Shown here piece after piece: positions 1 through 32,863 of a stretch of DNA of 32,863 nt; the stretch's first letter is position 1, and the number at the start of each line of letters is the position of its first letter. Source of the DNA: Symploca sp. SIO2C1. Lineage in GTDB: Bacteria; Cyanobacteriota; Cyanobacteriia; Cyanobacteriales; Coleofasciculaceae. The notes under the pieces were generated by a model. It had not been told where the DNA came from and ran no database searches. It was given only the letters and a program-made list of their open reading frames with translations. A program made the translations under genes and the position numbers. The stretch spans positions 1 to 32,863 of the forward strand of contig JAAHGL010000073.1 of the NCBI GenBank assembly GCA_010692635.1, read 5' to 3'.

Positions 1-18
1 GGTATAGATGTTATCATT

Positions 19-69
19 GTTCTCTATTTTAACAGAGAACGAAGTAACTGAAGCAATTAGAGTTACTTT
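19..69 (+). terminator. two consecutive hairpins, possible terminator
   Basis: The first hairpin pairs GTTCTCT (19-25) with AGAGAAC (34-40) around an 8-base loop. The second pairs AAGTAACT (42-49) with AGTTACTT (61-68) and runs into a short T stretch. This could end a gene lying left of the window. The T-run is weak, so the terminator role is tentative. Confidence 0.35.
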
Positions 70-121
70 TACCCTGGTTAAATGAACGAGGTTTTGAATT
101 TTGTTTTTTGAGGTGCAAGAT

Positions 122-208
122 CTGAGTAATACTAGTTTTGTCTCAACAGCAGGTAATGTTGCCAGTTAGATCATCCAAAAGTACATTGAAGCTCAAGGGA
201 AAGACTGA
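122..208 (+). pseudogene. decayed IS200/IS605-type TnpA C-terminal tail
   Basis: Translation in the frame starting at 122 gives LSNTSFVSTAGNVAS, a stop codon (167-169), then IIQKYIEAQGKD and a second stop (206-208). This matches from memory the C-terminal end of Y1 transposases of the IS200/IS605 family, which typically read like SYFVSTAGN...VIxxYIExQ. The catalytic HUH and tyrosine regions are not recognisable upstream, and an in-frame stop breaks the tail, so this is a relic. The hairpins just downstream (210-256) fit the right end of such an element. It could be a chance resemblance, but two separate motif blocks in one frame make that less likely. Confidence 0.5.
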
Positions 209-209
209 C

Positions 210-256
210 GGCACTTAAAAGTGCCTGCGCTACATCCCACCCTTAAAAGAGGTGGG
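210..256 (+). repeat. paired hairpins, probable right end of the IS200/IS605-like relic
   Basis: GGCACTT (210-216) pairs with AAGTGCC (219-225), and CCCACC (236-241) pairs with GGTGGG (251-256). IS200/IS605 elements carry subterminal imperfect palindromes instead of terminal inverted repeats, and these two lie just after the transposase-like tail. The exact element end cannot be fixed from one copy. Confidence 0.4.
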
Positions 257-799
257 CTTTGCTTGTTGTTCTGTAACTTTTAAGAAATAAGGGAATAGGG
301 AGCAGGGAGCAGTGAGGAACTTTCTCTTCTGTTAGCTGTCAAATTGAAGCAAGGGAGAGTGCTTGGGATTATAACGCTGCCGTAATTAGGTTGCACAGTT
401 CCCACGGTGGGGTAAATAATCCCCATCCTGCTTTGTTCCCTGTTTCCTGTCGAAGTTTACCTTTTTTATGCTGACAAACTTAATTTACTACCATTGTCGT
501 AAAATAGAGTTAAGGATATATAGGGAATCTAGCACAGCAATTAGTTTGTGGGAGGAGGGCTTCTTATTTCAAGGAGAGGTAATTATCCATTATCCATTGT
601 TCATTATCAATTTTTGAATACCCTCATTTATAGATAATAATTTTTCTCACTATCAAATGTGATGAATATTATTAATCTACCATTATAGCATTCTCAAGGG
701 AAATACGACATCTATTCTTTACAAAACTCTGACAAAATCCTCCTGATGACAGACTAGATACAAGAATAGTGGTGAGTAAATATACGGAATAAGTTCTCA
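257..799. other. non-coding stretch with short heptamer-type repeats
   Basis: No convincing gene is seen. The stretch holds a few GGGAGCA-like units near 290-316 and ATTATCC-like units near 575-607, both typical of cyanobacterial short tandem repeats. The region just before 800 is AT-rich and could hold a promoter, but no -35/-10 pair with standard spacing is convincing. Confidence 0.5.
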
Positions 800-1081
800 A
801 TGTCACACTTAGCTAGAATTAATCTTAAACAGAAGAAAAAACAACTACTTAGTATGAGTATAACCTTACCTATGCTCATATTTGGAGTAAGTCAAAGTGT
901 GACAACTTCTGAACTCATAAATCGGGACGACTTTCTGTTATCTAAACCATCTATCACACGAACAGTTAGTAATTCCCAAGCTAAACTCAATAGTAACACA
1001 TCTGAACCACTTTACCTGGCAGCAAGGGGTAACACAACCAAGAAATGCAATTGGCTAGGTATATGCGATCAAGAGCAATGA
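800..1081 (+). CDS. small hypothetical protein, possibly secreted (93 aa)
   Basis: No family is recognised. The product starts with a basic stretch (KQKKKQ, about residues 10-15) followed by a hydrophobic segment (about 17-33, MSITLPMLIFGVSQSV), as in a Sec signal peptide, though the cleavage site is weak. The middle is rich in Ser, Thr and Asn. The C-terminus, KKCNWLGICDQEQ, carries two Cys four residues apart. ATG at 800 has no clear Shine-Dalgarno; Met18 at 851 is an alternative start. It lies 86 bases upstream of the ATPase/WD40 pair on the same strand, so co-transcription is possible. It could be a spurious ORF; the signal-like N-terminus is the main argument that it is real. Confidence 0.4.
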   Translation: MSHLARINLKQKKKQLLSMSITLPMLIFGVSQSVTTSELINRDDFLLSKPSITRTVSNSQAKLNSNTSEPLYLAARGNTTKKCNWLGICDQEQ

Positions 1082-1167
1082 TCAGGTATTTTTTTCTAGT
1101 CAGAGTTTTTTTGTGGTCAACTAATTCAGGTGTGTTTAACTAAAATAAAGAAGGATAATCATTTTTT

Positions 1168-2481
1168 ATGACCTTAGATCTACCAAGATTTTATAAGGCT
1201 TGTAATCCCAGTCAGCCTTTAAAAGACCAGCAATATTACATTGATTTTTCTTCCATTAGAGGCAATAAAATTATTAGGTCCCTTAAGCGTCGGATTGCCC
1301 TAATTTCACCTGATGAGCCGACTTGCCAGTTGTTTACTGGTCATATTGGCTGTGGTAAGTCTACCGAATTGCTCCGGCTCAAATCAGACTTGGAGCAAGA
1401 GGGATTCCATGTAGTTTATTTTGAGTCATCTCAAGATCTGGACATGGCGGATGTTGATGTGACAGATATTTTACTGAGTATTGCTGGTCAGGTTAGTGAA
1501 AGTCTAGAAGCAATTAACATTCGGTTGCATCCGGGGTATTTTGCTAATCTCTTTGGCGAGATTGCTGATTTTTTGCAAACACCGATAGAACTTGGCGCTG
1601 AAGCAGAACTATCTATTGGTATTGGCAAAATCACTGCTAGAACGAAAGAAGCTCCTAAACTCCGACGCCGATTAAGGGAGTACCTAGAACCACGTACCAG
1701 TGGAATTTTACAGTCAATTAATAAAGAACTCTTAGGCAAAGCCAATACTACTTTGAAGCGACGAGGTAAAGCTGGATTAGTAGTTATTGTGGATAATTTG
1801 GATCGGGTGGATTTTCGTCCTCTACCCTCCGGGCGATCGCAACAAGAATATCTATTTATTGATCGGGGTGATCAACTACGCAGACTCAATTGCCACGTTG
1901 TTTATACGATTCCCCTAGGGTTAACTTTCTCCAATGATTGTGAAATTCTCAAAGATCGTTTAGGAGGCGGAGTTCCCCCCAAAGTTTTGCCGATGGTGCC
2001 GGTAAAACAGCGAAATGGAGAGGAACACACAGAAGGAATGGCTCTGCTGCGGCAAATGGTACTTGTAAGAGCCTTTCCTAATGAAACTCCCGAAAAACGA
2101 CTAGAGTTAATTCCAGAAGTATTTGATAGTGGCGAAACCCTAGATCGTCTCTGTCAAATCAGTGGCGGTCATCTGCGGAACTTGCTAGGGTTATTATTAG
2201 GCTGTGTTATGCAAGACGATCCACCCTTCTCTCGAGATAGTTTAGAAGAGGTGATTCGAGAGCGCCGAGATTACTTACTTTCATCGATCGACGATGATGA
2301 GTGGGAGTTACTGTTTCAGGTAATGAAAGAGCAAACTGTCAGAGGAGAAACCGAACAAATGATTCTGTTGCGCAGTATGTTTGTCTTTGAATACCGCGAT
2401 CGCGAGGGGCAGTGGTTTGATATTAACCCGGTTTTAGCAGAATCGCCAAAATTTAAATCATGGTCGAATCCAAACAACTAG
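1168..2481 (+). CDS. P-loop ATPase (AAA/STAND type), partner of the downstream WD40 protein
   Basis: A 437-residue ATPase. Walker A is GHIGCGKST (residues 58-66) and a Walker B-like strand is VVIVDNLDRVD (205-215). SGGHLRNLLGLL, roughly 80 residues before the C-terminus, resembles the sensor-2 region of AAA/STAND ATPases. No membrane segment or recognisable effector (nuclease, TIR, protease) is visible. ATG 1168 is preceded by AAGGA (1151-1155), a slightly distant ribosome-binding site. Its 3' end overlaps the next gene by 22 bases, which suggests translational coupling and a joint role. The likely role is an ATP-dependent switch working with the large STAND/WD40 protein. What it senses or acts on cannot be told from the sequence. 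Confidence 0.85.
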   Translation: MTLDLPRFYKACNPSQPLKDQQYYIDFSSIRGNKIIRSLKRRIALISPDEPTCQLFTGHIGCGKSTELLRLKSDLEQEGFHVVYFESSQDLDMADVDVTDILLSIAGQVSESLEAINIRLHPGYFANLFGEIADFLQTPIELGAEAELSIGIGKITARTKEAPKLRRRLREYLEPRTSGILQSINKELLGKANTTLKRRGKAGLVVIVDNLDRVDFRPLPSGRSQQEYLFIDRGDQLRRLNCHVVYTIPLGLTFSNDCEILKDRLGGGVPPKVLPMVPVKQRNGEEHTEGMALLRQMVLVRAFPNETPEKRLELIPEVFDSGETLDRLCQISGGHLRNLLGLLLGCVMQDDPPFSRDSLEEVIRERRDYLLSSIDDDEWELLFQVMKEQTVRGETEQMILLRSMFVFEYRDREGQWFDINPVLAESPKFKSWSNPNN

Positions 2482-5400
2482 CAGATATCGCAGTATACAA
2501 CCAACGTTCCTTAAAAGCCCTTGATCGAGCTCTGTTTTTCTCCCAAGGGGAGTTTTCTCTAGTGTTAGTGCGTTGCAACTATCAACGTCTGCAACAGCGC
2601 GTCTTACTTCAGTTACGTCAACTTGCGAAGGAGCGCTATACCATTCGAGAGTTAGAACTATCATCATCAGCTACTACTCTCTACACCACCATTCAAAACT
2701 ACGAGCACAGAACCGCCTGTACTCCAGGCTTATCTCATCCTGCTCTGATCATTTTCGGTTTGGAGTCGGTGAATGATCTCGAAGACTTGTTAACTTCCAG
2801 CAATCAAGTGCGGGATGAATTTCGCAAGCGGTTGCCCTTCCCATTAGTATTGTGGGTAAATGATGAGGTGCTGCAAAAGTTGGTGCGGTTTGCTCCAGAT
2901 TTTGCTAGTTGGGCCGCTGCACCAATTAAATTTGAAATTACGACTAATGAGTTAATCGATTTACTGCGGCAAAAGGCAGATGCTCTGTTTACAACTTTAT
3001 TGCGTCCCAGTAACCAGAGAAATAGTTCGTGGTGCGTTTCTACTGAGTATTCCAACTTAAATTTGATCGCCGATCACCGCTCTCGTTTTGAACTTAATGC
3101 AGCTCGGCAGGATTTACAACGTCGTCAAAAATTAATTGGTCCTCAGCTCAGAGCTAGTCTAGAATTTTTACTTGGTCAATATGATCATGCTCATGACCTG
3201 ATTGATTCTGCTTTAGACCGTTACCAACAAAGTTTGAATTTTTGGCGAGCTAGCCAAAATTTAGAGGGACAGGGACTTCTGCTACTATATATAGGCTGGT
3301 GTCATTGCCGCAAAGCTGATTTGCATCGCTCTCATAGACTCCGTCACTGGCAACAGGCAACCCGTTATCTCGAACAAGCTATTGATGCTTTTGAGCAAGC
3401 TCAGCGTCAAGATATAGTAGCTCAGTTTATTACTCAACTAGCGGAGCTATGGCAATACCTAGAAGCGTGGGACAATTTACGGCTTTTAGCTCAAACATCT
3501 CTCAACTTACATCAAATTCATGGCTCACAGCTGCAACTAGCTCAAGATTACGGCTTTTTAGCTGAGGTAGCAATTAAGCACTCAAAGTGGACAGATGCCA
3601 AAGATCAAGCTCTCAAGGCTCTTTCTCTCTTAAGAAATGTTATAGAAGCTCAGGATCCCGAAAGACACGGAGACACGGAGGATAAGGAAGATATTCCCAA
3701 TTCCCAATTCCCAATTCCCAATTCTCAAACAACAAACAACAATTCCCACGAATTTTTATTAGCTCAGTTATATCAGCTATTTTTGGTAAAATCCCAGCAG
3801 CAACTGGGTCTGCAAGTAGATGCTCGTCAGCGGCTGTCTCAAGCTTGTCAGGAGCTGCAACAAGCTATTGAGTTAAGTGATTATTATTCTCGGGTTCAGC
3901 GTTATCTTTACTTATTAGAAAGCTTGCGTAAGCTTTACTTTGAGCAAAAGTGTTACTTAGAGGCATTTCGCCTCAAGCAAGAACAACGTTTGGTAGAGCA
4001 ACTCTATGGCTTCCGAGCTTTCATTGGTGCTAATCGCCTACAGCCTCAGCACCAAATGACTAACCAACCAATAGCAGCTCAAGAGCAGCAACAGATTATT
4101 GCGCGAGAAATTGCGGCTTCTGGACGTCAACAAGATGTGCATCGTTTAATTGAACGCTTGAGCCGTGCCCATCATAAACTAACAGTAATTCATGGTCAGT
4201 CAGGAGTAGGCAAAAGTTCCATTGTTTCTGCGGGATTAATACCTGCCCTCAAAAATCGAACTTTGGGCGATCGCATTGCTTTGCCAGTAGTGGTGCAGGT
4301 TTATACTGATTGGGTGAGGGAGTTGGGTAAATGTTTAGTAAAAGCTCTCCTAGAGTTTGGCTCTAATGACAGAGAAGAACTGCTTAATTTAGATTTAAAA
4401 GCAAATCAAATTAATCAACACCAAATTAGAGTTATCCTAGAACAGTTGCAGCGCAACGCAGAAGGCAACTTCTTGACAATTTTAATTTTCGATCAATTTG
4501 AAGAGTTTTTCCTTAATTATACCAATCAATCTCAAAGAATTTTATTTTATGAATTCCTGAGAGCTTGTTTAAATTTGCCATTTGTTAAAGTAATTTTAAC
4601 AGTACGAAATGAATCACTCCACTATCTATTAGAGATTGAACAGTTCAATCTTGAGGTAATTGAAAACAATATTCTTGACCAAAAGATTCGTTATCCTTTA
4701 GATAACTTTTTGTTGTCAGATGCCCGTGCCGTAATTCACAACCTAACAGAACGGGCTCATTTTTATTTAGAACCAGATTTAATTGATGAATTGGTTAGAG
4801 ATCTGGCAGGAGAAATGTCAGTAATACGTCCCATTGAGTTGCAGGTGGTAGGAGCACAGCTACAGTCAGAGAATATCACCACCTTAGCTCAGTATCAGGA
4901 ACATGGTCCCAAGGCAAAACTAGTAGAGCGATTTTTAGAGAAGGTAATTAAAGACTGTGGACCAGAAAATGAAGAGTCAGCTTGGCTAGTCCTTTATTTA
5001 CTCACTGATGAACATCACAACCGTCCCCTGAAAACTCGTAATGATTTGGCAGAAATATCAGGAATTGAATCCCAAAAATTAGATTTAATTCTAGAAATAT
5101 TAGAAAAATCTGGCTTAGTATTCCTCTTATTTTCAGAAATTCCTGATTATCACTATTATCAATTAGTTCATGATTATCTAGTAGAATTCATCCGTCAAAA
5201 GCAATCCAGCAGTGAAGCAGAATTACGCTTAGCAATAGAAGAGCTGCGCAAAACAGAAAAACAACTTCGTGCTGAATTGAGGGAAAAAGAACTCAAAGCA
5301 CAACTAGCCAAAGCAACAGCTCAACAAAAAAAACTTACGGAACAGCTCAATCAAGTTCTCCAACAAAGATTGCGAGAAGAACGTATTCGGGCAGTAGTGT

Positions 5401-7538
5401 TGGCGTTATTAACGGTCATATCTGGGATCTTGGGAGCATGGGCCTTAATCGGTGAAGATAATTCCCGGTTGGTTGCTTCGAGCGCTTCCTCAGAAGCTTT
5501 GCTGGCATCCAACAGTACCTTTGATGCCCTACTCACCAGTTTACCTGCAGGTAAACGACTACAGGGGTCATGGTGGGCAACACCTGAAGCTCGGACACGA
5601 GTAGTAACAACCCTGCAGCAGGCAGTTTATAGTGTTAGAGAACGCAACCGTCTTACAGGGCATACCGATTGGGTTAGTAGTGTTAGTTTTAGCCCAGATG
5701 GTGAGCTTATTGCTTCAGGAAGCAGAGACAGCAGCATTAAACTCTGGAGGAAAGATGGTAGCTGGTTCCAAGATCTTCCAGGACATCAAGCGGGAGTCTA
5801 TAGTGTTAGCTTCAGTCCAGATGGCAAGATGATTGCTAGTGCTGGTGCTGATAAGCAAGTCAAACTTTGGAAGCGTGATGAAAGTACGGGTTTGTTTGAA
5901 ACTGTCCCCTACAAAACCCTAACAGGGCATAGGAAACCAGTGAATAGCGTCAGTTTTAGTGCTGACGGTAAGACCCTTGCTTCAGCAAGTAGGGACAACA
6001 CCATCAAGCTTTGGACTAAAGACGGTGAATTGCTCAAAACTCTAACAGGGCATCAAAATTTTGTCTTAGATGTGAGTTTTAGCCCAGATGGTGAGTTTAT
6101 TGCCTCAGCAAGTAGGGACAAAACCATCAAACTTTGGACTAAAGACGGTGAATTGCTCAAAACTCTAACCGAGCATAGGAAAGCTGTGACTAGTGTAAGC
6201 TTTAGTGCTGATAGTCAGATGCTTGCTAGTGCTAGTGCTGACAATACCATTAAACTCTGGAGACAAGATGGTGAACTCATCGATACTTTCAAGGGTCATA
6301 GTAAACTAGTACTGAGTGTGAACTTCAGTCCTGACAGCAAGATTCTTGCTAGTGCTAGCGACGATAATACAGTCAGGCTCTGGCACTTAGATGGAACAGA
6401 AAAAACTGAAACTCTCAATGGCCATGGAAATTTTGTTCAGGATGTGAGCTTTAGCCCAGATGGCAAAACTCTTGCTAGTGCTAGTGCAGATAACACCATC
6501 AAAATCTGGAATACCCAGAGTATGCCTCAAGATATCAAGGGTCATAGTGAAGCAGTTAGTGGTGTGAGTTTTAGTCCTGATGGTAAGACTATTGCCACTG
6601 CTAGTGAAGATAAAACCATTAAACTCTGGAATCGTGATGACCGTACATTGCTGCAAGCGATCGCACAAGCTCATAGTGAACCGATACTGAGTGTGAGTTT
6701 TAGTCCTGATGGTAAGACTATTGCCACTGCTAGTGAAGACAAAACAGTGAAACTCTGGAAGCGCAATGGTGATAAGTTTGAAACTCAGCCAGAAAAAATC
6801 TTAGAGGGACATACAGAACCAGTCAATAGTATAAGTTTCAGCCAAGACGGCAAACTGCTGGTTTCTGCGAGTGATGACACAACGGTGAAAGTTTGGCAAC
6901 AAGATGGCACTCTAGTTCAAACATTGCAAGGTCATAAGGATTTAGTTTGGGGCGCTAGTTTCAGCCCAGATGGAAAGTTGATTGCCACTGCTAGCGAAGA
7001 CAAAACAGTGAAACTCTGGAAGCGCAATGGTACAGATGGGTGGGAAAGTCAACCCGACAAAACTTTAGCTAAGAAGCATAATGCTTCAGTTAACTGGGTA
7101 ACTTTTTCTCCTAATGGCAAATTAATTGCTTCTGCTAACGATAATGGCACGGTAAACCTCTGGGAGAGAAACGGCAAGTTTATTCGGAACCTAAAAGGAC
7201 ACAATGGTAGAGTTAATTGGGTAACTTTCTCTCCTAATGGGAACAAGATTGCATCTGGAAGTGATGATAGAACAGTGAAACTCTGGGGTAAAGCTGGTAA
7301 CTTAATTACTACCTTAGAAGGTCACAAGAAAGCAGTTTATGGAGTGAGTTTCAGTCCAGATACAGATAGTAAAGATGATAAGTGGTTAGCCTCTGCTAGT
7401 GAAGATGGAACAGTGATTGTGCGGAATTTGAATCTAGATCAGCTCTTGGAAATTGGTTGTCACTGGTTGGCAGATTATCATCAGAATAACAGCGATTCTC
7501 CAAGCAATCGTGCTTGTCCAGCTCAAATTTCTGATTGA
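2460..7538 (+). CDS. multidomain STAND NTPase with 14 WD40 repeats and one transmembrane helix
   Basis: 1692 residues. Residues ~1-175 resemble a second NTPase fold without a Walker A lysine; LIIFGLE may be its degenerate Walker B strand. Residues ~200-520 are helical, TPR-like. The intact NTPase has Walker A GQSGVGKSS (579-587) and Walker B ILIFDQFEEFF (about 674-684), as in nSTAND ATPases, followed by a winged-helix-like part. A charged coiled coil (~918-975) leads to a transmembrane helix (978-998). From L1065 there are 14 WD40 units, enough for two seven-bladed propellers, and a tail with CHWLADYHQNN, a common ending in cyanobacterial WD40 proteins. ATG 2460 lies inside the previous gene with no clear ribosome-binding site, so it is probably coupled. 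If the NTPase is cytoplasmic, the propellers would be across the membrane. Residues 399-431 come from an inserted repeat. The ligand and output are unknown. Confidence 0.85.
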   Translation: MVESKQLADIAVYNQRSLKALDRALFFSQGEFSLVLVRCNYQRLQQRVLLQLRQLAKERYTIRELELSSSATTLYTTIQNYEHRTACTPGLSHPALIIFGLESVNDLEDLLTSSNQVRDEFRKRLPFPLVLWVNDEVLQKLVRFAPDFASWAAAPIKFEITTNELIDLLRQKADALFTTLLRPSNQRNSSWCVSTEYSNLNLIADHRSRFELNAARQDLQRRQKLIGPQLRASLEFLLGQYDHAHDLIDSALDRYQQSLNFWRASQNLEGQGLLLLYIGWCHCRKADLHRSHRLRHWQQATRYLEQAIDAFEQAQRQDIVAQFITQLAELWQYLEAWDNLRLLAQTSLNLHQIHGSQLQLAQDYGFLAEVAIKHSKWTDAKDQALKALSLLRNVIEAQDPERHGDTEDKEDIPNSQFPIPNSQTTNNNSHEFLLAQLYQLFLVKSQQQLGLQVDARQRLSQACQELQQAIELSDYYSRVQRYLYLLESLRKLYFEQKCYLEAFRLKQEQRLVEQLYGFRAFIGANRLQPQHQMTNQPIAAQEQQQIIAREIAASGRQQDVHRLIERLSRAHHKLTVIHGQSGVGKSSIVSAGLIPALKNRTLGDRIALPVVVQVYTDWVRELGKCLVKALLEFGSNDREELLNLDLKANQINQHQIRVILEQLQRNAEGNFLTILIFDQFEEFFLNYTNQSQRILFYEFLRACLNLPFVKVILTVRNESLHYLLEIEQFNLEVIENNILDQKIRYPLDNFLLSDARAVIHNLTERAHFYLEPDLIDELVRDLAGEMSVIRPIELQVVGAQLQSENITTLAQYQEHGPKAKLVERFLEKVIKDCGPENEESAWLVLYLLTDEHHNRPLKTRNDLAEISGIESQKLDLILEILEKSGLVFLLFSEIPDYHYYQLVHDYLVEFIRQKQSSSEAELRLAIEELRKTEKQLRAELREKELKAQLAKATAQQKKLTEQLNQVLQQRLREERIRAVVLALLTVISGILGAWALIGEDNSRLVASSASSEALLASNSTFDALLTSLPAGKRLQGSWWATPEARTRVVTTLQQAVYSVRERNRLTGHTDWVSSVSFSPDGELIASGSRDSSIKLWRKDGSWFQDLPGHQAGVYSVSFSPDGKMIASAGADKQVKLWKRDESTGLFETVPYKTLTGHRKPVNSVSFSADGKTLASASRDNTIKLWTKDGELLKTLTGHQNFVLDVSFSPDGEFIASASRDKTIKLWTKDGELLKTLTEHRKAVTSVSFSADSQMLASASADNTIKLWRQDGELIDTFKGHSKLVLSVNFSPDSKILASASDDNTVRLWHLDGTEKTETLNGHGNFVQDVSFSPDGKTLASASADNTIKIWNTQSMPQDIKGHSEAVSGVSFSPDGKTIATASEDKTIKLWNRDDRTLLQAIAQAHSEPILSVSFSPDGKTIATASEDKTVKLWKRNGDKFETQPEKILEGHTEPVNSISFSQDGKLLVSASDDTTVKVWQQDGTLVQTLQGHKDLVWGASFSPDGKLIATASEDKTVKLWKRNGTDGWESQPDKTLAKKHNASVNWVTFSPNGKLIASANDNGTVNLWERNGKFIRNLKGHNGRVNWVTFSPNGNKIASGSDDRTVKLWGKAGNLITTLEGHKKAVYGVSFSPDTDSKDDKWLASASEDGTVIVRNLNLDQLLEIGCHWLADYHQNNSDSPSNRACPAQISD
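3651..3750 (+). repeat. short repeats inserted in frame in the WD40 gene
   Basis: The DNA reads AGACACGGAGACACGGAG (3663-3680), then four tandem TTCCCAA heptamers (3694-3721), then AAC-rich sequence. These are the sort of repeats normally found between cyanobacterial genes. Here they are translated as DPERHGDTEDKED, then IPNSQFP-type units that recur every 21 bases (three heptamers), then TTNNNS. They interrupt the helical region at residues about 399-431, keep the reading frame, and probably form a surface loop. Confidence 0.75.
5652..7430 (+). repeat. 14 tandem WD40 blade repeats with recent internal duplications
   Basis: Fourteen units of about 41-48 residues share the core GH...V..VSFSPDGK..ASAS.D.T.KLW. 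Some are almost identical as DNA: 5982-6046 and 6105-6169 differ at 2 of 65 bases; 6562-6610 and 6691-6739 are identical over 49 bases; 6720-6769 and 6981-7030 differ at one base. This points to recent blade duplication or gene conversion. Confidence 0.85.
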
Positions 7539-7539
7539 A

Positions 7540-7615
7540 TCTTTTAAGAAACACGCTCAAAGCTAATGGCTAATGGCTAATGGCTAATAGCTCATCTTTC
7601 AAGAAACACATTCAA
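7540..7615. repeat. GCTAATG heptamer array between two 21-bp direct repeats
   Basis: Four GCTAATG-type heptamers (7562-7589) lie between two 21-base direct repeats (7540-7560 and 7595-7615) that match at 18 positions and share AAGAAACAC. The array fills the gap between the convergent WD40 gene and dioxygenase gene. No hairpin terminator is obvious. Confidence 0.75.
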
Positions 7616-7622
7616 CAAAAAC

Positions 7623-8711
7623 CTAAAGATTTCCTCGCCGCGCTTGCTCACGCTCAATTGCCTCGAACAAAGCTTTGAAATTACCCTCACCAAAACCCTG
7701 GCAACCGTGCCGCTCAATTACCTCGAAGAAAAGCGTTGGTCGATCTTCTAGAGGATCGGTAAAAATTTGGAGCAAATACCCATCTGGATCTCGATCCACT
7801 AGAATTCCTAACTCAGCGAGCTTTTCAACTGGCTCATCAATTTTTCCTACCCGTTCCTTTAAGTTCTGGTAGTAGGTTTCTGGGATACGCAGAAATTTAA
7901 CACCTGATGCTCTGAGCTTAGAGACTGTCTCAATAATATTATCGGTGGCATAGGCAACATGCTGAATCCCTGCTCCGCCATTATATTCGAGGTATTCTTC
8001 AATCTGTGATTGGCGTTTTCCCTGAGCCGGTTCATTGATCGGCAGCTTGATTTTGCCGGTGCCATCTTGCATTACCTTGGACATCAAGGCAGAGTACTCC
8101 GTGGAGATCGTCTGATCGTCAAAGTGTACCAAAAGGTCAAAGCCCATCGTATCAGAGAAAAATTGAGCCCATCGGTTCATTGCACCTAGTTCAACGTTGG
8201 CAACTACATGGTCTATTGTTTGTAAACCCACTCCATTGCCCTTACAGACTTCCCGAGGCTCGAAGCCAGGGGCAAATGAGCCTGCATAATCACTCCGCTC
8301 AACAAACTTGATTAAGGTATCACCGTAAGCGTGAATGGCACAGTAGCGCAACACCCCATATTTATCTTCTTCTTCAGTTGGAGGAATTGCTCCCACCGCA
8401 CCTCGCGCCGTTGATTCCCGGTAGGCGCTAGCAACATCTGGTACTTCCAGAGCCATAACTGCGATCGCATCACCGTGTTTAAGTACGCTTTGTGACATCC
8501 AATGATCCGGAGTCAGTCCCGTACTCAACACTAAGCAGATATCCCCTTGTTCCATTACGTAGGAGCTTGCTTTCCGATAGCCGGTTTCTAAACCTCTGTA
8601 GGCTGTATTCGTAAATCCGAATCCTTTTGAGTAAAAGAGTGCTGCTTGTTTCGCATTCCCAACATAAAACTCAAGGTGATCGAATCGCTTAATGGGGCAA
8701 AAGTTATCCAT
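7623..8711 (-). CDS. hpd: 4-hydroxyphenylpyruvate dioxygenase
   Basis: Converts 4-hydroxyphenylpyruvate and O2 to homogentisate, a non-haem Fe(II) reaction. In cyanobacteria this feeds tocopherol synthesis or tyrosine breakdown. The 362-residue product has two vicinal-oxygen-chelate halves (about 9-140 and 165-330). The expected iron ligands are H168 (IDHVVANV), H251 (GIQHVAYATD) and E330 (FFEVIERHG). The C-terminal GFGEGNFKALFEAIE segment is the family's usual substrate-gating helix. The start was set at 8711 because AGAGGAG lies nine bases upstream and the protein then begins MDNFCPIKRFDHLEFYVG; a longer in-frame extension to 8777 would be translated from repeat DNA. It is divergent from an Lrp/AsnC regulator, which probably controls it. 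Length and motifs fit the family well. Confidence 0.95.
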   Translation of the reverse strand: MDNFCPIKRFDHLEFYVGNAKQAALFYSKGFGFTNTAYRGLETGYRKASSYVMEQGDICLVLSTGLTPDHWMSQSVLKHGDAIAVMALEVPDVASAYRESTARGAVGAIPPTEEEDKYGVLRYCAIHAYGDTLIKFVERSDYAGSFAPGFEPREVCKGNGVGLQTIDHVVANVELGAMNRWAQFFSDTMGFDLLVHFDDQTISTEYSALMSKVMQDGTGKIKLPINEPAQGKRQSQIEEYLEYNGGAGIQHVAYATDNIIETVSKLRASGVKFLRIPETYYQNLKERVGKIDEPVEKLAELGILVDRDPDGYLLQIFTDPLEDRPTLFFEVIERHGCQGFGEGNFKALFEAIEREQARRGNL

Positions 8712-9224
8712 TTGAATTACTCCTCTGAAGAAACAAGGCAGGAGGCAGGAGGCAGAACCCACCCCTAACCCCTCCAAGGAGGGGAACAGGAGGGAAGAGG
8801 ATTTGGCTTGTTTCTTTCATTCGTAGCGGGCGGTGCGCCGCCAGTGGGGCGGCTCTGAAGAAACAAGGCAGGAGGCTCCAGGGCAGGAGGCAGAAGGGAA
8901 GAGGATTTGGTTCCATTCATCAGGGGTGGCGCGCCGCTCGTCGGGCGCTTTCCAGAAACCTCACCGAAAGCGACATTTGGTTATTGATACAAAAGACATG
9001 GATGCCTTCTCCGGCTTCTCGTAGAGAAGGGTAATTGACTCGTGAATTTGGTGAAATTTTAGTGGTTATCCTTGACTCAAATCTGTATTATAAGTTAACT
9101 AAATTTACTTTTATTCTTCTTTTAAGTATATATCATTAACCAAAAATATTGATTTGGTATCTATAATCAACTATAGTATCCCTAACATGCAGCCCTACCA
9201 ACAAGTAGCACTGGAGAAGACAGG
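8712..9224. other. divergent hpd-lrp intergenic region with duplicated segments
   Basis: About 510 bases without a gene. A 24-base sequence beginning CTCTGAAGAAACAAGG occurs at 8723-8746 and again at 8853-8876. GGGAAGAGGATTTGG occurs at 8792-8806 and 8896-8910, and both are followed by similar GC-rich palindromes (near 8828-8843 and 8927-8943). CCCCTCC-AA-GGAGGGG at 8769-8784 is a strong hairpin. The right part (9040-9180) is AT-rich and holds the likely lrp promoter. Confidence 0.7.
9149..9177 (+). promoter_or_regulatory. candidate sigma70-type promoter of the lrp gene
   Basis: TTGATT (9149-9154) and TATAGT (9172-9177) are 17 bases apart, close to the consensus TTGACA/TATAAT. They lie about 48 bases before the proposed start codon. 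The overlapping TTGAT...ATCAA inverted repeat could be an operator, perhaps for autoregulation. Confidence 0.5.
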
Positions 9225-9740
9225 TTGCCAAAGAACAACACAATCAAGGTAAAGTCAACATTTGGGAACTCGGAGCGCATTAAACAGCTGGACGAGATAG
9301 ATGTACAGCTCTTGCAGTTCTTGCAAGAGAATGGTCGTATGACTAGTGCTGAATTGGCTCGTCGAGTCAATCTCTCAACAGCTGGGTTGCAAAAAAGACT
9401 CAAAAAACTAGAAGCAAAGGGAGTCATTGACCGCTACGTTACTTTAGTCAATCGTGAGGCATTGGGCTTGGATCTGCTTTGTTTTGCCCAGGTCACCCTA
9501 GCACACCATCAGCCGGAATGTATCGGTCAATTTTGCGATCGCGTTAAGGGATTGCCAGAAGTCTTAGAATGCCACCATCTAACTGGGGAATTTGACTATC
9601 TTTTGAAAGTAGTTGTTGCTAACCCTCAGCATCTAGAAAAGTTCCTGTCAGAGGCTATTGCCCAAATCCCAGGTGTGGATCGGATTTGCACTAATATTGT
9701 CCTCAATGAAGTCAAAGCTTCAACTTCATTACCGTTATAG
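9225..9740 (+). CDS. Lrp/AsnC-family transcriptional regulator
   Basis: 171 residues. The N-terminal winged helix (about 21-70) has the family's LDEIDVQLLQFLQENGR and RRVNLSTAGLQKRLKKLEAKGVI; the C-terminal RAM/ligand-binding domain (about 80-165) includes LTGEFDYLLKVV, where the GxxDY motif is typical. Start: TTG at 9225, because GGAG (9213-9216) lies eight bases upstream and the ATG at 9187 is in another frame. Lrp-family regulators bind DNA as oligomers and respond to amino acids. Divergence from hpd suggests it controls tyrosine/4-hydroxyphenylpyruvate metabolism. The last 46 coding bases and nine beyond them are repeated at 12144-12198, after the GH10 gene. Confidence 0.9.
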   Translation: MPKNNTIKVKSTFGNSERIKQLDEIDVQLLQFLQENGRMTSAELARRVNLSTAGLQKRLKKLEAKGVIDRYVTLVNREALGLDLLCFAQVTLAHHQPECIGQFCDRVKGLPEVLECHHLTGEFDYLLKVVVANPQHLEKFLSEAIAQIPGVDRICTNIVLNEVKASTSLPL

Positions 9741-9749
9741 TCATTCGAT
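9695..9749 (+). repeat. 55-bp direct repeat, copy 1 (3' end of the lrp gene)
   Basis: Matches 12144-12198 at 54 of 55 bases (T versus C in TTCATTACC/TTCACTACC). It includes the last coding bases and stop codon of the lrp gene. Together the two copies bracket the epimerase and GH10 genes. Confidence 0.9.
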
Positions 9750-9835
9750 CAAGCTAAACCCTTATTATTGATCTAGCCGAAAACCCTGTCTCTTTAGAGC
9801 AGGGAATGTCAATAGAGCAAATATCCCAGGATATA

Positions 9836-10759
9836 ATGAATTTTATCGTTACCGGAGGAGCAGGCTTTATTGGCTCCCATGTTACAGAACAGCTGTTATC
9901 AAAAGGTCACTGTGTAACCGTAGTTGATAACCTCACTACGGGCAGCTTACAAAATCTGCCTGAGCATCCTTCGTTAAAACTACTGCAAAAAAATATACTA
10001 ACCTGTCAACCAGAAGATTTTACTGGACCAATCGATGGCATTGTTCATCTGGCAGCTACCCCATCTGTAACAGAATCTTGGTTACAACCCCTAGAAGCTC
10101 ATCACAACAATCTTTCTGCCACCATTGCTGTGATTCAACTTTGCCAAGCCTTAAACATTCCCCGGCTAGTCTTTGCCAGCTCTGCCGCTGTCTATGGCAA
10201 TCCCATCGAAATCCCCATCTCTGAGAAGCATGCAACTTCTCCCATTTCTCCCTATGGTTTACAGAAATTGGTGAGTGAGCAGTATACCAGTTTGTTCGCT
10301 AAGCAAACTCAATTTTCAGTGGTGGCATTACGTTTTTTTAATGTCTTTGGTCCCCGACAAAACCCAAAGTCTCAATATTCTGGCGTGATCTCCATCTTTG
10401 CTGATGCCATAAAGCAAGGATTGCCGATTACCATTTACGGAGATGGGACTCAAACACGAGATTTTGTTTATGTTAAAGATGTAGCAGATGCCTGTAACAG
10501 AGCTTTAACTTCCTCTCTTGATGCTGGCTTATGCTCCATTTGTAATGTCGGAACAGGCAAATCTATTTCTCTACTCCAGTTAGTGGAAATCCTGAAAGAT
10601 TGTTTTCCTACTTGGCAATCAGATATCCAATTTGAACCTTCCCGCCCCGGAGATATTGTTCACTCGAAAGGTGATATTGCCAGTGCTTCTTCAATTTTAG
10701 GGTTTACCTCCCAATATTCTTTCGAGACTGGCATTCGTCTGTTTACTGAGTCATTGTAA
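9836..10759 (+). CDS. NAD-dependent epimerase/dehydratase (extended SDR), copy 1
   Basis: 307 residues, probably interconverting nucleotide sugars (UDP-glucose/UDP-galactose-like or uronate epimerisation). The N-terminal Rossmann motif is TGGAGFIG (6-13); D31 probably contacts the NAD ribose. The catalytic set is S116 (ASSAAVYG), Y140 and K144 (PYGLQK). FFNVFGPRQ and GDGTQTRDFVYVKD are typical of this SDR subgroup. Start: ATG 9836 rather than the in-frame codon at 9806, because AGGA lies just before it and the close paralog at 25674 begins at the same residue. The two paralogs are similar along their whole length. It is followed by a GH10 gene in the same direction and belongs functionally with the glycan genes. 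The substrate cannot be deduced. Confidence 0.9.
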   Translation: MNFIVTGGAGFIGSHVTEQLLSKGHCVTVVDNLTTGSLQNLPEHPSLKLLQKNILTCQPEDFTGPIDGIVHLAATPSVTESWLQPLEAHHNNLSATIAVIQLCQALNIPRLVFASSAAVYGNPIEIPISEKHATSPISPYGLQKLVSEQYTSLFAKQTQFSVVALRFFNVFGPRQNPKSQYSGVISIFADAIKQGLPITIYGDGTQTRDFVYVKDVADACNRALTSSLDAGLCSICNVGTGKSISLLQLVEILKDCFPTWQSDIQFEPSRPGDIVHSKGDIASASSILGFTSQYSFETGIRLFTESL

Positions 10760-10799
10760 TTAGGGTTTCCTGAATAAGTCGTAATTTTCGGGTTGCCAT

Positions 10800-10862
10800 A
10801 GGTGTTAGGTGTTAGGTGTTAGGTGTTAGGTGTTATGTGGTAGGTGGTAGGTGGTAGGTTAG
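10800..10862. repeat. GTGTTAG/GTGGTAG heptamer array
   Basis: About nine tandem copies of a seven-base unit (GGTGTTA, changing to GGTGGTA) between the epimerase and the GH10 gene. The same unit reappears after the BY-kinase gene at 18070-18095. It is a typical cyanobacterial short tandem repeat; no function is evident. Confidence 0.85.
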
Positions 10863-10962
10863 GAAAATTTCCTGAGCTTTTACGTAGGACTTCCTGCAGC
10901 AAACCTTCTGACTCTAACACCCTAATTTACTATGATTTAAAGCTTTACTATTAGGTACAATT

Positions 10963-12096
10963 ATGCGAATTAATAAAAAATGGATACTTTTCACAATACT
11001 GCTATTGACGGTGATTTTGACAGTTTTTGTTTGGAAAACAGAATTGATTTTGAGCAATAAAACAGAAATAGTCAACACAACAGAAATTCAAGACAATCAG
11101 AATGTCTATAATAGAAAAGCAGCCAATACAAACCTACGTTCTTTAGCACAAAAACAAGGAATAGAAGTAGGAGCCGCTGTACTCATGACACCCTTCAAGG
11201 AAGATTCAACTTATCGGGAACTATTGGCACGTGAATTTAATTCCTTAACGCCAGAAAATGCCATGAAGTTTAGTCGCATGCGTCGGGGACGTGATGAATA
11301 TAAATTTAAGAATGCTAATGCCCTTGTGACTTTTGCAAAAGAGCACCAGATGCAAGTACATGGTCATACTTTAGTTTGGTATAAAAAACTACCTAGTTGG
11401 TTAAAAGAAGGAGAATGGACTCGTGAAGATTTAACCGATATTTTGCGACAACATATTTACACTGTAGTGAGTCGATTTAGGGGAGAAATTGCGACTTGGG
11501 ATGTAGTCAATGAAGCAATTGAAAGCGACGGTTCCCTAAGAGAAGCAATTTGGCTCAAAGGAATTGGTCCAGAATATATTGAGATGGCATTTCGTTGGGC
11601 TCATGAAGCAGATCCACAAGCAAAATTATTCTACAATGACTATGGGGCAGAAGGACTAGGAAAAAAGAGTAATGCGATTTATGAGTTGGTTAAGAATTTG
11701 CGACAACGCAATGTTCCTATCCATGGTGTTGGTTTTCAGATGCATACTAATATTAAGAACCCTCGCAATCCAGAAAAAATAGCGGCCAATATTAAGCGTC
11801 TGGGTGAACTGGGTTTAGAAGTGCGGATTACAGAGATGGATGTACGAATCTACAATGGTGAGGGGACAACAGAAGAGAAATTGGCTGCTCAAGCAGAGGT
11901 TTATCGAAAAATACTACGTGTTTGTCTAGATGCTCCCAACTGTAAAGCATTAACAACCTGGGGAATCAGTGACAATTACTCCTGGATTCCCGATTTCTTT
12001 GAGCGTCCGGACTCACCGTTACTGTTTGATGAATCCTATCGTCCCAAACCAGCATACGATGCCTTGGTCGAGGAACTCCAAGGAACTTCCAAATAA
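10963..12096 (+). CDS. membrane-anchored GH10 glycosidase (endo-1,4-beta-xylanase family)
   Basis: 377 residues. One hydrophobic segment (about 7-24) after MRINKK forms a signal anchor, so the enzyme should face the periplasm or cell surface. From about residue 60 the GH10 (beta/alpha)8 barrel follows: NSLTPENAMKF (93-103), HGHTLVWYKKLPSWL (133-147), acid/base E184 in WDVVNEAI, FYNDYG (223-228), QMHTNI (259-264) and nucleophile E291 in ITEMDVR. TWGISDNYSW near the C-terminus closes the active site. GH10 enzymes cleave beta-1,4-xylan-like chains by a retaining mechanism. Next to an epimerase and near an export locus, it may trim the cell's own polysaccharide rather than digest plant xylan. Everything needed for catalysis appears present. 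Confidence 0.93.
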   Translation: MRINKKWILFTILLLTVILTVFVWKTELILSNKTEIVNTTEIQDNQNVYNRKAANTNLRSLAQKQGIEVGAAVLMTPFKEDSTYRELLAREFNSLTPENAMKFSRMRRGRDEYKFKNANALVTFAKEHQMQVHGHTLVWYKKLPSWLKEGEWTREDLTDILRQHIYTVVSRFRGEIATWDVVNEAIESDGSLREAIWLKGIGPEYIEMAFRWAHEADPQAKLFYNDYGAEGLGKKSNAIYELVKNLRQRNVPIHGVGFQMHTNIKNPRNPEKIAANIKRLGELGLEVRITEMDVRIYNGEGTTEEKLAAQAEVYRKILRVCLDAPNCKALTTWGISDNYSWIPDFFERPDSPLLFDESYRPKPAYDALVEELQGTSK

Positions 12097-12108
12097 AAAA
12101 CAATCTAT

Positions 12109-12127
12109 CCTCTGCTGAAGGCAGGGG
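12109..12127 (+). terminator. hairpin after the GH10 gene
   Basis: CCTCTGC (12109-12115) pairs with GCAGGGG (12121-12127), with one G-T pair, over a five-base loop, 12 bases after the stop codon. No T-run follows, so intrinsic termination is uncertain. Confidence 0.35.
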
Positions 12128-12143
12128 AACGAAGGGAGTCATT

Positions 12144-12198
12144 TATTGTCCTCAATGAAGTCAAAGCTTCAACTTCACTACCGTTATAGTCATTCGAT
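12144..12198 (+). repeat. 55-bp direct repeat, copy 2 (displaced lrp 3' end)
   Basis: Repeats 9695-9749 with a single mismatch, including what would be the lrp stop codon, but no lrp gene is present here. The bases just before it (AGGGAGTCATT, 12133-12143) also match an internal piece of the lrp gene near 9418-9428, as if a longer lrp copy had lost about 265 internal bases. The repeat lies between two convergent genes (GH10 and yvcK). Confidence 0.85.
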
Positions 12199-12237
12199 GT
12201 TTTTTCTACCCTGCTCTGTACTCCCAATTCCAAATTC

Positions 12238-13203
12238 TCAAATTGATAATAAAATCTCCGCCAGACGGCGGCTATCATGCCGCAATACGGTTTTTCCTCT
12301 GACAAAGTTACCAGTTATTACCTCTTTATTAACTAGCTGCTGGCATGCCTCAAGATCTGACTCAACTGGTAATTTGTGTTCAGTTGCGTAGATGCGCCGC
12401 ATCATGTCTTGAATCGGCTCAGTATTCACAACAGCAAAATCCACTAAAGTGCGATCGCAGTAGTAGTCCTCTATTTTTTTCAGAAAATCTGATGCCTTAT
12501 AGCCATAAGTTTCAGCTGGATCAGTTACTAGATTAACTACATAGGTTTTAGGTGCAGAAGTTTGTTGCAAGGCTTCTGGTAACCCTTCTACTAAAAAATT
12601 GGGCAGAATACTGGTAAATAAGCTCCCAGGACCGATAATTATATGGTCTGCTTCTAAAATTGCTTGTACTACTGGCTTATAAACTTGAGCGCGACGTGAA
12701 AGATAGATATATTCAATCCTGTGCTCGAAGTTTGTGCGCAAGTCTATATGGGTTTCACCGATTAAGTCGCTGCCATCATTCAGTTTAGCAATCAGCTCCA
12801 CATCATTAAGAGTAACTGGCAGTACCTGACCTTCGATATTTAACAACTTAGATATAGATTCTATACCAAAGGGTGTGCCACCCTCCCAATCATAGGCAGC
12901 AGCCAGTAGCAAGTTACCTAAGCTATGCCCTTTAAGACCATCCCCTTTACAAAAACGGTAGTTAATGAAATCACGCCATTTTTGGCTGTATTCATCATCT
13001 GGTAATAGTTCAGAGATACATTTGAGAACATCGCCTGGGGGTAGAATACCATGCTCATCCCGCAGCCTACCACTACTGCCACCACTGTCCATCATTGAGA
13101 CAACAGCAGTAACATCAAATAATTTTTTAAATTCACTGAGTACGGTACTAACACCTGAACCGCCACCAATGACGACAACTTTAGGTCGGTTGTTATGGGT
13201 CAT
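12238..13203 (-). CDS. yvcK: YvcK-family protein (CofD-like, gluconeogenesis factor)
   Basis: 321 residues. The N-terminus RPKVVVIGGGSGVST has the glycine-rich nucleotide-sugar loop (G13-G17), followed by SMMDSGGSSGRLR and ILPPGDVLKC, both hallmarks of the family. GHSLGNLLLAAAY and IIIGPGSLFTSILPNFLV are further conserved blocks. YvcK proteins bind UDP-sugars and link carbon metabolism to cell-wall synthesis and shape in Bacillus; they are related to the transferase CofD but lack its known activity. It is transcribed convergently to the GH10 gene. The ATG at 13203 has no clear ribosome-binding site. Placement between glycan genes may reflect UDP-sugar sensing, which is an inference. Confidence 0.92.
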   Translation of the reverse strand: MTHNNRPKVVVIGGGSGVSTVLSEFKKLFDVTAVVSMMDSGGSSGRLRDEHGILPPGDVLKCISELLPDDEYSQKWRDFINYRFCKGDGLKGHSLGNLLLAAAYDWEGGTPFGIESISKLLNIEGQVLPVTLNDVELIAKLNDGSDLIGETHIDLRTNFEHRIEYIYLSRRAQVYKPVVQAILEADHIIIGPGSLFTSILPNFLVEGLPEALQQTSAPKTYVVNLVTDPAETYGYKASDFLKKIEDYYCDRTLVDFAVVNTEPIQDMMRRIYATEHKLPVESDLEACQQLVNKEVITGNFVRGKTVLRHDSRRLAEILLSI

Positions 13204-13347
13204 CAGACAAATAAGACTAAGGAAAAATACAGTTAAAAATGAAATAAAATATTTTGCTCTGGGACAAAAATGTCAATTTACTTAAAGCACTAAACCATTA
13301 TGCATTTAAATTGTGAATTAGTACCGATGCACCGGACGCCGAGATTA

Positions 13348-13377
13348 GGGCTAAGTAGTTTAAATGTGTCTTAGCCT
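13348..13377. repeat. inverted repeat GGCTAAG/CTTAGCC
   Basis: GGCTAAG (13349-13355) pairs exactly with CTTAGCC (13370-13376) around a 14-base loop, with a possible extra G-T pair. It lies about 150 bases upstream of yvcK. It may be an operator or an RNA hairpin. Confidence 0.45.
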
Positions 13378-13474
13378 AGTGACGAAGCAAGCATAGTTAA
13401 CTATAATGTATCAAGAATCACATCTTAATCAGGCGGTAATCACTCAGAAAATCTCGTTTAGCAAGCAAAGGCAA

Positions 13475-13494
13475 TATTTTGCTCCGGCAAAATA
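13475..13494. repeat. perfect 8-bp hairpin with TCCG tetraloop
   Basis: TATTTTGC (13475-13482) and GCAAAATA (13487-13494) are exact complements around a four-base TCCG loop closed by C-G, a layout expected to be stable in RNA. AAGT/ACTT (13494-13507) follows directly. No T-run follows. It could be part of a small RNA. Confidence 0.5.
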
Positions 13495-13725
13495 AGTGAA
13501 TTTACTTGAAATTAGGAGCCACAGATTAACATAATTCAACTATAATGTATCTATAATTACATTTTAATCATGTATAAATCAAGTGTCGAATCTAAGTATA
13601 CTTATGTTTTTTTGCAGACTGCTGTTTATCTAGCAGCTTTTAATTATGCCTATACAATACTTTCTAAAACAAAATCTACTTAATTAGGGAGGTCTTCAAT
13701 AAATATATAGCAGTTCTCCCATCTG

Positions 13726-13797
13726 TGAGGTACATTTTTATCCCTCTCAATAATCCCCCTTAATAAGGGGAACTTTGTGGTTTAACATCGTACCTCA
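13726..13797. repeat. 72-bp nested palindromic element
   Basis: TGAGGTAC (13726-13733) and GTACCTCA (13790-13797) are perfect inverted ends. Between them CCCCTT (13756-13761) pairs with AAGGGG (13765-13770). A nested palindrome of this size in a non-coding region looks like a small mobile or processed repeat, or a structured RNA. Confidence 0.55.
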
Positions 13798-14335
13798 TAA
13801 GCCCGAAAAACACTATAGTGTCTCTTATTAGTTAATTGTTTTGTGATTTGAATCACACAAATTATTCATTAATAATACAAAATTTACTGTTACAAGACAT
13901 TGCAAAAATTTAGATATTATTGGAAACTGGTATAGCTTGTAGAAAAGCAATTCAGTATTTGCTCAGCAATGCCATACTTTAAAAATATATTGGGGTGCTT
14001 AAGTAATAAAGCAGTTGCCGCAGCTGATTGCTGCTAGGCATAAATAGGTAGGTGTCAAAAAAGAAAGTAAATTAGTAAGTAAGGTTTAACTACAAGCCTT
14101 GCTATGTAAGCTATTTGACTCCTTCAAAACCAGCATAAATCAATGTAAATTGACTTCTGTACACTTACTTAAAAAGGAAAACAGTCTATCTCAAATAATG
14201 AGATTAGACCCGATTGTAAAGTGGCGGATTATTTCTGCCGCACGGTTTCTGCTGCTATTAAGTAAAAACCGTGATCGTACAAATAGCTGAAATTAAAAGT
14301 TACAATCAATACCTTTGACAATTGCACTTATTTTA

Positions 14336-14364
14336 TTGACAAAACAGAGTATATTGTATACAGT
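14336..14364 (+). promoter_or_regulatory. candidate sigma70-type promoter of the polysaccharide operon
   Basis: A consensus -35 TTGACA (14336-14341) lies 17 bases before TACAGT (14359-14364), a fair -10. GTATATTGTATAC (14349-14361), a palindrome with a three-base centre, overlaps it and could be an operator. If used, it gives a leader of about 260 bases before the first gene at 14632. Confidence 0.45.
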
Positions 14365-14631
14365 TTAAAAGACAGTTAAGCAACTGTCTTAGGTTACAAA
14401 CTCAAAGTAGTGTTATCGGTTAGTGCTTCTACTCTTCAAATAGCTAGCCTTTATTAATTAAATTTTCACAGTCTCCCTCCTCCGTGGCAGAGAGATAGTT
14501 TTAGCGGTTACTATTGTTCACTAGTTATTGATGAGTGTTTCAAATCAAATCCGGGTTCCCACCCTTTTTTTGATGAGAACAAAGCAGATTTTGTATTGCT
14601 TATTGTGGTCTCAGGAAGAAAAGGTTTCTCT

Positions 14632-15765
14632 ATGAAAATAGCCTTAGTACATGATTATTTGACGCAAAGAGGTGGAGCAGAGCGGGTATTTGAGTTGCTT
14701 TGCAACTACTTCCCAAAAGCTGATATTTTTACCTCTTTGTATGATCCTCAGCGAACTATTGACCTCAGCGATCGCGTAGTTAATACCACCAAATTGCAGA
14801 AAATTCCTAGGGCAAGCCAGTTTTTTAGGCTTTTGGCTCCCTTTTATTATCCAGCCTTTCGAGCATTGAATTTGCAAGACTATGACCTGATTATTAGTAG
14901 TTGCGCTAGCTTTGCTAAGGCCGTGCGCAAAAGAGCAGGAGCTAAACATATTTGCTTCTGCCATAATATCACCCGGTTCCTGTGGAATACTAAAGTCTAC
15001 TTACGAGAGTTTGATGAATTTAAATATTTCTATCCCCTGATTGAAAAAACTTTCGAGTCGATGAGAAAAGCAGACCTACGCTATGCCCAGGAGCCTGACC
15101 TTTACATTGCTAATTCGACAACAGTGGCTCGCCGTATTGAGAATACCTATCATCAGCCAGCAAAGGTAATTAATTATCCCATTGATAGCAGTAAGTTCGT
15201 TTTCTCAGATCAGAAAGAAGACTTCTATTTAGTCTCATCTCGTATGATCACCTATAAACGGATTGATATTATCATTGAAGCCTTTAACTGGTTGGGATGG
15301 CCATTGTTGATTATTGGCGAGGGACCAGAACGGGAGCGCCTAGAATCTAAAGCGTTAGAAAATATAAGATTTTTGGGACATGTCAGCGATGCTGAACGTA
15401 GTCATTTAATGGCAAAAGCTCGCTCTGTCATTGTTGCTGCTCTAGAAGACTACGGATTAGTGCCAGTGGAAGCCAATGCTAGTGGCACACCAGTCATTGC
15501 CTACGGTGCTGGTGGTGTCTTAGATACTCAGATACCAGGAAAAACAGGAGTCTTTTTTAAACGGCAAACACCGGAAGCTCTACAGGTGGCACTCATAGAA
15601 GCCAGTAAGATATCTTGGGATCATGCCCAAATCCGAGACCATGCCCTGAGTCATTTCACTGAACAAGTGTTCTTCAGTAAAGTTAAGGGCATAATCGAAG
15701 AGGTGGATAGGGTGCACTCTTGCAATAAACCTGATCAATTGATCCCTCGAATTGTCGCAGTATAG
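14632..15765 (+). CDS. GT4-family glycosyltransferase (mannosyltransferase-like)
   Basis: 377 residues, GT-B fold. The acceptor-side N-terminus begins MKIALVHDYLTQRGGAERVFE, typical of WbaZ-like enzymes. The donor-binding half has VSSRMITYKRIDIIIEAF and GEGPERERLE, and the E-x7-E motif in EDYGLVPVEANASGTPVIAYG, which holds the nucleotide sugar in retaining GT4 enzymes. The start at ATG 14632 has AAAGG seven bases upstream and gives the usual N-terminus; an in-frame TTG at 14596 would add 12 residues unlike the family. It probably transfers a hexose (mannose by family resemblance) onto a lipid-linked glycan at the cytoplasmic face. It is the first gene of the long plus-strand locus, two bases before the next gene. 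Confidence 0.9.
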   Translation: MKIALVHDYLTQRGGAERVFELLCNYFPKADIFTSLYDPQRTIDLSDRVVNTTKLQKIPRASQFFRLLAPFYYPAFRALNLQDYDLIISSCASFAKAVRKRAGAKHICFCHNITRFLWNTKVYLREFDEFKYFYPLIEKTFESMRKADLRYAQEPDLYIANSTTVARRIENTYHQPAKVINYPIDSSKFVFSDQKEDFYLVSSRMITYKRIDIIIEAFNWLGWPLLIIGEGPERERLESKALENIRFLGHVSDAERSHLMAKARSVIVAALEDYGLVPVEANASGTPVIAYGAGGVLDTQIPGKTGVFFKRQTPEALQVALIEASKISWDHAQIRDHALSHFTEQVFFSKVKGIIEEVDRVHSCNKPDQLIPRIVAV

Positions 15766-15767
15766 CA

Positions 15768-18071
15768 GTGAATGACAGCAATCTCCAGGCAACAACTGAA
15801 ACAGATGCCGGTTACGGACAACTATTTGCAGTCTTGTTGCGCCGACGCTTTTGGCTGTTGGGTGTATTCTGCCTGGTTTTGCCGATCGCCATCCTTAATG
15901 CTCTGAGTAAGCCAGCAATCTACCAAAGTTCTATGCAACTGTTAGTCGAGTCTAATTATCAAGAAAAACAAGGTGGAACACAAGCCGCCAAGGAATTTGC
16001 TGACCCTAGTGTTGAGGTTGACTATGCTACTCAGCTTAACTTGATGCGGAGTTCTCAGCTGATGCAACAAGTGGTGGATTTGCTGAGCTCTGAATACCCC
16101 GATATTACTGTAGATGAGATTAAGGGTTCCTTGAGTGTATATCAGTTGGGGGAGGGTGAGGTCGAGACTAAAATCATTGAATTAAGCTATACCGGCAAGG
16201 ATCCTCAGGAAACCCAAAAAGTACTCAAGGCAGTGCAAAGGGTTTACCAAGGTTACAACTTAGAGCAACAGAAACAACGCCTAACTGAGGGTCTTGGTTT
16301 TATTAATCAACAGTTGCCAGAAGCTCGCCAAAATCTTGTGCAAGCTGAAGGAGCTTTAGAAAAGTTCCGCAAAAACCAGAACTTGATTGATCCTACAGAA
16401 CAGGCAACAAAAGTCAGCGCAACTCTCCAATCTATTCAGGAGGAGCGACAGAAAATCCGGACAGAATATCAAGAGACTGAGGCTCGCTATCAGATTGTAC
16501 AAGAACAACTAGAGCTTTCTCCAGAAGAAGCGCTCATCTCCTCTCGTTTGACGCAGTCTAGCCGCTACCAAGCCTTGCTTGACGAACTTCAAAAGACCGA
16601 ACTGGCTTTAGTAGAGCAACGTTTGACTTTTACTGACGCCAGCCCTAGAGTGCAAAAGTTGCTCGAACAACGTCAGAGTCAGCTAGTTTTATTGCAGGAG
16701 GAAGCAGTAAGGCTTTTAGGGGGAGTTCCTACTCAATTGAATCTTATAGGAGAAGGACTCCAGAGCGAAGGACAGTTGGCTGAGATTGACCTGACATTGG
16801 CTCAGGAGCTGTTGGAAGCAAGAAAAACACTGGTGACTTTGCAGGCTCGTGATCAGAGTTTGGCAAAAACTGAGCAGCAGCTTCGTGTAGAACTAGATCG
16901 CTTCCCGATGCTAATAGCTGAGTATAATCGCTTACAACCAGAAGTAGCAATTAAACGCCAAACCCTTAAACAGCTTTTGGAGGCACGGCAGAAGTTAGGG
17001 ATAGAAATTGCCCGGGGAGGATTTAACTGGCAGGTAGTGGAGGCACCCCAACCGGGGTGGCAGATTGCTCCTAATCCTCAGCAGGATATCTTGTTGGGTG
17101 TAGTTGTAGGGTTCTTCCTAGGGGGGGTAGTAGCTTTTGCTCGGGAAGCAATGGATGGCGCTGTTCATACTGCTGATGATTTGAAAAAGCAGGTGGCTGT
17201 ACCTTTGTTGGGTATAGTTCCGAAACTGCCTTTAGCTTCAGCCTCCCGAGGGATCATTCAACTACCTTTTGGCAAGCGGCAATTTACAACATCTTCTCTG
17301 AAACAAACAGTTTATTGGTTACCATTTCGGGAATCACTAGACCTAATTTATAAGAATATCCAACTGCTCAATCCTGTTTCTGGTATTAGTTCTCTAGTGG
17401 TTACCTCAACCCTAGCAGGGGAGGGGAAGTCAACCTTGAGCATGGGTTTAGCCCTCAGTGCTGCTCGTTTACATCAAAGGGTACTGCTGATTGATGCTAA
17501 CTTCCGCAATCCTACATTGCACCTACAGCTTGATTTGCCTAATGAAGAAGGACTTTCTACTTTATTAACAGGTGAGACTACTGTACCCAGTCCCATTAGG
17601 ATCTCACCAGCAGGGTCAAATATCGATATTTTAACTGCCGGACCCACACCAATAGACCCGGTCATGTTGTTGAGTTCCCCAAGAATGAAGGAACTGATGG
17701 GAGAGTTTGAACGGACTTATGACTTAGTACTACTAGATACCTCTCCCATTCTCGGCAAAGTAGATGCGATCGAAGCGGCCTCCTGTTGTAGTGGGGTAGT
17801 GATGGTAGGACGTATCAACCTGATTAGTCAATCAGAACTAACGGAGGCGATGGCGATGTTGGGCAAGTTTAACGTCATTGGTATCATCGCCAACGAAGGA
17901 AGTAAGGCTAAGGATAGTTCCACAGCTTATGGAGAACTACATGGTAGTTCCTCTTTTGAACTTTATCAACCTCCGATTATTGATGTTCAGGAGTTTAACC
18001 ACAACGGTTCTTCCAGCATTATGGAGGAAAATTTAGCTCTTAATGCCAGTGAACAGGAAACAGATAAGTAG
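15768..18071 (+). CDS. Wzz-domain/BY-kinase polysaccharide co-polymerase
   Basis: 767 residues of the inner-membrane PCP-2a type. TM1 spans about 28-46, a long periplasmic coiled-coil part rich in Gln and Glu follows (about 150-420), and TM2 spans about 439-461. The cytoplasmic kinase domain has Walker A LAGEGKST (549-556), Walker A' LLIDANFRNP (D576) and Walker B LVLLDTSP (D657). These proteins control chain length and export by ATP-dependent tyrosine autophosphorylation. The tail after about residue 710 has only two tyrosines (AYGEL, LYQPP), instead of the usual tyrosine cluster, so phosphorylation may differ. GTG 15768 starts two bases after the previous stop, with no own ribosome-binding site: translational coupling. 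No outer-membrane OPX partner is seen in the window. Confidence 0.9.
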   Translation: MNDSNLQATTETDAGYGQLFAVLLRRRFWLLGVFCLVLPIAILNALSKPAIYQSSMQLLVESNYQEKQGGTQAAKEFADPSVEVDYATQLNLMRSSQLMQQVVDLLSSEYPDITVDEIKGSLSVYQLGEGEVETKIIELSYTGKDPQETQKVLKAVQRVYQGYNLEQQKQRLTEGLGFINQQLPEARQNLVQAEGALEKFRKNQNLIDPTEQATKVSATLQSIQEERQKIRTEYQETEARYQIVQEQLELSPEEALISSRLTQSSRYQALLDELQKTELALVEQRLTFTDASPRVQKLLEQRQSQLVLLQEEAVRLLGGVPTQLNLIGEGLQSEGQLAEIDLTLAQELLEARKTLVTLQARDQSLAKTEQQLRVELDRFPMLIAEYNRLQPEVAIKRQTLKQLLEARQKLGIEIARGGFNWQVVEAPQPGWQIAPNPQQDILLGVVVGFFLGGVVAFAREAMDGAVHTADDLKKQVAVPLLGIVPKLPLASASRGIIQLPFGKRQFTTSSLKQTVYWLPFRESLDLIYKNIQLLNPVSGISSLVVTSTLAGEGKSTLSMGLALSAARLHQRVLLIDANFRNPTLHLQLDLPNEEGLSTLLTGETTVPSPIRISPAGSNIDILTAGPTPIDPVMLLSSPRMKELMGEFERTYDLVLLDTSPILGKVDAIEAASCCSGVVMVGRINLISQSELTEAMAMLGKFNVIGIIANEGSKAKDSSTAYGELHGSSSFELYQPPIIDVQEFNHNGSSSIMEENLALNASEQETDK

Positions 18072-18095
18072 GTATTAGGTGTTAGGTGTTAGGGG
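18069..18095. repeat. short GGTGTTA heptamer array
   Basis: About three copies of the seven-base unit GGTATTA/GGTGTTA begin at the stop codon of the BY-kinase gene. It is the same unit as the longer array at 10800-10862. Confidence 0.7.
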
Positions 18096-18248
18096 TTTTG
18101 ATAGCAGTTCTATTTATAACTTACAGTACTGGAAAGCTACCACAACTAATTGTTTCAATTCTCAATTCTTAATTCTTCATTTTTCATTCTTTATTCTGGG
18201 TGTGTCTGCCAGCTCAATTAATATCTACCAAAATTACTCGGCAGACAA

Positions 18249-19082
18249 ATGCAAGATACTCCCATAACAATTTCCAAAATTCTACTGAAAACATCTAAAA
18301 TTTCCACTCTAGAGATAGGTTCTTCTGGTGAGCAGCCAGTTAATCCCTTAGCTCACTGCACCCTCAAGTGGCGATATAAACGCTTGTGGGTGGGCTACAC
18401 ACAGCAACCTCAAGAGCCATATTTGCCTTCCTTAGATAATCAGGAATGGTTGGTAGACTGTCTAAAGCACTCTCCGGTGCAAATAGTTTGCATCGAACCG
18501 AATGTGGGCGAGGGAAGGTTGAGACTTTGGGCTGATGCCTGTCAACAGGCTCACAAGTCAATCTTCCTCCGGATACCCTGCAATCGGGAATTACTCAGTA
18601 AGGAGCAATCTATCAGGTGGTGGCTTAAGCGGGTGATTGAGTGGAACATTGCTGCCTTGTTGTTGTTGGTTCTGAGTCCAGTTATCTTGGTAGCAATCTT
18701 GCTGATGGGTGTTTTTTCGACAGAGCCAATTTTTTCCCGGCAGTGGCGGGTGGGAGAACGAGGAAAGCTATTTCAGTTACTCGAGTTCCACAGGATGAAA
18801 GTACATGCTCAAACACAGGATTACCAGTTGATAGGTAATCAGAACGGGCATCACAAGACTGAACAGAAAGCCCACATTAAACCCTTGGGGGGCTGGCTGT
18901 CTAAATACGTCTTGGATAAGCTGCCACAGTTAGTTAATGTGCTGCGGGGCGAGATGAGTTTGGTGGGACCACGTCCCTGGAGCCTAGATGAAGCCGCTTT
19001 GCTCAGTCAATCGGAGCAGCGACAATTGAGGGTGCTGCCAGGAATGATTGGTGGAAGTAGTGCAAGAAGGCAGTCTCTATGA
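18249..19082 (+). CDS. hepC: HepC-like sugar transferase (phosphoglycosyl transferase), C-terminally truncated
   Basis: 277 residues. The N-terminal part (about 30-115; PYLPSLDNQEWLVDCLKHSP) resembles cyanobacterial HepC. A membrane helix at about 133-153 precedes the monotopic phosphoglycosyl-transferase core: PIFSRQWRVGERGKLF, then VLDKLPQLVNVLRGEMSLVGPRP (221-243). The family puts a sugar-1-phosphate on undecaprenyl phosphate to start a glycan. Several key positions deviate. The usual KFRTM reads EFHRM (179-183). The Asp-Glu dyad reads D223-K224. The protein stops 14 residues after PGMIG (264-268), where homologs usually continue with GxWQVxxRS and about 45 more residues. The end reads GGSSARRQSL, suggesting a frameshift. 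It may be a decaying gene or an altered enzyme. ATG 18249 has no clear ribosome-binding site. Confidence 0.75.
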   Translation: MQDTPITISKILLKTSKISTLEIGSSGEQPVNPLAHCTLKWRYKRLWVGYTQQPQEPYLPSLDNQEWLVDCLKHSPVQIVCIEPNVGEGRLRLWADACQQAHKSIFLRIPCNRELLSKEQSIRWWLKRVIEWNIAALLLLVLSPVILVAILLMGVFSTEPIFSRQWRVGERGKLFQLLEFHRMKVHAQTQDYQLIGNQNGHHKTEQKAHIKPLGGWLSKYVLDKLPQLVNVLRGEMSLVGPRPWSLDEAALLSQSEQRQLRVLPGMIGGSSARRQSL

Positions 19083-19435
19083 AAAAATTTTCCTGGGCAA
19101 GTCAAAATTATTGTATACAACTTAGGAAAAATCTAGATGTGGTATTGAATATCTATTTCTTTAGGCTTTGATCAAAAATGATACAACGTTCATGTCGTAC
19201 TATTTTGTATTTTTTACGTAATTCGTAGATTATTTTTTGATTTAATTATTAATATTGGTAGATTTTACGTTAAACCACTTGGCAATTAAAAAAATAATCG
19301 GTTAAGGTTGTGTTGGTCAAATAATCACTAACTCAAATTCATTAAAAAATAGATTGTTATACAGATTTGATAGTACAATCAAACATCAATTTTGAGGGTT
19401 CATATTTTAAATACCAATAAGCCACAAATAAGTTA
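19083..19435. other. 353-bp non-coding gap before the ABC exporter
   Basis: AT-rich, with no gene and no recognisable remnant of the missing sugar-transferase C-terminus in any frame I checked. GATTGT (19352-19357) and ACAATC (19375-19380) form a loose inverted repeat close to the exporter gene and may be a regulatory site. A local promoter for the exporter genes is possible but no good pair of boxes stands out. Confidence 0.5.
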
Positions 19436-20263
19436 ATGAAGACTAAAGAACTAATCCTTGAGTCAGGTCGCGCAGAGAGCCAGTATTGGAAAGACTTGTG
19501 GAACTACCGAGAGTTATTTTACTTCCTAGCATGGCGAGACATTCTGGTGCGTTACAAGCAAACTGTCATTGGTATGGCTTGGGCATTAATTCGACCATTT
19601 TTAACAATGATTGTCTTTACCGTGGTATTTGGCAATCTAGCTAAGCTTCCTTCAGAAGGAGGAGCACCTTACCCAATTCTCGTGTTTGCCGGGACACTTC
19701 CTTGGCAGTTCTTTGCCAATTCCCTTACCCAGTGCAGCAACAGTATGATTAATAACGCTAATTTGGTTTCTAAGGTTTATTTTCCTCGTTTGATTGTACC
19801 TAGTAGTGCAGTAATTGTTGGCTTTGTTGATTTTATGATTTCCGGCATGATTTTGCTGGGATTAATGGCTTGGTACAATTTCGTACCCAGTTGGCGGATT
19901 ATAACCTTACCCTTGTTTATTCTGATTGTTTTTGCTGCCTCAATGGGTGTTGGTTTGTGGTTATGTTCGCTAAATGTTAAGTTCCGAGATTTTCGCCATA
20001 TCGTGCCGTTTATTGTGCAGTTTGGTTTGTATATCTCACCAGTTGGTTTTAGTAGTAGTGTTGTACCAGAACAGTGGAGATTACTATATTCTCTCAATCC
20101 GATGGTAGGAGTAATCGATGGATTTCGTTGGGCAATAATAGGTGGAGAATCAAATATTTACTGGCCTGGTTTTGTTTTGTCTTTGACTTTGGTATCACTG
20201 TTATTATTGACCGGAATCCGGTACTTCCGAAATATGGAGCGCACTTTTGCTGATGTAATTTAG
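19436..20263 (+). CDS. wzm: ABC-2 polysaccharide exporter, permease subunit (Wzm type)
   Basis: 275 residues. A cytoplasmic amphipathic N-terminus ending in FLAWRDILVRYKQTVIG, characteristic of Wzm-type permeases, is followed by about six membrane helices (near 45-67, 79-97, 120-146, 155-178, 188-205 and 243-262). LVSKVYFPRLIVP (110-122) and SLNVKFRDFRHIVPF are conserved loops. With the ATPase encoded 71 bases downstream it should move a finished lipid-linked polysaccharide across the inner membrane. Family assignment is firm; the cargo is not known. The preceding sugar-transferase gene would normally initiate that cargo. Confidence 0.93.
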   Translation: MKTKELILESGRAESQYWKDLWNYRELFYFLAWRDILVRYKQTVIGMAWALIRPFLTMIVFTVVFGNLAKLPSEGGAPYPILVFAGTLPWQFFANSLTQCSNSMINNANLVSKVYFPRLIVPSSAVIVGFVDFMISGMILLGLMAWYNFVPSWRIITLPLFILIVFAASMGVGLWLCSLNVKFRDFRHIVPFIVQFGLYISPVGFSSSVVPEQWRLLYSLNPMVGVIDGFRWAIIGGESNIYWPGFVLSLTLVSLLLLTGIRYFRNMERTFADVI

Positions 20264-20334
20264 GTGGATTTACTTAAATTTATGATGATAGATAATGAAA
20301 ACTTGATCTTACTCATTAATCGTCAATTGTAATT

Positions 20335-21630
20335 ATGTCTGATAGTGTTATTCGGGTCGAACATCTCAGCAAGAAATACATTCTTGCTCATCAGCAGGAG
20401 AAAAAAGGTGGTTATAAGACCTTACGTGATGTCATCGCAGATGGAGCTAAATCTGTTAGCTCCAAATTACTGAAACCTGCTAAAGCCAATTTTCCCAACC
20501 CAACTCGTGAAGAATTTTGGGCATTGAATGATGTTTCTTTTGAAATTAAACAGGGAGACAGAGTTGGCATTATTGGTCGTAATGGAGCCGGAAAATCGAC
20601 CCTATTAAAGATTTTGAGTAGGATTACAGAGCCTAGTAATGGACGTATTTCGATCAAAGGCCGAGTGGCAAGTCTTTTGGAAGTGGGAACAGGCTTTCAT
20701 CCAGAGTTAACTGGAAGGGAGAATATTTATCTCAACGGTGCCATTTTAGGAATGAGCAAGGTTGAGATTAAAAGGAAGTTTGATGAAATTGTTGCCTTTG
20801 CCGAAGTCGAGAAGTTTTTGGATACGCCGGTTAAGCGCTATTCCTCAGGGATGTATGTCCGTCTTGCTTTTGGAGTGGCTGCTCACCTTGAGCCGGAAAT
20901 TTTAATTGTGGATGAAGTGCTAGCAGTAGGTGATGTAAATTTCCAAAAAAAATGTCTGGGAAAGATGCAGGATGTATCACAAAATCAAGGCAGAACAGTA
21001 TTATTTGTCAGTCATAATATGGATGCAATCCAACGGTTATGTTCCCAGTGTGTCATGCTTGAACGTGGACAGTTAATTACCCACAGTGATACTGCCAGTA
21101 CTATTCAAAAATATATATCTAGCTATTCCTATCAATCTTCACCTAATGAGTGGATTGATCTATCAAACGTGAGTCGAATGGGGACAGGAGATGCCCGATT
21201 TGCAGCCCTTCAATATAGTAGTCTGAATGAGACAGTTTATTGTAAACCATATCCTAATGGCCCCCTGGAATTTTCACTAACTATTGAATCAGATATATCT
21301 ATGAATGTCGGTAGTATTGCAGTTAGTATCTATAATCAAACTGGAACTATATTGGTTAACGCTGATACGATTTCTATAGGCCGTAATGTCGAACTAAAAA
21401 CTGGCAAAAATATAGTCACAATTAGAATTGAAAATCTGTATCTAAATCCTGATATTTATATGCTAGGTTTATGGCTTGATAAAACAGGCAATAGTCAATC
21501 TGGTAGTCAAGCATTAGATTATATTGAATCTGCTTGTGAAATCGAGGTAGTTAATTTTAGATCTGAAGAGTTTGGCATGCAAACACTTGGTTATGTAACC
21601 TGCAATTTTAATGTTTTGGAGGTAAACTAA
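20335..21630 (+). CDS. wzt: ABC-2 polysaccharide exporter, ATPase with Wzt C-terminal domain
   Basis: 431 residues. The nucleotide-binding domain (about 5-250) has Walker A GRNGAGKST (81-89), signature YSSGM (169-173), Walker B ILIVDE (189-194) and the switch His227. The insert around 25-60 before FWALNDVSFEI is usual for this subfamily. Residues about 270-431 form a beta-rich Wzt-C domain, which in other Wzt proteins binds the glycan's modified end and so selects the cargo. This fits a nearby methyltransferase domain (22613 gene), since O-antigen chains in Wzm/Wzt systems can be capped by methylation; that link is an inference. Confidence 0.93.
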   Translation: MSDSVIRVEHLSKKYILAHQQEKKGGYKTLRDVIADGAKSVSSKLLKPAKANFPNPTREEFWALNDVSFEIKQGDRVGIIGRNGAGKSTLLKILSRITEPSNGRISIKGRVASLLEVGTGFHPELTGRENIYLNGAILGMSKVEIKRKFDEIVAFAEVEKFLDTPVKRYSSGMYVRLAFGVAAHLEPEILIVDEVLAVGDVNFQKKCLGKMQDVSQNQGRTVLFVSHNMDAIQRLCSQCVMLERGQLITHSDTASTIQKYISSYSYQSSPNEWIDLSNVSRMGTGDARFAALQYSSLNETVYCKPYPNGPLEFSLTIESDISMNVGSIAVSIYNQTGTILVNADTISIGRNVELKTGKNIVTIRIENLYLNPDIYMLGLWLDKTGNSQSGSQALDYIESACEIEVVNFRSEEFGMQTLGYVTCNFNVLEVN

Positions 21631-21658
21631 TGCAACTTTCAAGTCAAGGTAAAATCAA

Positions 21659-22594
21659 ATGAGTAGTCAACCCCTAGTCTCTGTAATTACCATCTTCTTA
21701 AATGAAGAAAAATTCATTGAGGAAACTATTGAAAGTATATTTGCCCAGACCTATAACAACTGGGAACTGCTTCTGGTAGACGATGGCTCAACCGACAGTA
21801 GTACTCAAATTACCCAACGGTATGCTGAGCAATATCCTGGGAAAGTGCGTTATCTGGAACATGAGGATCACCAGAATCGGGGAATGAGTGCATCGCGCAA
21901 CCTAGGTATCCAAAATGCCAAAGGCGAGTACATTGCTTTCCTTGATGCTGATGATATCTATTTGCCAGAAAAACTGACGCAGCAGGTAGCTATTCTGGAA
22001 TCACAGCCTGAAGCTGGTATGGTCTATGGACCTACCAAATATTGGTATAGCTGGACAGAGAATCCTCAAGATATCCAACGGGACTTTATGGCAAAACTGG
22101 GTGTTCAGCCAAATACCTTGTTCAATCCACCCACTCTGCTTACTCTCTGTCTCAAGGATCCAGGAATTGTACCTTGTACTTGTGGATTGCTTGTTAAACG
22201 TAAAGTATGTCAGGAAATCGGTGGTTTTGATAAAACATTCAGAAGCTTGTACGAAGATCAAGTCTTTTTTGCCAAGATTTTTCTCAATGTTCCTGTTTTT
22301 GTTGAAGGAGGATCCTGGGACAAGTATCGGCAGCATTCGGATAGCTCATGGCATGTTGGGATGGATACAGGAAAAGAAGTTTCTGCACGGCTGTTTTTTT
22401 TGAACTGGCTGGAGAAGTATTTATCTGAGCAGTCTTTCAAAAACACTGAAGTCTGGCATGCTCTCCAAAAGGCGCTATTGCCTTATCGTCATCCACTCTT
22501 GTATAACCTTCAACAACGCATTGAAGAACTTGTAGGGCAGATAAAAAGGATTGTGAAATCAATGGGGCGGCGGCTATTACTCACTAATCGATAG
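21659..22594 (+). CDS. GT2-family glycosyltransferase
   Basis: 311 residues, GT-A fold. LVSVITIFLNEEKFIEETIESIFAQT opens the domain; D41-D42 (VDDGSTD) bind the nucleotide; D96-A-D98-D99 (LDADD) hold the metal; EDQVFF is the probable catalytic-base region. It transfers a sugar to a lipid-linked glycan in the cytoplasm. The N-terminal 240 residues are closely similar to the next gene, which carries an added methyltransferase, so the two look like a tandem duplication. The C-terminus ends in a short basic helix region. It follows the wzt gene by 28 bases and precedes the next gene by 18, so it is likely in one transcript. Confidence 0.92.
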   Translation: MSSQPLVSVITIFLNEEKFIEETIESIFAQTYNNWELLLVDDGSTDSSTQITQRYAEQYPGKVRYLEHEDHQNRGMSASRNLGIQNAKGEYIAFLDADDIYLPEKLTQQVAILESQPEAGMVYGPTKYWYSWTENPQDIQRDFMAKLGVQPNTLFNPPTLLTLCLKDPGIVPCTCGLLVKRKVCQEIGGFDKTFRSLYEDQVFFAKIFLNVPVFVEGGSWDKYRQHSDSSWHVGMDTGKEVSARLFFLNWLEKYLSEQSFKNTEVWHALQKALLPYRHPLLYNLQQRIEELVGQIKRIVKSMGRRLLLTNR

Positions 22595-22612
22595 TTTTTA
22601 AGTCTAAGCATA

Positions 22613-24271
22613 ATGAATAGTAAACCACTGGTCTCTGCAATTACAATCTTCCTGAATGCCGGTGAGGAGTTCTTTAAGGAAGCTATAGAGAGCATATTGG
22701 TTCAGACCTATGAACATTGGGAACTGTTGCTAGTAGATGATGGTTCAACAGACATCAGCACAACAATTGCCAAACGATATGCAGAAAAATACCCAGAAAA
22801 GGTACGCTATCTCGAACACGAGAACCACGAAAATCGAGGCATGAGTGCTTCGCGTAACCTGGGTATCCAAAATGCTAGGGGCGAATACATTGCCTTACTT
22901 GATGCCGATGATATTTGGTTGCCCCAAAAACTAGAGAAGCAAGTAGCAATCTTAGGAATACAGCCTGAAGCTGCCATGGTTTATAGCTCAACTTGGATGT
23001 GGTTTAGCTGGACAGGCAATCCGGAAGATGCTCAATATGATCGGGGACGAACACTTGGTGTTCAGCCCGATACTCTGGTGAAACCGCCAAAGCTGCTTAC
23101 TCTCTTCCTAGAAGACAAAGCCGAAACACCAGGCACCTGTAGTGTTCTGATGCGGCGGGAGCTTGTTAAAGATGTGGGTGGATTCGAGGAATCCTTCCGG
23201 GGTATGTTTGAGGATCAAGCTTTTTTTGCCAAAGTTTGCCTCAAAGCCCCTGTATACGTGGAGAGTGGGTCTTGGGATCGATATCGGCAACACAGTGATG
23301 GCTCTTGTTATGTAGCAGAGGCTAAAGGAGAATATCATCCCTTAAAGCCGAATCCTGCCAATCTAACTTTCTTGAACTGGTTACAGAAGTATTTATCAGA
23401 ACAAGGGGTTAAGGACACCAAGGTTTGGTCGGCTTTTCAACAGGCATTATGGCCTTATCAACATCCATTATTGTATCAATTATCAACACACTATAAGTAC
23501 AAAATGAAAATGCTCAAAAAGCTAGTAAAGTCCAGCGCACTGCAAATCTTACCTGCACCAATCCGGCATAAGGTACAAGCTCAATGGCGAGGATCTAAAT
23601 ACTGTCCACCAGTAGGGGAGGTGAATTTCGGTAACCTGCGGAGAGTAACCCCTCTCAGTCGTCAATTCGGCTTTGACCGAGGTCTTCCTGTTGATCGCTA
23701 CTACGTTGAGAACTTTCTTGCCTGCAACTCTGCTGATATTCAAGGGCGGGCACTGGAGATTGGGGATAACTCCTACACTAAGCAATTTGGGGGCGATCGC
23801 GTCAGCAAAAGCGATGTCCTCCACGTTGTTGAAGGCAACCCAGATGCAACGATTGTTGGTGACCTCAGTGATGCTGACCAAATTCCTTCAGATGCCTTTG
23901 ACTGTCTTGTTTTGACGCAGACGATTCACCTAATTTACGATGTGAAAGCTGCTCTTCAGACGATTTATCGTATCCTGAAGCCAGGTGGGGTTGCGCTGAT
24001 TACCTTTCCAGGAATCACCCAAATTAGCCACGATGAATGGAAGGATTATTGGTATTGGAGTTTTACCCAACTATCAGCACATCGGCTCTTTGAGGAAGTT
24101 TTCCCCAAGGAAAATATTAGGATCGAGACTTATGGAAATGTGCTGACAGCAAATTCTTTTTTACAGGGGTTAGCTGCTTGCGAGCTTCGCAAGGAGGAGT
24201 TAGAGTATCGCGACCCCAGTTATCAAGTCATCATCTCAGTCAGAGCGGTGAAACCGGAGATCAAGCCATGA
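22613..24271 (+). CDS. GT2 glycosyltransferase fused to a class I SAM-dependent methyltransferase
   Basis: 552 residues. Residues about 4-290 are a GT2 domain: D42-D43 (VDDGSTD), D97-A-D99-D100 (LDADD), FEDQAFFAKV. A basic linker (about 300-335) leads to a methyltransferase domain (about 340-545). Its SAM-binding motif I is ALEIGDNSYT (380-389), an unusual form with Asp-Asn after the Gly instead of the common GxG. FDCLVLTQTIHLI and YRILKPGGVALITFP (motifs II-III) follow. It could add a sugar and then methylate it or the chain end, which fits a cap in an ABC-exported glycan (inference). The stop overlaps the deacetylase start (ATGA, 24268-24271), so they are translationally coupled. Confidence 0.88.
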   Translation: MNSKPLVSAITIFLNAGEEFFKEAIESILVQTYEHWELLLVDDGSTDISTTIAKRYAEKYPEKVRYLEHENHENRGMSASRNLGIQNARGEYIALLDADDIWLPQKLEKQVAILGIQPEAAMVYSSTWMWFSWTGNPEDAQYDRGRTLGVQPDTLVKPPKLLTLFLEDKAETPGTCSVLMRRELVKDVGGFEESFRGMFEDQAFFAKVCLKAPVYVESGSWDRYRQHSDGSCYVAEAKGEYHPLKPNPANLTFLNWLQKYLSEQGVKDTKVWSAFQQALWPYQHPLLYQLSTHYKYKMKMLKKLVKSSALQILPAPIRHKVQAQWRGSKYCPPVGEVNFGNLRRVTPLSRQFGFDRGLPVDRYYVENFLACNSADIQGRALEIGDNSYTKQFGGDRVSKSDVLHVVEGNPDATIVGDLSDADQIPSDAFDCLVLTQTIHLIYDVKAALQTIYRILKPGGVALITFPGITQISHDEWKDYWYWSFTQLSAHRLFEEVFPKENIRIETYGNVLTANSFLQGLAACELRKEELEYRDPSYQVIISVRAVKPEIKP

Positions 24272-25311
24272 GAATAGGTGGATTAGGCAGATTGAAGCGA
24301 ACAACCCGACAGTTAAGGAACCGATTTGCACCGGGAGGACTGATCTTACTTTACCATCGTGTGGCTGAAGTACCATCAGACCCATTTAAACTGTGCGTAA
24401 AACCGGGTAACTTTGCTCAACAGCTGGAAGTGTTGAAAAAATATAGCAACCCGATGCCACTGCAACAATTAGTCCAAGCTGTACGGGATGGTAAGCGTCC
24501 CAATCGGGCAGTCGCGGTTACCTTTGACGATGGTTACGTTGATAATCTCTATGAAGCCAAACCCTTGCTGGAGCGCTATGACATTCCGGCAACGGTGTTT
24601 GTTACCACTGGCAACCTTGGGTCTCAACGGGAGTTTTGGTGGGATGAACTCGAGCGGCTGCTGCTGCAACCGGGTAAATTACCCACAACCCTGGGTTTGA
24701 GCATCAAAGGTTGTAGCCATCAATGGGATTTAGGTGAAGCTGCTGATTATAGCGAGGACAATTATCAGTGCGATCGCACCTGGAATTGGTACCTTAAAGA
24801 GGACGCTGATCCTAGTCCCCGCCAACGTACCTACCGCTCACTGTATCAACTGCTACAGCCTTTGCTTCCAGACGAGCGTCAGCAGCTGATGAGTGAGCTA
24901 CTGGCATGGTCTGGTGCTGAAGCTAAAGGTCGCCCAACCCACTATTGCCTTTCTAATACAGAAGTTAGTACCCTAGCCAAGGGAGGACTCATCGAAGTCG
25001 GCGCTCATACGGTCAAACATCCGTTTCTCTCAGCATTACCACCGGCTGTGCAAGACCAGGAAATTCAGCAAAGCAAATCTCGTCTGGAAGAACTTTTAGA
25101 GCATCCGGTAAACAATTTTGCCTATCCCCATGGGGATTTCACAACAACCACAGCAGCTCTTGTACGGGAAGCTGGATTTGCCTCTGCTTGCTCCACTGTT
25201 GCCAAAAAAGTTGAGCGCAATGCCGACTGTTTTCAGTTACCTCGCGTTGAGGTCAAGGATTGGGATGGGGAGGAGTTTTCGAGGCAATTGTCCCAGTGGT
25301 TCTATGGCTGA
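24268..25311 (+). CDS. polysaccharide deacetylase (NodB homology, CE4 family)
   Basis: 347 residues. The NodB motifs are visible: TFDDGYVDN (D87-D88), HTxxHP (H247, H251; GAHTVKHPFL) and FAYPHGD (about 284-290). The N-terminus has GGLILLYHRV, common in this subgroup. A long insert lies between D88 and the His motif (about 130-225). CE4 enzymes hydrolyse N- or O-acetyl groups of glycans with a divalent metal. No signal peptide is seen, so it may act on cytoplasmic lipid-linked intermediates or have a non-classical route out. ATG 24268 was chosen because it overlaps the previous stop and has GGAG upstream; an upstream in-frame codon would run deep into the methyltransferase gene. It ends just before a tandem-repeat region. 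Confidence 0.92.
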   Translation: MRIGGLGRLKRTTRQLRNRFAPGGLILLYHRVAEVPSDPFKLCVKPGNFAQQLEVLKKYSNPMPLQQLVQAVRDGKRPNRAVAVTFDDGYVDNLYEAKPLLERYDIPATVFVTTGNLGSQREFWWDELERLLLQPGKLPTTLGLSIKGCSHQWDLGEAADYSEDNYQCDRTWNWYLKEDADPSPRQRTYRSLYQLLQPLLPDERQQLMSELLAWSGAEAKGRPTHYCLSNTEVSTLAKGGLIEVGAHTVKHPFLSALPPAVQDQEIQQSKSRLEELLEHPVNNFAYPHGDFTTTTAALVREAGFASACSTVAKKVERNADCFQLPRVEVKDWDGEEFSRQLSQWFYG

Positions 25312-25330
25312 GGGGAATATGCTTTTTGAA

Positions 25331-25458
25331 GTAACAAGTAATAAGTAATGAGTAATGAGTAATAAGTAATGAGTAATGAGTAATGAGTAATGAGTAATGA
25401 GTAATAAGTAATGAGTAATGAGTAATGAGTAATGAGTAATGAGTAATGAGTAATGAGT
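25331..25458. repeat. about 18 copies of an AGTAATG/AGTAATA heptamer
   Basis: 128 bases of a seven-base unit, AGTAATG with occasional AGTAATA variants, starting 20 bases after the deacetylase stop. It is the longest tandem array in the window. Confidence 0.95.
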
Positions 25459-25501
25459 GTCTGACAACGCAGTGAACAGGGTAAAATGCGGTGTCGAAAA
25501 A

Positions 25502-25524
25502 GAAGATAAGAAACAATTATCTTC
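25502..25524 (+). terminator. perfect 8-bp hairpin, possible terminator
   Basis: GAAGATAA (25502-25509) pairs with TTATCTTC (25517-25524) over a seven-base loop. There is no T-run, so termination would not be strong; an attenuating or RNA-stabilising role is equally possible. Confidence 0.35.
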
Positions 25525-25560
25525 ACTCCTAACTTGGAGACTCGGTGTTTATTCAGAGAT

Positions 25561-25618
25561 TAGCAATTGGCAATTAGCCATTAGCCATTAGCCATTAGCA
25601 ATTAGCCATTAGCCATTA
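25561..25618. repeat. ATTAGCC heptamer array
   Basis: About eight units of ATTAGCC with AATTGGC/AATTAGC variants. Its complement (GGCTAAT) is the unit of the array at 7562-7589. Confidence 0.85.
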
Positions 25619-25673
25619 TATGAAATCAGGTTGTATCGTTAGCAAACAAATACCCTCATAGAAAACTTTAATT

Positions 25674-26606
25674 ATGCATTTTATTGTTACTGGGGGAGCT
25701 GGTTTTATTGGCTCTCATATTACAGAGCAGCTTTTGTCAGAAGAGCACAGTGTAACTGTAGTTGATAACCTCACAACTGGTAGTTTAAATAACCTGCCTG
25801 AGCATCCTCGTTTAAAATTATTAGATAAAAATATACTAGACTGTCAGCCAGAAGATTTTATCCAACCAATCGATGGCATTGCCCATTTAGCAGCCACCCC
25901 GTCAGTTACTGACTCTTGGTTACAACCACTAGCGGCTCATCACAATAATCTTTCAGCAACGATTGCTGTTATTGAACTTTGTCAGGCTTTAAATATTCCC
26001 AGGCTAGTGTTTGCGAGTTCTGCTGCTGTGTATGGCGATAAAACCCAATTACCAATTTCTGAAACTCAAGAAACATCGCCGATTTCTCCCTATGGTTTAC
26101 AGAAACTGGTGAGTGAGCAATATACCAATTTATTTGCTCAACAATTAGGGTTATCCTTTATTGCTCTAAGGTTTTTCAATGTATTTGGACCTCGTCAAGC
26201 ACCTAACTCACCCTACTCTGGGGTTATTTCTATCTTTACTAAAGCAATGCAACAAAATTTGCCCATTACCATTTATGGAGATGGCAAGCAGACAAGAGAT
26301 TTTATTTTCGTTAAAGATGTCGCGATCGCTTTTACTAAGGCACTGACTATTTCCCTACCTCCTGGTTCCTGTAAAACCTGCAATGTTGGCACTGGCAAAC
26401 AAACTTCGTTGCTGGAGCTAGTAGATATTTTGAAAACTTGTTTTGGAAAATGGAACTCAGAACTTAACTTTACTACAGCCCGAACGGGGGACATTAAACA
26501 TTCCCAAGCAAATATATCCCAAATCAGCTCACTGCTAACCTTTTCGCCTCAATGGTCAGTTGCATCTGGCTTACGTCTTTTAGTTGAATCATTAAATCTT
26601 GAATAA
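25674..26606 (+). CDS. NAD-dependent epimerase/dehydratase (extended SDR), copy 2
   Basis: 310 residues, a close paralog of the enzyme at 9836 with near-collinear alignment. NAD-binding TGGAGFIG (6-13), D31, catalytic S116 (ASSAAVYG), Y140 and K144 (PYGLQK) are all present, as are FFNVFGPRQ and GDGKQTRDFIFVKD. It lies inside the polysaccharide locus and probably supplies a nucleotide sugar (the substrate cannot be read from the sequence; UDP-hexose or uronate epimerisation is plausible). The paralogs differ in scattered codons rather than blocks, so the duplication is not fresh. One copy may have a shifted specificity, or the pair may simply raise dosage. Confidence 0.92.
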   Translation: MHFIVTGGAGFIGSHITEQLLSEEHSVTVVDNLTTGSLNNLPEHPRLKLLDKNILDCQPEDFIQPIDGIAHLAATPSVTDSWLQPLAAHHNNLSATIAVIELCQALNIPRLVFASSAAVYGDKTQLPISETQETSPISPYGLQKLVSEQYTNLFAQQLGLSFIALRFFNVFGPRQAPNSPYSGVISIFTKAMQQNLPITIYGDGKQTRDFIFVKDVAIAFTKALTISLPPGSCKTCNVGTGKQTSLLELVDILKTCFGKWNSELNFTTARTGDIKHSQANISQISSLLTFSPQWSVASGLRLLVESLNLE

Positions 26607-26621
26607 TCCTCTAAAATCACA

Positions 26622-27632
26622 ATGAATCAGCAAAATTCTTATCGTGAAACCATTCCACCAGTTCCAGAAGGAGTATCCCGTCCTCTATTGTCGGTAATGA
26701 TTCCTACCTACAATTGTGCCCATTATCTGCGGGAGACACTGGCAAGTGTCTTAGCTCAAGATCCAGGTCCTGAGGTGATGCAGATAGAGGTAGTTGATGA
26801 CTACTCTACCAAAGATGATCCCAAAGTAGTGGTCGAAGAACTAGGAAAGGGTCGCGTTGGCTTCTACCGCCAGCCACAGAATGGAGGTCACATCAAGAAT
26901 TTTCAAACTTGCTTAGAACGCTCGCGGGGTAAGTTGGTTCATCTGCTGCATGGTGACGATTGTGTACGCCATGGCTTCTATGAAAAATTACAGCGAGCTT
27001 TTGAGGAGAAACCGGAGATTGGTGCTGCTTTCTGTCGCCAAATTCATATCGATGAACACAGCCATTGGCAACATATCTCCTGGTTGGAGCAGCAAGAGAG
27101 TGGTGTTCTGAATAATTGGGTGGAAAGAATTGCCGTTCAACAGCGCATTCAAACACCATCAATTGTAGTGCGGCGTGATGTCTATGAAAAACTAGGAGGA
27201 TTTGACCGCCGCATCCGTTATTGGGGTGAAGATTGGGAGATGTGGGTTCGTATCGCTGCCCAGTACCCAGTATGGTACGAAGTTGAACCACTAGCATTGT
27301 ATCGCATAGGTTCAGTGTCTCTAAGTGGACGTTCCGTGCGTACTGGTGAAAACATTCAAGATTTTCGCACAGCTATTGGTATTGTCAAGAACTACTTGCC
27401 CCAAGACTCTGCCGATAGCCTGTCAAAACAGGCACTGGAGAACTATGCCTTTTATGCCCTCAATGAGGCCAAAAAATTAGCAGGGCATGGTGATACAACA
27501 GCCGCTATGAATCAAATCAGGGAAGCTTTGCGGTGTTGTTCTTCTTTGAAGGTGATTCGCCCTGCCTTGAAGTTAAGGGCAAGATTGTTGTATCGACAAT
27601 TTTTCCGGCAAGTAAAACAACAAGCAGTTTAA
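26622..27632 (+). CDS. GT2-family glycosyltransferase
   Basis: 336 residues. LLSVMIPTYNCAHYLRETLASVL opens the GT-A domain; D59-D60 (VVDDYSTKDD) bind the nucleotide; HGDD (110-113) takes the place of DxD; YWGEDWEMWVRIA is the acceptor/base region. The C-terminal 80 residues are helical and basic (LRARLLYRQFFRQVKQQ), perhaps for membrane association. It follows the second epimerase by 15 bases, so the two are probably co-transcribed. Its stop codon lies at the left end of a MITE-like element (27632-27775). The sugar it adds cannot be inferred. Confidence 0.9.
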   Translation: MNQQNSYRETIPPVPEGVSRPLLSVMIPTYNCAHYLRETLASVLAQDPGPEVMQIEVVDDYSTKDDPKVVVEELGKGRVGFYRQPQNGGHIKNFQTCLERSRGKLVHLLHGDDCVRHGFYEKLQRAFEEKPEIGAAFCRQIHIDEHSHWQHISWLEQQESGVLNNWVERIAVQQRIQTPSIVVRRDVYEKLGGFDRRIRYWGEDWEMWVRIAAQYPVWYEVEPLALYRIGSVSLSGRSVRTGENIQDFRTAIGIVKNYLPQDSADSLSKQALENYAFYALNEAKKLAGHGDTTAAMNQIREALRCCSSLKVIRPALKLRARLLYRQFFRQVKQQAV

Positions 27633-27775
27633 GAGGATGTTTGAAAAGTCATGCTGAACGTAGCGCAGCGTAGTGAAGCATCTCTACGTAATCGCTTAAA
27701 CCCTAGATTATTCGTTCCACTTTGCTTCACTCAGAATGACAAATTATACCTTTTCCAACTTTTAAAACAGCCTCT
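27632..27775. mobile_element. MITE-like element with 18-bp terminal inverted repeats
   Basis: AGAGGATGTTTGAAAAGT (27632-27649) and the complement of 27758-27775 (AGAGGCTGTTTTAAAAGT) match at 16 of 18 positions. Inside, ATGCTGAACGTAGC and CACTCAGAATGACA resemble repeats seen scattered in bacterial genomes. There is no ORF, so it would depend on a transposase elsewhere. The left end overlaps the last base of the preceding gene's stop codon. No target duplication is clear. Confidence 0.6.
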
Positions 27776-27816
27776 AAGTTACAAGATGGTTTCAGTCGTT
27801 TTTGGAAATTAGATCA

Positions 27817-28620
27817 ATGGTGTCTAAAGGAGTAGTTTATGTTGCCACTGGCAAGCAATATATCGATGAGGCAAGTATTTCAGCCTCTAGTTTAAAGCAA
27901 AAGATGCCTGACCTGCATGTTACTCTTTTTTCTGATCAAAAGGTTCAAGCCAGTTATTTTGATGAATGTGTCGTTATCAAAAGTTATGGACATGGAATTC
28001 TTGACAAGAATATAGGAATGTCACAATCTCCATACGACTACACAGTTTTTTTAGATACAGATACATACATCTGTGAAGATTTTTCGGAACTGTTCACACT
28101 TCTGGAAAAATATGATATTGGTGCCATACTCAATGAAACTCGCACCTATACATTTGCTGGAGATAGTTGGGACTATCAGAAAATTAAAGATACTCATCAA
28201 AATTGGATCTATCCTATGTACAATACTGGAGTTATTTTATTCAAAAAAACTCCAGAGACTACTCAATTTTTCTCTGATTGGTTAGTATCAACCAAGCAAT
28301 GGGCAGAAAAACACGGAAAAACTAGCGATCAGACTACTTTCCAAAATCTGCTTTATCAGAGTGACTTGAAGAAAGTAACACTGCCCCCTGAGTACAATTG
28401 CCGCTTTGTGTTTCCTGTTGGAGTTTGTGGAACTGTCAAGCTCTTGCATGGCAGGCATCCAAATTTTCCAGAACTAGCTCAAGAAATCAATAGTGAACTA
28501 GGTCCGAGACTTTTTATGCCTAGATGGGGATTAATTCCAGATACCAAGTCTAAATTTGTTAAAAAATTGCTCAAACGGAAGTTTCGCTCAATCATGAGCA
28601 ATATTCGACTAAATCGCTAA
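27817..28620 (+). CDS. glycosyltransferase with DxD motif (nucleotide-diphospho-sugar transferase, GT8-like)
   Basis: 267 residues. GVVYVATGKQYIDEASISASSL at the start and YTVFLDTDTYI with D80-T-D82 as the metal-binding DxD are typical of GT-A enzymes related to GT8. YNTGVILFKK and SDQTTFQNLL (the D of SDQ probably contacts substrate), then LLHGRHPN with a conserved His, follow. The C-terminus is strongly basic (KKLLKRKFRS), suiting the membrane face. ATG 27817 was chosen over the in-frame TTG at 27802 because it gives a compact N-terminus; GGAA lies just upstream. It is separated from the previous gene by the MITE-like element. Family placement is less certain than for the GT2 enzymes. Confidence 0.82.
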   Translation: MVSKGVVYVATGKQYIDEASISASSLKQKMPDLHVTLFSDQKVQASYFDECVVIKSYGHGILDKNIGMSQSPYDYTVFLDTDTYICEDFSELFTLLEKYDIGAILNETRTYTFAGDSWDYQKIKDTHQNWIYPMYNTGVILFKKTPETTQFFSDWLVSTKQWAEKHGKTSDQTTFQNLLYQSDLKKVTLPPEYNCRFVFPVGVCGTVKLLHGRHPNFPELAQEINSELGPRLFMPRWGLIPDTKSKFVKKLLKRKFRSIMSNIRLNR

Positions 28621-28670
28621 CTAGGGTTACATCAATAGTTTATTTTACGGCAATTTTAAAAAAATTTACT

Positions 28671-29576
28671 ATGAAACCAGCGATAAGTGTGATCACCTGC
28701 ACCCACAACCCTCGGCAGAATTATATTGACAAAGTCCTAGCCGCACTCAAGTCTCAAACTTTGCCCCTAGAACAATGGGAATTATTGCTAATTGATAACG
28801 CCAGTGAGCGATTACTTTCTTCAGAAATTGACCTGAGTTGGCATCCTCAAGCCCGTCACATTCGAGAAGATAAACTAGGACTTACCCCTGCTCGACTGCG
28901 AGGAATTAAGGAAGCTCAAGCGGAAACCCTGATCTTTGTTGATGATGATAATGTCTTAGATTCGGACTATCTTGAAATCACCTTACAAATCAGTAGAGAT
29001 TGGCCCATGATTGGTGCTTGGGGTGGACAACTTAGAGGCGGCTTTGAGCAAATACCTCCAGATTGGGCAGAGCCTTACTTGATGTATTTAGGTATTCGGG
29101 AGTTTGAGCAGGATCAATGGTCAAACTTATTACACCAACATGATACAACTCCTTGCGGTGCGGGAATGTGTGTGCGTCACATTGTAGCCCAAAAGTATGC
29201 GGATTTAGTATGTAATGACCCAAAAAGATTAGCTTTAGACCGCAAGGGGACATCAATCATCAGTTGTGGAGATACGGATCTAGCCTTCACAGCTTGTGAT
29301 CTTGGTTTAGGTACAGGACAGTTTGCCTCCTTAAAGTTAACTCATCTGATGCCAGCTAGTCGGTTAGAAGAAGAATACCTGATTAGATTATATGAAGGGA
29401 TATATTATTCTCACATCATCTTGGACTCTTTTCGAGGTAAGCTGCCATCAAATTCTTCAAGCAACAAATTAGCTGAATGCTACCGACTTTGGCGAATGAG
29501 TCCCAGGAAGCGTCGTTTTTTCCAAGCAAAACAAAGAGGAATTGCCTTGGCGACTCAAGAAGTAATGAAGAATTAA
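28671..29576 (+). CDS. GT2-family glycosyltransferase
   Basis: 301 residues. AISVITCTHNPRQNYIDKVLAALKSQ begins the domain; D43 in LIDNASE binds the nucleotide; FVDDDN (D91-D93) coordinates the metal; CGAGMCVRH and SCGDTDLAF resemble the acceptor loop and catalytic-base region. It is unlike its GT2 neighbours in sequence, so it probably adds a different residue or linkage. The gene ends in an AAGAATT repeat stretch that supplies its stop codon. The 50-base gap upstream has no clear ribosome-binding site. Confidence 0.9.
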   Translation: MKPAISVITCTHNPRQNYIDKVLAALKSQTLPLEQWELLLIDNASERLLSSEIDLSWHPQARHIREDKLGLTPARLRGIKEAQAETLIFVDDDNVLDSDYLEITLQISRDWPMIGAWGGQLRGGFEQIPPDWAEPYLMYLGIREFEQDQWSNLLHQHDTTPCGAGMCVRHIVAQKYADLVCNDPKRLALDRKGTSIISCGDTDLAFTACDLGLGTGQFASLKLTHLMPASRLEEEYLIRLYEGIYYSHIILDSFRGKLPSNSSSNKLAECYRLWRMSPRKRRFFQAKQRGIALATQEVMKN

Positions 29577-29595
29577 GAATTAAGAATGAGTGAAA
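29566..29595. repeat. short AATTAAG heptamers at the gene end
   Basis: Two to three AAGAATT/AATTAAG units span the stop codon of the preceding glycosyltransferase. TAATGAGT, like the unit at 25331-25458, occurs once a little further on (near 29623). Confidence 0.5.
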
Positions 29596-29683
29596 TTAAT
29601 TATCAATTTTCAATTCATTTGAGTAATGAGTTAATTATCCCTGGATAATCACTAGCGATTTCTAAGCAAAGTAGGTATCATCA

Positions 29684-30700
29684 ATGTCATCAAGTAAGTC
29701 AAAAATTCTCGTCACAGGAGGAGCTGGTTATATCGGTTCCCACGCAGTTTTAGCTCTGAAACGCAGCGGTTATGAGGTAATTGTTCTCGACAACCTAGTT
29801 TATGGGCATCGAGATCTGGTCGAAAACGTTCTTCAGGTAGAATTGATCGTAGGAGATATCAGCGATCGCCAGCTGCTAGACCAGATCTTTGCTACCCACA
29901 ATATTGCTGCTGTCATGCACTTTGCCGCCTACGCCTATGTCGGTGAGTCCATGACGTATCCAGACAAGTATTACCGCAATAATGTTGCTGGCAGCCTCAC
30001 TCTTTTGGAAGCTATGCTAGCTGCATCGGTATCGAAAATTGTTTTCTCCTCCACTTGCGCAACCTATGGTGTATCAGAGACAATTCCCATTCCCGAAACC
30101 CATCCTCAACAGCCGATTAATCCTTATGGAGCTAGTAAGCTAACGGTGGAGCGAATGCTCAAGGATTTCGGTGCAGCTTTTGGACTAAAGTCAGTCACCT
30201 TCCGTTACTTCAATGCCGCAGGAGCTGATCCCACTGGCTTATTAGGAGAAGATCATACTCCTGAAACCCACATCATTCCCTTAGTACTGCATACCGCTTT
30301 GGGCAAACGGAAGTCTTTCAGCATTTTCGGCACAGATTACCCAACCCCTGATGGCAGTTGTATCCGAGATTTTATTCATGTCAGCGACTTAGCAACTGCT
30401 CATGTTTTAGGACTGGACTATCTCCTCAACGGTGGGGAAACCGATGCCTTTAACCTGGGCAATGGCAATGGCTTCTCGGTAAGAGAGATTATTGAAGCAG
30501 CGCGGCAGGTTACTCGACGAGAAATTCCCGTGGAAGAACACCCCCGTCGTCCTGGTGACCCTCCCATTTTAGTGGGCAGCGGTGAGAAAGCAAGTAAAGT
30601 CCTAGGTTGGCATCCCCAGTATCCTGATGTCACTCAGATTATTGCCCACGCTTGGCAATGGCATCAGCAGCGGCATGGTGCATTAAGCTCAGTGGTTTGA
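29684..30700 (+). CDS. galE: UDP-glucose 4-epimerase
   Basis: 338 residues, interconverting UDP-glucose and UDP-galactose with tightly bound NAD. TGGAGYIGSH (11-20) binds NAD; D36 contacts the ribose; MHFAAYAYVGESM (78-90) is the GalE signature; the catalytic set is S122-S123-T124 (FSSTCATYG), Y148 and K152 (NPYGASK). RYFNAAGADP, GTDYPTPDGSCIRDFIHVSDLA and NLGNGNGFSV are also GalE hallmarks. It supplies UDP-galactose to the surrounding glycosyltransferases. Unlike the two SDR enzymes at 9836 and 25674 it has the full GalE pattern, so the three probably do not share one reaction. Confidence 0.96.
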   Translation: MSSSKSKILVTGGAGYIGSHAVLALKRSGYEVIVLDNLVYGHRDLVENVLQVELIVGDISDRQLLDQIFATHNIAAVMHFAAYAYVGESMTYPDKYYRNNVAGSLTLLEAMLAASVSKIVFSSTCATYGVSETIPIPETHPQQPINPYGASKLTVERMLKDFGAAFGLKSVTFRYFNAAGADPTGLLGEDHTPETHIIPLVLHTALGKRKSFSIFGTDYPTPDGSCIRDFIHVSDLATAHVLGLDYLLNGGETDAFNLGNGNGFSVREIIEAARQVTRREIPVEEHPRRPGDPPILVGSGEKASKVLGWHPQYPDVTQIIAHAWQWHQQRHGALSSVV

Positions 30701-30765
30701 CATTTATTTATTGATTCAACAATGTACTGATTGAGCACAACCTTTTTCTGAAACCAAAATGCACC

Positions 30766-31617
30766 ATGAACCAACCAATAATAAGTGTTGTAATTCCCAC
30801 CTACCAACGCAATGATTTGCTAGAAAAATGCTTAGATTGTTTAGCACCAGGTGTTCAGACACTGCCAGCAGATCAATATGAAGTTATTGTTACCGACAAT
30901 GGTTCCGAGACAACTGCAGAGGAGATGATTCGTGAGCGTTATCCCTGGGTAAAATGGGTGGCTAGTCCCCGAAAAGGTCCAGCAGCAAACAGAAATAACG
31001 GAGCACAGTATGCTCAAGGTGAGTGGCTCGCTTTCACCGATGATGATTGTCTACCAGAGCCAAACTGGCTAGGTGCCTTTTTAGAAGCTACCAAAGAAGG
31101 AGTGTTAGCCCTCGAAGGTGCGATTCATCCATTGGGCAACCCCAATCAGGACATGGCTGAGTGTCCAGTAAATCTTACTGGTGGCTGCTTTTGGTCCGCC
31201 AGCATTGCCGTGGCGCGATCGCTATTTGAAACAGTTGGAGGATTTGACCCTAATTACCCCTATGCTGCCTTTGAAGATATGGATCTAAAGCTACGGCTTT
31301 CTCCACTGACAAAAATTTTGTTTGTACCTGAGGCTCGTGTTTTTCATCCTGTGCGGATGATTACTTTAAAAAAGTCAATCACTAATATTCCTAAACGTTG
31401 TTCAACTTGGGCATATCATATCAATAAACATCGAAAAGTTCTTGGCTATGAGCAACCCCTCAGCTTCACCATGAGCCGATACAAGAATGAACTTTTACAT
31501 CTGTGGCGTAACCTCAAAGAACAGCGCGTAAAAAGTGCATGTAACCCTTTTTTTATGTTGCTTTTTGGTATTCCGTTAATTTTAGTATATCTGCACCATT
31601 TGGAAAAACAAAATTAG
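30766..31617 (+). CDS. GT2-family glycosyltransferase
   Basis: 283 residues. IISVVIPTYQRNDLLEKCLDCL opens the domain; D44 in TDNGSE binds the nucleotide; FTDDDC (D92-D94) is the metal site; AFEDMDLKLRL (E170-D171) holds the probable catalytic base. A hydrophobic C-terminal segment (about 262-278, FFMLLFGIPLILVYLHH) suggests membrane attachment. It follows galE by 65 bases and precedes the next glycosyltransferase by 10, so both are likely part of the same transcript. Confidence 0.92.
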   Translation: MNQPIISVVIPTYQRNDLLEKCLDCLAPGVQTLPADQYEVIVTDNGSETTAEEMIRERYPWVKWVASPRKGPAANRNNGAQYAQGEWLAFTDDDCLPEPNWLGAFLEATKEGVLALEGAIHPLGNPNQDMAECPVNLTGGCFWSASIAVARSLFETVGGFDPNYPYAAFEDMDLKLRLSPLTKILFVPEARVFHPVRMITLKKSITNIPKRCSTWAYHINKHRKVLGYEQPLSFTMSRYKNELLHLWRNLKEQRVKSACNPFFMLLFGIPLILVYLHHLEKQN

Positions 31618-31627
31618 TTAATTGATC

Positions 31628-32680
31628 ATGGGTAGCCCGAAATTTACATTTTGTATCCCTAACCTCAATAAAATTAAGTACCTACCTGCCTGTATTGAGA
31701 GTATGTTGGCTCAGGATTGTCAAGACTGGCGGTGTGTATTCGTTGATGGTTATTCTACAGATGGCAGCTGGGAATACATGGAACAGTTTGCCTCCGATCC
31801 TCGCTTTCTTCTCCTGCGTGGACGACAGCAAGGCATGTACACAGATTGGAATGAATGCTTAAAGTATGTCGAGACTGAGTATTTTTATTTCCTCACCAGC
31901 GACGATACTTGCTTCCCCACATTAGTTTCAACGACAACCAAAGCATTAGATGCCCATCCTGATATTGATGCTTGTCATTTTGAGTTTGCTTTTATTAATA
32001 GAGAAGGTACTATCATTAATCCCCCAGCAGGACTAGTAAATCACTGCGATCTATATTTTGACTATAACAAATATGCCCACCGTCGCTCTGGCATCTGTGA
32101 GTTTATGATGCATTTTGTTTATTGGGCTGTGTACTTAACTATTACATCACTAGTTTTTCGACGTCAATTAATTACCAAAATGAAGGGATTCCCCACTAAA
32201 TATGGGTCAGTTGGAGATTACGATTGGACAATGCGGTTAGGATTATTTACCGATGTACTTTACCTGCCCAAATTGCTGGCAACCTGGCGACTATATGAAG
32301 AGCAGGCAACCGCGCAAACTAATCTTCTCCAACGCCAAGAAAAATGCATGGCAATAGCCCAAGCTAACCTTGATTATTTGGTAGAAACGGAGCAGTCACG
32401 AATACTCAAAAAAAATATTAATAAACAGCAAGTATTAGCCTATATAGCAGATGGTTATGCCTCTACATCTTATAGGCAAATTTTGGCATCAAAAAAAACA
32501 AATGAAATGGCACATAAGTTATTGAATTTTTTACAAAAATATCCTGAATATGCTCTTAAAAAAACTTTAAACCGTTTGAGTGCTAATAGACTTTATCCTT
32601 ATCGTCCTAGAGGTGAAGTTGCTCAAGAATTGATTAATGATTATGGACTGAAATGGCCACCTATACGGCTATCAAATTAA
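31628..32680 (+). CDS. GT2-family glycosyltransferase
   Basis: 350 residues. KFTFCIPNLNKIKYLPACIESMLAQD begins the domain; D40 (FVDGYSTDGS) binds the nucleotide; TSDDT (D92-D93) replaces DxD; GDYDWTMRLGLF is the acceptor/base region. The C-terminal 100 residues are helical and basic. ATG 31628 was preferred over TTG 31622, six bases earlier; neither has a clear ribosome-binding site. It is the last complete gene in the window, and the locus may continue to the right. Confidence 0.88.
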   Translation: MGSPKFTFCIPNLNKIKYLPACIESMLAQDCQDWRCVFVDGYSTDGSWEYMEQFASDPRFLLLRGRQQGMYTDWNECLKYVETEYFYFLTSDDTCFPTLVSTTTKALDAHPDIDACHFEFAFINREGTIINPPAGLVNHCDLYFDYNKYAHRRSGICEFMMHFVYWAVYLTITSLVFRRQLITKMKGFPTKYGSVGDYDWTMRLGLFTDVLYLPKLLATWRLYEEQATAQTNLLQRQEKCMAIAQANLDYLVETEQSRILKKNINKQQVLAYIADGYASTSYRQILASKKTNEMAHKLLNFLQKYPEYALKKTLNRLSANRLYPYRPRGEVAQELINDYGLKWPPIRLSN

Positions 32681-32774
32681 AGCGGGACATACTAGTGCCA
32701 GAAAGCAGAAGGTAGGAGGAACTAATACCTAATACCCATTGGTGACAAGTTAAGGTAAAAGTGTCGTTGTCAAG

Positions 32775-32824
32775 GGAGCTGGGGGAGCTGAGGAAGCTGA
32801 GGGAGCTGGGGAAGCTGAGGAAGA
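32775..32824. repeat. GGGAGCTGA-like tandem repeat at the right edge
   Basis: Five units of about nine to ten bases, GGGAGCTGG/GGGAGCTGA/GGAAGCTGA. It differs in period from the heptamer arrays elsewhere in the window. No gene follows before the window ends. Confidence 0.75.
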
Positions 32825-32863
32825 AGAATATAATTTTTCAACCTCTTGAGTATTTCCATATAT

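Follow-up and report, generated by a model that had tools for sequence, protein, structure and literature searches.

Why does the end of an lrp gene occur a second time in the DNA of Symploca sp. SIO2C1, detached from its gene and lying behind two further genes? The window in which we addressed this question (32,863 nucleotides; JAAHGL010000073.1 of assembly GCA_010692635.1) is one whole contig of a draft genome of 8.17 Mb in 470 contigs. From left to right it carries hpd, lrp, an epimerase gene (epi1), a GH10 gene and a yvcK-related paralogue (Table 1); beyond the latter follow genes for glycosyltransferases, a Wzz-like protein, a sugar transferase, an ABC exporter and a second, related epimerase (epi2). 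The identities given to lrp, the epimerase, GH10 and yvcK in an earlier, sequence-only reading of this DNA agree with the family assignments, and the base composition of the segment is not outstanding (lrp 0.442, epi1 0.422, GH10 0.396 and yvcK 0.417, with 0.418 for the window). Two repeats of other kinds lie in the gaps between these genes: The epimerase/GH10 gap contains an array of the heptamer TAGGTGT (10799-10854), a stretch with 40 more matches in the own genome, and the hpd/lrp gap contains a dispersed intergenic repeat (8787-8911) with many copies in all three genomes of the genus, that is the present one and the two congeners G001 and G002; one of these copies adjoins the G001 yvcK paralogue (C112:586620-586712).

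Table 1. Positions of genes and repeat elements around the two lrp tails (window coordinates).
Feature	Position	Strand	Remark
hpd, 4-hydroxyphenylpyruvate dioxygenase, TIGR01263	7623..8777	-	left of lrp; old lrp partner
lrp	9225..9740	+	Lrp/AsnC regulator, TTG start, 171 aa, intact
AAGGGAGTCATT within lrp	9417..9428	+	matched again just 5' of copy 2
Repeat copy 1	9695..9749	+	final 46 bases of lrp including stop, plus 9 bases
epi1, NAD-dependent sugar epimerase/dehydratase, PF01370	9806..10759	+	
GH10 glycosidase, PF00331	10963..12096	+	
AAGGGAGTCATT abutting copy 2	12132..12143	+	probable remnant of duplicated lrp interior
Repeat copy 2	12144..12198	+	lrp tail without the remaining gene
Gap from copy 2 to start of G001 yvcK-block DNA homology	12199..12224	.	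26 bases
yvcK-related CofD-family paralogue, TIGR01826	12238..13203	-	first gene of block common to G001

The two copies of the tail are in direct orientation with starts 2449 bases apart, and, as had been noticed from the sequence alone, they agree at 54 of 55 positions. Their sole mismatch (T at 9729, C at 12178) is silent in the lrp frame and falls on a site where lrp orthologues vary as well, with C in four and T in five of nine. The longest exact stretch between the copies is 34 bases, and immediately outside the 55 bases the identity collapses, with 1 match in 10 bases on either flank. When one 55-base pair is taken per offset and 48 or more matches are required, three of the eight pairs listed for the window reach 54; besides the lrp pair, the listed ones belong to a WD40 gene (5982-6975), to an array near 25330 and to one epi1/epi2 pair. 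When positions 12085-12235 were searched against the own genome (E up to 10), only short pieces and no third full copy of the tail came up, and a scan of genome contigs with 31 tail bases, which may not cover records close to the own genome, gave no match. The lrp gene ends here in LPL-stop (9735-9740), while its orthologues end in LPLD-stop (8/9) or LPLE-stop (1/9); the altered end is present in both copies and thus predates the duplication.

A further trace of lrp directly abuts copy 2. The sequence-only reading had pointed to AGGGAGTCATT before the second tail as also matching inside lrp; the match is there and is in fact one base longer, comprising the 12 bases of AAGGGAGTCATT. Chance is an unlikely source of it: Only 6 of 2000 random 47-base pieces of the window have a longest match to lrp that reaches 12, and of 29,714 other positions in the window, 8 are preceded, at a distance of 0-3 bases, by the end of a 12-base match to lrp, a count to which one site may contribute up to four times. 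The 54/55 identity together with the abutting match supports the conclusion that a 3' part of lrp was duplicated and then trimmed.

We therefore consider it reasonably probable that copy 2 is a non-functional, trimmed remnant of a recent partial lrp duplication, situated where two blocks meet. The stretch starting inside lrp at AAGGGAGTCATT would have been copied to a site downstream of GH10, perhaps through tandem duplication of lrp-epimerase-GH10, which would place the copy after GH10; subsequently, 266 bases (9429-9694) would have been lost within the lrp copy, and everything past the tail in the second unit would have been lost on joining of the yvcK/exopolysaccharide block. Intermediates of such a course (a second full lrp or repeated lrp-epimerase-GH10 units) were not seen, and the trimmed junction displays no clear microhomology. 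With regard to function, copy 2 contains no site of the intrinsic terminator type (G+C-rich hairpin plus T run), the predicted folding of the two tail regions gives z-scores of -0.93 (copy 2) and -0.80, and promoter-like and terminator-like sites do not exceed those in shuffled sequences (6 versus a mean of 8.8, and 2 versus 3.1, respectively). In the gap that separates GH10 from copy 2, a strong hairpin without a subsequent T run is predicted at positions 12107-12127.

The divergence between the congeners gives a rough guide to the age of the duplication. The hpd gene is identical to that of G002 at 0.849 and to that of G001 at 0.835 of its positions (third positions: 0.699 and 0.653), and the probability of finding at most one difference in 55 bases is 0.23 at 5%, 0.036 at 9%, 0.0014 at 15% and 0.00024 at 18% divergence; if only copy 2 drifted, the expected divergence is about 9%, which makes this age test weak. 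Tail copies were found in G001 and G002 neither among 40 scored candidates per genome nor in the loci fetched. The retention of both copies in all relatives, which the sequence-only reading had named as the outcome that would speak against it, did not occur: Copy 2 is present in none of the relatives examined. The duplication probably postdates the separation from G001 and G002 and, if the hpd-GH10 linkage described below is inherited, this linkage as well.

On the left side, the partnership of hpd and lrp provides a fixed point. A match to lrp at E up to 1e-15 occurs in 30 of 291 genomes of the order, the own one included, and nine other genomes hold strong orthologues (E < 1e-70); twelve distant Lrp relatives from a protein scan of genome contigs (23-44% identity) were left out of the comparison. 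Because hpd adjoins lrp at all nine strong loci, the two genes constitute an old pair. At these loci, where the 3' side of lrp is covered for 4.7 to about 10 kb, we found no second tail, and searches with the epimerase (E 1e-6) and with GH10 and yvcK (E 1e-25) were likewise negative. One orthologue, in G044, is split by an insert of about 2.5 kb (L048 10325-12847) in which Rfam Intron_gpII at 10325-10401 marks a group II intron; an open reading frame of 637 aa within it resembles by eye an intron reverse transcriptase. Neither G001 nor G002 has an lrp at the search thresholds, so that lrp itself may have come or gone independently at this place.

The place beside hpd is occupied differently in each of the three members of the genus: by lrp-epimerase-GH10 here, by GH10 in G002 (L107) and by an exopolysaccharide-type cluster in G001, which makes it look like a rearrangement-prone spot. 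In G001 (L123) the hpd-lrp upstream region is kept for 228 bases at 82% identity (window 8948-9175), and visual inspection together with a 22% match to Wzz suggests that the genes which follow form a cluster of the exopolysaccharide type. In G002, hpd and GH10 are adjacent, about 0.3 kb apart and in the same relative orientation as in the window, on a 5.9-kb contig with no lrp, epimerase or tail copy. In a tree of 32 rows, of which 31 are different, the GH10 genes of the own genome and of G002 are sisters, supported at 100/98. At E up to 1e-60, 44 of the 291 genomes contain GH10; among 30 of these loci with flanks of up to 1.5 kb, the G002 locus is the only one with hpd, and the own locus the only one with lrp, epimerase and yvcK. 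Eight GH10 loci with longer flanks (L108, L117, L118, L124-L128) likewise lack hpd; at one of them, G001 carries two tandem GH10 genes (L108 8025-10344). Inheritance is the simplest account of the proximity of hpd to GH10 in two congeners, as far as G002 and the own genome inform us, and the sister GH10 beside hpd in G002, in the absence of lrp, epimerase and tail, suggests that GH10 probably lay near hpd before the young repeat arose; among two congeners that differ from each other beside hpd, it is G002 that provides this evidence.

The epimerase, which stands beside GH10 in no relative examined, may have come separately. Its protein is 75% identical to the G001 copy, which is the only G001 match at E 1e-90 and belongs to the exopolysaccharide block; a recent origin of epi1 from epi2 was rejected, the two being 72% identical at the amino acid level compared to the 75% to the G001 copy. 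A plasmid search returned 17 records; in the 15 listed, similarity is confined to 152 bases within the epimerase gene.

On the right side, the yvcK paralogue is 96% identical to its counterpart in G001 and 82-84% identical to those in G011, G012 and G017. The remaining matches of the yvcK family are at about 41%; as the best G002 match is among them, G002 is uninformative on this side. DNA homology to the yvcK/exopolysaccharide block of G001 begins at 12225, so that 26 bases separate the block from copy 2. The neighbour of yvcK on the copy-2 side is a 764-aa open reading frame in G001 and differs again in G012 and G017, while the G011 contig ends there. Moreover, yvcK, hpd and GH10 are located on three contigs in G001, so that the stretches read in that genome do not contain the join present in the window.

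These neighbourhoods bear directly on the model of the sequence-only reading, according to which an lrp 3' part was duplicated and partly deleted, with the epimerase and GH10 inserted between the copies. The first half is supported by the two matches to lrp; the second is not supported for GH10, given the sister GH10 beside hpd in G002. In its fuller form, lrp once adjoined yvcK, and epimerase-GH10 was inserted by a staggered break or by recombination, thereby doubling the 55-base lrp end. The direct repeats do flank exactly this segment with sharp ends on both sides, and none of the relatives examined shows the pairing of epimerase and GH10. However, the supposed empty state, lrp next to yvcK, occurs at none of the nine strong lrp loci and at none of the three yvcK loci with sequence on that side (G001, G012, G017), the GH10 of G002 is already linked to hpd, and the 12-base lrp match is left unexplained. 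We regard the insertion as unlikely, although it is the strongest competitor of a trimmed duplication.

Less probable still is that copy 2 was never part of a tandem unit and consists of filler DNA acquired from lrp through template switching in the repair that joined the blocks. Its position at the edge of the block common to G001, its blunt ends and its short length would suit such an event, which would however require at least two switches into lrp to account for the 12-base match, or else demand that this match be fortuitous. We give little credence to the proposal that the 55 bases are attachment-site copies of a decayed integrative element using the lrp 3' end: A repeat that coincides with the 3' end of a gene and does not disrupt lrp would fit an island of the kind that occupies gene ends, but only the epimerase and GH10 and no integrase lie between the copies, the G002 GH10 is linked to hpd without repeats, and a second tail is lacking at all nine lrp orthologue loci. 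Equally improbable is the bolder notion that the lrp 3' end serves as an integration site for mobile exopolysaccharide-gene segments, with epimerase/GH10 as a cassette that can be excised without damage to lrp. An assembly error at the repeat, conceivable in a draft of 470 contigs, is very improbable, since with one base of difference, a longest exact stretch of 34 bases and two full copies only, ordinary reads should span it.

Copy 2 most likely records a recent local duplication with rearrangement, a genome change of an ordinary kind and mechanism; the locus marks a probably recent join of a regulator/tyrosine-catabolism locus and an exopolysaccharide cluster. In principle, recombination between the tails could feasibly remove epimerase and GH10 and keep lrp, as a prediction from the repeat.

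In titles and abstract openings, our literature search found no work bearing on this locus, and we compared it with three known systems. Genomic islands integrate at gene 3' ends with a direct repeat equal to the gene end. The repeat found here has this form, but it encloses two genes only, without an integrase, and a congener lacking the repeat shows GH10 in linkage with the same neighbour. Duplications also occur at rearrangement breakpoints, for instance the inversion-linked duplication in Helicobacter. As there, a piece from one place is present at a junction elsewhere; the copies here are direct, however, and no inversion is apparent. Finally, partial gene duplication followed by decay leaves what is seen at copy 2, namely a short, near-identical, trimmed piece of an intact neighbour gene without a reading frame of its own, with the difference that copy 2 sits at the join of two blocks, so that duplication and rearrangement may be linked.
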